From assembly GCF_018885305.1 (NCBI RefSeq), contig NZ_CP076544.1:3224001-3288000 (forward strand): a DNA stretch of 64,000 nucleotides, given 5' to 3'. This document shows, in pieces, positions 1-64,000 of the stretch; positions within the stretch are counted from its first letter, which is position 1, and each line of letters begins with the position of its first letter. This stretch comes from Curtobacterium sp. L6-1. GTDB taxonomy: Bacteria > Actinomycetota > Actinomycetes > Actinomycetales > Microbacteriaceae. The translations under genes and the position numbers were made by a program. A model generated the notes under the pieces. It was not told the DNA's origin and did no database searches. It saw only the letters and a list, made by a program, of their open reading frames with translations.

Positions 1-1610
1 TCTGGCCCGCCGGCCTCGGCGTCCTCGCACTCGGCGTGCTCGAGGCGTTCTTCATCGCCTCCCGCCGGAAGATGGTCATGCGGCCGTCGACCCGCATCGA
101 GGCGAGCATGCGGAACGCCCTGTACGCCAAGCTGCAGGACCTGCCGGTCGCGTTCCACGACCGCTGGGAGTCCGGGCAGCTGCTGTCCCGCTCGGTGTCC
201 GACCTGTCGCTCATCCGCCGCTGGTTGGCCTTCGGCATCGTGCTGCTCGTCGTGAACGTCGTGACGATCGTCATCGGGTTCGCGGTGCTCTTCACCTTCG
301 GGTGGCAGCTCGGCCTGATCTTCCTCCTCGCGTCGATCCCGGTGTGGGTGAACAGCGTGCTGTTCGAGCGGAAGTACTCGATCGTCGCCCGCCGCAGCCA
401 GGACCAGGTCGGCGACCTCGCGACGAGCGTCGAGCAGTCGGTGCACGGCATCCGCGTGCTCAAGGCGTTCGGGCGCGGTCGGTACAAGCTCGACGAGTTC
501 GCCGAGCAGGCCGAACAGCTGCGGGGCACCGAGATCGAGAAGGCCAAGGCCATCGCGGCGATCTGGCTGTGGCTCCTGCTCGTGCCGGACGTGGCGTTCG
601 CGCTCTGCCTGCTCGCGGGCATCTGGCTCGCCAGCCAAGGGGACCTCAGCGTCGGCCAGCTGTTCGCGTTCTTCGCGACCGCCACGGTGCTGCGCTTCCC
701 GATCGAGTCGATCGGCTTCTTCCTGTCGATGACCTTCGACACCCGGACCGCCGTCGACCGCTACTTCGAGGTGATGGACTCCGAGAACACCATCACCGAC
801 CCCGCGGAGCCCAGGACGATCGCCGAACCGCACGGTGCGCTGTCGTTCAACGCCACGCACTTCCGCTACCAGGACTCCCCGGCGCAGTTCCCCGACCTGG
901 TGGACGGCGTCGAGCTGCACCTGCAGCCGGGCGAGACGATGGCCCTGGTCGGGCTCACCGGCTCCGGCAAGACCACGCTGCTGGCGCTCGTGCCGCGGCT
1001 GTACGACGTCACCGGCGGCTCGGTCACGATCGACGGCGTCGACGTCCGCGACCTGACACGGGCGGACCTGCGTCGGCACGTGGCGGTCGCGTTCGAGGAC
1101 GCCACGCTGTTCTCGTCGAGCGTCCGCGACAACGTGCTGCTCGGGCGTCCGGACCTGTCCGGGGACGAGGCCGAGCGGGTCATGCGCGAGGCGCTCGACA
1201 TCGCGCAGGCGTCGTTCGTCGACGACCTGCCCGAGGGCGTCGACACCATGGTCGGCGAGGAGGGCCTGTCCCTCTCCGGCGGGCAGCGGCAGCGACTCGC
1301 CCTGGCGCGGGCGATCGCGGCCCGGCCGAGCGTGCTCGTCCTCGACGACCCGCTGTCGGCGCTCGACGTCGACACCGAGGCGCGGGTCGAGGCCGGCCTG
1401 CGTCGGGTCCTCGCGGAGACGACGTCGCTCATCGTCGCCCACCGTCCGTCGACCGTGACGCTCGCCGACCGGGTGGCGCTCATGGAGGACGGGCGCGTCA
1501 CCGCCGTCGGCACGCACGCCGAGCTGATGGCCACCAACGAGCACTACCGATCCGTCATCTCGTCGCTCGACGACGACGACGCGAAGGACCGACAGGAGGC
1601 GATGGCATGA
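1..1610 (+). CDS. ABC exporter half-transporter, first subunit (5'-partial)
   Basis: Membrane half-transporter with a C-terminal ATPase, likely pairing with the next gene as a heterodimeric type IV exporter; the substrate is unknown. The frame is open from base 3, so the true start and first membrane helices lie outside the window. Transmembrane helices fill roughly the first 240 residues. The ATPase shows Walker [10 protein letters not shown] near residue 317 and signature [10 protein letters not shown]. Walker B reads [12 protein letters not shown], with Asp replacing the catalytic Glu, and the Q-loop has AFED rather than a Gln. This NBD therefore builds the degenerate ATP site typical of heterodimeric exporters. 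It overlaps the next gene by ATGA, so translation is probably coupled. Confidence 0.93.
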
Positions 1611-3538
1611 GCGACGACCAGGACGCACGGGTGACCGTCGACCAGGGACCGCAGTCAGGCGCGGAGCCGGTCGCGCAGGTCGGCACCGGCACGCAGGCGG
1701 CCGAGGGAGCAGCCCCGGTCACCGCGTCGATCACGGTGCGCGGTGTCCGCGGCGAGGAGCGCGAGGACTTCACGAAGTCCGAGAGCCGTCGCCTGCGGCG
1801 CCGGTCGCTGTCCCTGCTCGGCTCCCTCGCGGCACCGCTCCGGGCGCGGCTGTGGGGGATCGCGGTCGTCGTCGTGCTCGCGACCGCCGGCCAGGTCGCG
1901 GGGCCGTCCCTCATCGCGTGGGGCATCGACCACGCGCTCCCCGCCGTGCTCGACCGCGAGGACTGGGCCCCGGCCTTCCTCGTCGTCGGGTCGTACGTCA
2001 CGATCGCGGTCGTCGGCGCGGTCCTCACCGCCTGGTACACCGTGCTCTCCGCGCGCATCAGCCAGGCGATCCTGTTCGACCTGCGGAAGCGGGTGTTCCT
2101 GCACACGCAGCGGTTGTCGCTCGAGTTCCACGAGACGTACACGTCGGGCCGGATCATCTCGCGCCAGACGAGCGACCTCGACTCGATCCGCGAACTGCTC
2201 GACTCCGGGTTGAACCAGCTCATCCAGGGTGTGCTGTACATGCTGTTCACCGCGGTGGCGCTCGTGCTGCTCGATCCGACCTCGGGCCTGGTGCTCGCGA
2301 TCGCCCTCGTGCCGCTGTGGTTCCTGACCCGGTGGTTCCAGCAGCGCTCGCAGCAGCTGTTCCGGTCGACCCGCACGACGAGCGCGCGCGTGATCGTGCA
2401 CTTCGTCGAGACGATGACCGGCATCCGGGCGGTGCAGGCCTTCCGCAAGGAGTCCCGCAACGAGACCGAGTACGGGGACCAGGTCGAGCAGAACCGGCAG
2501 GCGAACGCGCGTGTGTTCAACCTGTTCGGGATCTTCGACCCGGGCCTGGTGCTCATCGGGAACGCCACGCTCGCGGCGGTCGTCATCATCGGCGGCTTCC
2601 GGGTCGTCGGCGGGTCGCTCGAGATCGGCGCGCTGCTGGCCGTCGCGCTCTACGCCAAGCGGTTCTTCGACCCGGCGCAGGAGCTCGCGATGTTCTACAA
2701 CAGCTACCAGTCGGCCTCGGCGGCGATGGAGAAGATCTCCGGCGTCCTCGAGGAACAGCCGAGCGTCCCCGACCCCGCGAAGCCGGTCACGCTGCCGAAC
2801 GCCGTGGGCCGGGTCGACTTCGAGCACGTCGAGTTCGCCTACAAGGAGGACCGGGTCGTGCTGCCGGAGTTCGACCTGCACATCCCGGCGGGGCAGACCA
2901 TCGCGCTCGTCGGGTCGACCGGTGCCGGCAAGTCGACGCTCGCGAAGCTCATGGCGCGGTTCTACGACCCGACCGCGGGCAGCGTGACCCTGGACGGCGT
3001 GGACCTGCGCGACCTGGACCCGAAGGACATGCGGCGTGCGGTCGTCATGGTGACGCAGGAGGCGTACCTGTTCTCCGGCTCGGTGGCGGACAACATCGAG
3101 CTCGGACGCCCGGGTGCCTCGCGGCGCGAGATCGAGGCTGCGGCGAAGGCGGTCGGTGCCCACGAGTTCATCACGGCGCTGCCCGACGGGTACGACACCG
3201 ACGTGAACAAGCGCGGCGGCCGTGTGTCGGCGGGGCAGCGCCAGCTGCTGTCCTTCGCCCGGGCGTTCCTGGCGGACCCGAAGGTGCTCATCCTCGACGA
3301 GGCCACGGCGTCGCTGGACATCCCGTCGGAGCGACTGGTGCAGGAGGGTCTCGAGACCCTGCTCGCCGACCGGACCGCGGTCATCATCGCCCACCGGCTG
3401 TCGACCGTCGCGATCGCCCACCGGGTGCTCGTGATGGAGTACGGCCGGATCGTCGAGGACGGCACGCCCGCCGACCTCATCGCGGGCACGGGACGCTTCG
3501 CCCAGCTGCACGCGGCCTGGCGGGACTCGCTGGTCTGA
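1607..3538 (+). CDS. ABC exporter half-transporter, second subunit
   Basis: A 643-residue half-transporter partnering the preceding gene. A hydrophilic N-terminus of about 75 residues precedes the membrane domain, and the ATPase fills the C-terminal 240 residues. Walker A is GSTGAGKST, the signature is [11 protein letters not shown], Walker B is [12 protein letters not shown] and the H-loop is AHRLST. The catalytic Glu is present here, unlike in the partner, so hydrolysis should rely on this subunit's Walker B. The ATG lies in the ATGA overlap; the longer upstream open frame is antisense-like noise across the first gene. A perfect hairpin follows the stop, so the pair probably ends the transcript. 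The substrate could be a drug, lipid or peptide; nothing here decides. Confidence 0.94.
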
Positions 3539-3576
3539 CCGCGTCCATCGCCCCGACGGCCCTCTTGCGCCCCGCC

Positions 3577-3616
3577 ACGCACATCGCGCCCCGTCCCGAC
3601 GGGGCGCGATGTGCGT
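3577..3616 (+). terminator. Perfect 19-bp hairpin after the exporter pair
   Basis: Arms 3577-3595 and 3598-3616 are perfectly complementary around a 2-nt centre (core GCGCCCCGTC/GACGGGGCGC). It lies 39 bp after the exporter stop, with no T-run, as is common for high-GC terminators. Confidence 0.75.
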
Positions 3617-3669
3617 CCGGGGGTGCGTCCCGCCCGGGCCGGGGCGGGTGACCGTGGTTGGCTGGGGGG

Positions 3670-4140
3670 ATGAGCAGCAACGACGTCCAGCCGGGAGGCG
3701 TCGCCCTGCGCGACCCCTTCGTCGGTGCCCCCTTCGCCGAGGCCGTCCGGCGGTTCTGGCGGAAGTACACGGTGTTCACCGGTCGGGCGTCCCGCTCCGA
3801 GTTCTGGTGGTGGTGGCTGACGTCGTTCGCGATCGGCCTGGTGCTGCAACTCGTGCCGCAGGCGTTCACCCCGGACGCCCCGCTGCTCGAGAACCCCGTC
3901 GGGTCCTACCTGTTCGTGCTCTGGGCCCTCGTGACGCTCGTCGGCGGACTGGCCCTCGGCGCCCGGCGGCTGCACGACGTGAACCTGTCCGGCTTCTGGC
4001 AGTTCCTGCACGTGCTCCCGGGCATCGGGTCGCTCGTGCTGTCCGTGTTCTTCCTGCTGCCGTCGAACTCGAAGGGCACGCGGTTCGACCTGCAGCCCGG
4101 CCCGGTCACACCCGGCCCGGGGACGTCCACGCGGCGCTAG
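3670..4140 (+). CDS. DUF805 family membrane protein
   Basis: Small integral membrane protein of 156 residues, function unknown. The DUF805 hallmark is visible: a basic-aromatic stretch FWRKYTVFTGRASRSEFW near residue 30, followed by about four hydrophobic segments and the motif GARRLHDVNLSG near residue 97. The start is the ATG preceded by a GGGGGG run; an in-frame TTG 12 nt upstream is less convincing. The stop overlaps the stop of the convergent alkyltransferase-like gene within the palindrome CTAG, so the two converge with no spacer. Confidence 0.88.
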   Translation: MSSNDVQPGGVALRDPFVGAPFAEAVRRFWRKYTVFTGRASRSEFWWWWLTSFAIGLVLQLVPQAFTPDAPLLENPVGSYLFVLWALVTLVGGLALGARRLHDVNLSGFWQFLHVLPGIGSLVLSVFFLLPSNSKGTRFDLQPGPVTPGPGTSTRR

Positions 4141-4496
4141 TCCGGCCGGCCGGGCGCGGTCGGCGACCAGCGCGCACGGCGCATGTCGAGCCTCCAGGCC
4201 GTCGCGTCGTCGACCGCACGGGTCGGTCGCAGCGGGGTGCCCTCCGCGCGGTAGTGCTCGAGGGCACGCGCTTCGTGGTGGACCGGGGGCAGCCCGCCGG
4301 CCCGGACGACCCGCCACCAGGGCAGGTGCGCACCCTCGTGGGCCATCACCTTCCCGACGGCACGGGACGCGCGGGAGCCGAGTACGGCGGCGACGTCGCC
4401 GTACGTCATCACGCGGCCCGGCGGGATGGCGCGGACGACCTCCGCGACGGCGGCACCGAAGTCGTCGGGGTCCCCGTCGGACGGCGGTGCCGACAC
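4137..4496 (-). CDS. Alkyltransferase-like protein (MGMT fold, ATL)
   Basis: A 119-residue protein resembling only the DNA-binding domain of O6-alkylguanine-DNA methyltransferases. Family motifs include PPGRVMTYGDVAAVLG and ASRAVGKVMAHEG. Where active enzymes have the PCHRV cysteine this protein reads LPWWRVV, so it cannot accept an alkyl group and fits the ATL class. ATL proteins bind O6-alkylguanine lesions and recruit nucleotide-excision repair (family knowledge). The start is taken as the GTG at 4496, giving a compact domain 8 bp downstream of the acetyltransferase stop. The two genes are probably co-transcribed. Confidence 0.85.
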   Translation of the reverse strand: MSAPPSDGDPDDFGAAVAEVVRAIPPGRVMTYGDVAAVLGSRASRAVGKVMAHEGAHLPWWRVVRAGGLPPVHHEARALEHYRAEGTPLRPTRAVDDATAWRLDMRRARWSPTAPGRPD

Positions 4497-4504
4497 GACG
4501 ACGC

Positions 4505-4957
4505 CTAGAGCGTCAGCGTCGCGAAGTGGTCGCCGTACTGCGTCTCGCCGACGACCTGGAAGCCGAGCGCCTCGAAGAACGCCGCCGGGCTGCCGGCACC
4601 GGGCTCGTAGACCACGGTCAGGCGCTCGAACCCGCGCTTGCGGGCCTCGTCCGCCAGACCGTGCACCGCGAAGCGACCGACACCACGGCCCTGCGCGTTC
4701 GCGGCGACGTTGACGCGCCAGATGCAGCTGCGGAGCTCCTCCTGTACGTTCTCGGCGTCGAAGCTGCCGATGATGAGGCCGACGACCTCGTCCCCGTCGA
4801 GCACGACGCGGGGCCACGAGGCGGTCGGCTTCACGTCCGACTCGGCCTGCGCGTACGAGGTCGGCTGGACGAACTGCTCCTGCCCGGGCTTCAGCGTCAG
4901 CGAGTTGGCCGCTGCGGCGGTCGCTGCGGAGAGTTCTTCGAGGCGGAGGTCCGTCAT
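4505..4957 (-). CDS. GNAT family N-acetyltransferase
   Basis: Cytosolic acetyl-CoA-dependent acyltransferase of 150 residues; the substrate is unknown. The acetyl-CoA-binding loop is seen as VAANAQGRGVGRFAVHGL near residues 88-105 (R-G-x-G type motif A). The C-terminal signature AAFFEALGFQVVGE is the usual GNAT motif B. The N-terminus resembles spermine/spermidine-type acetyltransferases, but this is weak. The ATG at 4957 is chosen because upstream codons in the frame belong to the divergent ROK gene. It is probably the first gene of a two-gene operon with the alkyltransferase-like gene. Confidence 0.88.
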   Translation of the reverse strand: MTDLRLEELSAATAAAANSLTLKPGQEQFVQPTSYAQAESDVKPTASWPRVVLDGDEVVGLIIGSFDAENVQEELRSCIWRVNVAANAQGRGVGRFAVHGLADEARKRGFERLTVVYEPGAGSPAAFFEALGFQVVGETQYGDHFATLTL

Positions 4958-5038
4958 GTCGGTCAGGCTAACGGTGCGAGCGGGGGTGATGCCAGCGGTG
5001 CGACGGCGGATCCGCGCTCCGGCGGTATCGTCACTCGG

Positions 5039-6310
5039 GTGGCGGAGCATCGGCGTGGGGCGAACCTGCCGTCGTTGGGTGGATTCAACCGCACGGTCGT
5101 GCTCGACGCGATCCGCCGGTCCCCGGGCGGCCTGAGCCGCGTCGAGCTCGCCGCCGGCACCGGCTTGAGCCCGCAGACCGTCTCGAACGTCACCCGGTTC
5201 CTCATCGACGCCGGCATGATCGTCGAGTCCGGCACGGTCGTGTCCGGGCGCGGCAAGCCGCGCACGATCCTCCGACTGGAGGCGCGCAGCCGGTTCGCCA
5301 TCGGGGTCCACGTCGACCCCGCGGTCGTCACGTACGTCCTGCTCGACCTCGCCGGGTCCGTGGTCGCCGAGTCGACCACCTCGACGCCGAGCGCCGAGGA
5401 CCCGGACCAGGTGGTCCGGACGATGGCGGCCGCCGTCGACGGACTCGTCGGCGGGGCCGGCGTCGCCCCCGACAGCGTGCTCGGCGTGGGCATCGCCTCG
5501 CCCGGACCGATCGACGCGGCGGCCGGCATCGTGCTCGACCCGCCGTTCCTGCCGCGGTGGCGCGACGTGCCGCTCCGCGACGCGCTCGGCGACGCCACCG
5601 GCTACCCGGTGCTCCTCGAGAAGGACGTGACCGCGGCCGCGGTCGGCGAGGTGTTCCTGGCGCGGGAGACGGCGGCGCGGGACTTCGCGTTCGTGTACTT
5701 CGGCACGGGGTTCGGCGTCGGGCTCGTCCTCGACCACGAACCCGTGCGCGGCTCGGGGTCGAACGCCGGGGACGCCGGACACATCATGGTCGACCAGGGG
5801 TCGCTCGCCGGGACCCCCGACGGGAGCGGCGGTCGGGGCGAGGTCGGGGCGACCGTGACACCCGACCGGCTCGTGCGGATCGCGGCGGAGCGGGGCGTGC
5901 CACTCGGCGACGGCGGTGGTGCCGGCGTCGGGGCGGACGGCGACGTGGACCTCGCCGCGGTCGACCGGGCGTGGGACGGGCTCGGCGCAGCGGTCGACGC
6001 GGGGGATCCGCTCGCGACGGCGTTCGCCGCCGAGGTCGGTGCCGTCATGGGGCGCGCAGTGGTCGTCATCGTGAACCTGCTCGACGTCGACCGGGTGGTC
6101 TTCGGCGGGCCGTTCTGGGCCCGGATCGCAGCGGCGGCCCTCCCGGCGGCGACGGCGGCGATCGCCGGGTCGCCGATCCTGGTGCCGAAGCACCCGGTGA
6201 CGGTGGTCGAGAGCCCGCGCGGTGCCGACGTGGCCGCGGTCGGGGCCGCGTGCCTGGTCCTCGACGCGGCGCTGTCCCCGCGGGCGAGCACGATGCTCAT
6301 CGCGCACTGA
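5039..6310 (+). CDS. ROK family transcriptional regulator
   Basis: A 423-residue protein with an N-terminal winged helix-turn-helix (about residues 12-75, with SRVELAAGTGLSPQTVSNVT) fused to a ROK sugar-kinase-like domain (about 85-420). This is the NagC/XylR-type architecture, which senses sugars or sugar phosphates. The ATP-loop region reads VYFGTGFGVGLVLDHE. The ROK zinc motif (CxCGxxGC) is missing: after the GDAGHIM segment the chain has a Gly-rich stretch without cysteines, so the usual zinc-stabilised loop is absent. The GTG start is chosen just before the HTH. It lies divergent to the acetyltransferase and upstream of PhzF and the mannoside importer, which it may control. Confidence 0.9.
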   Translation: MAEHRRGANLPSLGGFNRTVVLDAIRRSPGGLSRVELAAGTGLSPQTVSNVTRFLIDAGMIVESGTVVSGRGKPRTILRLEARSRFAIGVHVDPAVVTYVLLDLAGSVVAESTTSTPSAEDPDQVVRTMAAAVDGLVGGAGVAPDSVLGVGIASPGPIDAAAGIVLDPPFLPRWRDVPLRDALGDATGYPVLLEKDVTAAAVGEVFLARETAARDFAFVYFGTGFGVGLVLDHEPVRGSGSNAGDAGHIMVDQGSLAGTPDGSGGRGEVGATVTPDRLVRIAAERGVPLGDGGGAGVGADGDVDLAAVDRAWDGLGAAVDAGDPLATAFAAEVGAVMGRAVVVIVNLLDVDRVVFGGPFWARIAAAALPAATAAIAGSPILVPKHPVTVVESPRGADVAAVGAACLVLDAALSPRASTMLIAH

Positions 6311-6351
6311 GCGCGGCCGCGGTGGCCGCGCCTGCTCGGTACGCTCGGGCG

Positions 6352-7200
6352 GTGCAGTCCGTCGAGGTCCTCCGGTACACCGCGTTCGCCGACCCGCAGG
6401 CGCCCGGCGGCGGGAACCCCGCGGGCGTCGTCCTCGAGGCGGCGGGCCTGACGGACACCGACATGCTCGCGATCGCCGCACGGGTCGGCTACTCCGAGAC
6501 CGCCTTCGTCACGGCTGCCGACAGCGGCCGGGTGCACGTGCGGTACTTCTCGCCGGCCGCCGAGGTGCCCTTCTGCGGCCACGCGACCGTCGCCCTCGCG
6601 GTGGCCATCGCGGAACGGCAGGGCGTCGGCGCGCGGGTGTTCGTGACGGCCGCGGGCGACGTGGCCCTGACCGCGACGACGACCGACGCCGGGGTGCAGG
6701 TCGCGATGACGAGCGTCGAGCCGGCGGCCAGGCCGATCCCGGCGGAGCGGCTCCTCCCGCTGCTCGAGGTGCTCGGACTCGTGCCCGCCGACCTCGACCC
6801 GGAGCACCCGCCGCTGGAGTCGTTCGCCGGCAACTGGCACCCCGTGCTCGTCCTCGCCGAGGCGGACCTGTTCCACCAGTTCCGCTTCGCGCCGGACGTG
6901 CTCGCGGACCGCATGCGGCGGAGCGGGTGGCCGGCGACGGTGACCGTCCTGCACCGGACCGGGGCGGGGGAGTACGAGGCGCGCAACCTGTTCCCGGTCG
7001 GACGGATCACCGAGGACCCGGCCACCGGATCGGCTGCGGCGTCGGTCGGGGCCTACCTGCGGGCGGTGGGGCGGGCCTCCGCGGGCGACCGGGTCGTGAT
7101 CCGACAGGGGCGGCACGTCGGGCGGCCGAGCCTGCTGCTCGTCGACGTGCCCGCCGCGGGCGGCGTCACGGTGACCGGCGGCGCCACGCCGATCCGGTAG
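6352..7200 (+). CDS. PhzF family isomerase-like protein
   Basis: A 282-residue protein of the PhzF/diaminopimelate-epimerase-like fold; family members include isomerases of unknown substrate. The N-terminal motif GGGNPAGVV (about residues 19-27) and E49 in YSETAFV match the family catalytic Glu (Glu45 in PhzF). The C-terminal half shows the partner motif EDPATGSAA. The length is normal for the family. The GTG start lies 42 bp after the ROK stop, so the two may form an operon. No phenazine genes are nearby, so a housekeeping or detoxifying isomerase is more likely than antibiotic synthesis. Confidence 0.9.
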   Translation: MQSVEVLRYTAFADPQAPGGGNPAGVVLEAAGLTDTDMLAIAARVGYSETAFVTAADSGRVHVRYFSPAAEVPFCGHATVALAVAIAERQGVGARVFVTAAGDVALTATTTDAGVQVAMTSVEPAARPIPAERLLPLLEVLGLVPADLDPEHPPLESFAGNWHPVLVLAEADLFHQFRFAPDVLADRMRRSGWPATVTVLHRTGAGEYEARNLFPVGRITEDPATGSAAASVGAYLRAVGRASAGDRVVIRQGRHVGRPSLLLVDVPAAGGVTVTGGATPIR

Positions 7201-7319
7201 CCGACCGCGGCCGAGTCGCGGCTGTCGGGCCGGCTCGTCGCAGCCGACCGGGGCGACCGTTCGCGCTGCGCGACGACGTTCGCGCCCGCGCGGCCGAACG
7301 GTGTCGATCAGCGCGAATG

Positions 7320-7388
7320 CCAGCGCGCCCGCGCGCGCCCGCGCCCGCCCGCTCCCGCCCGCGCCCGCCCGCGCCGCCGCGCCCGCAG
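7320..7388. repeat. Low-complexity GC tract (cgcccg-rich)
   Basis: About 70 bp built from irregular reiterations of cgcccg/cgcgcc in the 306-bp gap between PhzF and the mannoside-importer operon. No coding signal is visible. Confidence 0.75.
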
Positions 7389-7420
7389 GTCAGGAACCGG
7401 GTGCGCTTCGCGCCAGCCGC

Positions 7421-7452
7421 TTGACAACTGTTAAGTCCACACGATGGACTAA
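7421..7452 (+). promoter_or_regulatory. Promoter -35 and palindromic operator of the importer operon
   Basis: A consensus -35 TTGACA lies at 7421-7426. Downstream is the inverted repeat AGTCCA (7434-7439), five bases, TGGACT (7445-7450), flanked by TTA and AA. It sits 57 bp before the solute-binding-protein start and overlaps the expected -10 region, as a repressor site would. The upstream ROK regulator is the obvious candidate ligand, by inference only. No clear -10 hexamer was seen. Confidence 0.6.
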
Positions 7453-7506
7453 TCACGCAACGCGGGCAACGGAGTCCGCGACCTTCACCCGTGCAAAGGA
7501 GCACCG

Positions 7507-8865
7507 ATGAAACGCACCCGCATCATCGCCGGACTCGCCGCCGTGGCCGTCGCCGCGGTCGGACTCGCCGGCTGCTCGAGCTCGGGGTCCGCCTCGAGCG
7601 ACACGATCAAGATCGCCTACCAGAAGTTCGGCGCCTTCCAGCAGCTCGACGCCCAGATGAAGGTCGTCAAGAAGGAGTACGAGAAGGCCAACCCGGGCAA
7701 GACGGTCGAGCTCGTCCCGATCCAGGCGCAGGAGAACGACTACGCCACCAAGCTCGCGCTCATGAACAAGGCGCCCGCCACCGCCCCCGACGTCATGTAC
7801 GAGGACACGTTCCTCGTGAAGGCCGACGCCCAGGCCGGGTACCTGCTGCCCCTCGACGAGTACACGGCGAAGTGGGACGAGTGGGACCAGTTCTTCGACA
7901 ACGCCAAGCAGGCGGGCCAGGGCGAGGACGGCAAGGTCTACGGCATCCCGATGGGCACCGACACCCGCGCCCTCTGGTACAACAAGGACCTCTTCGAGGA
8001 GGTCGGCCTCCCGGTCCCGTGGAAGCCGAAGACCTGGGACGACGTGCTCGACGCGGCGAAGACGATCAAGGCCGAGAAGCCCGACGTCATCCCGTTCAAC
8101 ATCTACTCCGGCAAGCCGCAGGGCGAGGCCGCGACCATGCAGGGCTTCGAGATGCTCCTGTACGGCGCCGACGGCGAGGGCAACACGCTCTACAAGGACA
8201 AGAAGTGGGTCACCGGGTCGGAGCAGTTCCGGGACTCGCTGCAGTTCGTGCAGGACGTGTACCAGGGTGACCTCGGCCCGACCCCGCAGCAGGCACTCGA
8301 CACGAACATCGGCACCACGATCACGCAGACGTGGCTGCCGGAGGGCAAGCTCGCCATCGACCTCGACGGGTCGTGGCAGTCCGGCACCTGGCTCGAGACC
8401 GGCACCGCGCCGTGGGCCGAGTGGAACGACGTGATGGGCCAGGCACCCATGCCGACCCAGAACGGGCAGGCGCCGGGCTACAACAGCATGTCGGGCGGTT
8501 GGACGCTCGCGGTCGGGTCGAAGTCGAAGAACCCGCAGGCCGCGTTCGACTTCATCTCGATGTTCCTCGACAAGGAGGGCTCGCTGAAGTACGACTCGGA
8601 GAACAGCCAGATCGCCGTGCGCAAGGACGTCGCCGAGGACCCGGAGTACACCGGCGCGAACCCGACGTTCGAGTTCTTCTCCGGCCTGGTCGAGAACACC
8701 CACTTCCGCCCCGCGACGAGCGACTACTCGCAGATCTCGAACGCGATCCAGGTCGCCATGGAGTCGGTGATGACCGGGCAGCAGACGCCGGAGGAGGCGG
8801 CCGCCACCTACGACGACGCCGTGGTCGGCATCGTCGGCGAGGACAAGACGGTCGACGTCGGCTGA
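7507..8865 (+). CDS. Carbohydrate ABC importer, lipoprotein solute-binding protein
   Basis: Family 1 extracellular solute-binding protein (452 residues) that captures a sugar outside the membrane. It has a lipoprotein signal peptide with lipobox VGLAGC, cleaved before Cys around residue 22, followed by a Ser-rich linker. Family features include the hinge-region phrase GIPMGTDTRALWYNKDLF and a C-terminal PEEAAATYDD helix. The ATG has an AAAGGAG ribosome site. It begins an operon with two permeases and a GH38 alpha-mannosidase, so a mannose-containing oligosaccharide or glycan fragment is the likely ligand. It is separated from the permeases by a strong hairpin that would keep it in excess. Confidence 0.93.
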   Translation: MKRTRIIAGLAAVAVAAVGLAGCSSSGSASSDTIKIAYQKFGAFQQLDAQMKVVKKEYEKANPGKTVELVPIQAQENDYATKLALMNKAPATAPDVMYEDTFLVKADAQAGYLLPLDEYTAKWDEWDQFFDNAKQAGQGEDGKVYGIPMGTDTRALWYNKDLFEEVGLPVPWKPKTWDDVLDAAKTIKAEKPDVIPFNIYSGKPQGEAATMQGFEMLLYGADGEGNTLYKDKKWVTGSEQFRDSLQFVQDVYQGDLGPTPQQALDTNIGTTITQTWLPEGKLAIDLDGSWQSGTWLETGTAPWAEWNDVMGQAPMPTQNGQAPGYNSMSGGWTLAVGSKSKNPQAAFDFISMFLDKEGSLKYDSENSQIAVRKDVAEDPEYTGANPTFEFFSGLVENTHFRPATSDYSQISNAIQVAMESVMTGQQTPEEAAATYDDAVVGIVGEDKTVDVG

Positions 8866-8914
8866 CGGGTCTCCCCGTCCCCGCCGGCGGGGCCCGTCGA
8901 CGGGTCCCGCTGAC

Positions 8915-8956
8915 GGACGGGAGGCGCGGTGCCGGACCGCACCGCGCCTCCCGTCC
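8915..8956 (+). terminator. 18-bp perfect hairpin between binding protein and permease
   Basis: Arm GGACGGGAGGCGCGGTGC (8915-8932) pairs perfectly with 8939-8956 around the loop CGGACC. The position between a binding-protein gene and its permeases suggests partial termination or mRNA stabilisation that raises binding-protein levels. The arm sequence recurs elsewhere in the window. Confidence 0.7.
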
Positions 8957-8997
8957 ACCCGCACGTCACCCGTGAGCTGCTCTGGAAGGCACCCAGC

Positions 8998-9948
8998 ATG
9001 ACCAGCACTCCCCTCGCGCCGGTGGTCCCGGCGCCCGGTGCGCCGAAGCGCACCGACCCACCCGTCCCCCGCAAGCGGAAGCCGCTGCGGAACGTCGGCC
9101 GGGCCGCCCCGCTCCTGCCGGCCGTCGTCCTCCTCGTGGTGTTCCTGCTCGGCCCCGTCATCTCGTCGTTCTACGGGTCGTTCACGAACTCGGCCCTGAC
9201 CGGCGCCGGCGCTGCCGACCAGCAGTTCATCGGCCTGCAGAACTACGTCGACCTGTTCCAGGACAAGGACTTCCCGAAGTCCGTCGTCCTGACCATCGTC
9301 TTCCTGCTGGCCTCGGCCGTCGTCGGGCAGAACGTGCTCGGGCTCGGGCTGGCGCTCCTCATGCGCAGCGCGAACAAGGCGGTCCGGGCGGTCGTCGGCA
9401 CGTTCGTCGTCGCCGCGTGGGTCCTGCCCGAGATCGTGGCCTCGTTCGCCGCCTACGCCTTCTTCAACGACGAGGGGACGCTCAACACGATCCTCGCCGC
9501 GGTGGGGATCAGCGGACCGAACTGGCTGTACGCGTACCCGATGCTCGCCGTCATCCTCGCGAACATCTGGCGCGGCACCGCGTTCTCGATGCTCGTGTAC
9601 TCCGCCGCCGTGCAGGAGGTCCCCGAGGAGATCACCGAGTCCGCCGAGGTCGACGGCGCGACCGGGTGGCAGCGCCTCGTCTACATCACGCTCCCCGTCA
9701 TCCGACGGAGCATCTCGACGAACCTCATGCTGACGACGCTGCAGACCCTGTCGGTCTTCACGCTCATCTACGTGATGACGGCCGGCGGCCCCGGCACGAA
9801 CTCGTCGACCCTGCCGATCCTGGCGTACCAGGAGGCGTTCAAGTTCTCGCAGCTCGGGTTCGGCACCGCGATCGCGACCATCCTGCTCGTGGTGGGGGCG
9901 GTCTTCTCGATCATCTACATCCGGGCACTCAAGCCGGAGGTGGACTGA
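8998..9948 (+). CDS. Carbohydrate ABC importer permease 1 (MalF-type)
   Basis: Inner-membrane permease of 316 residues with about six transmembrane helices after a basic N-terminus rich in Pro and Lys/Arg. The EAA loop that contacts the ATPase is visible as ITESAEVDGATGWQRLVYITLP near residue 215. The ATG at 8998 follows a GGAAGG ribosome site; the longer frame upstream runs through the hairpin and is rejected. It is followed after one base by permease 2. No ATPase gene is present in the operon, so a shared MsiK-type ATPase encoded elsewhere is implied. Confidence 0.93.
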   Translation: MTSTPLAPVVPAPGAPKRTDPPVPRKRKPLRNVGRAAPLLPAVVLLVVFLLGPVISSFYGSFTNSALTGAGAADQQFIGLQNYVDLFQDKDFPKSVVLTIVFLLASAVVGQNVLGLGLALLMRSANKAVRAVVGTFVVAAWVLPEIVASFAAYAFFNDEGTLNTILAAVGISGPNWLYAYPMLAVILANIWRGTAFSMLVYSAAVQEVPEEITESAEVDGATGWQRLVYITLPVIRRSISTNLMLTTLQTLSVFTLIYVMTAGGPGTNSSTLPILAYQEAFKFSQLGFGTAIATILLVVGAVFSIIYIRALKPEVD

Positions 9949-9949
9949 G

Positions 9950-10849
9950 ATGGCCACGACGACCGCTCGCCCCGACACGACCTCGACCCGCACGCTCACC
10001 GCGCCCGGATCGATGCACATGACGTCGCCCCGCGGCCGGGTGATGCGCTGGGTCTCGAACACCGTGCTGCTCGTGATCGCGCTGTGCTTCGCCGTGCCGC
10101 TGCTCTGGCTCGTGTTCGCCTCGCTCGACCCGCAGGCGTCCCTGTCGGTGAAGCTGCCGTCGCGGTTCACGCTCGACAACTTCACGACCGTGCTGACGCC
10201 CGAACTGTCGTTCATCCCGCTCGGCAACAGCCTGCTGCTGTCCGGCGGCACCGCGGTCCTGACCGTCGTCGTCGCGATCCTCGCCGCGTACCCGCTGTCC
10301 CGCTACAAGATGCGGGTCAACAAGCCGTTCCTGTACAGCGTGCTGTTCGGCACCGGCCTGCCGATCACCGCGATGATGGTGCCCGTCTACAGCCTGTTCG
10401 TGTCGCTGAACATCATCGACAACGTCTGGGGCTGCATCTTCTTCCTCGCCGCCACGAGCCTGCCGATGGCGATCTGGATGGCGAAGAACTTCATGGACTC
10501 GGTGCCGATCTCGCTCGAGGAAGCAGCCTGGACCGACGGCGCCTCGATGTTCACCACGCTGACCCGGATCGTCATCCCGCTCATGCGCCCCGGCATCGCG
10601 GTCGTGTTCATCTTCGTGTTCATCCAGGCCTGGGGGAACTTCTTCGTCCCCTTCGTCCTGCTCCTCTCGCCCGACAAGGTGCCCGCCGCGGTGAGCATCT
10701 TCAACTTCTTCGGGCAGTACGGGGCCGTGGCCTACGGGCAGCTCGCCGCGTTCTCGATCATCTACTCCGTGCCCGTCATCGCCCTCTACGTCATCGTGTC
10801 CCGCGGGTTGGGCGGCGGCAACGCCCTCGCCGGCGGCATCAAGGGCTGA
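9950..10849 (+). CDS. Carbohydrate ABC importer permease 2 (MalG-type)
   Basis: Second permease of the importer, 299 residues with about six membrane helices. The EAA loop reads ISLEEAAWTDGASMFTTLTR near residue 185, followed by the usual PLMRPGIAVVFIF segment. It starts one base after permease 1 ends and is followed 38 bp later by the mannosidase, which has its own AAAGGA ribosome site. The protein forms the translocation pore with permease 1. Substrate choice is set by the binding protein rather than by anything seen here. Confidence 0.93.
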   Translation: MATTTARPDTTSTRTLTAPGSMHMTSPRGRVMRWVSNTVLLVIALCFAVPLLWLVFASLDPQASLSVKLPSRFTLDNFTTVLTPELSFIPLGNSLLLSGGTAVLTVVVAILAAYPLSRYKMRVNKPFLYSVLFGTGLPITAMMVPVYSLFVSLNIIDNVWGCIFFLAATSLPMAIWMAKNFMDSVPISLEEAAWTDGASMFTTLTRIVIPLMRPGIAVVFIFVFIQAWGNFFVPFVLLLSPDKVPAAVSIFNFFGQYGAVAYGQLAAFSIIYSVPVIALYVIVSRGLGGGNALAGGIKG

Positions 10850-10887
10850 CACCGCACCTCCGCACGCCACTCGAAAGGAACCACCAC

Positions 10888-13800
10888 ATGCACCAGGACG
10901 AACCGCTCGTCGAGGCCCGGATCGCACGACTCGTCCGGGACCGCGTCGACCCGAACGTCCACCGCCGGGCGTCGCCGGTGACGATCGAGGCCTGGCAGGT
11001 CCCCGACGAACCCGTCCCCTTCGCCGAGGCCGTGCAGCAGACCTACACCCCGTTCACCGTCGGCGACCCGTGGGGCGCCCGGCCGTGGGGCACGACCTGG
11101 TTCCGGGTCACCGGCACCGTCCCCGCCGACTTCGGCACCGCGGACGGCACGACCGCCGAGCTCCACGTCGACCTCGGCTTCAGCAAGCGCCAGGCCGGGT
11201 TCCAGGCGGAGGGGCTCGCCTGGCGTCCGGACGGCTCCACCATCAAGGCCATCGAGCCGCTCAACGACAGCGTGCCGCTGCAGGTCGGACCGGGGGAGTC
11301 GTTCGAGCTCTACGTCGAGGCGGGCGCGAACCCGGACATCGGCGGCGACGACTTCCAGGGCGCCACCCCGCTCGGCTCGAAGCACACCGCCGGCGACACC
11401 CCGATCTACCGGCTCCGGGCGCTCGAGGTCGTCGAACGCGACGACACCGTGTGGGAGCTGCAGCAGGACCTCTGGGTGCTCCGCGGGCTCATGGCCGAGC
11501 TGCCCACCGACGGCACCCGCGGCGCCGACGTCCTGCGCGTGCTCGAACGGGCCGCCGACGCGCTCGACCCCGACGACGTCGCCGGGACCGCCGCCGACGC
11601 CCGCGCGGTCCTGGCCGAGGCGCTCAGCGTCCCCGCCAGCGGCTCGGCACACCGGGCGATCGCCGTCGGGCACGCGCACATCGACTCGGCGTGGCTCTGG
11701 CCGGTGCGCGAGACGAAGCGCAAGTGCGCCCGGACGTTCTCGAACGTGCTCGACCTGATGGACCGCGACCCCGACTTCACCTTCGCGTGCTCGTCGGCGC
11801 AGCAGTACGCGTGGATGCGGGACGAGTACCCGAAGGTGTTCGCCCGCATCACCGAGCGCGTCGCCGAGGGCCGGTGGATCCCGGTCGGCGGCATGTGGGT
11901 CGAGTCCGACACGAACCTGCCCGGCGGCGAAGCCCTGGCCCGCCAGTTCGTCGCCGGCAAGCGCTTCTTCCTCGAGGAGTTCGGCGTCGACACCCCCGAG
12001 GCCTGGCTCCCCGACTCGTTCGGCTACACCGGCGCCCTGCCGCAGATCGTCCGTGCCGCGGGCTCGAAGTGGTTCGTCACGCAGAAGCCGTCGTGGAACG
12101 AGACGAACGTCATCCCGCACACCTCGTTCCTGTGGGAGGGGATCGACGGCTCCCGGGTCCTCACCCACCTGCCCCCGGCGGACACCTACAACTCCGACGT
12201 CTCACCCGCCGACCTGCACCGCGGCGAGCGGAACAACAAGGAGCGCGGCGTCGCGAACACCTCGATGCTGCTCTACGGCTTCGGTGACGGCGGCGGCGGT
12301 CCCACCCGCGAGATGGTCGCGGCCGCCCGACGCCAGCACGACCTCGACGGCTCGCCCCGCGTCGAGCTCGGCACCCCGGCGCAGGTCTTCGAGGAGCTCG
12401 AGCGCGCCCTGCCCACGCCCGGTGTGTGGTCCGGCGAGATGTACCTCGAGTTCCACCGCGGCACGTACACGTCGCAGATCCGCACGAAGCAGGGCAACCG
12501 CCGCTCCGAGCACCTGCTCCGCGAGGCCGAGCTCTGGGCGTCCACGGCAGCGGTCCGGCTCGGGCAGGCGTACCCGTACGACGCACTCGAGTCCGCCTGG
12601 CACACGGTCCTGCTCCAGCAGTTCCACGACATCCTGCCCGGGTCGTCCATCGCGTGGGTCTACGAGAACGCCGAGGCCGAGTACGCTCGCGTCGCCGGGG
12701 TCCTCGAGGACCTCATCGGCACCGCGACGACGGCGCTCGCCGCCGGCGCGCAGCAGCCGACCGACGGTCCGGGAGGCCCGGCCGCCCCCGCCTCGCTGGT
12801 GCGGTTCAACGCGTCCCCGGTGGCAGCCGACGGCGTCACCGCGCTGGGGGCCGAGCCGGTCGACGCGGCGCGGGCCGTGCCTCCCGTCCGGGACGGCGAC
12901 CGGTTCGTCATCGACACCGGCGTGGTCGTCGCCACGATCGACGCGGCCGGGCACGTCGTCTCGTTCGTCGACCGCGCGAGCGGGCGCGACGCGATCGCCC
13001 CGGGCGCTGCGGCGGCCGAGTACACGGTGTTCCGCGACACCCCGAACCAGTGGGAGGCGTGGGACATCGACCGCGCCTACCAGCGGCACGGGTCGGTGCT
13101 CGCCGCGACGAGCGTCACGGTCGAGGGGGACGCGCTCGTCGTCGTCCGCCCCTTCGGCAGCTCGACCGTCACGACCCGGTACACGGCGACCGCGGGCCAG
13201 CCGGAGCTCGTCGTCGAGACCGAGGCGGACTGGCACGAACAGCAGAAGCTCCTCAAGCTGGCGTTCCCGCTCGACCTCAAGGCCGACCAGGCCTCGAGCG
13301 AGATCCAGTTCGGGCACATCGACCGGCCGACGCACCAGAACACCTCGTGGGACTTCGCGCGCTTCGAGACGAGCGCGCACCGGTGGGTGCACGTCGCCGA
13401 GCCGGGCTTCGGGGTCGCGATCGCCAACGACTCCACCTACGGGCACGACGTCACCCGGAGCACCCGAGCCGACGGCGGCACGACCACGCAGGTGCGCGAG
13501 TCGCTCGTGCGCGGGCCGATGTTCCCCGACCCCGCGGCCGACCAGGGGCACCACGTCTTCCGCACGGTGCTGCGGGTCGGCGCCACGGTGCTCGACGCGG
13601 CGGACTCCGGGTACCGGCTCAACCTGCCGGTGCGGGCCGTGCCGGGCGACACCGCCGTCGAGCCGCTCGTGACGGTGTCGTCGCCGCAGGTGTTCGTCGA
13701 GGCCGTCAAGCTCGCCGAGGACCGGTCCGGCGACGTGGTCGTGCGGTTGTACGAGGCACTCGGCGGGCGGGCCACCGACGTCGGCGTCGACTTCGGGTTC

Positions 13801-13932
13801 GACGTCGCCGGCGTGACCCGGGTCGACCTGCTCGAACGTCCGCTCGACGACGGTTCGTGGGAGGACGGCGAGCCCGTCGTCCTGACCCTGCGGCCGTTCG
13901 AGCTCACCACCCTGCGGGTCCGTCGGGCGTAG
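10888..13932 (+). CDS. Alpha-mannosidase, glycoside hydrolase family 38
   Basis: Zinc-dependent retaining alpha-mannosidase of 1,014 residues, the full bacterial length. No signal peptide is seen, so it should act in the cytosol on imported mannosides. The zinc/active-site motifs are present: H264 and D266 in HAHIDSAW, nucleophile D376 in WLPDSFGYTG, and H580 in QQFHDILPGSS. C-terminal beta domains follow. The ATG follows AAAGGAACCACC; the much longer upstream open frame overlaps permease 2 and is not credible. Being last in the importer operon links the transported sugar to alpha-mannoside breakdown. A strong hairpin follows. Confidence 0.95.
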   Translation: MHQDEPLVEARIARLVRDRVDPNVHRRASPVTIEAWQVPDEPVPFAEAVQQTYTPFTVGDPWGARPWGTTWFRVTGTVPADFGTADGTTAELHVDLGFSKRQAGFQAEGLAWRPDGSTIKAIEPLNDSVPLQVGPGESFELYVEAGANPDIGGDDFQGATPLGSKHTAGDTPIYRLRALEVVERDDTVWELQQDLWVLRGLMAELPTDGTRGADVLRVLERAADALDPDDVAGTAADARAVLAEALSVPASGSAHRAIAVGHAHIDSAWLWPVRETKRKCARTFSNVLDLMDRDPDFTFACSSAQQYAWMRDEYPKVFARITERVAEGRWIPVGGMWVESDTNLPGGEALARQFVAGKRFFLEEFGVDTPEAWLPDSFGYTGALPQIVRAAGSKWFVTQKPSWNETNVIPHTSFLWEGIDGSRVLTHLPPADTYNSDVSPADLHRGERNNKERGVANTSMLLYGFGDGGGGPTREMVAAARRQHDLDGSPRVELGTPAQVFEELERALPTPGVWSGEMYLEFHRGTYTSQIRTKQGNRRSEHLLREAELWASTAAVRLGQAYPYDALESAWHTVLLQQFHDILPGSSIAWVYENAEAEYARVAGVLEDLIGTATTALAAGAQQPTDGPGGPAAPASLVRFNASPVAADGVTALGAEPVDAARAVPPVRDGDRFVIDTGVVVATIDAAGHVVSFVDRASGRDAIAPGAAAAEYTVFRDTPNQWEAWDIDRAYQRHGSVLAATSVTVEGDALVVVRPFGSSTVTTRYTATAGQPELVVETEADWHEQQKLLKLAFPLDLKADQASSEIQFGHIDRPTHQNTSWDFARFETSAHRWVHVAEPGFGVAIANDSTYGHDVTRSTRADGGTTTQVRESLVRGPMFPDPAADQGHHVFRTVLRVGATVLDAADSGYRLNLPVRAVPGDTAVEPLVTVSSPQVFVEAVKLAEDRSGDVVVRLYEALGGRATDVGVDFGFDVAGVTRVDLLERPLDDGSWEDGEPVVLTLRPFELTTLRVRRA

Positions 13933-13951
13933 CGGGGGAGGGCGCTGACCG

Positions 13952-13991
13952 CGGCGCCGGACGGGGCTCTGGGTGCACCCGTCCGGCGCCG
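13952..13991 (+). terminator. Hairpin terminator after the GH38 operon
   Basis: Perfect 14-bp arms CGGCGCCGGACGGG (13952-13965) and its complement (13978-13991) enclose a 12-nt loop. It lies 20 bp after the stop; no T-run. Confidence 0.75.
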
Positions 13992-14168
13992 CTCCCGTGC
14001 GTCTGTCCCCCGTCCTGTGGCGTTCCGGCTGGGAGTCCGTCGGTGCGGCACTGCGTTTCGCGCACATTCCACTGAGCCGCCCTCAGGTGGCGCATACTCC
14101 GAAGACCGGAGATCATGCGGACGTCGTCGACGAGCGCCAGTGCCTCTCCCTCGCAGACAGGTGCCGCC

Positions 14169-15509
14169 ATGGCCACGTCCCCGCTCCTCCGTTCCGTCCT
14201 GACGGGAGGCGTCGGACTCGGGCTCGCCGCGTCGCTCCTGCTCGTGTCGTCCTCCGGTGCCTCCGCCGCCACCGAGATCGACGGTCCGGTCAAGCTCGGC
14301 ACCGCCGCGACCTACGGTGTGCTCGGTGCCAGCGCGGTCACGAACACCGGGCCCACGGTCGTCCGCGGGGACCTCGGCGTCGCGCCCGGCACCTCGATCA
14401 CCGGCTTCGGCGGAGCGCCGAACGGGTCGGTCACCGGCAGTGTCCGGACGCCGGCCGACGCCGCGCAGGCGCAACGCGACACCACGACGGCCTACGACGT
14501 GGCGGCGGCACTCACCCCGACGACGACCACCCGGTACACCGAGCTGGACGGGCTGTCGCTCAGCCCCGGCGTCTACCGCGGTGGCGCACTCCAGCTCGCG
14601 GACAACGGCGCACTGACCCTCGCCGGTGACGCGGACTCGACGTGGGTGTTCCAGGCGGCCTCGACGCTGACGATCGGGTCCGGTACCCGGATCACGATCA
14701 CCGGTGGAGCGAGCTCGTGCAACGTGTTCTGGCAGGTCGGCAGCTCCGCCACCATCGGCACCGGCGCACAGTTCCAGGGCACGGTCCTCGCCCAGGCCTC
14801 CGTCACCGCGACCACGAGCGCCACGGTCGCCGGTCGCCTGCTCGCACGCACCGGAGCGGTCACGCTCGACACGAACACGATCACCCCCGCCCAGGAGTGC
14901 CCGCCGGCGCCGACCCCCGCACCGGAGGTCGCACCGAGCATCACGTCCGGGACGCCGACGGAGGCGACCGCCGGTGAGCCCTACCGCTACACCGTGACCG
15001 CGACCGGGTCGCCCACGCCGACCTTCACCGCGAGCGGGCTGCCGGACGGCCTGACGCTGGACGGCACGACCGGTGTCGTCTCGGGCACCCCGACCACGCC
15101 GGGCACCTCGACGGTGACGATCACCGCGTCGAACGGCACCGGTCCGGCCGACACCACGGAGGTCACGATCCGCGTCGTCGCCCCGACGCCCACGCCGACA
15201 CCGACGCCGACCCCGACGCCCACCGACACCCCGACGCCGCCGGCCCCGACCGACACCCCGACGCCCGGCGTGCCGTCCGACACCCCCTCCGGTCCGAGCA
15301 CGACGCCGGCCGGCCCGACCCCGTCCGACAGCCCGACCCCGTCCGACAGCCCGACCGCGGGCGCCGTGGTGGGCGGTGGGCGCACCCCCGGGACGCTGGC
15401 GTTCACCGGTACCGACCCGGCGCTCCCGCTCGGGATCGCCGGCGTGCTGCTGGCCGCGGGCATCGGCACGACGGTCGTCGCCCGTCGTCGTCGGGCAGCA
15501 CGCGGCTGA
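14169..15509 (+). CDS. Cell-wall-anchored surface protein with DUF3494 (ice-binding-like) domain
   Basis: Secreted protein of 446 residues. Domains in order: a signal peptide (about 1-36, ending ASA); a DUF3494 ice-binding-like domain (about 38-240) with GTAATYGVLGASAVTNTGP, NVFWQVGSSATIGTGAQF and GRLLARTGAVTLDTNTI. Next come a putative Ig domain (He_PIG type, about 260-340), a Thr-Pro spacer of PT repeats, and a C-terminal sorting signal LAFTG, a hydrophobic helix and ARRRRAARG. LAxTG is the class E sortase motif in actinobacteria. DUF3494 includes ice-binding adhesins, but many members are adhesins of unknown ligand. ATG 14169 is preferred; an in-frame ATG at 14115 would lengthen the leader. 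Confidence 0.87.
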   Translation: MATSPLLRSVLTGGVGLGLAASLLLVSSSGASAATEIDGPVKLGTAATYGVLGASAVTNTGPTVVRGDLGVAPGTSITGFGGAPNGSVTGSVRTPADAAQAQRDTTTAYDVAAALTPTTTTRYTELDGLSLSPGVYRGGALQLADNGALTLAGDADSTWVFQAASTLTIGSGTRITITGGASSCNVFWQVGSSATIGTGAQFQGTVLAQASVTATTSATVAGRLLARTGAVTLDTNTITPAQECPPAPTPAPEVAPSITSGTPTEATAGEPYRYTVTATGSPTPTFTASGLPDGLTLDGTTGVVSGTPTTPGTSTVTITASNGTGPADTTEVTIRVVAPTPTPTPTPTPTPTDTPTPPAPTDTPTPGVPSDTPSGPSTTPAGPTPSDSPTPSDSPTAGAVVGGGRTPGTLAFTGTDPALPLGIAGVLLAAGIGTTVVARRRRAARG

Positions 15510-15524
15510 GCCGTCACCGCACCG

Positions 15525-15554
15525 GGCACCGCTCGTCCTCGGACGGGCGGTGCC
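15525..15554 (+). terminator. Hairpin terminator after the surface-protein gene
   Basis: Arms GGCACCGCTCGTCC (15525-15538) and 15541-15554 pair over 14 positions with one G-U, around a 2-nt centre. Confidence 0.65.
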
Positions 15555-15560
15555 TCTGCG

Positions 15561-15592
15561 CTGTGCGTCTGTGCGTCTGTGCGTCTGTGCGT
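15561..15592. repeat. Four tandem copies of an 8-bp unit (ctgtgcgt)
   Basis: Four exact copies lie between the terminator and the phosphatase gene, 84 bp upstream of its start. Simple-sequence repeats like this can slip; no coding role is seen. Confidence 0.85.
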
Positions 15593-15675
15593 CTGCGCAC
15601 TGCACCGGCGTCCCGCCCGCCGGAGCCGCACCCGCCCGTGAACCGGTGCAGCGCCTCCCGGCTAGCCTCGCCCCC

Positions 15676-16422
15676 ATGTCCGTCACCGAGATCTGGCTCG
15701 TCCGCCACGGCGAGTCCACCGCGAACGTCGCAGCAGCCCGGGCCGAGGCCGAGGGGGCCGACGTGGTCGAGGTCGACCACCGCGACGCCGACGTCCCGCT
15801 CAGCCCCCTGGGCGAGGAGCAGTCGCGGGCGCTCGGCACCGAGCTCGCCGACCGCGGGGTGGACGACGTCCCCGTCGCGTTGTGGGTGTCGCCGTACCGC
15901 CGCGCGCAGCAGACGATCGGCCTCGCACTCGAGGCGGGCGGGCTCGCCGAACCACCGCGCCGCGTCGACGAACGGCTGCGCGACCGGGAGCTCGGCGTCC
16001 TCGACCGCCTGACCCGCACCGGCTCGGCGAACCTGCACCCCGACGAGGAGCAGCGCCGACAGTGGCTCGGCAAGTACTACCACCGGCCCGCGGGCGGCGA
16101 GTCATGGGTCGACGTCATGTTGCGCCTCCGCTCCCTGCTCGCCGACGTGGACCGCATCGAGGACGCCGACCGCCTGCTCGTGGCCGCGCACGACGCCGTC
16201 GTCATGCTCGTCATCGCCGTCTGCCTCGACCTCGACGAACCCGCGCTGATGGACTTCGCCGCGACCCACACCGTCGCGAACGCCTCGCTGACCCGCCTCC
16301 GCCGCGAGCGCGCCGGCGGACCGTGGACGCTCGAGGAGTTCTCCGGCACCGGACACCTCGACGAGGACCCGGACGCCGACGTCACCGAACACGAAGGCCG
16401 GAAGGACGACGCCCGTGTCTGA
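15676..16422 (+). CDS. Histidine phosphatase superfamily protein (phosphoglycerate mutase-like)
   Basis: Phosphatase-fold protein of 248 residues. The phosphohistidine motif is LVRHGES near residue 10, and the later catalytic His is likely in VAAHDAVVM near residue 178. Insertions in the middle make it longer than a minimal phosphatase. The substrate is unknown. The ATG gives the N-terminus MSVTEIWLVRHGE, which starts directly on the first beta strand as is typical. The stop overlaps the start of nnrD by 8 nt, so the two are co-translated; this hints at a housekeeping nucleotide- or sugar-phosphate role rather than true mutase activity. Confidence 0.9.
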   Translation: MSVTEIWLVRHGESTANVAAARAEAEGADVVEVDHRDADVPLSPLGEEQSRALGTELADRGVDDVPVALWVSPYRRAQQTIGLALEAGGLAEPPRRVDERLRDRELGVLDRLTRTGSANLHPDEEQRRQWLGKYYHRPAGGESWVDVMLRLRSLLADVDRIEDADRLLVAAHDAVVMLVIAVCLDLDEPALMDFAATHTVANASLTRLRRERAGGPWTLEEFSGTGHLDEDPDADVTEHEGRKDDARV

Positions 16423-17278
16423 ACCAGTCCCCGTCACCCCGAACCTGCTCCGCGAGTGGGCGCTCCCCGACGCCGGCGGCAGCAAGTACGGCCGGGGCCA
16501 GGTGCTCGTCGTGGGCGGTGCCGCGAAGACCCCAGGAGCCGCGATGCTCGCCGCGATCGCCGCCCTGCGCGTCGGGGGCGGACGCCTGACCCTGGCGGTG
16601 GCCGAGAGCGTCGCCCTGCACGTCGCGGTCGCCCTGCCCGAGTCCGGCGTGCAGCCGCTCGACGAGGACGAGGACGGCCACGTCGCCGTCGGTGCGGTCG
16701 AGGGCCTCACGGACGACCTCGGCAGCGCGGACGCGGTGCTCGTCGGCCCCGGCCTCGACGAACCCGAGGGCAGCCGCTCGCTCGTCGCCGGCCTCGCCAG
16801 CCGCGTGGGCGACGAGACCGTCGTCGTGCTCGACGCCTTCGCGCTCGGCGTCGCAGCCGACCTGGTCGAGGAACTCGCACCCCTGCGCGGACGACTCGTG
16901 ATGACACCGAACAGCGGCGAGGCCGAACGGCTCCTCGGTCACGACACCACCGACGACCACACGGACGCGGCCGAGATCGCCGAGCGCTTCGGTGCCGTCG
17001 TGTCCCTCGGTGGCGTCGTCGCGGCGCCGGACGGACGGTCCTGGGCGAAGGGCACCGGCGCCGGCGGGCTCGGCACCAGCGGCAGCGGCGACGTGCTCTC
17101 GGGCGCGATCACCGGACTGCTCGCCCGCGGTGCCGACGTGGCGCAGGCGACGGTGTGGGCGACCCAGGTGCACGCCGCCGCGGGGGACCGGCTGGCCGTG
17201 CAGGTCGGGCCGATGGGCTACCTGGCGAGCGAGCTGCTCGGCGAGATCCCGCGCGTCCTGGTCGAGTTCGGCGCGTAG
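16415..17278 (+). CDS. nnrD: ADP-dependent NAD(P)H-hydrate dehydratase
   Basis: Metabolite-repair enzyme of 287 residues. It dehydrates damaged NAD(P)H hydrate back to NAD(P)H using ADP (family knowledge). The ribokinase-like signature near the C-terminus, GTSGSGDVLSGAITGLLARG (about residues 224-243), holds the catalytic Asp. Upstream are SKYGRGQVLVVGGA and the MTPNSGEAERLLG stretch. Only the dehydratase domain is present; the epimerase domain (NnrE) seen in fused forms is absent. The GTG start lies inside the end of the phosphatase gene, 8 nt before its stop ends. Confidence 0.92.
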   Translation: MSEPVPVTPNLLREWALPDAGGSKYGRGQVLVVGGAAKTPGAAMLAAIAALRVGGGRLTLAVAESVALHVAVALPESGVQPLDEDEDGHVAVGAVEGLTDDLGSADAVLVGPGLDEPEGSRSLVAGLASRVGDETVVVLDAFALGVAADLVEELAPLRGRLVMTPNSGEAERLLGHDTTDDHTDAAEIAERFGAVVSLGGVVAAPDGRSWAKGTGAGGLGTSGSGDVLSGAITGLLARGADVAQATVWATQVHAAAGDRLAVQVGPMGYLASELLGEIPRVLVEFGA

Positions 17279-17367
17279 GACCGCCCGGGGAGGCCTGCGG
17301 TACCGGGCCGACGCGCTCCTGAGCCCATCCGCCACGGCACCCGCGGAACCGTACAGGCGCACGCGCT

Positions 17368-17389
17368 GTTCCGCCTCCGTTCACCGACC
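17368..17389 (+). promoter_or_regulatory. Candidate PHO box (two 11-nt direct repeats)
   Basis: GTTCCGCCTCC (17368-17378) is followed immediately by GTTCACCGACC (17379-17389), in the direction of the ABC importer that starts 100 bp downstream. The second unit has the full actinobacterial PhoP core GTTCACC; the first matches 5 of 7. The same 11-nt period and core occur upstream of pstS in this window. If real, the importer would be induced by phosphate starvation. Confidence 0.45.
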
Positions 17390-17489
17390 CAGCACGACCC
17401 GGATACCGGCCGCGTCCACGATCGTCCCGACCGGCGCTCCCCGCCGGACCGGCCCGACAGGGCCGCACCCGACGACGGAAGGCCTCCCC

Positions 17490-18632
17490 GTGCAGCGCAA
17501 GCGTCCCCTCACCGGACTGGCGCTCGCCGCCACCGCGATCGTCACCCTGGCCGGCTGCTCGGCGACGAGCTCCGCCTCGACCGCCGACGACACCGCCTGG
17601 AGGACCGCCACGAGTGCGGAGCGCGGCGGCGGCATGGACGCGCTGGTGAAGGCGGCGGAGGCGGAGGGCAAGCTCAACGTCATCGCGCTCCCGCCGACGT
17701 GGGCGAACTACGGCAAGATCATCGACGGCTTCAAGGCGAAGTACCCCGGCATCACGGTGAGCTCGGCGAACCCGAACGGTTCGAGCGCCGACGAGGTGGC
17801 CGCGGTGAAGTCGCAGGAGGGGCAGGCGACGGCACCCGACGTCCTCGACCTCGGCAACGCGGTCCTGCAGGCGAACACCGACCTGTTCACGGACTACAAG
17901 GTCGCGAACTGGCAGGACATCCCGGACCACCTCAAGGACGCCGACGGGCTCTGGACCCGCGACTACACCGGGCTGATGTCGATCGGCTACGACTCGACGA
18001 GGGTCTCCACCGCCCCGGAGGACCTGGACGACCTGCTCGGCTCGGCCTACAAGGGCAAGGTCTCGATCGCAGGCGACCCGACGCAGGCGAACCAGGCCGC
18101 GAGCGCCGTCTACCTCGCGGCGCTGGAGAACGGCGGCTCGGCGGACGACGTCACCAAGGGCGTCGACTACTTCGGCGAGCTGAAGCAGGCCGGCAACTTC
18201 CAGAACGTGCTGCCGACGCAGGCCACGGTCGCCTCGGGTGAGACGCCCGTCGTCATCCAGTGGTCGTACAACAACCTCGCCTGGGGGCCGGCCGCGGGAG
18301 CGAGCGGGAACCAGCACTGGAAGACGGTCGTGCCGGAGGGGCAGGCCCTCGCCTCGTACTACGCGCAGGCGATCAGCAAGGACGCCCCGCACCCCGCCGC
18401 CGCCCGGCTGTGGCAGGAGTACATCGCCAGCCCGGAGGCGCAGAACCTGTACCTGCAGGCCGGCGCCTTCCCCGCGACCCTCGACGCCATGCAGCAGGCG
18501 GGCACGGTCGACGAGAAGGCACTCGACGCGGCCGGCGGCGCCCCGAAGGACGCGGTCGAGCTCACCGACGAGCAGGTGACCGCCGCCGCGAAGGTGCTCG
18601 CGGCGAAGTGGTCCGCCACGATGGGGTCCTGA
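17490..18632 (+). CDS. ABC importer solute-binding lipoprotein (iron/polyamine/phosphonate type)
   Basis: Extracellular binding protein of 380 residues with a lipobox VTLAGC near residue 22. The phrases KAAEAEGKLNVIALPPTWANYG and YKGKVSIAGDPTQANQA follow the layout of the PotD/ferric/2-aminoethylphosphonate binding-protein group. A GTG start with GGAAGG upstream is chosen; the longer frame overlaps nnrD. It begins a four-gene operon (binding protein, two permeases, ATPase). The substrate cannot be set by eye. The candidate PHO box upstream would favour a phosphorus compound such as an aminophosphonate over a polyamine or iron. Confidence 0.85.
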   Translation: MQRKRPLTGLALAATAIVTLAGCSATSSASTADDTAWRTATSAERGGGMDALVKAAEAEGKLNVIALPPTWANYGKIIDGFKAKYPGITVSSANPNGSSADEVAAVKSQEGQATAPDVLDLGNAVLQANTDLFTDYKVANWQDIPDHLKDADGLWTRDYTGLMSIGYDSTRVSTAPEDLDDLLGSAYKGKVSIAGDPTQANQAASAVYLAALENGGSADDVTKGVDYFGELKQAGNFQNVLPTQATVASGETPVVIQWSYNNLAWGPAAGASGNQHWKTVVPEGQALASYYAQAISKDAPHPAAARLWQEYIASPEAQNLYLQAGAFPATLDAMQQAGTVDEKALDAAGGAPKDAVELTDEQVTAAAKVLAAKWSATMGS

Positions 18633-18636
18633 GCAC

Positions 18637-19650
18637 GTGACCACCGCACCGGCACCCGCCCCCGCACCGGCGCCCGTACCGGCACCCGGGCCGGCACCCG
18701 TACCGGCACCCGGGCCGGCACCCGCACCGGTGGCGGTGGCGCCCACCGTCGCCATGGCGGGTGCCGGTGCGACCACCGACCGCACCCCCGGACCCCGCGC
18801 CCGACGCCGTCCGGACCTGGCCTGGCTCGGCCTCACCCCGTTCGCCGCCTACGTCCTGCTGTTCCTGGCGGTGCCGGCCGTGATCGCGGTCGGCAGCGGG
18901 TTCACGACCGGTGACGGGGCGTTCACCCTCGCGAACCTCGCCGCGTTCACCGACCCGTCCGTGCTCCGGGCCTTCGGTGGCTCGTTCGGGCTGTCCGCGG
19001 TCTCGGCCGTCGTCGGCGCCGTGCTCGGGGCGCTGGTCTGCTGGGCGCTCGCGGCGCTCCGCCCGGACGGCCTCGTCCGCTCGGGGGTCGACGCGGCAGC
19101 CGGTGTGCTCGCCCAGTTCGGCGGCGTGATGCTCGCGTTCGCGTTCATCGCCACGATCGGTGCCCAGGGCCTCGTCACCACCTGGCTGGTGTCCGCCTTC
19201 GGCCTCGACCTCAACGCGGAGGGCGCGTTCCTGTACACCGTGCCCGGACTCGTCATCCCGTACGTCTCCTTCCAGGTGCCCCTGATGGTCCTCACCTTCA
19301 TGCCGGCCCTCGAGGGCGTCAAGGCCCAGTGGGGTGAGGCCGCCGCGACCCTCGGTGCCTCACGCGCGACCTACTGGCGGCGCATCGCCCTCCCCGTGCT
19401 CGCGCCGGCGTTCTGGGGCTCGCTGCTCCTCCTGTTCGCGAACGCGTTCTCGTCGTTCGCGACCGCCGCGGCCCTCATCGCGCAGGGCGGCATCGTCCCG
19501 CTCACGATCCGCACGCAGCTCACGAGCGAGACGATCATCGGCCTGCAGCACGTCGCCGGGGTCCTCGCCCTCGGCATGGTCGTGGTCATGGCGGTCGTGA
19601 TGGGCGCCTACTCGCTGCTCCAGCGTCGCGCCGCCCGGTGGCAGCGGTGA
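18637..19650 (+). CDS. ABC importer permease 1, with Ala-Pro-rich N-terminal extension
   Basis: Membrane permease of 337 residues. Unusually, the first 45 residues are almost pure Ala-Pro-Val-Gly repeats (PAPAPVPAPGPAP), encoded by tandem DNA units, before a basic segment GPRARRRPDLAWLGLTPF and the first helix. About six helices follow, with the ATPase-contact loop GEAAATLGASRATYWRRIALP. The GTG start lies 4 bp after the binding-protein stop. The extension is probably cytosolic and its role is unknown; a later start could remove it, but none is better supported. Confidence 0.88.
   Translation: MTTAPAPAPAPAPVPAPGPAPVPAPGPAPAPVAVAPTVAMAGAGATTDRTPGPRARRRPDLAWLGLTPFAAYVLLFLAVPAVIAVGSGFTTGDGAFTLANLAAFTDPSVLRAFGGSFGLSAVSAVVGAVLGALVCWALAALRPDGLVRSGVDAAAGVLAQFGGVMLAFAFIATIGAQGLVTTWLVSAFGLDLNAEGAFLYTVPGLVIPYVSFQVPLMVLTFMPALEGVKAQWGEAAATLGASRATYWRRIALPVLAPAFWGSLLLLFANAFSSFATAAALIAQGGIVPLTIRTQLTSETIIGLQHVAGVLALGMVVVMAVVMGAYSLLQRRAARWQR
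18650..18735. repeat. Tandem ccggcaccc-type repeats inside the permease 5' end
   Basis: Reiterated ccggcaccc/gtaccggcaccc units, 9-24 bp periods, encode the Ala-Pro-rich N-terminus of the permease. Length variation between strains would be expected. Confidence 0.8.
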
Positions 19651-20522
19651 CCGCCGTGACGTCGGTGCGGCCCGTGGCCGCGGCACCCCGGCCGGGAGGC
19701 CCGACCCGCGTCGGCCGCTTCGGCGTCGCCCCGTCACGGCCCACCGCCGTCGTCGTGCTCACCGTGGTCGGGCTCGTCTTCGCCGTGCCGCTGGTCGCCC
19801 TGGCGCAGTTCACCTTCCGGCAGGGCCCCGACGGCGGGCTCACCCTCGACCACTACGCGGCGATCGTCGACCCCGCGAACGCCGCCACGTACCAGCCCGT
19901 GTTCGACGGGCTGGGCGCGTCCCTGCTCATCGCCGTCATCACCGTGGCGATCGTGCTGCTCGTGCTGCTGCCCGCACAGATCGTCACCGCGCTCCGCCAC
20001 CGCCGCCTGCGCCGCGTGCTCGAGTTCGTCTGCCTCGTCCCGATCACCGTCCCCGTGGTGGTGCTCGTCGTCGGGTTCGTCCCCGTGTACCAGGTCGTGG
20101 CGCAGGTCCTCGGCTCGGACGCCTGGACCCTGGCGTTCGCGATCGGCATCGTGTCCCTGCCCTTCGCCTTCCGGCCGATCGCCACCGCTCTCACCGCGGT
20201 CGACGTCACGGTGCTGGCCGAGGCCGCCCGGTCCCTCGGCGCCTCGTGGTGGACGGTCACGTGGCGGATCCTGCTTCCGAACCTCCGTCGCGGCATCACC
20301 GCAGCGTGCTTCCTGACGGTCACGGTCGTCCTCGGTGAGTACACGCTCGCCGCGTTCCTGTCCCGCACGACGTTCCAGACCGCGCTCGTGCTCGTGCAGC
20401 AGACCGACCCGTACGTGGCGGCGATCTTCTCGCTCGCCGCGCTCCTGTTCGGGTTCCTGCTGCTCGTCGTCATCGGCCGGGTCGGGGCCTCCCGCCGGCG
20501 CACCCCGGAGGAGTCCGCATGA
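19647..20522 (+). CDS. ABC importer permease 2
   Basis: Second permease (291 residues from GTG 19647), about six helices. The contact loop reads VLAEAARSLGASWWTVTWRILLP. GTG 19647 forms a 4-nt GTGA overlap with permease 1, like other junctions here; an in-frame GTG at 19638 would add three residues. The protein pairs with the preceding permease and hands off to the ATPase gene by an ATGA overlap. The arrangement matches spermidine, ferric or aminophosphonate importers of the PotBC/FbpB class. Confidence 0.9.
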   Translation: MTAVTSVRPVAAAPRPGGPTRVGRFGVAPSRPTAVVVLTVVGLVFAVPLVALAQFTFRQGPDGGLTLDHYAAIVDPANAATYQPVFDGLGASLLIAVITVAIVLLVLLPAQIVTALRHRRLRRVLEFVCLVPITVPVVVLVVGFVPVYQVVAQVLGSDAWTLAFAIGIVSLPFAFRPIATALTAVDVTVLAEAARSLGASWWTVTWRILLPNLRRGITAACFLTVTVVLGEYTLAAFLSRTTFQTALVLVQQTDPYVAAIFSLAALLFGFLLLVVIGRVGASRRRTPEESA

Positions 20523-21589
20523 CCGTCACCGCTCCCGCTGCCCCCGCGTCGCTGTCCACCGCGGGCGCGACCGTCGAGCTCGAGGCCGTCGAGAAGCGCT
20601 ACGGCACGCACCGCGCGCTCGCCGGGCTGTCGCTCCGCGTCGAGCCGGGGGAGTTCGTCTCGCTGCTCGGTCCGTCCGGCTGCGGCAAGACCACCGCGCT
20701 CCGGGCGCTCGCCGGGCTCGAGGCCGTCGACTCCGGCTCGATCCGCATCGACGGCGCCGACGTCGCCGCGGTGCCCGTCGAGAAGCGGGACATCGGCATG
20801 GTGTTCCAGCAGTACTCGCTGTTCCCGCACATGACCGTGCGGCAGAACGTCGCCTTCGGCCTCGAGATGCGCAAGGTGCTCGCTGCCGCGCGCCGGGAGC
20901 GGGTCATCGAGGCGCTCGACATGGTGCACCTCGCCGAGTTCGCCGACCGCTGGCCGCACCAGCTCTCCGGCGGCCAGCAGCAGCGGGTCGCCCTCGCCCG
21001 CGCGCTCGTCACCCGCCCCCGGGTGCTGCTGCTCGACGAGCCGCTGTCGGCGCTCGACGCCAAGGTGCGGGTGTCCCTGCGCGACGAGATCCGCCGGATC
21101 CAGAGCGACCTCGGCATCACGACCGTGTTCGTCACCCACGACCAGGAGGAAGCGCTGGCCGTCTCGGACCGCATCGCCGTGATGCACGCCGGCGACGTCG
21201 AGCAGGTCGGCACGCCCGAGGAGCTCTACCGGCACCCGGTGTCCGCCTTCGCCGCGGACTTCGTCGGCCAGTCGAACAAGCTCCGTGGGGACCTCCGCGG
21301 CGGGGACGTCTTCGTCTACGGGTTCCGGATCCCGGCGCTGGACCCCGACACCGCGGACGGCCCGGTGCTCGCGTACGTCCGCCCGGAGGACGTCGCCTTC
21401 GCCGCCGAGGGCGTCACCGGTGCCGTCGTCGCGTCGAGCTTCCTCGGGTCGATCCGCCGCACGACGGTCCGGCTCGACGACGACACCGTCGTGACCGTCC
21501 AGCACGAGGTCGGGGACCGCCGGACCGCGGGCGAACCGGTCGCGCTCCGCCTGCTCGGCGCCCCGGTCGCGACCGCTCCGCTGGCCTGA
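20519..21589 (+). CDS. ABC importer ATPase (PotA/FbpC-like)
   Basis: ATP-hydrolysing subunit of 356 residues. Walker A is GPSGCGKTT (about residue 58), Q-loop VFQQYSLFPHM, signature [14 protein letters not shown], Walker B VLLLDEPLSALD and H-loop VTHDQEEA. A C-terminal TOBE domain (about 280-350), including AYVRPEDVAF, is typical of importers regulated through the ATPase. It is last in the four-gene operon and ends 15 bp before the convergent Nudix gene. Confidence 0.95.
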   Translation: MTVTAPAAPASLSTAGATVELEAVEKRYGTHRALAGLSLRVEPGEFVSLLGPSGCGKTTALRALAGLEAVDSGSIRIDGADVAAVPVEKRDIGMVFQQYSLFPHMTVRQNVAFGLEMRKVLAAARRERVIEALDMVHLAEFADRWPHQLSGGQQQRVALARALVTRPRVLLLDEPLSALDAKVRVSLRDEIRRIQSDLGITTVFVTHDQEEALAVSDRIAVMHAGDVEQVGTPEELYRHPVSAFAADFVGQSNKLRGDLRGGDVFVYGFRIPALDPDTADGPVLAYVRPEDVAFAAEGVTGAVVASSFLGSIRRTTVRLDDDTVVTVQHEVGDRRTAGEPVALRLLGAPVATAPLA

Positions 21590-21604
21590 TTCGGCGGCGG
21601 TCGG

Positions 21605-22084
21605 TCAGCGCTCGAAGCGCGCGGCGACCTCGTCGGCGAGTGCCGCGTCGACCCGTCGGCGCATGTTCTCGGGCATGTCCGGGAGGTCCGTGACCGGGGC
21701 CCAGAACGCCTCCGTGTTCTCGCCGTCGGCCGGGTACGGGTCGCCCGACACCCAGCGGCAGGCGAAGACGAGGTCCATGTACTGGGCGCGGTCGCCGTTC
21801 GGGTAGGTCATCGGCTCGAGCGTCTGCACCCAGGCCAGGCGCTCGGCGACGGCGACGACGTCGGCCTCCTCGAGGACCTCGCGCTCGGCGGCGACGGCCG
21901 GTTCCTCGCCCGGGTCGACGATGCCGGTGACCGGGGTCAGGGCACCGTTGTCGGCGCGACGGACGACGAGGAGCTCGCGGTCGTCACCCTCGCCGCGCGT
22001 GACGACCGCGGTGACACCGGTGAGCCAGAGCAGTTCGGTGCCGACCTTCTCGCGCAGGGACAGGACGAAGTCGGGGGTGGGCAT
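21605..22084 (-). CDS. Nudix hydrolase
   Basis: Nucleoside-diphosphate-linked pyrophosphatase of 159 residues. The Nudix box is GIVDPGEEPAVAAEREVLEE followed by AD; the normal final Gly is Asp, a tolerated variant. The substrate is unknown. The N-terminus TPDFVLSLREKVG and the C-terminal FWAPVTDLPDMPENMRRRVD resemble a clade common in actinobacteria. The ATG at 22084 is clear. It is divergent from nagB across 75 bp that carry the DasR-type site. Confidence 0.9.
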   Translation of the reverse strand: MPTPDFVLSLREKVGTELLWLTGVTAVVTRGEGDDRELLVVRRADNGALTPVTGIVDPGEEPAVAAEREVLEEADVVAVAERLAWVQTLEPMTYPNGDRAQYMDLVFACRWVSGDPYPADGENTEAFWAPVTDLPDMPENMRRRVDAALADEVAARFER

Positions 22085-22132
22085 GCCGCCACGCTACCGG
22101 CCCCGACCAGCGGGGGAGCACCCCTGTCCACG

Positions 22133-22148
22133 ACTGGTCATGACCAGT
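22133..22148 (+). promoter_or_regulatory. DasR-type operator (dre) upstream of nagB
   Basis: The perfect 16-bp palindrome ACTGGTCATGACCAGT closely matches the known DasR consensus (ACTGGTCTAGACCAGT), differing only at the centre. It ends 11 bp before the nagB start. DasR-type GntR regulators repress amino-sugar genes and respond to glucosamine-6-phosphate or related sugars (established in Streptomyces). Confidence 0.85.
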
Positions 22149-22159
22149 AGGCTGGCGAC

Positions 22160-22945
22160 GTGGAGATCATCATCCTGCCCACGCCGGCGGAGGTCGGTCG
22201 CGTCGCCGCGGCCAAGATCGCGTCGGTCGTCACCACGAAGCCCGCCGCGGTGGTCGGACTCGCCACGGGGTCCAGCCCCGAGGGCATCTACGCCGACCTG
22301 CGCCGCCGCGTCGAGGCCGGCGAGCTGTCGTTCGCGCAGGCGCGCGGCTTCGCCCTCGACGAGTACGTCGGCATCCCGCTCGAGCACCCGGAGTCGTACG
22401 CGAGCGTCATCGCCCGCGACGTCGTCGGGCCGCTCGGGTTCGACCCCTCGCGGGTCAGAGTGCCGGACGGCCGTGCGGGCGACCTGGCGTTCGCCGCCAA
22501 GGAGTACGACGCCGCGATCCGGGCAGCCGGCGGGGTCGACGTGCAGATCCTCGGCATCGGGGCGAACGGGCACATCGGGTTCAACGAGCCGACGTCCTCG
22601 TTCGCGTCCCGCACCCGGATCAAGACCCTCGCGCCGTCGACGCGCGAGGCGAACGCCCGGTTCTTCGACTCGCCCGACCAGGTGCCGACGCACTGCATGA
22701 CCCAGGGGCTCGGCACCATCCTCGAGGCCCGCGAGCTCGTCCTCGTCGCCCAGGGGTCCGCGAAGGCCGACGCGATCGCCGCCGCCGTCGAGGGGCCGCT
22801 CAGCTCCTTCGTCCCCGGCTCCGCGCTGCAGCTGCACGAACACGCGACGGTCGTCGTCGACGAGGAGGCGGCCGCCGGTCTCCGACTGGCCGACTACTAC
22901 CGCTACACGTACGCGAACAAGCCGTCCTGGCAGCGGTTCGAGTAG
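22160..22945 (+). CDS. nagB: Glucosamine-6-phosphate deaminase
   Basis: Converts glucosamine-6-phosphate to fructose-6-phosphate and ammonia in the cytosol. The 261 residues show all the family marks: LATGSSPEG near residue 34, FALDEYVG with the catalytic Asp near 71, GIGANGHIGFNEP near 133, and a C-terminal YRYTYANKP. The GTG start yields the standard N-terminus EIIILPTPAEVG. A DasR-type operator sits 11 bp upstream. nagA, the preceding pathway step, is encoded about 7 kb away on the other strand without an evident dre. A hairpin follows the stop. Confidence 0.97.
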   Translation: MEIIILPTPAEVGRVAAAKIASVVTTKPAAVVGLATGSSPEGIYADLRRRVEAGELSFAQARGFALDEYVGIPLEHPESYASVIARDVVGPLGFDPSRVRVPDGRAGDLAFAAKEYDAAIRAAGGVDVQILGIGANGHIGFNEPTSSFASRTRIKTLAPSTREANARFFDSPDQVPTHCMTQGLGTILEARELVLVAQGSAKADAIAAAVEGPLSSFVPGSALQLHEHATVVVDEEAAAGLRLADYYRYTYANKPSWQRFE

Positions 22946-22999
22946 CGGCCCGCCCGTTCCCGCGGGACGCCCCCGTTGCCCGAGACGCCGCCATGTGCC

Positions 23000-23029
23000 C
23001 GAGACGCCGCCGGATACGGCGGCGTCTCG
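23000..23029. terminator. Bidirectional hairpin between nagB and the aminotransferase
   Basis: CGAGACGCCGCC (23000-23011) pairs perfectly with 23018-23029 around a 6-nt loop, in the convergent gap. Confidence 0.7.
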
Positions 23030-23096
23030 CCGAGCGCAGGGCGTCTCGCACTCACGGGGCCGTCTCGCCGAGCGCAGGACGTCTCACACTGACGGG
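23023..23096. repeat. Two near-identical 36-38 bp direct repeats
   Basis: The unit starting cgtctcgccgagcgcagg occurs at 23023 and again at 23061 (period 38) with only a few substitutions, continuing into cactCacggg-like ends. Its start overlaps the right arm of the terminator hairpin; related gagacgccgcc copies lie upstream at about 22982 and 23001. Confidence 0.75.
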
Positions 23097-23129
23097 AGGC
23101 CCGGCCCGGCCCCGGCGCGCGGAGTCCGG

Positions 23130-24299
23130 TCAGCGGGCGGCGGCCAGGCGCGCGAGCCCCTCGCGCAACGTCTCCTCGGAGCAGCCGAAGTTGAGCCGGG
23201 CGTGCCCGACGCCCTGCCGGCCGAAGTCCCGCCCGTTCGACAGGGCCACCTTCGCCCGGTCGACCAGGAGCGGTGCCGGGTCGTCGCCCCACGGCAGCGC
23301 GCGCAGGTCGAGCCACGCCAGGTACGAGGCCTGCGGCTGCCGGTAGCCCGCCCCGGGCAGCGCGGTCCCGAGCTCCTCGGCCAGGATCCGCCGGTTGGCG
23401 GCGAGCTCGGCGAGCAGGGACGCCAGCCACGGGCCGCCCTCGGCGAACGCGGCGACGCTCGCGGTGTACCCGAGGATGCCGGTGCGCTCGACGACCTCGG
23501 TCGGCATCCCGTCGAACCACGCCCGGGCGCGGTCGGACGCCCCGACCATGAGCGCGCACTTCGTCCCGGCCAGGTTCCACGCCTTGCTCGCGCTGGTGAG
23601 GGCGACACCGAGGGCCGCGGCCTCCGGGCAGGAGTCGAGGAACGGCGTGAACACCGCGTCGGCGTGCACGAGCGGTGCGTGGATCTCGTCCGACACCACG
23701 ACCGCGTCCCACTCGGCGGCGAGCCGGGCGAGGGCAGCCAGGGCCTCGCGGTCGTGCACGAGCCCGAGGGGGTTGTGCGGGTTGCAGAGCAGCACCGTGC
23801 GCGCGCCCTCGGCGAAGGCCCGCCGGACGCCGTCCAGGTCCATCCGCCACCCGCTCGTCGTGTCGTACGGGTCGGCGGGGCCCTCGGGTGCGAGCAGCGG
23901 CACCTCGGTCACGGAGCCGCCGGCCTCGGTCACGTACTCCCAGAACGGCGGGTAGACCGGCGGCATGACGACCACCTGGTCCCCGGGCTCGATCACCCGG
24001 CGGAGCGTCTCGACCGCGGCCACCGACACGTCCGTGGTGGTCCGGACGAGGTCGGGGTCGACCGCCCAGGCCCACCGACCGGCCGCGAAGTCGGCGAAGG
24101 CCTCGGGCAGCGCCCGGCCGTGCCCGACGTAGCCGGTGTCGCCGTCGGTCACCGCCCGGACCAGGGCCTCGCGCACCGGTTCGGCGAGCGCGCAGTCCAT
24201 CTCCGCGACGAACATCGGCAGCACGTCCGCGGGGAACGCGGTGTACTTCTCGCTCGTGCGGGTCCGGCGGGCATCGAACACGGAGACCATGACGCTCAT
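23130..24299 (-). CDS. MalY/PatB-type PLP aminotransferase (probable cystathionine beta-lyase)
   Basis: Fold-type I PLP enzyme of 389 residues. MalY/PatB marks are FPADVLPMFVAEMD near residue 22, GYVGHGRALPEAF, VMPPVYPPFWEYV and NPHNPLG. The PLP-binding Lys is in SASKAWNLAGTKCALM. Members split cystathionine or cysteine conjugates and some also affect sugar regulation. The ATG at 24299 is chosen; an in-frame ATG 9 nt downstream is possible. It lies divergent to the GH92 gene and convergent with nagB, with no clear operon partner. Confidence 0.9.
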   Translation of the reverse strand: MSVMVSVFDARRTRTSEKYTAFPADVLPMFVAEMDCALAEPVREALVRAVTDGDTGYVGHGRALPEAFADFAAGRWAWAVDPDLVRTTTDVSVAAVETLRRVIEPGDQVVVMPPVYPPFWEYVTEAGGSVTEVPLLAPEGPADPYDTTSGWRMDLDGVRRAFAEGARTVLLCNPHNPLGLVHDREALAALARLAAEWDAVVVSDEIHAPLVHADAVFTPFLDSCPEAAALGVALTSASKAWNLAGTKCALMVGASDRARAWFDGMPTEVVERTGILGYTASVAAFAEGGPWLASLLAELAANRRILAEELGTALPGAGYRQPQASYLAWLDLRALPWGDDPAPLLVDRAKVALSNGRDFGRQGVGHARLNFGCSEETLREGLARLAAAR

Positions 24300-24456
24300 G
24301 CCGTCATCCTCGCAGGAGGACGCCCGGGCGGCCAGGGCCCCGGACCGGCCCGACGGCGGTCCCCGGCCACCCGCGGGACGACCGAGCGGTGAACAGCGCC
24401 CGACCGCTCGGTGGCCGACCGCACGTCCCCCGTCCGAGGGGGCTAGCGTCACGAAC

Positions 24457-26913
24457 GTGAACCGATCTCGCGTGCACCGTCGCCCGCTCCTCCGTCCGGT
24501 CCCGCTCGCCGCGGTGGCCACGATCGCCGCGCTGCTCGGCTCGGTGGCGGTGACCACCCCCGCGTCCGCAGCCGTCGAGGCCAGCGCGACCCGGGCCTCC
24601 CGCACCGTGTCGGACCCGGCGGCCTCCGTCGACCCGTTCATCGGCACGAGCGGCGACGGCAACACGTGGCCCGGCGCCACGGCCCCGTTCGGGATGCTGC
24701 AGTGGAGCCCCACCGGGACGAAGGGCGACCAGACCTCGACCCCGGTCGCGAACGGCTACTCGTACGACGTGGACCGGTTGCGCGGGTTCAGCCTGACGCA
24801 CCTCAACGGCGCCGGCTGTGCTCCCGGGGCCGCCGGCGACGTGCCGATCATGCCGGTCACGACGCCGGTCACGACCTCGCCGTCGGCGGACAGCACCGAC
24901 GCCGTCTACGCTGCCGGCTACTCGCACGACCAGGAGTCCGCGAGCCCCGGCCGCTACGGCGTCACGCTCGACAACGGCGTCCGCACCGACCTCGCCGTCA
25001 CCACCCGCGCCGGCATCGGGTCCTTCGCCTTCCCGGCGGGCGCGGACGCGAACCTGCTGTTCCGCACGTCGAACTCGATCAACGGCAGCGAGGCCGCCGA
25101 CACCCGTGTCGACGCCCGCACCCGCACCGTCAGCGGCAGCGTGCTGACCGGTGGTTTCTGCAGCCGCCGCGCCAACGGCGGCGGCGCCACGAACCCCGAC
25201 CGCCGCAGCTACTACCGCCTGTTCTTCACGGCCACCTTCGACAAGCCGTTCACGAGCACCGGCACCTGGAAGGACGGGACCGTCCAGCCGGGAGGCACGC
25301 GCGCCTCTGGTGGGGAGGGGTACCTGACCGGCGCCGACCGTGCCGGACGCGGCTCCGGCGCGTGGATCGGGTTCGACGCGCGTCGCGGTGCGACCGTCCA
25401 CGCGAAGATCGGCATCTCGTACGTCAGCGCCGCGGGCGCCGTCGCGAACCGCGACGCGGAGGTGACGAAGCGCGCGACCGTCGCCAGCGTGGCGGCGGCG
25501 ACACGGGCCTCCTGGAACCGCGAGCTCTCGCGGATCCGCGTGGGTGGCGGCACCGCCGACCGGACCACGCAGCTGTACACGTCGGTGTACCACGCGCTCA
25601 TGCAGCCGAACACGCTGAACGACCGCGACGGCCGCTACCTCGGGCCGGACCTGCGCGTGCACCGGATGGACCGCGGGCACCGGGCGGTCTACGGCACGTA
25701 CTCGGGATGGGACCAGTACCGGGCGCAGATCCAGTTGCTCGCACTGCTCCGGCCGGACGTCGCCGGGGACATGGCCCAGTCGATGCTGCGGTTCGCCGAG
25801 CAGAACGGCGGCGTGTGGGACCGGTGGCTGCACCTCGGCGCACCCACCCACGTGATGACCGGCGACCCCTCGGCCGCGACCCTCGCCACCTGGTACGCCA
25901 TGGGGGTCCGGAACTTCGACGTGCGGGCCGCGTACCAGTCGCTGCGGAAGCAGGCGACGGTCGAGAACGCCGACGCCGAGAGCGACATCGGCTGCCCGGG
26001 GCAGTGCCTGGCGCAGCGACCGGCGCTCGACGAGTACCTGCAGCGGCACTTCGCGGCGAACGACGACTGCTCGTGCTGGGGCGGTGCCGCGGAGACCCTC
26101 GAGGACTCGATCTCGGACAGCGCCCTCGGGTACTGGGCCGGTGCGATGGGCCTGCGCTCCGACGCCCGGATGTTCGCCGCCCGCGGTGCGTACTGGAAGA
26201 ACACGTTCAACGCTGCCGTCGGGTACCAGGCCGCACGGCAGGCCGACGGGTCGTGGACGCCCGGATGGACGCCGTCGACCGGCACCGGCTTCGCCCAGGG
26301 GACCAGCGCGCAGTACACGTGGCTCGTGCCGCAGGACGTGCACGGACTGTCCGACGCCCTCGGTGGCGACGCGGCGGCGGTCGCCCGGCTCGACGCGTTC
26401 TTCCACGACGCCGCCGGGGACTGGGCGGTGACCGGCGGCGACGCGACGAAGTTCGACCCGACGAACGAGCCCGACATCCACACGCCGTGGATGTACAACG
26501 CGCTCGGGCAGCCGTGGAAGACGCAGGAGACCGTGCGCCGGGTCGTCGACGACGCGTACGGCACCGGTCCGGACGGGCTGCCGGGCAACGACGACCTCGG
26601 CACGATGAGCGCCTGGTACGTCTTCGCGTCCGTCGGGCTGTTCCCGCAGACGCCCGGACGGGCCGAGATGCTCGTCGGGAGCCCGACCTTCCGCACGGTC
26701 GACATCCGTCGGGCGAGCGGGGAGCGGATCGTCATCCGGTCCTCGGGCACCGACCCGTACGTGCAGGGTGCCCGGCTCGACGGGCGGGCGCTCGACCGCT
26801 CGTGGGTGCCGGCCTCGTTCGTGAACCGGGGCGGGACGCTCTCGCTGCGGGTCGGGGACACGGCGGACACCTCGTGGGCCGCGGGCGAGCGCGGGCGCCC
26901 CATCGACCGCTGA
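24457..26913 (+). CDS. Secreted alpha-1,2-mannosidase, glycoside hydrolase family 92
   Basis: Exported calcium-dependent alpha-mannosidase of 818 residues. The signal peptide (about 1-39) is basic then hydrophobic and ends ASA. The catalytic region opens with DPFIGTSGDGNTWPGATAPF and includes FSLTHLNGAGC. Near the C-terminus is the GH92 hallmark GNDDLGTMSAWYVFASVGLF. No sortase signal or lipobox is seen, so it is probably released. GTG 24457 is chosen because it places the signal peptide at the N-terminus. With the cytosolic GH38 enzyme at 10.9 kb, it suggests use of fungal or plant mannans outside, then inside, the cell. Confidence 0.93.
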   Translation: MNRSRVHRRPLLRPVPLAAVATIAALLGSVAVTTPASAAVEASATRASRTVSDPAASVDPFIGTSGDGNTWPGATAPFGMLQWSPTGTKGDQTSTPVANGYSYDVDRLRGFSLTHLNGAGCAPGAAGDVPIMPVTTPVTTSPSADSTDAVYAAGYSHDQESASPGRYGVTLDNGVRTDLAVTTRAGIGSFAFPAGADANLLFRTSNSINGSEAADTRVDARTRTVSGSVLTGGFCSRRANGGGATNPDRRSYYRLFFTATFDKPFTSTGTWKDGTVQPGGTRASGGEGYLTGADRAGRGSGAWIGFDARRGATVHAKIGISYVSAAGAVANRDAEVTKRATVASVAAATRASWNRELSRIRVGGGTADRTTQLYTSVYHALMQPNTLNDRDGRYLGPDLRVHRMDRGHRAVYGTYSGWDQYRAQIQLLALLRPDVAGDMAQSMLRFAEQNGGVWDRWLHLGAPTHVMTGDPSAATLATWYAMGVRNFDVRAAYQSLRKQATVENADAESDIGCPGQCLAQRPALDEYLQRHFAANDDCSCWGGAAETLEDSISDSALGYWAGAMGLRSDARMFAARGAYWKNTFNAAVGYQAARQADGSWTPGWTPSTGTGFAQGTSAQYTWLVPQDVHGLSDALGGDAAAVARLDAFFHDAAGDWAVTGGDATKFDPTNEPDIHTPWMYNALGQPWKTQETVRRVVDDAYGTGPDGLPGNDDLGTMSAWYVFASVGLFPQTPGRAEMLVGSPTFRTVDIRRASGERIVIRSSGTDPYVQGARLDGRALDRSWVPASFVNRGGTLSLRVGDTADTSWAAGERGRPIDR

Positions 26914-26959
26914 GGTCGGCTGACCGCGGGTCCGCCGTCGACGCCGACGGTGCGCCCCG

Positions 26960-27622
26960 CTACTGCGCCGCGCGGTCGACGGCGTCGAGGACCGTCGTGA
27001 CCTCGGTGCGGGTCGTGTAGTCGACGTGCACGTCGGCGAACCGGATCACCCGGTCGCCGTCGACGACGAACACCGACGGGAACGGGATCTGCGCCGTGTG
27101 GTCGGCGTTGCTGTCGGCGACGTCGAAGCCGAGTTGCGTGTGGGCCTCCCGTGCGGGCCCGTCCGGCTCGGTGACGATGCCGAGCTGTGCGGCAAGCGCG
27201 TTCGCCGGGTCCGACAGGACGGGGAACGCCAGCTCGCCGTTCGCGATCGCCTGCTCCGAGCCCTCGGGCGTCTGCGGTGAGATCGCGATGAGTCGCACCC
27301 CGCGGGCGGTGAGCCCCGGCAGGAGGTCCTGCTGGTAGGTGCGGAGCGTCAGGTTGCAGTACGGGCACCAGGTGCCGCGGTAGAACACCACGACGGCGGG
27401 GGAGCCGTCGAGCGCGGCGGCCAGTGACGTGTCGGTGCCGGTCGCCGTCAGCAGCGCGGTGTCGGGGACGGTGTCGCCCACGCCGGCGGCGGTGCTCGGC
27501 ACACCCGCTGCACGGAGGGCCGCCTGCTCCCGGTCGAACACCGCGCTCAACTCCGGACCGATCTGGGCGGTGAACCCCTCGTTGAACGTGTCGACCTGTT
27601 CGGCGATGGACTGCTCGGGCAT
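26960..27622 (-). CDS. Peroxiredoxin-like protein (AhpC/TSA family)
   Basis: Thioredoxin-fold peroxidase of 220 residues. The active site YRGTWCPYCN (about residues 95-104) carries CxxC. The upstream VVVFYRGTWCP strand and downstream RLIAISPQTPEGSEQA are typical. A helical N-terminal extension of about 50 residues precedes the core. The ATG 27622 has a strong GGAGGAGC ribosome site; a longer frame upstream is Pro-rich and unlikely. It is convergent with the GH92 gene and downstream of the SDR gene on the same strand. Confidence 0.92.
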   Translation of the reverse strand: MPEQSIAEQVDTFNEGFTAQIGPELSAVFDREQAALRAAGVPSTAAGVGDTVPDTALLTATGTDTSLAAALDGSPAVVVFYRGTWCPYCNLTLRTYQQDLLPGLTARGVRLIAISPQTPEGSEQAIANGELAFPVLSDPANALAAQLGIVTEPDGPAREAHTQLGFDVADSNADHTAQIPFPSVFVVDGDRVIRFADVHVDYTTRTEVTTVLDAVDRAAQ

Positions 27623-27753
27623 CGGGGCTCCTCCGGGTGGCGGCGGTGGGTCCGCCGGTGCAGGGAGCCTATGCACCGCCATCGGCCACGTCGTGGTCGC
27701 GCGTCACGAACCGTCACGGAACCGCGCACCGACCACCCGCCGGGACGGGAGGC

Positions 27754-28731
27754 TCAGCGCTGCCCCACCGGACGTACGACGATCTCGTTCACGTCGACGT
27801 CGGGCCGCTCGTCCACCGCGTAGGCGACCGCACGGGCGATCGCGTCGGCCGGGACGGACTCGGCGCGGTACGCCACCATCGCGGCGGCGGCAGATGCGTC
27901 GGTGATCGTCGAAGCGAGTTCCGAGTCCGTCACCCCGGGGGACACGGTGGTCACGCGGACGGAGCGCGGGGACTCCTGCCGGAGGCCCTCCGTGATGGCC
28001 CGGGCAGCGTACTTCGTGCCGCAGTAGACGGCTGCCGTCGGCGAGACCTCGAACGCGCCGACGGACGCGATGGTCACGACGTGACCGGTGCCCTGGGCGA
28101 GCATGGTGGGCAGGGTCGCGGCGATGCTGTGCAGGAGACCGCGCACGTTGACGTCGATCATCCGGTCCCATTCGTCGACCAGGCCGGCTGCCAAGGGCGA
28201 CAGGGGCATGACGCCGGCGTTGGCGACCAGCACGTCGATGCGTCCGAACCGCGCGAGTGCGGCATCGGCGAAGTGGCGGGCCGAGGCGGCGTCGGTCACG
28301 TCGAGGGGGACCGCGAGCGCCTGCCCTCCGCCTGCCTCGACCTCGGCCACGAGGGTGTCGAGGCGGTCGATCCGTCGGGCGCCCAGCACGACGGGGTGCC
28401 CGGCGGCGGCGAGGCGGAGCGCCGTGGCCCGCCCGATCCCGCTCGAGGCACCGGTGACCAGGACGACCCGGCGGCGGCGCAGCACCATGCCGGCGTGGTG
28501 CAGGACGTCGTCACGGAAGTCGCCGTCCGCGGTGAAACCGGTGTCGTCGACGTAATCGACGTGGTCGCCGGACACCTCGTAGCGCCCGACGTACGCCGCT
28601 TCGCGGTCGCCGCGGGCCTCGACGTACCGCCCGTCGGCACGGAGTTCGTGGCGGATCCGGCCGTCCGCCGTGACCCAGAGCCCGACGTACGGATGTGTGG
28701 TGGTGGTCGTGTCCTCGTCCATGTCCACCAC
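27754..28731 (-). CDS. Fusion of an Atu4866 domain to a short-chain dehydrogenase
   Basis: A 325-residue protein. The first 80 residues match the small Atu4866 family (HPYVGLWVTADGRIRHEL, YVDDTGFTADGDFRDDVLHH). The rest is a classical SDR oxidoreductase: cofactor loop VTGASSGIG near residue 92, NAG near 168, and YCGTK as the catalytic YxxxK. SDRs and Atu4866 proteins commonly sit side by side; here they are one polypeptide. The substrate is unknown. The start is GTG 28731 or ATG 28722. It is divergent from an MmyB-like regulator across 92 bp, suggesting that the regulator controls it. Confidence 0.9.
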   Translation of the reverse strand: MVDMDEDTTTTTHPYVGLWVTADGRIRHELRADGRYVEARGDREAAYVGRYEVSGDHVDYVDDTGFTADGDFRDDVLHHAGMVLRRRRVVLVTGASSGIGRATALRLAAAGHPVVLGARRIDRLDTLVAEVEAGGGQALAVPLDVTDAASARHFADAALARFGRIDVLVANAGVMPLSPLAAGLVDEWDRMIDVNVRGLLHSIAATLPTMLAQGTGHVVTIASVGAFEVSPTAAVYCGTKYAARAITEGLRQESPRSVRVTTVSPGVTDSELASTITDASAAAAMVAYRAESVPADAIARAVAYAVDERPDVDVNEIVVRPVGQR

Positions 28732-28823
28732 CCTGGAGCCGTCGCGGACCCCGACCCAGGCTGCGTCCTCCCGGGGTGCGCGAGGGCCAGGGAGACGCGG
28801 CGATCTGCGCCTACCGTGGACGT

Positions 28824-29669
28824 GTGTCCCCGCCCGATCACGACCGCAGCCTCGCCGCCTACCTCCGTGCTGTCCGTGCGCGCTGCTCCCCGGAGGCGCT
28901 CGGGTTGCCCGCTGGCGGCGTCCGCCGCGTGGCGGGGCTCCGGCGCGAGGAGGTGGCCGTGCTCGGTGGCCTCAGCGTCGACTACTACACGCGTCTCGAG
29001 CAGGGACGGGAGGTCAGCCCGGGTGCGGCGGTGCTCGAGGGCATCGCAGCCGGGCTGGAGCTCGAGGGGGACGAGCGCGACCACCTGTTCACCCTGGCCG
29101 GGTTGACCGCGCCGCCACGGGTGCACGCTGCGGCGACGTCCGTGACACCGGCGCTCGCGCAACTCCTCGACTCCTGGTCCGCGCAGCCCGCGTTCGTCAT
29201 CAACCCGGCGCACGACGTCCTCGCCGCGAACGCGCTCGCCCGCGCGGTGTACGCGCCGTTCGGTGAGCTCGACAACCTCGTGCGGATGACCTTCCTCGAG
29301 CCGGCGGCCCGGCGCTTCCACGTCGACTGGGCACGGACCGCCGACTCGACCGTGGCGAGTCTCCGGGCGGCGACGACGGGGTTCGAGGCCGACCCCCGGC
29401 TGTTGAGCGTGGTGGAGTCGGTGCGCGAGCGGAGTCCGGAGTTCGAGGAGCGGTGGCGAGCACAGCGCGTCCAGCGGAAGACCGCGACCCTCAAGCAGTT
29501 CCTGCACGACGAGGTCGGACGGTTGGAGTTCGACGCACACTCCTTCGCCGTCCAGGGTGCGCCGGGTCTGCAGCTCGTCGTCTACGGGGTCGAACCGGGG
29601 TCGGCGACGGCACGGGTCGTCCCGCTGCTCTCCGTGGGCATGACGGCGAGGACCCCGGCAGGGCGGTAG
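28824..29669 (+). CDS. Helix-turn-helix regulator with MmyB-like ligand domain
   Basis: A 281-residue transcription factor. The N-terminal XRE-type HTH (about residues 9-80) includes LRREEVAVLGGLSVDYYTRLEQGR. The C-terminal MmyB-like domain (about 110-270) carries PAFVINPAHDVLAANALA and LEFDAHSFAVQGAPGLQL, the PAS-like pocket reported to bind fatty acids. Such regulators often control an adjacent SDR, which is exactly the divergent neighbour. GTG 28824 is chosen just before the HTH. It converges with nagA, stop to stop 14 bp apart. Confidence 0.9.
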   Translation: MSPPDHDRSLAAYLRAVRARCSPEALGLPAGGVRRVAGLRREEVAVLGGLSVDYYTRLEQGREVSPGAAVLEGIAAGLELEGDERDHLFTLAGLTAPPRVHAAATSVTPALAQLLDSWSAQPAFVINPAHDVLAANALARAVYAPFGELDNLVRMTFLEPAARRFHVDWARTADSTVASLRAATTGFEADPRLLSVVESVRERSPEFEERWRAQRVQRKTATLKQFLHDEVGRLEFDAHSFAVQGAPGLQLVVYGVEPGSATARVVPLLSVGMTARTPAGR

Positions 29670-29683
29670 CGTCCCGCCGGCCG

Positions 29684-30847
29684 TCAGCGCAGCTCGCGCC
29701 CGCCGCCCCACACCCGCCGCACCTCGAGCGCCAGCGACAGCGCCACGAGGTCCGCCGCGTACCCCGGCGCGAGTCGGCCGAGCCGGTCCCCGAGCCCGAG
29801 CGCCGCAGCCGGGATGCTCGTGAGCGCCGCCACGGCCTCGGGCAGCGTCCGCCCGGCGAGGGCCACGGCGTTCCGGAGTGCGACGTCCTGCGTCAGGGTC
29901 GATCCCGCGATGGTGTCCGTCCCGGCGACGCGCGCTACCCCGTCGGTCACGGTGACGTCGAGCGAGCCGAGGCGGTACTCGCCGTCGGCTGCTCCCGCTG
30001 CACCCATCGCGTCGGTGATGAGCGCGACCCGACCCGGGGCGGCGCGGAACAGCGTCTCGGCGACGAGGGGGTGCACGTGCACGGCGTCGAGGATGAGCTC
30101 GAGCGTGACCCGGTCGTCCCCGACCGCCGCTCCGATCGGACCCGGAGCACGGTGGTGCAGCCCGGGCATCGCGTTGAACGCGTGCGTCAGGACGGCGGCG
30201 CCGGCGTCGAACGCGGCACGCGCCTGGTCGAGGGTCCCGACGGTGTGCCCGACCGCGACCGTGACGCCGGCGGCGACGAACCGGCGGACGGCGTCGATCG
30301 CTCCCGGCAGCTCGGGCGCGATGGTGATCTGCCGGAGGACACCCCCGCCGGCTTCGAGCAGGGTGTCGACGTCCGCCGGGGTCGGCGCGAGGAGGTGGTC
30401 CTCGTTGTGGGCGCCCTTGTTGTGCGGGGACAGGAACGGCCCCTCTAGGTGGACGCCGAGCACGAGCGGGTCCGTCGCCATGACGGCCCGCACCTGCGCC
30501 AGCGACGCGACGAGTGCGGGGACGGGGTTCGCGACGAGCGACAGCACCGACCGGGTGGTGCCGTGCGCGCGGTGCACGGCCAGGGCGCGGGCGAAGGACG
30601 CGTCCTCGTACGCCTCGGTCGCGCCGCCGTGCCCGTGCAGGTCGACGAACCCGGGCGTCAGGATCGCGTCGCCGAGGTCGACGACCTCCTCCGCCGCGGG
30701 TGCGGCTCCGGACCCGACCTGGAGGATCGTGTCGCCTCCGACGAGCACCCACCCGTCCTCGACGGACCCGGCCGCGTCGACCAGGTGGGCGGCGCGCACC
30801 AGCGTGGTCCGGGCCTCCCGACCGGCCCCGTGGCCCGTGTCGGTCAT
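29684..30847 (-). CDS. nagA: N-acetylglucosamine-6-phosphate deacetylase
   Basis: Cytosolic amidohydrolase of 387 residues that yields glucosamine-6-phosphate for NagB. The metal motif is GFVDLHGHGG, followed by HLEGPFLSPHNKGAHN, VGHTVGT, HAFNAMPGLHHR and the catalytic Asp in LITDAMGAAG. The ATG start overlaps the DUF2568 stop by 4 nt (ATGA). It is third in the purU-DUF2568-nagA unit, an unusual partnership. No DasR-type site was found near this operon's start. Confidence 0.96.
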   Translation of the reverse strand: MTDTGHGAGREARTTLVRAAHLVDAAGSVEDGWVLVGGDTILQVGSGAAPAAEEVVDLGDAILTPGFVDLHGHGGATEAYEDASFARALAVHRAHGTTRSVLSLVANPVPALVASLAQVRAVMATDPLVLGVHLEGPFLSPHNKGAHNEDHLLAPTPADVDTLLEAGGGVLRQITIAPELPGAIDAVRRFVAAGVTVAVGHTVGTLDQARAAFDAGAAVLTHAFNAMPGLHHRAPGPIGAAVGDDRVTLELILDAVHVHPLVAETLFRAAPGRVALITDAMGAAGAADGEYRLGSLDVTVTDGVARVAGTDTIAGSTLTQDVALRNAVALAGRTLPEAVAALTSIPAAALGLGDRLGRLAPGYAADLVALSLALEVRRVWGGGRELR

Positions 30848-31251
30848 GCGGTCTCCCGCCGGAACGCGACCACGCCGCTGACCGCCGCGACCACGACGAA
30901 GACGAGCCCGACGACGGGGTGGCCGAGCGAGATCCAGGTGGCACCAGCGGCGACGACGAGGGCGGTCTCGACGACGGTCTTCCCGACGACGTCGGTCTCG
31001 ATCGGGGAGCGCGGTGACCGGAAGAGGTACCAGACGACGGCCGCGAAGAGCGGGGCGCCGACGATGAAGAACACCGCCGGGAACGGGTACGGCCACGCCA
31101 GGTAGCCCCAGTACGCCAGGGACAGCAGGCCGAACGCGCACACCAGGAAGCGGATGACCGTCCAGACGTCCGCTGGACGACGGGGCGTGGACGCCGACGC
31201 GGGCACGGGGTCGTCGCCCGGGTCGACCGGGCTGCGGGGAGCGTCGCGCAT
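30844..31251 (-). CDS. DUF2568 (YrdB-like) membrane protein
   Basis: A 135-residue membrane protein of unknown function. After a hydrophilic Pro-rich N-terminus of about 28 residues there are four hydrophobic segments; LSLAYWGYLAWPYPFPAVFF and RSPRSPIETDVVGKTVVETA match the family. It starts 8 bp after the purU stop and overlaps nagA, so it is the middle gene of a three-gene unit. Confidence 0.82.
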   Translation of the reverse strand: MRDAPRSPVDPGDDPVPASASTPRRPADVWTVIRFLVCAFGLLSLAYWGYLAWPYPFPAVFFIVGAPLFAAVVWYLFRSPRSPIETDVVGKTVVETALVVAAGATWISLGHPVVGLVFVVVAAVSGVVAFRRETA

Positions 31252-31259
31252 CGCCGGGC

Positions 31260-32129
31260 CTACTTGAAGATGATCGTGCGGGCGCCGTCGAGGAGCACGC
31301 GGTCCTCGGCGATCCAGCGGACGGCCTGGGTCAGGGTGCGGGACTCCTCGTCCTGCCCGATCGACACCAGCTCGGCGGGGCCCTTCGTGTGGTCGACGCG
31401 GACGACGTTCTGCTCGATGATCGGGCCCTCGTCGAGGTCGCTCGTGACGAAGTGCGCCGTCGCACCGATGAGCTTCACCCCGCGGGCGTGCGCCTGCCGG
31501 TACGGGTTCGCGCCCTTGAAGCCGGGCAGGAACGAGTGGTGGATGTTCACGGCACGACCGGCGAGGGCCGCGCAGAGCTCGGGGGAGAGGATCTGCATGT
31601 ACCGGGCGAGGACGACGAGCTCGATGTCGTGCTCCTCGACGGCCTCGAGGATCCGGCGCTCCATCGCGGCCTTCGACCCTGCGTCGGACACCGGTCGGTG
31701 TTCGAACGGCACCGAGTAGAACGACGCCAGCTCGGCCAGGTCGGGGTGGTTCGCGAGGACGAGCGGCACGTCGATCGGCAGCTGTCCGCCGCGCTGCCGG
31801 TAGAGCAGGTCGTTGAGGCAGTGCCCGGCCTTCGACACGAGCACGAGCGTGCGCATCGGGCGGCCGACGACGTCGAGCTGCACGCGCATCCGGTAGCGCT
31901 CGACGACGGGGGCCAGTGCCTCCTGGAAGGTCTGTCGGTCGACCGGCGCCATCACCTGCAGGCGCATGAAGAAGGTGTTCGTGTCGTCGCTCGAGAACTG
32001 CTGCGACTCGGTGATGTTCCCCTCGGCCGCGACGACCGCTCCGGACACGGCGTGCACGATCCCGGGCTGGTCGTCGCAGACCAGCGTGAGGGTCCAGTGC
32101 GTGGGGTTCTCGGGCGTCGGGTCGGTCAC
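31260..32129 (-). CDS. purU: Formyltetrahydrofolate deformylase
   Basis: Hydrolyses 10-formyl-THF to formate and THF, balancing one-carbon pools with purine synthesis. The 289 residues comprise an N-terminal ACT domain (about 12-90, DDQPGIVHAVSGAVVAAEGN) and a formyltransferase domain (about 95-285). Catalytic residues appear in NIHHSFLPGFKGANPY and the Asp of VTSDLDEGPIIEQ. The GTG start 32129 places the ACT domain at the N-terminus. It heads the purU-DUF2568-nagA unit. glyA and folD, which use the same cofactor pool, lie 2.5 kb away. Confidence 0.96.
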   Translation of the reverse strand: MTDPTPENPTHWTLTLVCDDQPGIVHAVSGAVVAAEGNITESQQFSSDDTNTFFMRLQVMAPVDRQTFQEALAPVVERYRMRVQLDVVGRPMRTLVLVSKAGHCLNDLLYRQRGGQLPIDVPLVLANHPDLAELASFYSVPFEHRPVSDAGSKAAMERRILEAVEEHDIELVVLARYMQILSPELCAALAGRAVNIHHSFLPGFKGANPYRQAHARGVKLIGATAHFVTSDLDEGPIIEQNVVRVDHTKGPAELVSIGQDEESRTLTQAVRWIAEDRVLLDGARTIIFK

Positions 32130-32254
32130 CGGATCAGGGTACCGGGGGCGTGCGCGCATCCGCGCGTGGCCGGACGGGAGGCACGGTGCGGTTCCGGCGG
32201 GTCGCCGCGCATCACGCAGGTGGTCCGATCCGCGGTCCGCTCCGGTCCGCCGGG

Positions 32255-32716
32255 TCAGGGGACGGTGTCCGCCGACCCCGCGGTGTCGCCGAGCAGGGGC
32301 CGGAGGGTCGCGACGAGGGCGTCGCTCTGCGCCGGGTCGTCGCCGAACCACCGGTTGCTCGCGTGGACGAGCGGGTACGCGCGGCCGAGCAGGTCGCGAC
32401 CGGCACCGGTGAGGTGGATCCGCGACTGACGGCCGCGCCCGCGTTCCGTCCCGCGGTCGAGGAGCCCGCGGTCGTGCAGCCCGGTCACGAGGGACGTCAT
32501 GCTCTGGGGGCGGACGCCGACCGCGCGCGCGAGCTCCGCCTGGCTCAGGCCGTCCGCCGCGGCGAGCTGCACGAGGACCCCGAACTCCACCGGGGTGAGG
32601 TCGAGGGGTTCCAGTTCCGTCGCCAGGCGTCGGGCGAGTGCACGGGCCGCCCGGATGACGGTCCACGCGGCGATGGCGTCGACGTCGTCTCGCGTCGCTG
32701 CGAACTCCCGGGGCAC
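32255..32716 (-). CDS. MarR family transcriptional regulator
   Basis: A 153-residue winged-helix regulator. The MarR core runs from LEPLDLTPVEFGVLVQLA through SQAELARAVGVRPQSMTSLV to the wing GRGRQSRIHLTGAG. It is divergent from an NmrA-like reductase across 78 bp holding a 22-bp palindrome, so autoregulation and control of the reductase are likely. GTG 32716 is the start; the much longer frame upstream is antisense to the reductase. It contains no cysteines in the core, so a thiol switch is unlikely; a small phenolic or quinone ligand is possible. Confidence 0.9.
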   Translation of the reverse strand: MPREFAATRDDVDAIAAWTVIRAARALARRLATELEPLDLTPVEFGVLVQLAAADGLSQAELARAVGVRPQSMTSLVTGLHDRGLLDRGTERGRGRQSRIHLTGAGRDLLGRAYPLVHASNRWFGDDPAQSDALVATLRPLLGDTAGSADTVP

Positions 32717-32740
32717 GGTCCGATCGTAGGGCGTACGGTC

Positions 32741-32762
32741 GAGTATCAGGAGACTGATACTC
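32741..32762. promoter_or_regulatory. MarR-type operator (9-bp perfect arms)
   Basis: GAGTATCAG (32741-32749) and CTGATACTC (32754-32762) are perfect inverted repeats around gaga, midway between divergent marR and the reductase gene. Size, symmetry and position fit a MarR dimer site overlapping both promoters. Confidence 0.78.
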
Positions 32763-32778
32763 CGACCGGTGGTCGGAG
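32760..32778. promoter_or_regulatory. Second palindrome next to the MarR operator
   Basis: CTCCGACC (32760-32767), ggt, GGTCGGAG (32771-32778): perfect 8-bp arms, overlapping the MarR palindrome by 3 bp and ending 16 bp before the reductase start. It may be a second operator or a hairpin in the leader RNA near the AGGAGG site. Confidence 0.55.
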
Positions 32779-32794
32779 ACGAGCAGGAGGAACC

Positions 32795-33670
32795 ATGACC
32801 GACACCATCGCCGTGACCGGTGCGACCGGCGACGTCGGCGGCAAGACCGTCGAGATGCTGCACGCGGCGGGAGCGGACGTCCGCGCGGTCGTCCGCCGCC
32901 CCGACCAGGTCCGGGCGTTCCGCGACCGGGGCATCGACGCCCGCCTCGCCGACCTGGGCGACGGGGCAGCGCTCACCGCCGCGCTCGACGGCGTCGACCA
33001 GCTGTTCGTCGTGACCGCCGCCACCGAACGCCAGGCCGAGCACGGCATCGTCGCGGTCCACGCCGCACGGGCCGCCGGTGTCCGCGCGGTCGTGCACCTG
33101 TCCGGCGGGGACGCGGCCGAGCACTCGCCGATGCCCTGGGCCGCCGCCGTCTGGCGCATCGACCGCGCCGTCCGTGCCAGCGGCCTCGAGTGGACGATCC
33201 TGCACCCGTCCGGGTTCATGACGAACCTGGTGTCCTCCGGCCCGGCGATCCGCCGCGGGGTGTTCCCGCAGACGATGGGCGACGGGGTGATCGGGTGGAT
33301 CGACACCGCCGACATCGCCCGGGTCGCGAGCGCCGTGCTGCGGGACGGCGTCCACCACGGCGCGGAGCCCGTGCTGACCGGGCCCGAGCTGCTCGACGGC
33401 CGCGGGGTGGCCCGGGAGCTCACGACCGGTCTCGGGCGGACCGTGCGGTACCTGCACCTGCCGAGCCGGGTGTTCGGCGGCGCGCTCCGGCTCACCGGGA
33501 TGTCCGCGTGGCAGGCCGAGGGGCTCCGGCAGCAGTTCGGCCGCGTCGCCCGGCGGGGCCTCGACGGCGTGGACCAGCACACCGACGAGGTCGAGCGGAT
33601 CGCCGGTACGCCGGCGACGTCGCTTGCCGACTGGGCGCGGGCCCACCGGCGGGAGCTGCTCGGGCGCTGA
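32795..33670 (+). CDS. NmrA-like NAD(P)-binding reductase
   Basis: Atypical SDR of 291 residues with the N-terminal cofactor motif TGATGDVGG (about residues 7-15). There is no catalytic YxxxK, as in NmrA/QOR2-like quinone reductases and redox sensors. Family phrases are AVVHLSGGDAAEHSP and WTILHPSGFMTN. The ATG follows AGGAGGAACC. The divergent MarR gene and shared operator suggest induction by electrophiles, quinones or phenolics. The downstream 95 bp show no clear terminator before the convergent DUF2017 gene. Confidence 0.9.
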   Translation: MTDTIAVTGATGDVGGKTVEMLHAAGADVRAVVRRPDQVRAFRDRGIDARLADLGDGAALTAALDGVDQLFVVTAATERQAEHGIVAVHAARAAGVRAVVHLSGGDAAEHSPMPWAAAVWRIDRAVRASGLEWTILHPSGFMTNLVSSGPAIRRGVFPQTMGDGVIGWIDTADIARVASAVLRDGVHHGAEPVLTGPELLDGRGVARELTTGLGRTVRYLHLPSRVFGGALRLTGMSAWQAEGLRQQFGRVARRGLDGVDQHTDEVERIAGTPATSLADWARAHRRELLGR

Positions 33671-33765
33671 GCGGGCGGGCCGAGGACCGGCGGACGGGGC
33701 ACCGGCTGGACGGGGAGTCGGCGGGCCGGGGCCGCGGGGCGGACGCGGGGCGTGCCTCCCGGCCG

Positions 33766-34242
33766 TCAGCGCGACGAGATCGTGACGACCAGGTGCTCCT
33801 GCACGTACCCGAGCCAGTCGTAGACGTCGCGCAGGCCGACGCTGCCGTCGTCGCCGTCCAGCCCGTTGTCGGCCGTCTCGCGGTCGACGATCCCCAGGCG
33901 GTCGGCGATCGTGAGCCGCAGGTCCGTCAGGCTGCGGAGCCACGCCTGCTGGTCCGACGCCGCCAGGGCACCCTCGCGGGTGCCGGTGAGCCACTCGTGC
34001 ACGACCGTCGCGTTCGCGGACTTCGCCGTGCGCAGGTCGTCCTGCGTGTAGCGGCGGAACTCGGCGCTCGCCGCGTCGTCCTCGGGGTAGGCGTCCGGGA
34101 ACATGCGGACCGCCACCGGGTCGGTCGCCAGGTCGTGGTCGAGGACCTGGCGCAGCTGCTCGACCAGGGACGTCAGGACCGCGCGCTCGCCGGAGGCCAG
34201 CCCGAGGTGCACGCCGTCCGCGCGGCGGACGAACGGGATCAC
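33766..34242 (-). CDS. DUF2017 family protein
   Basis: A 158-residue helical cytosolic protein of unknown function, almost always encoded next to clpS in actinobacteria. The N-terminus VIPFVRRADGVHLGL and middle MFPDAYPEDDAASAEFRRYT match that family. The GTG start lies 13 bp after the clpS stop on the same strand, so they form an operon; a role in ClpS/N-degron proteolysis is inferred from position only. Confidence 0.88.
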   Translation of the reverse strand: MIPFVRRADGVHLGLASGERAVLTSLVEQLRQVLDHDLATDPVAVRMFPDAYPEDDAASAEFRRYTQDDLRTAKSANATVVHEWLTGTREGALAASDQQAWLRSLTDLRLTIADRLGIVDRETADNGLDGDDGSVGLRDVYDWLGYVQEHLVVTISSR

Positions 34243-34255
34243 GCGACGCCGCCGG

Positions 34256-34543
34256 TCATGCTGCCGGCGCCCGGTCGACGGTGGCCTGCAGGCCGTAGCC
34301 GTGCATCGCCTCGACGTGGCGCTCCATCTCCTCTCGGTGGCCGGTGGCGACGACCGCCCGACCGTCCGCGTCGACCTGGTGCATGAGACGCTCGGCCTTC
34401 GCACGCGGGAAGCCGAAGTACGACTCGAAGACGTAGGTGACGTACGACATCAGGTTGACCGGGTCGTCCCACACCACGGTGGTCCACGGCACGTCGGCGC
34501 GCACCGAGGTCCGCTCGTCGACGTCCGGACTCAGCATGGTCAT
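34256..34543 (-). CDS. clpS: ATP-dependent Clp protease adaptor ClpS
   Basis: N-degron adaptor of 95 residues that delivers substrates to ClpAP/ClpCP. The substrate-binding motif WTTVVWDDPVNLMSYVTYVF (about residues 20-39) includes the DDPVN pocket. KAERLMHQVDADGRAVVATG and the C-terminal HREEMERHVEAMHGYGLQAT complete the fold. ATG 34543 is chosen; another ATG lies two codons downstream. It is divergent from the glyA leader. Confidence 0.96.
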   Translation of the reverse strand: MTMLSPDVDERTSVRADVPWTTVVWDDPVNLMSYVTYVFESYFGFPRAKAERLMHQVDADGRAVVATGHREEMERHVEAMHGYGLQATVDRAPAA

Positions 34544-34586
34544 GCACACAAGGGTGACACGAACCGGCGGCCTCGGTACGATCGAC

Positions 34587-34660
34587 GGGTCGCGACTGGC
34601 GTTGGATGGGTCACCATCGGGGAGCGACACCTGACACGGAGCGCAGCCGTACGCCTGGGC
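34587..34660 (+). promoter_or_regulatory. ZTP riboswitch (pfl RNA) upstream of glyA-folD
   Basis: Conserved elements occur in order: GGGTCGCGACTGGCG (34587-34601), a small hairpin GATGG-gtca-CCATC, the GGGGAGCGAC block (34619-34628), and the distal pseudoknot partner CGCCTGGGC (34652-34660). These match the ZTP/pfl consensus. ZTP (and ZMP) accumulates when 10-formyl-THF is scarce; binding switches on glyA and folD. It lies 61 bp before the glyA start, with no obvious terminator, so translational control is likely. Confidence 0.88.
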
Positions 34661-34721
34661 CGCGCCCACCCGTCCACCCCGTCGTGCTCGCGTGCGCGGC
34701 GGCCAGACAACGAGGAGTCCC

Positions 34722-36026
34722 GTGTCCATCACCGATCTCAGCCCCGCCGCGGTCCAGTCCGACACCGCCCGGAACACCTTCAACGCCCCGCTCTCCGAGG
34801 TCGACCCGGAGATCGCCGCCGTCCTGCAGCAGGAGCTCGGACGGCAGCGCGACTACCTCGAGATGATCGCGTCCGAGAACTTCGTCCCGCGTGCCGTGCT
34901 CGAGTCGCAGGGCTCCGTCCTGACGAACAAGTACGCCGAGGGCTACCCGGGCAAGCGCTACTACGGCGGCTGCGAGTACGTCGACGTCGCCGAGCAGCTC
35001 GCCATCGACCGCGCCAAGGCCCTGTTCGGTGCCGCCTACGCGAACGTCCAGCCGCACTCCGGCGCCACGGCGAACGCCGCGGTCCTGCACGCCATCGCCT
35101 CCGCCGGGGACACGATCCTCGGCCTCGAGCTCGCGCACGGCGGGCACCTGACCCACGGCATGAAGCTCAACTTCTCCGGCCGCATCTACAACGCGGTCTC
35201 CTACGGCGTCGACCCGGAGACCTTCGAGGTCGACTACGACGACATCCGCGCCAAGGCGATCGAGCACCAGCCGAAGGTCCTCATCGCCGGCTGGTCCGCC
35301 TACCCCCGCCAGCTCGACTTCGCGAAGTTCCGCGAGATCGCGGACGAGGTCGGCGCGAAGCTCTGGGTCGACATGGCGCACTTCGCCGGTCTCGTCGCCG
35401 CGGGTCTGCACCCGTCGCCGGTCCCGCACGCGCACGTCGTGTCGTCGACGGTGCACAAGACGCTCGCCGGTCCCCGCTCGGGCATCATCCTGTCCAACGA
35501 CGAGACGCTGTTCAAGAAGCTGAACTCGGCCGTGTTCCCGGGGCAGCAGGGCGGCCCGCTCATGCACGTCATCGCGGCGAAGGCCACCGCGTTCCTGCTC
35601 GCCGGCACCCCGGAGTTCAAGGACCGCCAGGAGCGCACCATCCGCGGCGCGAAGGCCCTCGCGTCGCGTCTGACGCAGGCGGACGCCAAGGCCGCCGGCA
35701 TCGACGTCCTGACCGGTGGCACCGACGTGCACCTGGTCCTCGTCGACCTGCGCGAGTCCGAGGTCGACGGCAAGCAGGCCGAGGACCTCCTGCACGAGGT
35801 CGGCATCACCGTGAACCGCAACAGCGTGCCGTTCGACCCGCGGCCGCCGATGGTCACCTCGGGTGTCCGCATCGGTACGTCGGCGCTCGCCACCCGCGGG
35901 TTCGGCGACGCCGAGTTCACCGAGGTGGCGGACGTCATCGCGCTGGCGCTCATGCCGAACCCCGACATCGCAGCGCTCTCGGCCCGGGTGAAGGCCCTGA
36001 CCGACGCGTTCCCGCTCTACGCGTGA
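34722..36026 (+). CDS. glyA: Serine hydroxymethyltransferase
   Basis: PLP enzyme of 434 residues converting serine and THF to glycine and 5,10-methylene-THF. Marks are [40 protein letters not shown] and K246 in [16 protein letters not shown], the PLP Lys. GTG 34722 has a GAGGAG site upstream. The ZTP riboswitch controls it, and folD overlaps its stop by 4 nt (GTGA), so the two are coupled. Confidence 0.97.
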
Positions 36027-36955
36027 GCGGCGCCGTGGCTGATCTGCCGCGCGCGCGCTGGGCGGGTGAGGGCAGTGCCGTCCGCATCGACGGCACCGCC
36101 CTCGCCGCCCGCACGCTCGACGACCTGAAGGTCCGCATCGACCGCCTGCACGACCACGGGTTCCGCCCCGGGCTCGGCACGATCATGGTCGGGCAGAACG
36201 CGGGCTCCGTGTCGTACGTCGCCGGCAAGCACAAGGACTCGGCGCAGATCGGGCTCGACTCGGTCCGCATCGACCTGCCCGAGACCGCCAGCGCCGCGGA
36301 CATCCGGGGCGCGATCCTGCAGATGAACGACGACCCCCGGGTTACCGCGTTCATCGTGCAGCTCCCGCTGCCGCAGGGCATCGACCCCATCCCGATGCTC
36401 GAGCTGATGAACCCCGCGAAGGACGCCGACGGTCTGCACCCGACGAACCTCGGGGAGCTCGTGCTCGCCGTGCCCGGTGGAGCCGGCACGATCGACGCCC
36501 CGCTGCCGTGCACCCCGCGCGGCATCGTCGCGATGCTCGAGGCGTACGACGTCCCGATCCGGGGCCAGCACGTCACGATCATCGGGCAGGGTCTGACGGT
36601 CGGGCGTCCGCTCGGCCTGCTGCTCACCCGCCTCGAGGCCACCGCCACCCTGACGCACTCCCTGACCGAGGACGTCGCGGCCGAGTGCCGTCGCGCCGAC
36701 ATCATCGTCGCTGCCGCGGGGGTCGCCGGGCTCGTGCAGCCGGACTGGGTCAAGCCGGGTGCCGCGGTCATCGACGTGGGCATCAGCCGCATCGTCGACG
36801 AGTCGACCGGCAAGGCGAAGCTCCGCGGGGACGTCGACCCCGCGGTCGCGTCCGTCGCCGGGTTCCTGTCGCCCACGCCCGGAGGCGTCGGGCCCATGAC
36901 CCGGGCGATGCTCATGAAGAACGTCGTCGAGGCCGCCGAGCGGCACCTGCGGTAG
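36023..36955 (+). CDS. folD: Methylene-THF dehydrogenase/cyclohydrolase
   Basis: Bifunctional enzyme (310 residues) interconverting 5,10-methylene- and 10-formyl-THF. Motifs: [20 protein letters not shown] with the catalytic Lys (the usual Tyr/Lys pair), [19 protein letters not shown], and the cofactor loop [13 protein letters not shown] (usually GRSxxVG, here slightly altered), ending [16 protein letters not shown] 36023 overlaps glyA; GTG 36035 is an alternative and gives a more usual length. With glyA it is under ZTP control, so both respond to folate shortage. Confidence 0.96.
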
Positions 36956-36994
36956 CGGTCGCGCCGGGTGCAGCCGGCTGGATGCCAGCGGGCC

Positions 36995-37067
36995 GGCCGC
37001 CGCCCGGTCGGCAACCGCTGGCGGGCTGGCCGCCGCCCGGCCGGCAGCCGCTGGCGGGCTGGCCGCC
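36995..37067. repeat. 33-bp tandem repeat, two copies plus a fragment
   Basis: Units at 36995-37027 and 37028-37060 differ at two positions, with a 7-bp third start. They lie just after folD in the 240-bp gap to galK; the codon-sized 33-bp period has no supported gene. Confidence 0.82.
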
Positions 37068-37081
37068 TGTCATCCGCGCGG

Positions 37082-37124
37082 AAGCGACAGATCACCGTGG
37101 ACGGCGCACGGTGATCTGTCGCTT
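37082..37124. terminator. 18-bp perfect hairpin between folD and galK
   Basis: AAGCGACAGATCACCGTG (37082-37099) pairs perfectly with 37107-37124 around a 7-nt loop. It lies in the convergent gap and could serve both operons. The arm is less GC-rich than other hairpins here. Confidence 0.75.
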
Positions 37125-37195
37125 TCGCACGCCACTCGCCGTCCACCCGGACCGGAGGCACGGATCGGCTCCGGCCCCGGGCACCGCGCAGCGCG

Positions 37196-38332
37196 TCAGT
37201 CGCGCCGGGCGCCCTGCGCCGCGTGCACCGTGAACACGGTGGGCTCGCGGTACCCGGCCTCGGCGAAGGCGGCGGTGACGGCCGCGGCGATCGTGTCACG
37301 TGCCTCCAGGTCGACCAGCGCGATCGCGGCACCGCCGAAGCCGCCACCGGTCATGCGGGCGCCCACGGCGCCGTGCTGCATCGCGGTCTCGACGGCGAGG
37401 TCGAGCTCCGGCACCGAGATCTCGAAGTCGTCGCGCATCGACGCGTGGGAGGCGACGAGCAGGTCGCCGATCGCGCGCGGTCCCTGTTCGCGGAGCGTGC
37501 GGACGGTGTCGAGGACGCGCTGGTCCTCGGTCACGATGTGCCGGACGCGACGGAAGGTCTCGTCGTCGAGCAGCTCCTGGGCGCGGGGCAGGTCCTCGAC
37601 CGTGACGTCGCGGAGGGCGGAGACGCCCAGCACCTGCGCGCCGCGCTCGCACGAGTCACGGCGGGCCTTGTACCCGCCGGTCGCGTGGGCGTGTTCGACG
37701 CGGGTGTCGATGACGAGGACCTCGAGGCCGTTCGCCTCGAGCGCCAGGTCGACGACGGCGGTGTCGAGCGTGCGGCAGTCGAGGAACACGACCGCGTCCT
37801 GCTCGCCGAGCAGTGAGGCGGACTGGTCCATGATCCCGGTCGGTGCGCCGACGGCGTGGTTCTCGGAGTACTGGCCGACCCGGGCCAGCGCCTTGCGGTC
37901 GAGTCCGAGGTCCCACAGGTCGCTCAGCGCGAGCGCGATGCCGCACTCGATCGCCGCGCTCGAGGAGAGCCCGGCACCGACGGGGACGTCGGAGTCGATG
38001 AACACGTCGAACCCGGTCCGGCCGTCGAGCGAGACGCCGGCTTGCTCGCGGAGTGCCCAGGCGATGCCGAAGACGTACGACGACCAGCCGTCCATGCCCT
38101 CGGGCGACAGCGCGTCGAGCGAGAGCTCGTGGACGGCGTCCGGCTCGAAGGCGGACGCGACCCGGAGGAGGCGGTCCTCGCGCGGAGCGATCGAGGCCGT
38201 CGTGCGCCGGTCGATCGCGAAGGGCAGCACGTACCCGTCGTTGTAGTCGGTGTGCTCGCCGATCAGGTTGACGCGACCGGGGGCGGAGTACCGCACCGCC
38301 GGCTCGTACCCGTAGACCTGCTGGAACGTCAT
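37196..38332 (-). CDS. galK: Galactokinase
   Basis: GHMP-family kinase of 378 residues making galactose-1-phosphate. Motifs: GRVNLIGEHTDYNDGYVLP (about residues 18-36), the ATP loop VPVGAGLSSSAAIE and C-terminal RMTGGGFGGAAIAL. ATG 38332 overlaps the galT stop by 4 nt (ATGA), so it is translated with galT. The divergent DeoR-type gene is the likely repressor. Confidence 0.97.
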   Translation of the reverse strand: MTFQQVYGYEPAVRYSAPGRVNLIGEHTDYNDGYVLPFAIDRRTTASIAPREDRLLRVASAFEPDAVHELSLDALSPEGMDGWSSYVFGIAWALREQAGVSLDGRTGFDVFIDSDVPVGAGLSSSAAIECGIALALSDLWDLGLDRKALARVGQYSENHAVGAPTGIMDQSASLLGEQDAVVFLDCRTLDTAVVDLALEANGLEVLVIDTRVEHAHATGGYKARRDSCERGAQVLGVSALRDVTVEDLPRAQELLDDETFRRVRHIVTEDQRVLDTVRTLREQGPRAIGDLLVASHASMRDDFEISVPELDLAVETAMQHGAVGARMTGGGFGGAAIALVDLEARDTIAAAVTAAFAEAGYREPTVFTVHAAQGARRD

Positions 38333-39426
38333 GCTCGTTCGATCCCTCCTCGGATGAACTCGGCCGCCTTCTCGGGGACCAGGTCCCCGATCCACGCGCC
38401 CATCGCGGCCTCACTGCCGGCCAGGAACTTCAACTTGTCCGCCGCACGACGCGGCGAGGTGATCTGCAGCATCAGCCGCACGGTGTCCCGCGCGGTGTGC
38501 ACGGGGGCCTGGTGCCACGCCGCGATGTAGGGCGTCGGGTCGCCGTAGAGCGCGTCGAGGCCACGCGTCAGCCGCAGGTGCATGTGCGCGAGTTCGTCCT
38601 TCTCGGCGTCGGTCAGGCCCGCGAAGTCCGGTACGTGGCGGTGCGGCAGCATGTGGACCTCGATCGGCCAGCGCGCGGCGAACGGCACGAAGGCGGTGAA
38701 GTGCTCGCCGGCGAGGACGACCCGCTCCGACGCGCGCTCGTTCGCGAGGTGCTGCTCGAACAGGTCCGGGCCGAAGCGCTCGATCGACGCGAGCAGGCGC
38801 TGCGTCCGGGGCGTGACGTACGGGTAGGCGTAGATCTGCCCGTGTGGGTGGTGCAGCGTGACGCCGATGGCCTCGCCGCGGTTCTCGAAGGGGAACACCT
38901 GCTGGATGCCGGGCATCGCGGAGAGCGCGGCGGTCCGGTCGGCCCACGCCTCGACGACGGTGCGGGCGCGCGACTCGGAGATCGACGCGAAGGAGCCGCT
39001 CGTCTCGGGGGAGAAGCACACGACCTCGCAGCGGCCGACGCTCCGGAGCTGGCGGTTCAGCCCGACGTCGGACAGGGACGCGAGCGACTCGGGGGCGTCG
39101 TCGGCCTCGAGCACCGGGCCGAACGACGGGGACCGGTTCTCGAACACGGCGACGTCGTAGCGGCTCGGGATCTCAGAGGGGTTCGCGGCCGTCTGCGGCG
39201 CGAGCGGGTCCTGGTCGGCGGGCGGCAGGAACACACGGTTCTGCCGCGAGCTGGCGATGGACACCCACTCACCGGTCAGGACGTCCTGCCGCATCCGCGC
39301 CGTCTCCGGCCGGGGGTCGAGCACCCGCTCGTCGATGCTCCGCTCGGCGGGGAGCGTGGAGTCCGCGTCGTCGAAGTAGAAGAGGTCGCGGCCGTCCGCG
39401 AGCGTCGTCGCACGTTTCGTGATCAC
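38329..39426 (-). CDS. galT: Galactose-1-phosphate uridylyltransferase
   Basis: Leloir-pathway enzyme of 365 residues moving UMP from UDP-glucose to galactose-1-phosphate. The active-site triad region reads HHPHGQIYAYPY, with H195 as the uridylylated His. RHVPDFAGL and HQAPVH near the C-terminus fit. The GTG start 39426 is favoured; the long frame upstream is antisense to the DeoR gene. It heads the galTK unit. Confidence 0.95.
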   Translation of the reverse strand: MITKRATTLADGRDLFYFDDADSTLPAERSIDERVLDPRPETARMRQDVLTGEWVSIASSRQNRVFLPPADQDPLAPQTAANPSEIPSRYDVAVFENRSPSFGPVLEADDAPESLASLSDVGLNRQLRSVGRCEVVCFSPETSGSFASISESRARTVVEAWADRTAALSAMPGIQQVFPFENRGEAIGVTLHHPHGQIYAYPYVTPRTQRLLASIERFGPDLFEQHLANERASERVVLAGEHFTAFVPFAARWPIEVHMLPHRHVPDFAGLTDAEKDELAHMHLRLTRGLDALYGDPTPYIAAWHQAPVHTARDTVRLMLQITSPRRAADKLKFLAGSEAAMGAWIGDLVPEKAAEFIRGGIERA

Positions 39427-39489
39427 CGGCTCACTGTACTCCGGTACGAAGGGTTGCGAAAGCAAGTGGAAGCAGACGAAACTCGGGCT

Positions 39490-40335
39490 GTGACCGATGA
39501 CGAGCCTCCCGTCCTGCCGGCCCTGCTGCGGCAGGACCGCATCGTCGCGCTCGTCGACGGGGCGCCCGGCATGGTCCGCACGGCGGCCCTGGCCGCCGCC
39601 GTCGGCACGAGCGAGGTGACGGTCCGTCAGGACCTCGCCGCCCTCGACCGGGAGGCCCGCATCCGTCGGGTGCACGGCGGCGCGGTCCGCCTCGGGGTCG
39701 GGTCGCGCGAACGTCCGCTCGAGGAGACCGCCGTCGAGAACAGCACCGCCAAGGCTGCGATCGGCCGGGCCGCGGCCGACCTCGTGCGCTCCGGCCAGTG
39801 CATCGTGCTCGACGTCGGGACCACCCCTGCCGCCGTCGCCGAGGCGCTCGTCGCCCGCGAGGACCTGGTCGACGTCACCGTCGTCACGAACTCCCTGACG
39901 ACCGCGCTCGCCCTCGAACGCGCCGTCCCGCGCTTCACGGTCGTCGTCACCGGGGGCACGCTCCGGCCGCTGCAGCACTCGCTCGTGGCGCCGTTCAACG
40001 CCACTGTGCTGCCGATGCTCTCCGCCGACCTGGTGTTCCTCGGCGGCACCGGCCTGGACGTCGACCACGGACTGACGAACGTGAACCTGCCCGAGACCGA
40101 GGCCAAGCGGGTCCTCGCGGCGGCGGGCAGGCGTACCGTCGTGGTCGCGGACGGGTCGAAGTTCGGCCGGGCCGACATCGGCGTGGTGAGCACGCTGCAG
40201 GACGTCGACGTCGTCGTCACCGCGGGCGTCAGCCCGGACGCGGTCGACCCGATCCGGGCCGCCGGGGTCCAGGTCGTCGTCGCGGACGGACCAGCGGGCA
40301 CGACCCGCACATCGGAGAGGAACCAGCACCCATGA
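39490..40335 (+). CDS. DeoR family transcriptional regulator
   Basis: Sugar-phosphate-responsive repressor, 281 residues. The N-terminal DeoR HTH (about residues 10-60) includes RTAALAAAVGTSEVTVRQDLAAL and the family motif RRVHGGAV. The C-terminal sensor domain has LDVGTTPAAVAEAL and VNLPETEAKRVL. GTG 39490 is preferred because a reiterated gcgaaagca/gacgaaac sequence, possibly its operator, would otherwise fall inside the gene; GTG 39466 is the alternative. Divergent from galTK and overlapping galM by ATGA, it is presumably the galactose repressor. Confidence 0.88.
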   Translation: MTDDEPPVLPALLRQDRIVALVDGAPGMVRTAALAAAVGTSEVTVRQDLAALDREARIRRVHGGAVRLGVGSRERPLEETAVENSTAKAAIGRAAADLVRSGQCIVLDVGTTPAAVAEALVAREDLVDVTVVTNSLTTALALERAVPRFTVVVTGGTLRPLQHSLVAPFNATVLPMLSADLVFLGGTGLDVDHGLTNVNLPETEAKRVLAAAGRRTVVVADGSKFGRADIGVVSTLQDVDVVVTAGVSPDAVDPIRAAGVQVVVADGPAGTTRTSERNQHP

Positions 40336-41267
40336 GCACAGCGGCACCCACCGGCGGCCAGTACCACCTGCGGCACGCGGGACCCGACGGCGTCGTCGAG
40401 GCCGTCGTCACCGAGGTGGCGGCCGGCATCCGGGAGCTCCGGGTCGCGGGCTTCGACCTCACCGAGCCCTTCCCGGCCAGCGAGGCACCCGCTGGGGCGA
40501 ACGGCATCGTGCTCGCGCCGTGGCCGAACCGCGTCGCCGGAGGTGCCTGGCAGCTCGACGGGAAGACGCAGCAGCTCGACGTCTCGGAGCCGAAGTACGG
40601 CAACGCCTCGCACGGGCTGCTGCGGTTCGCGCCCTACCGTGTCGTCGGCCAGACGGAGTCAGCGGTCGAGCAGCAGGCGACGATCCACCCGCAGCACGGC
40701 TGGCCGTTCACCCTCGAGACGCGGGTGCACCACGAGCTCGTCGACGACGGCATCCGGATCACCCACACCATCACGAACCGCTCGGGCCGACCGGCACCGT
40801 TCGCCGTCGGGGCGCACCCGTACCTGCGGGCCGGCGACACCCCGGCCGAGGACCTGACGATCCGGCTCGACGCCGCCACCGCGTTCACCGTCGACGACCG
40901 GAAGATCCCCGACGGCACGCGGCCGGTCGAGGGCACCGACGTCGACCTGCGCCAGGGACGGCGGGCCGGCGACGCGGACCTCGACACGGCCTACACGGAC
41001 GTCGCGCCGGACGCCGAGGGCATCCGCCGCACGACGCTGCACGGGCCGGAGGGCGACGGGGTCGAGCTGTGGCAGGACGAGTCGTTCCCGTACGTGCAGG
41101 TCTTCACGTCACGCGAGTTCCCCCGCGGGGACGGCAAGGGGCTGGCGGTCGCCGTCGAGCCGATGACCGCTCCGGCGGACGCGCTCAACTCCGGGGAGGG
41201 TCTGCGCTGGCTCGAGGCCGACGAGACCTGGACCGGCTCGTGGGGGATCCGCCGCGTCTGGTCGTGA
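40332..41267 (+). CDS. galM: Aldose 1-epimerase (galactose mutarotase)
   Basis: Beta-sandwich mutarotase of 311 residues, interconverting sugar anomers for galK. Visible marks: LAPWPNRVAGGAWQLDG near residue 58, NASHGLLRFAPY with the catalytic His, VGAHPYLRAGD, and the Glu in AVEPMTAPADALNSG. The start lies in an ATGA overlap with the DeoR gene. It may act on other aldoses, but the gal context supports galactose. Confidence 0.93.
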   Translation: MSTAAPTGGQYHLRHAGPDGVVEAVVTEVAAGIRELRVAGFDLTEPFPASEAPAGANGIVLAPWPNRVAGGAWQLDGKTQQLDVSEPKYGNASHGLLRFAPYRVVGQTESAVEQQATIHPQHGWPFTLETRVHHELVDDGIRITHTITNRSGRPAPFAVGAHPYLRAGDTPAEDLTIRLDAATAFTVDDRKIPDGTRPVEGTDVDLRQGRRAGDADLDTAYTDVAPDAEGIRRTTLHGPEGDGVELWQDESFPYVQVFTSREFPRGDGKGLAVAVEPMTAPADALNSGEGLRWLEADETWTGSWGIRRVWS

Positions 41268-41323
41268 CCAGCTGCCGCGGGAGGCGCCTCACCGGAGCGC
41301 TGGGTCGAGTCCCGTGAGGGCCA

Positions 41324-41342
41324 CCCGGAGTCGCACTCCGGG
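41324..41342 (+). terminator. Small hairpin after galM
   Basis: CCCGGAGT and ACTCCGGG (8-bp arms, 3-nt loop) lie 57 bp after the galM stop. Confidence 0.5.
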
Positions 41343-41453
41343 CGGGTGACGCTGCGTCGTGCGTCGCGTTCCTCGGGTCGGGCCTCGTGCGTCGTGCCCC
41401 GCGGGTCGTCGTGCCGTGCGCGTCGTCCGTCGCGCCTCGGGGCGTGACGGGTG

Positions 41454-41774
41454 TCAGCCGCGGCGCATGCGCAGCGCCTCGACCGCGAGCGACTCACTCG
41501 GGTAGCGCCCGATCTCCTGCGCCCACGCCGGGTCGTCACCGCGCAGCGCGAGGAAGTCCTTGCGCTGACGGACGACGTACCCGAGCACGGCGGTGCCGGT
41601 GGCGACCTCGGCGAAGTCGTTGCGGATGTGCCGCGTGGTGACCGCCGCGTTCCGGCGGAGCGTGTCGAGCAGGAGCTCGTCGCTCATGGTCGTCCCGGTG
41701 GCGGCGGCGAGCTCGACGAGGCGGCGCGCGTCACCGGTGGAGCTGGTCTGCGTGGCGTCGATGGGCTCGATCAC
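41454..41774 (-). CDS. Small conserved-looking protein, unknown function
   Basis: Predicted 106-residue, mostly helical, cytosolic protein; not recognised. It opens VIEPIDATQTSSTGDARRL and ends in PSESLAVEALRMRRG. Codon choice (GC at third positions) fits real coding. The GTG start at 41774 is weakly supported; the open frame reaches 41843. It has no operon partner. The 161 bp between its start and the TetR gene hold no clear signal beyond a more AT-rich stretch (cgaggtgaatccaacag) that could be its promoter. Confidence 0.6.
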   Translation of the reverse strand: MIEPIDATQTSSTGDARRLVELAAATGTTMSDELLLDTLRRNAAVTTRHIRNDFAEVATGTAVLGYVVRQRKDFLALRGDDPAWAQEIGRYPSESLAVEALRMRRG

Positions 41775-41935
41775 GATGTACCCCGTTCGGTGTGGTGCGT
41801 TCAGTGCTGTGGCCCCGCAGGGGGCGGAACCAGGAACGACCATATCGAGGTGAATCCAACAGACCGCTGAACGAAGTGCTCATGTGGACAGTGCGGCGGC
41901 CGAGGATCAGGTGGGGAGGACTTGTACCCCGCGCG

Positions 41936-42574
41936 CTAGCTCGCGTGCGACAGGTCCCACACCGGCGGCACGTACGCGCGGGACCAGCCCTCGCGCAGGC
42001 GGGTGACGGCGCGGTCGAACGACTCGAGCAGGTCCATCTCCGGTCGGACCATCGACTGCAACTGCAGGCCCTCGTACGTGGCGATCAGCTGCTCGGCGCC
42101 GCGGGCCGGCTCCATCGTGTGCGGTTCACGGCCGACGGCGACGTCCTGCGCGAGCGACTGCTGCACGAAGCCCTGGAACCGACGCCAGCGGCTGTGCAGC
42201 ATCGGCGCGAGGGGGTGGTTCGGCGAAGCGGCGATGTTCAGCGTCGCCGTGAGGAACCGCATCAGCGACGGGTTCTCGATGTTCTTCATGACGATGGCGC
42301 GGAGGAAGCGGATCGTGCCCTGCTCGGGGGCGATCGGCATGAGGGGCGTCGTTCGCTCGTCGTTCCAGCGGTCGATGCTGGCGAGGAGCAGACCGTCCCA
42401 GCTCGGGAACGAGGACGTCATCGTGCCGAGGTCCAGGTTCGCCTCCTCGGCGACGCGGGCTGGCGTGACTTCGTGCAGGGGCAGTTCGTGGAGCACGCGG
42501 ATCATCGCATCGACGATCTGCAGGCGGGTGGAGACGTCGTCGTGCTGTGCGGAGTCCATGGTGGCGCTGGGCAT
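41936..42574 (-). CDS. TetR/AcrR family regulator
   Basis: A 212-residue one-component regulator. The N-terminal HTH (about residues 18-65) reads IVDAMIRVLHELPLHEVTPA and RVAEEANLDLGTMTSSFPSW. The C-terminal helical domain is the ligand pocket; the ligand is unknown. ATG 42574 or 42559 could be the start. No divergent or adjacent target is clear. Confidence 0.82.
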   Translation of the reverse strand: MPSATMDSAQHDDVSTRLQIVDAMIRVLHELPLHEVTPARVAEEANLDLGTMTSSFPSWDGLLLASIDRWNDERTTPLMPIAPEQGTIRFLRAIVMKNIENPSLMRFLTATLNIAASPNHPLAPMLHSRWRRFQGFVQQSLAQDVAVGREPHTMEPARGAEQLIATYEGLQLQSMVRPEMDLLESFDRAVTRLREGWSRAYVPPVWDLSHAS

Positions 42575-42687
42575 GTCAGCACCACATCACACGGTGGATG
42601 CGCGGGGTACCCCCACTCCGAGCCTGGTGTCCGGTGCGCGCAGCGGTGTGCCCCGGACGTGGGGCGTGACGGGGGCTGACGGGAGTA

Positions 42688-42722
42688 GGGGCCCGTGGGG
42701 CTCGAACCCGCGGCCCTCGGAT
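42688..42722 (-). pseudogene. Duplicated 3'-half fragment of tRNA-Lys
   Basis: Thirty-two of 35 bases match the 3' part (anticodon-stem end, T-arm, acceptor strand) of the intact tRNA-Lys 65 bp to the right. The D-arm and 5' acceptor strand are missing, so it cannot fold into a tRNA. Such 3' fragments are typical of integration scars or unequal recombination. Confidence 0.75.
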
Positions 42723-42751
42723 GACGAGTCGGGTGGGTGGTGTGACCGGGG

Positions 42752-42824
42752 TGGGCCCCGTGGGGCTCGAACCCACGACCCTCGGATTAAAAGTCCGGTG
42801 CTCTACCAACTGAGCTAGAGGCCC
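42752..42824 (-). tRNA. tRNA-Lys (anticodon TTT)
   Basis: Read on the minus strand: acceptor GGGCCTC pairs with GGGGCCC (one G-U), D-arm AGCTCAGTTGGTAGAGC, anticodon loop CTTTTAA (anticodon TTT), T-arm GTGGGTTCGAGCCCCAC, discriminator A. The 73-nt gene does not encode CCA. Confidence 0.95.
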
Positions 42825-42867
42825 TCGCGACCAAGGGTATCGGGAGAGCAGCGCCTACACTGTCGCG

Positions 42868-43497
42868 GTGCCTCGCGAACACCACCGTCCCGTCCAGTTC
42901 ACCGATGCCGAGTTCGCCGCGCTCCAGGGCGGTGAGGACCCGGCCCTGGTGAACCGCGTCGCGCACGACACCGCGAACGCCCTGCTCCACCGCGTGCGCC
43001 AGGACCCGGACCCTCAGGTCGTCGAGCGTCTGGTCACCTACACGGACGTGCACGGCATCGAGGCGATCGCCGAGCTCTGGGCGCGGGTCGGTCCGCACAC
43101 CCTGCCGGGAGCGCTCTGGCGCATCTACCTGGTTCGCACGGTCATCCGGCAGAACCCGGAGGAGATCGCGTACCTGTTCGAGCGCGGGACGGCGCTCATC
43201 GGGACGATCGACCAGGCGGTCGCGGGTGCCGAGGAGCCGACCGGACCGGCAGAGATCCTCACGCTGTCCGACCGGATCCTGCACGGCTTGTACACGGGTG
43301 ACTTCGCGGTGGCGCTCGAGCGTGGTGCCGCGTTCGCGCGCCTCACGGCTGCGGGCGCGACCTCGGTGGCGGACGACGCCGACCTGACGGCGGCGGAGCG
43401 GGCCTCCGCCCTGACGACCCGTGCCTACCGGTTGGCGGAGTTGGCGGAGGACCTGTCGGCCGCTGCGGCGCTCTGGCGCCGCGAGAGCCTGGACTGA
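42868..43497 (+). CDS. Conserved-looking protein of unknown function
   Basis: A 209-residue, helix-rich cytosolic protein without signal peptide or membrane helices. It resembles a protein widespread in Microbacteriaceae, sometimes named as an RNA polymerase-related subunit without evidence I can see. Phrases such as RPVQFTDAEFAALQGGEDPA, IYLVRTVIRQNPEEIAYLFE and TGDFAVALERGAAF are its best landmarks. GTG 42868 has no strong ribosome site. Its last codons are partly duplicated just after the stop. Confidence 0.72.
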   Translation: MPREHHRPVQFTDAEFAALQGGEDPALVNRVAHDTANALLHRVRQDPDPQVVERLVTYTDVHGIEAIAELWARVGPHTLPGALWRIYLVRTVIRQNPEEIAYLFERGTALIGTIDQAVAGAEEPTGPAEILTLSDRILHGLYTGDFAVALERGAAFARLTAAGATSVADDADLTAAERASALTTRAYRLAELAEDLSAAAALWRRESLD

Positions 43498-43536
43498 TCC
43501 CGCGGACTGCCCGCCACGAGAGCCTGGACTGATCCC
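43482..43536. repeat. 20-bp direct repeat copying the end of the preceding gene
   Basis: cgagagcctggactgatccc occurs at 43482-43501 (codons for the last residues, stop and two bases) and again at 43517-43536, period 35. Confidence 0.85.
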
Positions 43537-43596
43537 AGGCCGTCCGCCACGGGATGTCCCACGGCGGGACGTGCGCCGCGTCCGGACACGAAAAGA

Positions 43597-43674
43597 CCGG
43601 GCCGCAGAAGCGCCTCTCGGCGCGAGGCCGCTCGGAGCGGCGAATATTGGAGCCCGGGGCTTGCTGCGGCCCGG
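43597..43674. other. Multi-stem structured element upstream of sigK
   Basis: Outer 11-bp arms CCGGGCCGCAG (43597-43607) and CTGCGGCCCGG (43664-43674) enclose three local pairings, for example GCCGCTC/GAGCGGC and AGCCC/GGGCT, separated by AT-richer gaatattgg. It may be a terminator for the upstream gene, a small RNA or a leader element. No open frame is convincing. Confidence 0.5.
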
Positions 43675-43848
43675 CACGATCAAGTGTACGAGACGCATCC
43701 GTGCTCGTACCCAGGTGTTCACTCTCGGTGGACAGATCCGTGACCGGGCGTGGCCCGGTGACCGCGGTCGAGAAGCAGGAGCGATCCTCACCCAATCCGT
43801 CCGGGCGAGGGTGCCGAATCATCACTGTGGCCGTCGCGAGGCGGTCAC

Positions 43849-43913
43849 ACGAGGCCCCGGACGACCCGGGCCCGCTCCCGGGTCAATTCCCTGCGGGTCG
43901 CACGGGGCCTCGT
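43849..43913. other. Nested hairpin in the sigK leader
   Basis: Outer arms ACGAGGCCCCG (43849-43859) and CGGGGCCTCGT (43903-43913) enclose an 8-bp hairpin GACCCGGG/CCCGGGTC (43863-43884, 6-nt loop). It is 151 bp before the sigK start. The rest of this 566-bp gap shows no gene. Confidence 0.5.
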
Positions 43914-44063
43914 CACCAGTACTTCTGCACCACCAGCGCAGCGACCGTCGCTGCGGCCCGACCTGAACGGGACACCCTGATGACCACCGCGACCGCCGTC
44001 GCCGAGCGCGCTGTCCACAGCGCGCGGAGGACGCCGTACACACGGGAAGGAGGAAAACCTGCA

Positions 44064-44663
44064 ATGCTCACTCTCGTGGAAGGCGACATGGATGGTTGGA
44101 CTCCCGCCGCCCCGGAACCGGTGTCGGCGGACGACCTGCTCACCCGGGTCGCGAACGGCGACCAGGCTGCGTTCTCCGACCTGTACGACGAGCTCTCCGG
44201 CCGGGTCCTCGGACTCGTGACGCGGCTCCTCAAGGACCGGGCGCAGTCGGAAGAGGTCACACAAGAGGTGTTCCTCGAGGTCTGGCAGCAGGCCGCCCGC
44301 TTCGACCAGGCCCGCGGCAGCGCCGCCAGCTGGGTGCTGACCATGGCACACCGCCGGGCCGTCGACCGGGTGCGGGCATCGCAGTCCTCCCGCGACCGCG
44401 ACACGAAGATCGGCATCCGCGACTTCGAGACGGACTTCGACTCCGTCTCCGAGTCGGTCGAGATCCGACTCGAACACGAACGCGTCAGCCGGGCACTGTC
44501 CCGTCTCACCGAGTTCCAGCGCCAGGCTGTGCAGCTCGCCTACTACGGCGGCTTCTCGCACAGTGAGATGGCCGAACGACTCGGGGTGCCGATCGGCACC
44601 GTCAAGACCCGTCTCCGTGACGGGATGATCCGACTCCGCGACGAGATGGGGGTGACATCATGA
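44064..44663 (+). CDS. sigK: ECF RNA polymerase sigma factor SigK
   Basis: Extracytoplasmic-function sigma factor of 199 residues. Region 2 (about 25-95) has DLYDELSGRVLGLVTRLLKD and AQSEEVTQEVFLEVWQQAAR; region 4 (about 135-190) has LAYYGGFSHSEMAERLGVPI and GTVKTRLRDGMIRLR. ATG 44064 follows AAGGAGG. The start of the anti-sigma gene overlaps its stop (ATGA). The name rests on the RskA-type partner. A long structured leader precedes it. Confidence 0.92.
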   Translation: MLTLVEGDMDGWTPAAPEPVSADDLLTRVANGDQAAFSDLYDELSGRVLGLVTRLLKDRAQSEEVTQEVFLEVWQQAARFDQARGSAASWVLTMAHRRAVDRVRASQSSRDRDTKIGIRDFETDFDSVSESVEIRLEHERVSRALSRLTEFQRQAVQLAYYGGFSHSEMAERLGVPIGTVKTRLRDGMIRLRDEMGVTS

Positions 44664-45526
44664 ACGGCCGTCACGACGACCCCGAGCTGATGACCGGCTC
44701 GCACGCTCTCGACGCCCTGACCGATGACGAGCGCGCCGCGGTCGAGCGGGCACTGGAGGACTCCGCGGAGCTCCGTGTCGAGGCAGACTCCCTCCGCGAG
44801 ACCGCGCTGGCCCTCGCCTTCGCCGTCTCGCCGGTCGAACCCCCGGCGTCGTTGAAGAGCTCGCTGATGGCCAAGATCGCCACGACCCCGCAGCTCCCGG
44901 CCGTCGACCGCGCCGAGACGTCGGCTCCCGAGCCCGTCCAGGAGGCCCGCCCCACGTCCGTCCCGGACGTCGCGCCCGTCACCGACCTCGGTTCCGGATC
45001 GGGACGCGCGGCTTCGACGGCCCGCGCACGCTGGTTCCAGCGTCCGTCGGCGCTGCTCAGTGTCGCGGCGGCCGGAGCGGTCGTGTTCCTCGGCGTCGGC
45101 CTCGGCGTCGGCAACGCCCTCGACGGCGGCAGCGGCCAGGGGCCGGCGACCACGCAGGCCGCCTCGGGCCTCGACCAGATCTACGCGTCCCCGGACTTCC
45201 AGCGCAGCACGGCCAAGGTCAAGGGCGGTGGCACGGCCACGGTCGTGTGGTCCGGGCAGCTCGGTCGGTCCGCGGTGATCCTCGACGGCGTCGACGCAGC
45301 TCCCGAGGACAAGACCTACGAGCTCTGGTACATCGGGTCGCAGGAGTCAGGCGGCACCATCACGGCCGCCGGCCTCATGAACGACGTCGACGGCGGAGTC
45401 CGCTCGGCAGTCCTGCACGGCACGATGGGCGCCGGCGACACGATCGGCATCACGGTCGAACCGCGCGGCGGCTCGGAGCAGCCGACGTCCGAACCGGTCG
45501 TGGCCGTCCCGACCTCCGAGGCCTGA
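44660..45526 (+). CDS. rskA: Anti-sigma-K factor
   Basis: Membrane anti-sigma factor of 288 residues. The N-terminal ZAS-like helices (about 8-50, GSHALDALTDDERAAVERAL) hold SigK; one transmembrane helix follows near residue 135 (LSVAAAGAVVFLGVGLGVGN). The extracytoplasmic RskA domain includes KTYELWYIGSQESGGTITAA. Release would need site-1/site-2 proteolysis (family knowledge). It is coupled to sigK by ATGA and ends at a strong hairpin. Confidence 0.93.
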   Translation: MNGRHDDPELMTGSHALDALTDDERAAVERALEDSAELRVEADSLRETALALAFAVSPVEPPASLKSSLMAKIATTPQLPAVDRAETSAPEPVQEARPTSVPDVAPVTDLGSGSGRAASTARARWFQRPSALLSVAAAGAVVFLGVGLGVGNALDGGSGQGPATTQAASGLDQIYASPDFQRSTAKVKGGGTATVVWSGQLGRSAVILDGVDAAPEDKTYELWYIGSQESGGTITAAGLMNDVDGGVRSAVLHGTMGAGDTIGITVEPRGGSEQPTSEPVVAVPTSEA

Positions 45527-45546
45527 CCGGCACTCGCACACCCACT

Positions 45547-45580
45547 CGACGCCCCCGTGACCACGGTCACGGGGGCGTCG
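45547..45580. terminator. 16-bp hairpin after rskA
   Basis: CGACGCCCCCGTGACC (45547-45562) pairs perfectly with 45565-45580 around a 2-nt centre. Confidence 0.8.
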
Positions 45581-45619
45581 TCCGTCGGATCAGGGGGAGG
45601 CCTGGCCGCCACGGACGAC

Positions 45620-45661
45620 GGAGGCCCGGTGCCGTCCATGGCGGACGTGCACCGGGCCTCC
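45620..45661. terminator. Hairpin between rskA and pstB
   Basis: GGAGGCCCGGTGC (45620-45632) pairs perfectly with 45649-45661, with an inner GTCC/GGAC pairing. It lies 36 bp beyond the pstB stop on the minus strand. The GGAGGCnCGGTGC core is shared with the hairpin at 8915. Confidence 0.75.
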
Positions 45662-45696
45662 AGGCAGGGGCCGTCAGGCGACGGGCCGACGGCTGA

Positions 45697-46476
45697 TCAT
45701 CCGAAGCGGCCCGAGACGTAGTCCTCGGTGGACTTGACGGACGGGTTGGAGAAGATCGTCGCGGTGTCGGCGTACTCGATGAGGTGACCGGGCTGGCCGG
45801 TGCCGGCGATGTTGAAGAACGCCGTCTTGTCGCTCACGCGGGATGCCTGCTGCATGTTGTGGGTCACGATGACGATCGTGAACTCCTTCTTCAGGTCCTC
45901 GATGAGGTCCTCGATGGCGAGGGTCGAGATCGGGTCGAGCGCGGAGCACGGCTCGTCCATGAGGAGCACGTCGGGCTGCACGGCGATCGCGCGCGCGATG
46001 CAGAGACGCTGCTGCTGCCCGCCGGAGAGGCCCATGCCGGGCTTCTCGAGGCGGTCCTTGACCTCGTTCCACAGGTTGGCGCCCTGCAGGGAGCGCTCGA
46101 CGATGTCGTCGGCCTCGGAGCGTGAGATGCGCTTGTTGTTGAGCTTCACGCCGGCCAGGACGTTGTCCTTGATGGACATGGTCGGGAAGGGATTGGGCCG
46201 CTGGAAGACCATGCCGACCTGACGACGCACGATGACCGGGTCGACGCCGGGGGCGTACAGGTCGTCGCCGTCGATCTTCACCGAGCCCTCGACGTAGGCC
46301 CCGGGGATGACCTCGTGCATGCGGTTCAGGGTGCGGAGGAAGGTGGACTTGCCGCAGCCGGACGGGCCGATGAAGGCGGTGACGGTGCGGGGCTCGATCG
46401 TCATGTCGACGCCCTCGACGGCCTTGAACTTCGAGTAGTAGACGTTGAGGCCGTCGACCTCGATGCGCTTGGACAC
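45697..46476 (-). CDS. pstB: Phosphate ABC importer ATPase PstB
   Basis: ATPase of the high-affinity phosphate importer, 259 residues. Walker [10 protein letters not shown] (about residue 36), [23 protein letters not shown], signature [14 protein letters not shown], Walker [14 protein letters not shown] and [10 protein letters not shown] are all canonical PstB. GTG 46476 is the start. It is last in the pstSCAB order on the minus strand, 77 bp after pstA. Confidence 0.97.
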
Positions 46477-46553
46477 GTGGATCCTTCTGGGTTGGGTGGT
46501 CGAACCGCTGGGGCGGGAAGTCGGGTGGAGGGGTGCTCGCCGGGTGTCCCGCG

Positions 46554-47633
46554 CTAGCGCGGGAGCTTCGGGGCGAAGAGGCGGGTGATGAAGCGGGCGA
46601 GCAGGTTGAGCAGCATCACGATGAGGATGAGGAGCAGCGCTGCCGTCCAGGCCCGGTCGACGAACGGCACCGGGTTGGCGCCCTGCTGCGAGTACTGCGT
46701 GTACGCGAACACCGGCAGCGTCATCATCGGGTCCTTGAACAGGTCGTAGTTCATGCTCGACGTGAACCCGGCGGTGACGAGCAGGGGAGCGGTCTCGCCG
46801 ATGACGCGGGCGATCGAGAGCATGACACCCGTCGTGATGCCGGCGAGGCTGGTCGGCAGGACGACCTTGACGATCGTGAGCCACTTCGGCACACCCAGGG
46901 CGTACGACGCCTCGCGGAGCTCCATCGGCACGATCTTCAGGACCTCCTCGGTGGAGCGCACGACGATCGGGATCATCAGGACCGCGAGAGCGATCGAACC
47001 GACCAGACCGAAGCGCGAGCCCGGACCGAGGATCAACGCGAAGAGCGAGTAGGCGAAGAGGCCGGCGACGATCGACGGGATGCCCGTCATGACGTCGACG
47101 AAGAACGTGATGCCCCGGGCGAGGGGGCCCCTGCCGTACTCGACCAGGTAGATGGAGGTCAGGAGACCGATCGGCACGCTGACGAGCGCCGCGAAGAGCG
47201 TGATCTCCAGGGTCCCGATGAGGGCGTGGACCGCGCCGCCGCCCTCCGAGATGACTCCACGCATCGAGTACGAGAAGTACTGGGCGTCGAAGCGGGCCAG
47301 GCCCCTGGCGAGCACCGTGTAGAGCAGCGAGACCAGCGGCAGGACGGCGATCACGAAGGCGGTGACGACCAGGGAGGTGATCAACCGGTCGACGGCCTTC
47401 CGCCCACCCTCGACGATGCGGGAGACGACGACGATGAGGACGTCGAACAGGACCGTGCCGAGGAAGACCGCGGCCACGATGTTGAAGTCCTTCGTGGCGC
47501 CGCCGGCGGCGAGCAGGGCGAACACCAGGCCGAGGGCGACCCAGCTGCCGACGAGGAGCAGCCACGGGACGGACTTGTGGAGCTTCCCGCTGGCGAAGAC
47601 GTTGCCGGCGGGCTGACGGAGTGCGAGGGACAT
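46554..47633 (-). CDS. pstA: Phosphate ABC importer permease PstA
   Basis: Permease of 359 residues with roughly eight helices; the N-terminal 110 residues hold two or three extra helices before the conserved core. The core includes [39 protein letters not shown], the ATPase-contact loop [20 protein letters not shown] and [18 protein letters not shown] 47633 is the start. Confidence 0.95.
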
Positions 47634-47653
47634 CGGGGGAGCGACCTTTCCCG

Positions 47654-48604
47654 TCAGGAGACTCGCTTGCGGACGATGTACCGCGCGAGCATGTTGATGA
47701 CCAGGGTGATGACGAAGAGGATCAGGCCGGAGGCGACCAGGGCGTTGAGTGCCGTCCCGGAGGCCTCGGCGAACTGCAGGGCGATGTTCGCGGCGATGGT
47801 CGACGGGTTGAGCGACCCGACCAGGTTGAAGGTGATGTTGGTCGACACCGACAGGACGAGCGCGATCGCCATCGTCTCGCCGAGTGCGCGGCCGAGCCCG
47901 AGCATGATCGCGGACACGATGCCGGACTTGGCGAACGGCAGGACCGACATCCGGATCATCTCCCAGCGCGTCGCGCCGAGGGCGAGCGCGGCCTCCTCGT
48001 TGAGGGTCGGCGCCTGCAGGAAGATCTCGCGCATGACGGCGGTCATGATCGGGATCGCCATGACCGCGAGGACGATCGACGCGGTGAGGATCGTGCGTCC
48101 GGTCCCGGAGACCTGTCCGGAGAACAGCGGGATCCAGCCGAAGTGCTCGTTCAGGAACTCGTAGAACGGGCGGACGAAGCGTGCCAGGACCACGATGCCC
48201 CAGAGGCCGTAGACGACCGACGGGACCGCGGCGAGCAGGTCGATGACGTACCCGAGCACCGGCGCCAGGCGGCGGGGCGCGTAGTGCGAGATGAAGAGCG
48301 CGATTCCGAGCGACAGCGGCACGGCCATGACGAGGGCCAGGAACGCCGACCACACGGTGCCGAAGACGAGCGGGCCGACGTAGTCCCAGAAGTTCGCCGC
48401 GTCGTTCGGCAGGTCGCCGACCTTCGCCGAGAAGGCGGGGATGCTCTGCCACACGAGGAACGCCGCGACGAGCGCGAGGACGAAGAGGATGAGACTGCCC
48501 GCCACGACGGAGGCGGTGGAGAACACGCGATCGCCGATGCGCACGACGGCCTTGGGCTTCGACGGGGTGGCGGTGTCCTGGTCTCGGACCGGTGCGGTCG
48601 TCAT
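47654..48604 (-). CDS. pstC: Phosphate ABC importer permease PstC
   Basis: Permease of 316 residues, about six helices after a short polar N-terminus. Signature segments are [20 protein letters not shown], the contact loop [20 protein letters not shown] and [15 protein letters not shown]. It lies 20 bp before pstA and 160 bp after pstS, with a hairpin in the latter gap. Confidence 0.96.
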
Positions 48605-48713
48605 GGGGCTCCTGTCGGAGGATCGCGCCGGGTGAACGCGAGGGGTTCGGGGGAGAGATGGTTCGTGCGGGTCCGGACGGGCGCGGTGGCAGCTCGCGTC
48701 GGGACGGACGAGA

Positions 48714-48753
48714 GCCCGGACGCCGGTCAGGTGGGTGGGACCGGCGTCCGGGC
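48714..48753 (-). terminator. 15-bp hairpin between pstS and pstC
   Basis: GCCCGGACGCCGGTC (48714-48728) pairs perfectly with 48739-48753 around 10 nt. It starts right after the pstS stop and probably limits read-through to pstCAB. Confidence 0.72.
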
Positions 48754-48764
48754 GCTGTCGGGAC

Positions 48765-49874
48765 TTACTTGATGGACGCGACCGCGGCTGCGGCCTTCTC
48801 CGACAGCTCGGACGACAGGGCGGCCGACTTGGCCTCCGTCGCGGCGGCCTTCTGCGCGTCCTCGGACACGACGTAGCCGAGGTACGCCTTCACGAGGTCG
48901 GCCTTGTCCTTGTCCTCGTACTCCTGGCACGCGATCGCGTAGGAGACGAGCACGAGCGGCCAGGCTCCCTCAGCCGTGTCCTTGCGGTCGATCGAGATGG
49001 CGAGGTCGTTCTCCTCGCGGCCCGAGGCCACGTCGGAGTCGGCCACGACCTGGGCAGCACCCTCGGCGGAGAGCTCGGTGGCCTTGTCTCCGACCATGAG
49101 CTTCGCCTTGTCGAGGTCACCGGCGCCGGAGTCGTCGATGTAGGTGATGGCGTTCGAGGCGCCCTGCATGGCCGAGGCCACACCCGAGGTGCCCTTCGCG
49201 CTGTCGCCGACCTGGAACGGGAAGGTCTGGCTCGGCTCCTCGGTCCACACGTCGGGGGCGTTCGCCGCGACGTACTCCGAGAAGTTCTGCGTGGTGCCCG
49301 AGTCGTCCGAACGGTGGACGACCGTGATGTTCGAGGAGGGCAGGTCGACACCGTCGTTGAGGGCGGCGATCTCGTCGTCGTTCCACTTGGTGATCTTGCC
49401 CGAGAAGATGCCCGCGATGCTCTTCGCGTCGAGGGTCAGGTCCGAGACGCCGTCGACCTTGTAGGCGATGGCGATCGGGGAGATGTAGACGGGGATGTCG
49501 ATGCCCTTGGAGTCCGCGGCGCAGTTCTTGAACTCGCCGGAGAGCTCCTCGTCCTTCAGCGCGGCGTCGGAGCCGGCGAAGTCAGCGGCACCGGACATGA
49601 AGTTCTCGCGACCCGCGCCGGAGCCGTCGGGCGTGTAGTTCACCGTGACGCCGGAAGCCTGCTCCTGGAAGCCGGCGGCCCAGGTGGCCTCGGCGGTCTG
49701 CTGAGCGGAGGAGCCCGAGCCGGTCAGGGTGCCGGAGAGGCTCGACATGTCACCCGTGGAGGAGGAGGACGACGAGTTGCTGCCCGCGTTGTCCTCGTTC
49801 GCCGCGCAGGAGGAGAGCACGACGGCGCCGGCGATCGCGATTGCCGCGACCGAGCCGATTCGCTTGATGTTCAC
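48765..49874 (-). CDS. pstS: Phosphate-binding lipoprotein PstS
   Basis: Periplasm-side phosphate receptor of 369 residues. Lipobox VVLSSC (Cys about 24) leads into a Ser/Asn-rich linker. Phosphate-site motifs are LTGSGSSAQQTAEATW, YTPDGSGAGRENFMSGAADF, AGSDA and HRSDDSGTTQNFSEY. GTG 49874 follows GAAGGGA. A four-unit PHO box lies 84-127 bp upstream, so strong phosphate-starvation induction is expected. Confidence 0.97.
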   Translation of the reverse strand: MNIKRIGSVAAIAIAGAVVLSSCAANEDNAGSNSSSSSSTGDMSSLSGTLTGSGSSAQQTAEATWAAGFQEQASGVTVNYTPDGSGAGRENFMSGAADFAGSDAALKDEELSGEFKNCAADSKGIDIPVYISPIAIAYKVDGVSDLTLDAKSIAGIFSGKITKWNDDEIAALNDGVDLPSSNITVVHRSDDSGTTQNFSEYVAANAPDVWTEEPSQTFPFQVGDSAKGTSGVASAMQGASNAITYIDDSGAGDLDKAKLMVGDKATELSAEGAAQVVADSDVASGREENDLAISIDRKDTAEGAWPLVLVSYAIACQEYEDKDKADLVKAYLGYVVSEDAQKAAATEAKSAALSSELSEKAAAAVASIK

Positions 49875-49957
49875 AGGGGTCCCTTCGGGAATGTAAGTGC
49901 AGTGGGACCGCTGTGTGGTCCCGGGGCCGGTGCTGACCCGGGAGTGACTGTAGGGAC

Positions 49958-50001
49958 GAGAGGTGACCGGGATGACGCTCTCCGGTGAACGGGAGGTGAA
50001 C
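49958..50001 (-). promoter_or_regulatory. PHO box of the pst operon (four 11-nt repeats)
   Basis: On the minus strand, reading toward pstS: GTTCACCTCCC, GTTCACCGGAG, AGCGTCATCCC, GGTCACCTCTC, contiguous at 11-nt period. The first two carry the full GTTCACC core known for PhoP in actinobacteria; the outer ones are degenerate, as is usual. An oppositely oriented GTTCACC lies at 50008. Confidence 0.85.
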
Positions 50002-50194
50002 GCGGGGTTCACCCGGTGCGGGTCGGCGGACACGCGTGCCGTCCGGGAGCAGGATCGGGGCACGCTGCCCACCCGGCGGCGCTGCTGGCGGGGACGCGCT
50101 CGCGCACCCTCGGTGGGTTCGCGTGCTGGGCGCTGCCAGGAGGCGCGGTGCGGTCCAGCGGGCCAGGGTCACCGCCGGCGACGACCGCTCCCGG

Positions 50195-51142
50195 TCAGGC
50201 GCTGACTGCGTTGCGGTGCGTCTCGACCGCCACGAGCTTGCGCCCGGCGATGTGCAGTACGGCGAAGTCACCGACCGACAGCATCGCCGCCCGGCGCAGG
50301 TCGAACCGCGAGTGGTCGTCGGCGGTGTCCGATGCGATCCGCGCGACGATGTCCGGCAGCACCGGGCCGTGCGAGCAGAGGACCGCGGACTTGGCCTTGT
50401 CCAGGCGCTTGCGGACGACCCTCGAGACGTCAGCGGTCCCGTGCTCGTAGGCGTCCTGGCTGATGTCCGGCGTGTCCGACACCCCGAGCTTCGTCCTGGC
50501 GGACAGGGGCTCGACCGTCGCGAGGCACCGGGCGGCCGTGCTGCTGACGATCTTCTTCGGGCCGAAGGCGGCGACGGGCGCTGCGAGCGACTTCGCCTGT
50601 GACCGGCCGACGGGCAGCAGGGGCCGGGTGGCGTCCGGGCCGTCCCAGTGCGAGCCCGGCACGGTCTTGGCGTGCCGGAGCGCGATGAGGGCGAACGTGT
50701 GGTGCTCGTTCGCCGCTGCGCGCTCGGCGAAGCGCTCCAGGATCTCGACGTCCCGCTCGTACGTCAGCCGCCCGCGGGCATCGTCGATCGCGACCCACTC
50801 GACGGCGGCGACCTCGTCGTTCGGACGGAAGGCACCTGCACGTTCGGACTCCTTGCGGGAGACCCGGGCCGACCAGTAGTGCACGACCTTGTCGCGCCCG
50901 CTCGGAAGCACGTACTCGGCCAACCCGAGCGGAGCGCCGAGGTGCACGCGGTACCCGGTCTCCTCGTCGATCTCACGCACCGCGGCCTCGGGCACGCTCT
51001 CGCCCGGGTCGACCTTGCCCTTGGGGAAGGAGACGTCCTTGTGGTGCTCGCGGTGGATCAGCAGGACGAACGGCTGACCGTCCTGCTCTCGCCACACCAC
51101 GGCGCCCGCGGCGACGACCGGACCAGACCGACCACCGCTCAC
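50195..51142 (-). CDS. MutT1-type Nudix hydrolase-histidine phosphatase fusion
   Basis: A 315-residue fusion. The Nudix domain (about 5-140) has a perfect box: [20 protein letters not shown] then TGY. The C-terminal histidine phosphatase domain (about 150-310) opens with LRHAKT, an RHG variant. In mycobacteria MutT1 of this layout cleans oxidised and diadenosine nucleotides (family knowledge). The GTG start overlaps the ppk stop by 4 nt, so it is coupled to polyphosphate kinase. Confidence 0.9.
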
Positions 51143-53304
51143 CGAGTGGAGCGCTTCCGTGCCGAGATCGTCCGCATGAGCACATTCTGCACGTCGGCGA
51201 GCGGCTTGCCGTCCTCGTCCGTCGAGCGTCGGGTCCACTCGCCGTCCGACTCGAGGTGCCAGGAGCTCGTCGTCTCGGCCATGGCCAGGTCGAACATCTC
51301 CTGCACCTCGTTGATGTGGGCCGGCGTCGTGAGCCGGACCAGGGCCTCCACACGGCGGTCGAGGTTGCGGTGCATCATGTCGGCGCTGCCGATGAAGACC
51401 ATCGGGTCGCCGTCGTTGTGGAACGCGAACGCACGCGAGTGCTCGAGGTACCGGCCGACCACGCTGCGGACCCGGATCGTCTCGCTGACGCCTTCGAGGC
51501 CGGGCTTGAGCGAGCAGATCCCACGGACCCAGACGTCGATCGGCACCCCGGCCTGGCTCGCGAGGTACAGCGCGTCGATGATCTGCTCGTCGACCATCGA
51601 GTTGACCTTGATGCGGATGCCCGAGGGCTTGCCGTCGCGGGCGTTCTGCGCCTCCGACTGGATGCGCTTCACCAGGCCCTTCCGCAGGTGCAGCGGGGCG
51701 ACGAGGAGCCGCTTGAACTTCTTCTCGATCGCGTACCCGGACAGCTCGTTGAACAGGCGCGTGAGGTCCTTGCCGACGGTGTCGTCCGCGGTGAACAGGC
51801 CCATGTCCTCGTAGATGCGCGAGGTCTTCGGGTTGTAGTTGCCCGTGCCGATGTGGCTGTAGTGCTTGAGGGTGCCGCCCTCCTGCCGGATGACGAGCAC
51901 CAGCTTGGAGTGGGTCTTCAGCCCGACCAGGCCGTAGACGACGTGCACGCCGGCCTTCTCGAGCTTCCGTGCCCAGGTGATGTTGTTCTGCTCGTCGAAG
52001 CGTGCCTTGATCTCGACCAGCGCGAGGACCTGCTTGCCCGCAGCGGCCGCGTCGATCAGCGCCTCGACGATCGGAGAGTCCCCGGAGGTGCGGTAGAGCG
52101 TCTGCTTGATCGCGAGCACGTTCGGGTCGGCGGCCGCCTGCTCGAGGAACGCCTGCACACTCGTCGCGAAGGACTCGTACGGGTGGTGGACCAGGACGTC
52201 GCGCGAGGCGATCGCCCGGAAGAGGTCGGGCTTCGTGTTCGGCTCGCCCGGCTGGAACTGCACCGGCGTCGTCGGCACGTGCCGCGGGTAGTGCAGATCG
52301 GGGCGAGCGAGCTTCGCGATCTCGAACAGGCCGCCGAGGTCGAGCGGCGACGGCAGTCGGTAGACCTCCTGCTCGGTGATGTCGAGCTCGCGCACCAGCA
52401 GGTCGAGCGTCACCGGGTCCATGTCCTCGGTGATCTCGAGTCGGATGGGCGGACCGAAGCGACGGCGCAGCAGTTCCCGTTCGAGCGCCTGGATCAGGTT
52501 CTCGGCCTCGTCCTCCTCGATCTCGACGTCCTCGTTGCGGGTGATGCGGAAGACGTGGTGCTCGAGCACCTCCATGCCCGGGAACAGATCGGGCAGGTGG
52601 TTCGCGATGAGGTCCTCGAGCGGGATGTACCGCAGACGGCCGGAGTTGTCGTCCGGGAGCTTGATGAACCGCGGGTAGTTCTGCGGCACCTTGAGGCGCG
52701 CGAACTCCTGCCGCTGCGACTTCGGGTTCCGCACCCGGACGGCGAGGTTCAGCGACAGACCCGAGATGTACGGGAACGGGTGGGCCGGGTCGACCGCGAG
52801 TGGCATGAGCACCGGGAAGATCTGCTCGCTGAAGTACTCGCGCATGCGCAGGCGGTCGTCCTCGCCGAGGTCCGACCAGTGTTCGACGTGGATGCCGGCG
52901 GCGTCGAGGTCCGGCTTGAGCGAGCCGATGAACGCCCTCGCGTGGCGCTCCTGCAGCTCGTGGGCCTTCATCGCGATGTCGCGGAGGACGTCGCTCGGCG
53001 CCCGACCGACGTTGGTGGGGACCGCGATGCCGGTGTCGATGCGGCGCTTCAGCCCGGCGACGCGGACCATGAAGAACTCGTCGAGGTTCGAGGCGAAGAT
53101 CGCGAGGAAGTTCGCGCGTTCGAGCAGCGGCTGTGTCCGGTCCTCGCCGAGCTCGAGCACGCGCTGGTTGAAGCGGAGCCAGCTGAGCTCACGGTCGAAG
53201 TACCGGTCCGAGGGCAGCGACTCGTGCTCGACCTCCACGACCTCGTCGAAGTCGTCGAGGTCGTTCGCGACGGAGTCGCCGTCCAGCTGCGGTTCGGTGT
53301 CCAT
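51139..53304 (-). CDS. ppk: Polyphosphate kinase 1
   Basis: Makes long-chain polyphosphate from ATP. The 721 residues show the four PPK1 regions: N-terminal [20 protein letters not shown], the [17 protein letters not shown] stretch, and H465 in [10 protein letters not shown] as the likely phosphorylated His. The C-terminal [20 protein letters not shown] lies between. ATG 53304 is chosen. Its promoter region has one GTTCACC unit (53365-53375, minus strand), a weak hint of Pho control. It overlaps the mutT1 gene and is 320 bp plus one gene from pstS. Confidence 0.96.
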
Positions 53305-53514
53305 GGCCACATCCTGCCACCAGCACCCTGCGCCACGAGCGCCCGAGGTTTCCCCTGTGGAGACAGCGGGTGAACGGGCGGGGGTGTGGAGGAAGAGCCG
53401 GTCGTCCACAACCGGTGACGAACGGGTGGACAGGTGGGTATGGTGGTGCGCGTCAGAGCCTCCGGGGGGATCTTCTGCGCGGGGGTGCAGGTACGAAGAG
53501 AAGAGGGGTTCACC

Positions 53515-53796
53515 ATGTCGCGTGTGCTTTCGACCGAACAGGCGAAGACCGCCATCCGCCAGATCCAGTCCATCGTGAACGGTGGGTTCACGGACCAGAT
53601 CTCGCAGCTCGACGCCCAGGGGCGCATCCTGTCCGACTCGAACGTGTGGGACGGCCCGCTGGCGTCGAACTTCCGTGGTTCGACGTGGCCGGAGACCAAG
53701 GCTGCGCTCGACAAGGCGAAGACCGAGCTCGAGCAACTCCGGACGCAGCTCGACAAGATCTCGCAGGACATCTTCACCGCGGGTGGCGGCGCGTAA
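53515..53796 (+). CDS. WXG100-like small secreted protein
   Basis: A 93-residue two-helix protein of the ESAT-6/WXG100 type, likely exported by a type VII secretion system. The turn motif is W45-D46-G47 in [11 protein letters not shown]; the second helix [20 protein letters not shown] is long and polar. The expected helices flank the turn. ATG 53515 has AGAGGGG upstream; the open frame extends further but lacks support. It is separated by 108 bp and a strong hairpin from the RHS gene. A secretion partner for that protein is the natural inference. Confidence 0.82.
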
Positions 53797-53812
53797 CACC
53801 ACACACGCAGCG

Positions 53813-53844
53813 CCCGGGTCGCCGATGAGCATCGGCGGCCCGGG
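53813..53844 (+). terminator. Hairpin between WXG100 and RHS genes
   Basis: CCCGGGTCGCCGAT (53813-53826) pairs with 53831-53844 over 14 positions (one G-U), loop GAGC. A second short hairpin, CCGCGTC/GACGCGG, follows at 53848-53862. Partial termination would make WXG100 more abundant than the toxin. Confidence 0.65.
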
Positions 53845-53904
53845 TTCCCGCGTCCGACGCGGACCATCACGACCAGCACCACTTCTTCCGGGGGGACGAC
53901 AACC

Positions 53905-56900
53905 GTGTCAGGACAGCTGCACGCCAACACCGATCCGATCGAGTTCGACAACGCCACCGCCGACGCGCTCGCCAGCGCGATGCGCAGCGCGGCGAGTGCG
54001 ATCGACGGCCAGCTCGGGAGTCGCCAGTCGTACGTGTCGACGGCCTCGATGGAGTTCCGCGGCCACTTCTCGCAGCTCTTCACCGCGAACGCGAGCATCG
54101 CGAAGAGTGATGCCTCCACCATCTCGGACATGATGCGCACGGTCGCGGGTTGGGTCGACGAGATGAAGCAGGCTGCCGCGGAGGAACGCGAACGCCGCCG
54201 CAAGGCTCGCGAGTGGGAAGAGCAGCAGGCAGACCGCAACGGCTTCGAGAAGTGGCGGGACGACTTCTTCGGGACGGGGAACCCTCCCGACATCGAGAAC
54301 GAGGACGCTCCGTCCTTCCCCTCTGCGGATGCGCAGCCGAAGCCGCGCCAGACTCCGTCACCGGGCTCCGGCTCGGGAGGAGGGGGAACGTCCTCGGCGA
54401 AGCCCGAGGACCTCCGGTCCTTCGCGACCGGCTCAGCGACGTTGAACACCGAGTTGTCCGGCAAGCCCGGGGTGCTCCGCGGCAAGCTGTCCGACTTCGC
54501 GTCCCGCTGCTCGTGGGGCACGATCAACGCCGACGGGCTCGTCACCGGCTTCGAGCGGTGGCTGGCGGCCAACGACCAGGACGTCGCCTGGGCGAAGACC
54601 ATCGCCGACGCCTTCGCCGCCGCCGGGGGCGAGGGCTCGGTCTCGACCGTGTCCGACGCTGCGCTCGGCGCAGCCCTGCAGGCTGCGGGCGTTTCGGCCA
54701 ACCGGACCGACCTGCAGATCGACCCGCCCACCGCCTACGGCGCGCAGCCGACGACCGGCTACTCGATGGACCCGGTCAACACGACGACCGGCAACTTCCT
54801 CGAGCCGGAGCTCGATCTCTCCTTCGACGGTGCAGCCGCGTCCCTCCGGATCTCGCGCATGTACAACTCCCTCGACCGTCGCGTCGGGGTGTTCGGTCCC
54901 GGGTGGGCGTCCGTCCTCGAGACCCGGCTGCTCCTCGATGACGAGGGCGCGTCCTTCGTCGGCGCCGACGGCCGGCTCGTCCGCTTCCCCCGGTCCGGCA
55001 CCGGTTGGGCGCGCGGTGTCGGTGAGAACCGGTGGCTCGCGGCGGAGGGCGAGCTCCTGGTCGTACGGGACAACGAGGGTGGCCGCATCGACTTCACCCC
55101 GGCTGGTCTCTGGGTCGGCGAGAGTGCCGGACCCGGCACCGCCGTGTCGGTGGAACGCGACGCTGCCGGTGCGGTCGTGCGTCTCCGGCACGAACGCGGT
55201 CGCTCCGTGGACGTCGAGTACGTCCACGGTCGTGTCGCCGTCCTGCGGGCCTCCGACGGGCGCCGGGTGGAGTACGAGTACGACGACCGCGGGCGTCTGG
55301 TCTCGGCCGCGACCCCGCACGGGACCAGGACGTACGGCTGGGACGACGACGACCTCATCGTGACGGTCACGAGTGCCGACGGCGTGCGCGAGGTCGACAA
55401 CGTGTACGACGCGCAGCGTCGTGTCGTCGAGCAGACCAGCCCCCACGGCCGTCGGGTCCGGTTCGCCTACCTCCCCGGCCGCGTGACCGTGGTCTCCGAC
55501 CAGGACGGAACGCGTTCCGACTCCTGGATCGCCGACCCGAAGGGTCGACTCGTCGGGGTCATCGACTCGGACGACCGTCGACAGTCGATGAGCTACGACC
55601 AGCACGGCAACCTCGTGTCGGCGACGGAACGCGACGGTTCGGTCACCGTGCACGCCTACGACGCACGGGGCCGCCGTACGAGGACGGTCACGCCGACCGG
55701 GGGTGACCTCACGTACGGCTACGACGACGCCGACCGAGTCACGACCGTCGTCACGGAGAGCGGCAGCGTCGTCACGTACGAGTACGAGGGTGACGAGCGT
55801 GACCCGGCGGTCGTCACCGACCCGATGGGCGGCCGGACCGAACTCACCTGGGACCGCGGCCTGCTCGTACGGGTCGTCGACCCCACCGGTGTCACGCTCA
55901 GCCTCGACCACGACGCGTGGGGCGAGCTCGTCGCCGTGACGAACGCCGCCGGGGACGTCGCACGGATCGAGCGGGACGCCGCCGGTCACGCCGTCGCGAC
56001 CATCAGCCCCACCGGCGCCCGCACGGAGTACCGCTACGGAGCCGACGGTCAGGTCGTCGCTCGCCGAGACCCCGACGGCGCGACGTGGTCGGTCGAGTAC
56101 AGCGCGGGTGGGCGCGTCAGCGCCGTCACCGACCCGATCGGTGCGCGGACCGTCCTCGCCTACAGCCCGGACGGCGAACTCGCCTCCACGACCGACGCGC
56201 TCGGACGGACCACTCGTCGGACGTACGACGACCAGGCCAACCCGCTGCAGGTCACCCTGCCGAGCGGTGCATCCTGGACCTTCGCGCACGACGCCTTGTC
56301 GCGCCTCCAGTCCGTCGTCGACCCCACCGGCGCAGTGTGGCGCCGGGAGTACGGGGTCAACGGCGACCTGCGCGCCGTCACCGACCCCACCGGCGTCCGC
56401 AAGGAGTTCTCGGACGACCCGGCCACCGGCATCTCCACGTTGTCGGACGCGTTCGCGACGACCACGGTCCGGTCCGACGAGTTCGGACGCCCCGTCGAGG
56501 TGACGTCCGACGAGACCGGTTCCGAACTCGTCACGTACGACGCGTGTGGCCGACCGGTCGAGCTGGTGGACGGTGAGGGAGGCCTCACCCGCATCGAGCG
56601 AGACATGAGCGGTCGGATCAGCGCCATCGTGTCACCGAGCGGTGGCCGGACGACCTACGAGTACGACGCCTGCGGCCGGCCGTCGGCCGCCACCGACCAC
56701 CTCGGCGCCCGGACGACGATCACCTACGACGCAGACTCACGGGTCGTCGCGCGGACCCTGCCGACGGGTGACGTCGAGCGCATCGAGTACGACGTCGTCG
56801 GGCGCGTCGTCGCGCGGACCACACCGGGAGACGGAACGGCTCGCTACCGCTGGGACGCAGCCGGGAGGCTCGTCTCCGTCCACGACGCACGTCACGGCCG

Positions 56901-59253
56901 ACGTCGGTTCCGCTACGACGCAGCGGGTCAGCTCATCGAGGCCGAGAACGGCCTGGGCGGAGTGACCGCCTACGCGTACGACGCCGACGGGCGCGTGACC
57001 AGCGCGACCGACCCGGTGGGTGGTGTCACCCGGTACGCCTACGACGCTGCCGGACGGCTGATCGGCATCACGGACCCGCTGGGCAGGACGACCACCGCAC
57101 GACTCGACGCCGCCGGCCGTCGCATCCAGCAGACGGACCCCGACGGCGGGGTGGTCGAGTGGGCGTACGACGCAGCAGGACGTGAACAGCGGCTCTCGGT
57201 GGACGGCGTCCTCGTGGCGGAGACCACGCACGACAGGGCGCGACGGACCGTCGTCGTCACCGACCACACGCGTGGCCCCGGGCGGGACATCGAGCACGAG
57301 CTGTGCTTCGACCGGCGGGGGCTGCTCGTCCGGCGGAGCCGTGGTGGGCGGGCGATGTCGTGGGAGCACGACGTGGACGGCCGTCGTGCTGCCCGTACGG
57401 ACCCCGACGGCAACCGCACGACCTGGCGCAGGGACGCCGCCGGCCGCGTCGTCGGCGTCGAGCGGGAAGGGCTCGCGCCCGCCACGTTCACCCTGGACGC
57501 CCTCGGGCGCGTCGTCCAGGCTTTGACCGGTGACGTCGTCCAGTCGTGGTCGTACGAGCGCGGGACGCTCGTCGAGCACACCGTGACCACGCCGGAGGGC
57601 GGCACGACGACCCGCATCGACCACGACGAGGACGACCGCATCGCGGCGATCACCGGCGCGGACGGCCGCAGGACCTACGTCCACGACGCCGCCGCGCAGC
57701 TCGTCAGCGCCCTCGACGACAGCGGCCGTGGTCGGACCTGGCGGTACGACGCGGCCGGGCGCCTCGTCGCCGAGACCGTCGACGGTGCCGAACTCCGGCA
57801 CGAGTACGACGCCGCCGGGCAACTCGTCGCCACCACCGGCGCTGACGGTGCGCGGACCGAGTACGTGCACGACGGACTCGGACGGCGCGTCCGGCGGACT
57901 GCTCCGGACGGTTCGACCACCGAGTACGCGTGGTCGGACCTCGGATTCCTCGCCGGTGTCGTCGAGCGGGACCCGCTGTACGACGAGACCGGCCGACTCG
58001 ACGTGTGGACCGACGCCCTCGGTGAGGTCGCGGAAGTCGGAGGAGTCGACACCTGGTGGGACACCGCCGCGGATGTCCCGGTCCTGACCTCGGTCGGCGC
58101 GACGCCGGTGCTGGAGGCCCCGGGCGGGATCCTCGCCGTCGACGGGAGCTGGACAGCAGCGAACTGGCGCGGGGCGCGTGCGACAGATGCGACCGATCCC
58201 TGGGCTCTCCTCGCATCGACCAACGGGATCGGCGGCGGACCTGCGCTGCCGTCCGGTGTCGGGCTGACTCCGGGCGGAAGCCTGAGCATCGGGGGGATGG
58301 AGTGGCTCGGGGCACGGGTGTACGACCCCGTGGCGAAGGGCTTCCTCTCGACGGACCCGCTCGCGCCGGTCGTCGGAGCTGGGTGGTCGGGAAACCCCTA
58401 CTCGTACGCGGGGAACGACCCGCTGCACGCGGTCGACCCGCTGGGGCTGCGGCCGGCGACGGACAAGGACCTGCAGGCGTACCGGGATGCGCACCAGGGT
58501 TCGCTCAAGACGTGGGCGGATGAGCATGCGTACGTGATCGCGGGGGCAGCGTTGGTCGTCGGCGTGGCTCTCATGTTCACGGGCGTCGGCGGGCCGGCAG
58601 GCATCGCCCTCATGGCGGCTTCTGGCGCACTGATCTCCGGCGGAGTGTCGGTCGCGAGCCAGAAAGCGCAGTCCGGTTCTGTCGACTGGGGCAAAGCCGG
58701 AGTCGACACGGTGATCGGGGCAGTGGGAGGGGCAGCCGGAGGAGGTGCCGCCCTCGGGCTGTCGAAGCTCGCGCCGGCTGCCGGCAATCTCGGCGGAACG
58801 GCGGTGCAACGTGCGGTCACGCCGGTGTTCTCGTCGGCGGGACGATCAGCGGTCGCTGCCGGGACATCCGGTGCGGCTTCCAACATGACCGACTACGCCT
58901 TCAACGGCAAGAACCAGACGGTCGGCGGATACATCCAGAACGCGGCGACCGGCTTCGGTACTGGAGCGGCCTTCAGCCTCGGCTCAGGCAGAGCGAGCGG
59001 TGCAGTCATGGACCGGCTCGGCATCGAGCCTCGATTCCCTACCGGACGACACGTCGACATCGGCGATCACGCCATGGCTCCGAACGTCGCCCGGTGGAAC
59101 ACCGCGGTCGATGGGGTAGTCGACCACGTCGCGGGAGGGGTGGGCAGCGTGGTGAACGACGTCCTCGTCGGTAAGGATCCAGGAGACTATCTGCAGGACG
59201 GGATCAACGGCGCGATCTCCGGTGCGAGCGGACCAACAGTTCCGCTGCACTGA
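53905..59253 (+). CDS. RHS-repeat polymorphic toxin-like protein
   Basis: Giant 1,782-residue protein. Order: helical WXG/LXG-like N-terminus (about 1-115) with a charged coiled segment ([16 protein letters not shown]); a Pro/Gly-rich linker (about 145-170); a DUF6531-like start near 290 ([19 protein letters not shown]); then many YD/RHS repeats (about 380-1400). The RHS-associated core ([37 protein letters not shown]) ends near residue 1515. The last 267 residues are a Gly/Ala-rich hydrophobic zipper followed by an unrecognised tail. Lacking a Sec signal, it is probably exported via WXG100 partners. GTG start after GGGGGG. Confidence 0.9.
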
Positions 59254-59288
59254 GTCCGCCGCTGATCCGAACGATGATGGGAATGACC

Positions 59289-59735
59289 ATGGCCGCATCC
59301 ACGAAGACCGATGCCAGTGCGAAGCCGAGGCGCTCGAAGCGACGTGACCGTTTCGTCGCGATCGGGATCCTCGTACTGGTGGTCCTGGTCCCAGTGCTCG
59401 TCATCTTCGTCGGTCCGATCACGTTGAAGGCCTACGACGCTTCCCACCGGGTCGAGGTGTCGTGCGAAGTGCTTTCCGCACGAACGGGCGTTGGTTCGTC
59501 GCACTCAGTCAAGGGCATCGGTTCGTCGACCAATCAGGTCGTGATCGAGACTTCTGACTGCGGGACGTTGACGTTGCGCTGGGGCGTGACGAGGGACAAC
59601 AAAGAATCAATCGCTGACGGGTTCGCGCCCGGGACGACGTGGAAGTTCGATGTCGGTGCAGGTTCGTACCGGCTGCACCCGTTCTTGAACACCATTCGCC
59701 AGGCTGTCTTCGTGAAGGACTTCCGACGAGCGTGA
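59289..59735 (+). CDS. Small membrane protein, candidate immunity protein
   Basis: A 148-residue protein with one N-terminal transmembrane helix (IGILVLVVLVPVLVIFV) and an exported domain containing SCEVLSARTGVGSSHSVKGI and TSDCGTLTLRWGVTRDNK. It begins 35 bp after the RHS stop, the usual place for the cognate immunity gene; its C-terminal domain recurs in two decayed copies and one intact paralogue downstream. Several ATGs (59274, 59277, 59283, 59289) are possible; 59289 has GGGA upstream. Not recognised as a named family; the immunity role is inferred. Confidence 0.65.
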   Translation: MAASTKTDASAKPRRSKRRDRFVAIGILVLVVLVPVLVIFVGPITLKAYDASHRVEVSCEVLSARTGVGSSHSVKGIGSSTNQVVIETSDCGTLTLRWGVTRDNKESIADGFAPGTTWKFDVGAGSYRLHPFLNTIRQAVFVKDFRRA

Positions 59736-59993
59736 ACCCGGTGACGGGTGCTGGAGGAAACGTTGGGTCGAGCACTTCCGGTAGGGAAATTGGATCGCCG
59801 TTCGGTCAGGTCGCGATCACGACGAAGGAGTGCGGTCCGCTCATCCTCCGGCGAGGGGTGACAGCAGACAACAAGGCGATCGCCGCGAGGCTCGACTCGG
59901 ATCGACATCGGCGAATCCTCGGTCCGGTACAGGGAAGCTCTTGTGCGTCTGCGCGAGGAAGTGATCGTCTTCGGTTTCTCGGAGGATCCGTGA
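59736..59993 (+). pseudogene. Truncated, frameshifted copy of the immunity-like domain
   Basis: The DNA matches 61207-61480 in long blocks, including 41 identical bases (59946-59986 versus 61431-61471). It lacks the membrane-helix part and shifts frame after codons for VTADNKAIAAR, so the remaining end is read out of frame. A residual 92-codon GTG frame (59732-60010) overlaps the preceding stop but only its first part is homologous. Confidence 0.8.
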
Positions 59994-60034
59994 CGAGGCT
60001 CAGTTCATGATGCGTCCGGGATTGGAACGGCACA

Positions 60035-60403
60035 GTGAGTAGGACGGTTGAATCTGGTACTTTCCAGCAGCCAAGTTCGCTCGTGTTGGGATCTGTTTCG
60101 GTGCTGACGGCAGTCATCTTCCCCGTCCTTTCCGTCGGCGATCGCGTTGGCGGCGCTCTCCCCGTCGCGCTGATCGGTGCCGCTGGCGGGGTGATTCTCA
60201 TCGGAGGGGTCTTCTGTCTCTGCCGCGCCAGCATCGGTACACCGGTGCTGGTGATCTCGATGCTTGCTCTCATGTTCGTCAGTCGCCAGATCGGCGGGAT
60301 TTGGCTGCTCCTCATCCCCAGCTACATCCTGAGTGCTTTCGGCAGCGCAGTGCTCGGAGGGCATCTCAGATTTCTTCGTACTCGAGGCGCGAAGAGGCGC
60401 TGA
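60035..60403 (+). CDS. Small polytopic membrane protein (N-terminal half of a paralogue)
   Basis: A 122-residue protein with about four hydrophobic segments, beginning MSRTVESG and ending RFLRTRGAKRR. Its layout matches the N-terminal membrane half of the intact paralogue at 60735 (MSRTTVIW, then four helices). It may still be a functional membrane protein or the 5' part of a broken gene, as its C-terminal domain lies out of frame downstream. GTG 60035 has GGAACGG upstream. Function unknown. Confidence 0.55.
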   Translation: MSRTVESGTFQQPSSLVLGSVSVLTAVIFPVLSVGDRVGGALPVALIGAAGGVILIGGVFCLCRASIGTPVLVISMLALMFVSRQIGGIWLLLIPSYILSAFGSAVLGGHLRFLRTRGAKRR

Positions 60404-60699
60404 TGTCTCCGCGCTCTTCGCCTTCGTGCTGCTTCTCGTCTTGTTGGGACCCACGATTTCAAGAACTACGACAGCGCGCAGAGAACGACGATCGGTTGCA
60501 AGTTGACAGCGGCTTGCGCCGGTGCCACTTCAGTCGATCGTCGACCGGAGTCGGCACGTCCGCGAACCAGGTCGAGCACCGTTCGCCAGATTGTGGCTCG
60601 CTCGTGATGAGCGGAGGGCTGACCACCGAGGCGGCCGAGAAGAAGGCGGACGAGGTCGAAATCGGTGAGCGCTACGACGTCGAGATCGATGGTCAATGA
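60404..60699 (+). pseudogene. Frameshifted C-terminal half of an immunity-like paralogue
   Basis: Three frames together rebuild the family: a hydrophobic stretch ALFAFVLLLVLLGPT in one frame (from 60411), FKNYDSAQRTTIGCKLTAAC in another (from 60458), and STGVGTSANQV with PDCGSLVMSGGL in the third (from about 60541). Multiple frameshifts after the 60403 stop indicate decay. The last frame ends in an ATGA overlap (60696-60699) with an in-frame ATG of the next gene. Confidence 0.72.
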
Positions 60700-60734
60700 C
60701 TGAACCCGGACCGCGTCGACACAAGTTGAGGCCG

Positions 60735-61478
60735 ATGTCCCGGACGACGGTGATCTGGAACTCAGGAATCGTGGTTGTCTTCCTCGCCCTGGCACTTGCC
60801 GCTGCGCTGCGCGGTGCCACACCGATCGACCGGACGCTTTCGAGCGTCGTGCTCCCGTTCGTCGTCGGCGCCGTGTTCGCAGCATTCGGGCGCGGGTGGC
60901 TCCTGGGCGTGCTCATGCTCGTTGCGGTTGGCGTTCCTCTTCTCGACATGGCCGGGCTGACGGACTTCCCTCTTGCGAGAGCCGGCTGGTTCTTGTCCGT
61001 CCTGGCGGGGTGGTTCGTCGGCGCCATGATCGGACAGCAACGCGGCCAGCGCAGAACGACACCAGGGGTGGGAGCGCAACGGCGCCGCGGGAACGTGCTG
61101 GTCATCTTGATGTTGAGCGCGATGGCGCTCGTCACCGTGGTGATCCTCGGCGGTTCGTGGGCATGGAAGGCCTACGACCGCGCGCACGTGATCTCCGTCA
61201 CGTGCACCGTGACGGGTGCCGAAGGAGACATCGGATCGAGCACTTCCGGCAAGGGAATCGGATCCTCATTCGACCAGGTGGCGATCATGACGAAGGAGTG
61301 TGGTCCGCTCATCCTCCGTCGAGGGGTGACAGCAGACAACAAGGATGCGATCGCTGCGAAGCTCGAAGCAGGAGGCTCGACTCGGTTCCAGATCGGCGAA
61401 GCGTCGTTCCGGTACCGGGAGGCCCTTGTTCGTCTGCGCGAGGAAGTGATCGTCTTCGGTTTCTCGGAGGAACCGTGA
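60735..61478 (+). CDS. Polytopic membrane protein, intact immunity-like paralogue
   Basis: A 247-residue membrane protein: about four N-terminal helices (residues 5-100), a basic loop (GQQRGQRRTTPGVGAQRRRG), a fifth helix near 125, then an exported domain with SCTVTGAEGDIG... and TKECGPLILRRGVTADNKDA homologous to the protein at 59289. It differs from that protein by the extra helices. ATG 60735 is supported by the MSRT start shared with the 60035 paralogue and by a GAGG site; ATG 60696 overlaps the remnant's stop. Role inferred from the RHS context. Confidence 0.65.
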   Translation: MSRTTVIWNSGIVVVFLALALAAALRGATPIDRTLSSVVLPFVVGAVFAAFGRGWLLGVLMLVAVGVPLLDMAGLTDFPLARAGWFLSVLAGWFVGAMIGQQRGQRRTTPGVGAQRRRGNVLVILMLSAMALVTVVILGGSWAWKAYDRAHVISVTCTVTGAEGDIGSSTSGKGIGSSFDQVAIMTKECGPLILRRGVTADNKDAIAAKLEAGGSTRFQIGEASFRYREALVRLREEVIVFGFSEEP

Positions 61479-61867
61479 CGAGGGCCTGCAGCTGGTGATC
61501 ACATCGCGTTCCCGAGAGCGAGGCGTGCTACACGGCGGATCGGTCATCAGCGCTCCGTGTGCCTCACCGGACGGAACAAGATGGCCCTGCCTGACCGTGA
61601 TCCACGGCTCGGGCCAACGGTGCACTGAGGACGCTGCTTCCGCCGGGCGGATCCTTCCTGAGTGGACGGTCCTCGCCCGGGCTCTGGCGCAGTCGGCGTG
61701 GCCCGGTCTCGTTGACCGCTGCACTGCACGCCGAACGGCCCGCGGGTCGTCGCCGTTGGTCGTGTCGCCCGAACGGGGGACTCGGGTGCCTGTGGACAGT
61801 CGTCCCTCCGCCGTGCAGCCCCGTTAGGATCAAGGCGCTTGTCGGTTCTTGAGGGGGACGGTCGTCA
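61479..61867. other. 389-bp gap without a recognised gene
   Basis: No supported gene, repeat or hairpin was seen. It is somewhat less GC-rich than most of the window. The last bases carry a ribosome site (GAGGGGGACGG) for the lipoprotein gene. Confidence 0.5.
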
Positions 61868-64000
61868 ATGTCATTGCGCACGCAGCATCCAGGGGTTCGA
61901 ACGATGAACGGTCGCGCGCTCGCCGCGGTCGCGATGGCGGGTGCTGCTGCGATGGTCCTGGCGGGGTGCACCTCATCCGACCGGGCGGTGGAGAACCCGT
62001 CCCGCGTTCTGCAGACCGTCGACACGCGTCTCGCCGCGGACGGATCGATCACCACGATCTCCGACACCGCGATCTCCGTGGGCAAGGACGACTCATCGTC
62101 CTCCGTCACGCAGCACGAGGCAGCGAAGGCAGCGCGGGACCTCCCGTTGCGCGTCACGACGCAGTACACGACGTCGAAGAAGAGCGGCACCGACCTCGCC
62201 GACCTGGCGGGCTACTCGGGCCGGGTCGAGATCGACCTGACCGTCGAGAACCTGACCGTCCGGTCACGGAACCTGACCTACGACGTGGCGGGCGCCTCCA
62301 GGACGACCCCGGCGCTCGTCGGCGCACCCTTCAGCATCGCCGCCTCGACCGTGCTGACGGGGACGGCGCCGAACCGGGTCGTCACCGACAGCGCCGACGC
62401 GGGCACGGCGACCGACGGCGTCGTCAGCGCGAACGGCGACGGGGACGCCGTCGTGCAGTGGGGTCGGCTGCTGGCGCCGCCGACGTCCGGTGCGAGCAGC
62501 ACGCTGCACCTCGTCGCGAACGTCGAGGACTTCGCCGCGCCGTCGTTCGACCTCGCGGCACAGCCGGGCGTCTCCACCGACCTGTCCTCCACCGGCGTGA
62601 TGGACGCGGCGTTCGGGTCCGACACCGACTCGGAGCTCGCCCTGCAGCGCCGGACGATCGACCTCATCTCGCAGGTGAACGAGGTCCTGGCGCGCGCGGG
62701 CAGCACGATCACCGAGGTCCGCTCCAACCTCGAGACCACCTCGGCGACGCTCGGCGTCCGCACGGCCGAGCGGCTGAAGGAGAGCAGCACCTCCCTGGCG
62801 AGCACGATGAAGTCGCTGTCCGGGCAGCTCGGGTCGTTGAACTCCGACCTCGGGGCGACGGTCGGTGCGACCCAGTCGACGGTCCTGCAGCAGCTGCAGG
62901 AGACCACCACCAGCCTCGACTCGCTGCTCGGCGACACCTCGGCCACCGTGCCGACGCCGGCGATCGACGGCAACGGCTGCGCCGCGGAGCCGCAGCCGGC
63001 CACGGGCGGCGCCAGCGTCTACGGCAACCTCCTCCGTGTCTCGGCGCAGCTCGCCGGGTACGCCGAGGCGAGCGAGGCCTGCAAGCAGCAGGTCAGCACA
63101 CAGCTCGCGGCGTCCGTCGGGCCGAGCGACCCGACGGCGGAGAAGTGCGCCGTCGAGACGGCGCGCAACTCCCTGACCTGCGCGCTCTTCGCTTCCTCGA
63201 CGACGATCACACAGGCGCTGACCGGCCTCGTCGACACCGGCGACAAGCTCGCCGACTCGTTGAAGCCGCAGCTCGCGCAGGACGCCATCGACAGCTACGG
63301 CAGGCTCGACCAACAGCTCGCGGGCATCGACACGATCCTCGCCGACCTGGAGCAGAACTCCGGTTCGGGCAACGGTGACACGCTCCTGGCACTGCAGCGG
63401 CTCGAAGAGCTGGTCCGCGACGGACGCCAGAGCGTCAACCCGGTCACCGAGCAGATCCGAGCGGTGCACAGCCAGGCAGAGGGCGCCCGGGACGTCATCG
63501 GCAACGTCGGAGACTCCCGGCTCTCAGGGTCGATGCAGGCGCAGAACGCCGCGCTCGCGAAGCGCATCTGCGAACTGGTCAGTCCGACGTCCAACCCGGA
63601 CGGGCCGGACGTCCTGCCGACACTCCCCGGGCTGTCCGAACGGCAGGCGGACGAACTCCGCTCGTACCTGACCACCACCCCGTGCGTCGATGACGGCGAC
63701 GGCCGGGAGCTCTCCGCCCCGTTCCCGTTCCAGCAGCCGATGGACGCCCGCTTGGCTGACCAGTCGGTGCGATGGGACGACGTCATCGTGCAGACCGACC
63801 TCGACGACACCTCGAAGGGCCTCGGCGCGGCCATCGACACGTTGCGCCGGACGCTGCGGGACGTCGACGACGCCCGCGCAGCACTCCAGGATCGTGTGAC
63901 CACCGGTCAGGGCACGGTGTCGGGCGCCCTGCAGCAGCTCAAGGACGCTGCTGCCGGTGCGAACGCAGCAGGTGACGAACTCAAGGGCAAGCTCGACACC
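61868..64000 (+). CDS. Long coiled-coil lipoprotein (3'-partial)
   Basis: At least 711 codons open to the window end. A lipobox VLAGC (Cys near residue 37) marks a surface lipoprotein. A beta-rich domain (about 60-240) precedes long helical segments rich in Ser, Thr, Leu, Gln (SNLETTSATLGV, ANAAGDELKGKLDT at the end), resembling coiled-coil envelope proteins. Four Cys pairs in the middle may form disulfides. ATG 61868 follows GAGGGGG; ATG 61904 would also give the signal peptide. Not recognised; by position it could serve the T7-type or RHS locus, but this is weak. Confidence 0.75.
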   Translation, partial: MSLRTQHPGVRTMNGRALAAVAMAGAAAMVLAGCTSSDRAVENPSRVLQTVDTRLAADGSITTISDTAISVGKDDSSSSVTQHEAAKAARDLPLRVTTQYTTSKKSGTDLADLAGYSGRVEIDLTVENLTVRSRNLTYDVAGASRTTPALVGAPFSIAASTVLTGTAPNRVVTDSADAGTATDGVVSANGDGDAVVQWGRLLAPPTSGASSTLHLVANVEDFAAPSFDLAAQPGVSTDLSSTGVMDAAFGSDTDSELALQRRTIDLISQVNEVLARAGSTITEVRSNLETTSATLGVRTAERLKESSTSLASTMKSLSGQLGSLNSDLGATVGATQSTVLQQLQETTTSLDSLLGDTSATVPTPAIDGNGCAAEPQPATGGASVYGNLLRVSAQLAGYAEASEACKQQVSTQLAASVGPSDPTAEKCAVETARNSLTCALFASSTTITQALTGLVDTGDKLADSLKPQLAQDAIDSYGRLDQQLAGIDTILADLEQNSGSGNGDTLLALQRLEELVRDGRQSVNPVTEQIRAVHSQAEGARDVIGNVGDSRLSGSMQAQNAALAKRICELVSPTSNPDGPDVLPTLPGLSERQADELRSYLTTTPCVDDGDGRELSAPFPFQQPMDARLADQSVRWDDVIVQTDLDDTSKGLGAAIDTLRRTLRDVDDARAALQDRVTTGQGTVSGALQQLKDAAAGANAAGDELKGKLDT

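Follow-up and report, generated by a model that had tools for sequence, protein, structure and literature searches.

A candidate RHS toxin tip and its putative membrane-tethered immunity protein beside a type VII-like secretion cluster in Curtobacterium sp. L6-1

Comparison of RHS loci strongly supports the view that the C-terminal tip of a 1782-residue RHS protein of Curtobacterium sp. L6-1 and the gene directly behind it (59274) form a toxin-immunity pair. As comparison of the loci shows, the tip and this gene, which codes for a transmembrane (TM) segment and a domain with two conserved cysteines, move and diversify as one cassette that is swapped under a conserved WXG100-leader-cage assembly, and displaced cassettes leave their immunity genes behind as an array. 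The whole likely serves competition between bacteria and belongs to a type VII-like secretion cluster of actinobacterial type.

The window, i.e., the whole stretch of 64,000 nucleotides that was analysed, covers positions 3,224,001-3,288,000 of the single 3.40-Mb contig, and the named relatives of its proteins are mostly from Curtobacterium. Upstream of the locus, on the minus strand (46554-53304), lie what we take to be a phosphate-uptake operon, a Nudix protein and a polyphosphate-kinase-like protein. The features of the locus are as follows.

53515..53796, plus strand: WXG100-type partner of 93 aa with a W-D-G motif (ORF; sub-threshold WXG100 matches)
53905..59253, plus strand: RHS polymorphic toxin candidate of 1782 aa, with leader, DUF6531, RHS cage, pre-toxin and tip (ORF, Pfam, NCBIfam)
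53905..54354, plus strand: leader, residues 1-150, with an aromatic-x-G motif (related stretches in other proteins of the genus)
54769..54987, plus strand: DUF6531 (PF20148), residues 289-361 (73 bits, cut-off 24.1)
58306..58449, plus strand: Rhs-associated core domain (TIGR03696), residues 1468-1515 (45.4 bits, cut-off 32.5)
58450..58803, plus strand: pre-toxin linker whose first part is common to RHS proteins with other tips (two hydrophobic segments)
58804..59250, plus strand: Gly/Ala-rich tip module, residues about 1634-1782 (a model of low confidence shows helices only)
59274..59735, plus strand: cognate immunity candidate, intact, with a basic N-terminus, one TM helix and a two-Cys domain that is probably outside
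59741..59990, plus strand: decayed two-Cys piece in more than one frame, closest to the last array gene of relatives
60035..60403, plus strand: orphan immunity-like multi-TM protein of 122 aa, second family (4-5 TM-like segments)
60532..60687 (about), plus strand: decayed two-Cys piece lacking the TM segment (75% identity over 52 aa to an L035 copy)
60696..61064, plus strand: 5′ half of a fusion gene, coding for the 4-TM portion of a third immunity-like family
61065..61478, plus strand: C-terminal half of the fusion gene, TM segment and two-Cys domain, in frame
61868..64000, plus strand: lipoprotein-like protein of about 923 aa that runs past the window end (likely start 61904)

An earlier note on this DNA had read the locus as a 93-residue WXG100 protein, a 1,782-residue RHS protein with a WXG/LXG-like N-terminus, and four tandem copies or fragments of one membrane-protein family. 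The first ORF is present as described: its product has the size (about 100 residues) and the central W-x-G of WXG100 proteins, and all 34 matching short ORFs, among them that of the window, keep the W-D-G. Since it scores 16.4 bits with Pfam WXG100 (cut-off 27.3) and 19.5 bits with NCBIfam WXG100_ESAT6 (cut-off 44.85), it is named WXG100-type and not entered as a Pfam member. It is likely co-secreted with the RHS protein. At L053:6713 (G025) a further WXG100-type ORF was found 3′ of an RHS gene and its immunity gene.

The second ORF likewise agrees with the earlier note, and with its 24 stretches of RHS repeats (PF05593), DUF6531, a core domain above cut-off and a variable tip under that conserved core, the product has the make-up of an Rhs polymorphic toxin. 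An aromatic-x-G motif is found at leader residues 41-65 in 56 of the 61 RHS proteins examined; an LXG domain was not detected in the leader with Pfam and NCBIfam at E 0.1. The tip region begins after the end of the core domain at residue 1515, and many relatives of this 267-residue region cover about one third of the query, namely the pre-toxin, and continue into other tips. Full relatives of the tip region (89-100% coverage) occur in Curtobacterium, Arthrobacter, Paenarthrobacter, Microbacterium and Leucobacter proteins, and in P0021 this region is 99% identical to that of the window. The earlier note had not recognised the tip as a known toxin, and neither did our profile searches, which matched it to no toxin or enzyme family in Pfam or NCBIfam; the one PDB sequence match (E 0.098) was taken as chance. 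A match of the tip to a known toxin with another kind of immunity protein, which by the note would have spoken against its proposal, thus did not turn up. The quality of the tip model was too poor for a fold search, and PADLOC gave no match for four proteins.

The reading of the downstream genes as four copies of one family had to be given up. The array mixes three families, decayed pieces and a fusion, and is hence better described as one live cassette together with immunity-like genes from two further families, orphaned or recombined. The 59274 product (153 residues) belongs with free-standing two-Cys relatives of 144-173 aa (P0001-P0016), and a search of its own genome gave two-Cys matches at the 59274-61478 locus only. 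With a dN/dS of 0.11-0.22, the gene is under purifying selection, as is the two-Cys half of the 60696 fusion (0.20-0.28 against three relatives). The N-terminal half of this fusion matches P0017-P0020, which consist of four TM segments and a different soluble domain, and is 62.5% identical over 112 aa to an L038 copy that retains the soluble half. Its relatives begin 35 bp 3′ of RHS genes that lack the window's tip (L045, L051 and L061), and in L043 the soluble part of this family stands at +377. The scan with that model showed a two-Cys fusion in the window and in no other of the loci covered. Pfam did not confirm an 'Imm1-like' label for the soluble half of P0017, P0018 and P0020. Relatives of the 60035 gene also follow RHS genes without the window's tip, at +21 (L068), +21 (L069) and +75 bp (L059) from the RHS stop, and the tips of these three loci look alike by eye.

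Modelling of the 59274 product gave one TM helix and a small domain resembling SSB/PriB folds; the matched SSB and PriB proteins are OB folds. The two-Cys domain is predicted to lie probably outside the cell, so that the tip probably acts at the membrane. In Pfam searches with 70 family members, DUF6234 appeared below threshold in 11 (best E 0.0011) and DUF443 was not among the matches listed (best 25 of 30 families); for the 59274 product itself no DUF443 match was obtained at E 0.1, and only a sub-threshold DUF4231 match was seen. A match to a Burkholderiales MAG (L122, 42 residues, 41%) was taken as chance.

The assignment of the pair rests on linkage. RHS-leader matches of at least 250 bits numbered 65 (G065:C329, G026:C134, G040:C1:1472586 and the truncated G036:C8 were left out), and 60 RHS loci of the genus were fetched, which together with the window made 61; all were oriented and scanned in six frames. 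All 20 loci with the window's tip have a two-Cys gene that begins no more than 150 bp from the RHS stop, whereas none of the 41 with other tips has one there. This agrees with the co-occurrence that the earlier note had proposed to look for, and, together with the co-diversification, the tip remnants and the type VII-like setting described below, it supports the note's proposal of an RHS toxin candidate with a cognate membrane-anchored immunity protein. Within the 34 closest loci the two-Cys gene adjoins the RHS gene in 20/20 versus 0/14; as 13 of the 14 carry the family at a greater distance, its mere presence fails to explain the adjacency. In L055, L063 and L065 of this set the 900-aa gene does not come next. 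The tip label requires 10 changes on the cage tree, and seven of seven phylogenetically independent pairs agree (p 0.016). A separate scan of 66 genomes of the genus gave 25 tip matches, 24 of them with a two-Cys gene 29-115 bp behind (hand count); the sole exception is the weakest tip match (E 8.9e-4). Beyond the genus, the tip is followed by a two-Cys gene in 4/4 loci of the family (in G377 the RHS gene is in more than one frame), in 2/3 in G512 and in 1/1 in Arthrobacter gallicola. G512, which belongs to another family, also has a row of small pairs (L118:5708-8859), in which every ORF with a tip match (85-352 aa) has a two-Cys gene behind it.

The adjacent immunity protein also varies with the tip. 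In Mantel tests over 18 of the 20 loci (L052 and L067, near-duplicates of L053 and L066, were left out), its distances correlated with those of the tip (rho 0.42, p 0.0005; 0.45 given the cage), less with those of the pre-toxin (0.21, p 0.018) and not with those of the cage (-0.09); tip and cage were weakly correlated (0.22, p 0.011). Furthermore, remnants of tips stand 5′ of some later immunity genes. Eight were found, of which the one in L055 has no later immunity gene, and an L039 match of 8 bits was excluded as a remnant. In 6 of the 7 with a later immunity gene, the full tip closest to the remnant and the adjacent immunity gene closest to the later one share a source locus (permutation p 0.0017): the window for L035, L049 for L045 and L060, L042 for L040, L066/L067 for L054, and L054 for L064. 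For the L050 remnant, which is the longest piece, the two sources disagree. The L035 (G035) orphan, at +1241, is 83-89% identical to the 59274 product, depending on the alignment used, and it stands behind a remnant with 87% identity to the tip of the window over 45 residues, which makes it seem that an ancestor of that genome had a similar toxin.

The earlier note had stated that its proposal would fall if the membrane genes occurred widely without any RHS neighbour. This holds in part, since two-Cys domains do also lie away from RHS genes. In the genus, the family is present in 36/36 genomes with an RHS-leader match and in 6/30 without one (hand comparison). For the family- and order-level searches the best nine candidates per genome were scored, hence misses there prove little; with this proviso, the two-Cys domain was found in at least 10 and the tip in at least 5 of 398 genomes of the family, all five tip genomes have both, and 5 of these 10 two-Cys genomes gave no tip match. 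Short two-Cys orphans are also found away from RHS genes. In L095-L099 and L101-L104, with no RHS cage within about 5 kb, the two-Cys domain is part of membrane proteins of 222-318 aa and is preceded there by an N-terminal extension; this form is perhaps an older two-Cys domain that is not linked to a toxin.

Directly downstream of the array is a secretion-type ATPase cluster that the first reading had passed over. The 923-aa lipoprotein-like protein, with one hydrophobic segment at residues 5-23 by hydropathy, is followed by a 452-aa single-TM protein, a 1428-aa FHA and FtsK/SpoIIIE ATPase (L123:4687-8970; FHA 49.3 bits, FtsK_SpoIIIE 156.9 bits) and, on the opposite strand, a Ser/Thr kinase (Pkinase 171.9 bits; TM-like segment 385-403 of 705). 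No small single-TM protein of the kind of T7SSd TsdH, which has a short cytoplasmic part, was called in L123, where the 452-aa protein is present. Orthologs of the ATPase (E = 0) are found in 35/36 genomes with an RHS-leader match, G017 being the exception, versus 0/30 without (hand count); genomes lacking an ortholog give matches of 30-36% identity or none. The RHS genes and the ATPase are on separate large contigs in G020 and G045. L109:4296-6434 (G036) carries a truncated RHS gene (leader only, 84% identical), two-Cys genes and the ATPase cluster, and is an emptied version of the same locus. Elsewhere in the window's own genome (G000), outside the window, three of four further leader matches are clear ORFs, about 630-660 aa long and each with a lipoprotein-like gene behind it (L124:2037-3989, L125:1829-3805 and L126:2123-4024, with several paralogues in a row in L126); they are candidates for further substrates with another immunity family. 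The fourth, L127, has no clear ORF.

We propose that the WXG100 protein and the RHS leader would act as the export signal for the FHA-FtsK ATPase encoded about 7 kb downstream, and that the cage would deliver the tip to a neighbour cell. There the helical, Gly/Ala-rich tip would act from outside on the cytoplasmic membrane, probably by insertion rather than by catalysis. In sibling cells the membrane-tethered domain of the 59274 product, which would face outward, would block it, and 60035 and 60696 may be orphan or recombined immunity genes against other tips. Should this hold, a new mode of immunity to membrane toxins is conceivable, though we put it forward tentatively and would not bet on it: a non-enzymatic, helical and Gly/Ala-rich tip that would insert from outside and be halted at the outer face by a tethered, OB-like domain with a disulfide (putatively C64-C96), with 60696 as a natural two-headed immunity protein created by joining the polytopic part of one immunity family to the outward domain of another.

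It is improbable that the tip is instead an enzyme acting on an envelope substrate, e.g., lipid II or a membrane lipid, whose active site the tethered domain blocks in a TelC/TipC-like manner. The predicted architecture recalls TipC-type immunity as described in PMC6193138, with one N-terminal TM segment, an outside inhibitory domain and tandem paralogues. However, the only invariant positions in the tip part of 18 aligned tips are four glycines; S176, G229, N236, G261 and P262 reach 90%, no acidic, His, Cys, Arg or Lys position does, and no enzyme match was obtained in Pfam or NCBIfam. We give still less credit to the idea that the two-Cys protein serves the tip as an export partner or chaperone, or else is accessory to the secretion cluster. 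Its gene does adjoin the tip and codes for a TM segment, but it tracks the tip and neither the leader nor the cage, is not found beside RHS genes with other tips in comparable loci, and persists as orphan copies where no live tip is left, also away from RHS genes. That what is seen here is a mere stub of a tip, worn out or toxin-less, and an array of genetic debris, as the missing toxin domain and several decayed array members might suggest, is very unlikely, since relatives of the tip in several genera reach 89-100% coverage of the query, the 59274 gene is under purifying selection, and the tip has been exchanged repeatedly under one cage.

The locus offers a specific and testable toxin-immunity pair for an actinobacterial type VII-like cluster. 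Several arrays retain remnants of replaced tips before their immunity genes, a readable log of past exchanges, and specificity can accordingly be predicted before experiment: the G035 orphan should protect against the window's tip.

RHS proteins at type VII loci, tethered outward-facing immunity, membrane-acting type VII toxins and immunity arrays are already known. In the papers compared we found no account of the tip family, of the immunity family and its predicted fold, of the fusion gene, of tip fossils before immunity genes or of a link to this ATPase, and no literature on such a locus in Curtobacterium was among the matches listed.

The Listeria LrhA-LrhI pair is an Rhs toxin system beside essC8 of a T7SSb, with a 1656-residue protein, three small partners and a 261-residue immunity protein (PMC10327511). 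The window shares with it DUF6531 and an RHS cage, an adjoining WXG100 gene, the site at a type VII ATPase, and a candidate immunity gene just downstream whose product has a TM segment near its N-terminus. It differs in its actinobacterial FHA-FtsK cluster, as against the T7SSb of Bacillota, in a tip without a family, in a 153-residue immunity protein and in the orphan array. In the Streptococcus T7SSb, TelC is a lipid II phosphatase and TipC is a crescent of three helices and a seven-stranded sheet (PMC6193138). The 59274 product resembles TipC in its single N-terminal TM segment, its domain predicted to be exported and inhibitory, and its tandem paralogues of which the first is the putative cognate one, but here the carrier is an RHS protein, the tip is Gly/Ala-rich, and the smaller domain has two conserved cysteines and resembles SSB/PriB folds. 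TspA-TsaI of the S. aureus T7SSb, in which TsaI belongs to DUF443 and depolarisation by TspA has been demonstrated (PMC7456083), likewise combines a type VII toxin whose C-terminal domain is polymorphic with multiple membrane immunity homologues at the locus; the 59274 product, in contrast, has one TM segment and no DUF443 match, and depolarisation is here a proposal.

The T7SSd of Olsenella and Bifidobacterium has a TsdI of 1654 residues with a signal peptide and a C-terminal TM segment, and the O. uli immunity protein is predicted to be cytoplasmic (PMC11217815). In common with our cluster it has WXG100 proteins, an FHA and FtsK/SpoIIIE ATPase, a Ser/Thr kinase with one TM segment and, in O. 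uli, an Rhs gene beside the cluster. By domain content the ATPase corresponds to TsdC, and the kinase to TsdD. The counterpart of TsdI differs, being a 923-aa lipoprotein-like protein lacking a C-terminal TM segment, plus the 452-aa single-TM protein; the cluster is thus said to resemble T7SSd and is not classed as one. Finally, arrays of immunity genes formed by sequential effector displacement have been described for the V. cholerae T6SS (PMC5361080), polyimmunity loci have been surveyed in general (PMC3482391), and with PMC9484751 these papers cover arrays that arise by displacement or recombination. As in the T6SS arrays and polyimmunity loci (PMC5361080, PMC3482391), older immunity genes are retained behind a new pair; what sets the Curtobacterium arrays apart from those described there is the RHS gene at a type VII-like cluster and the tip remnants that stand ahead of several orphan immunity genes.
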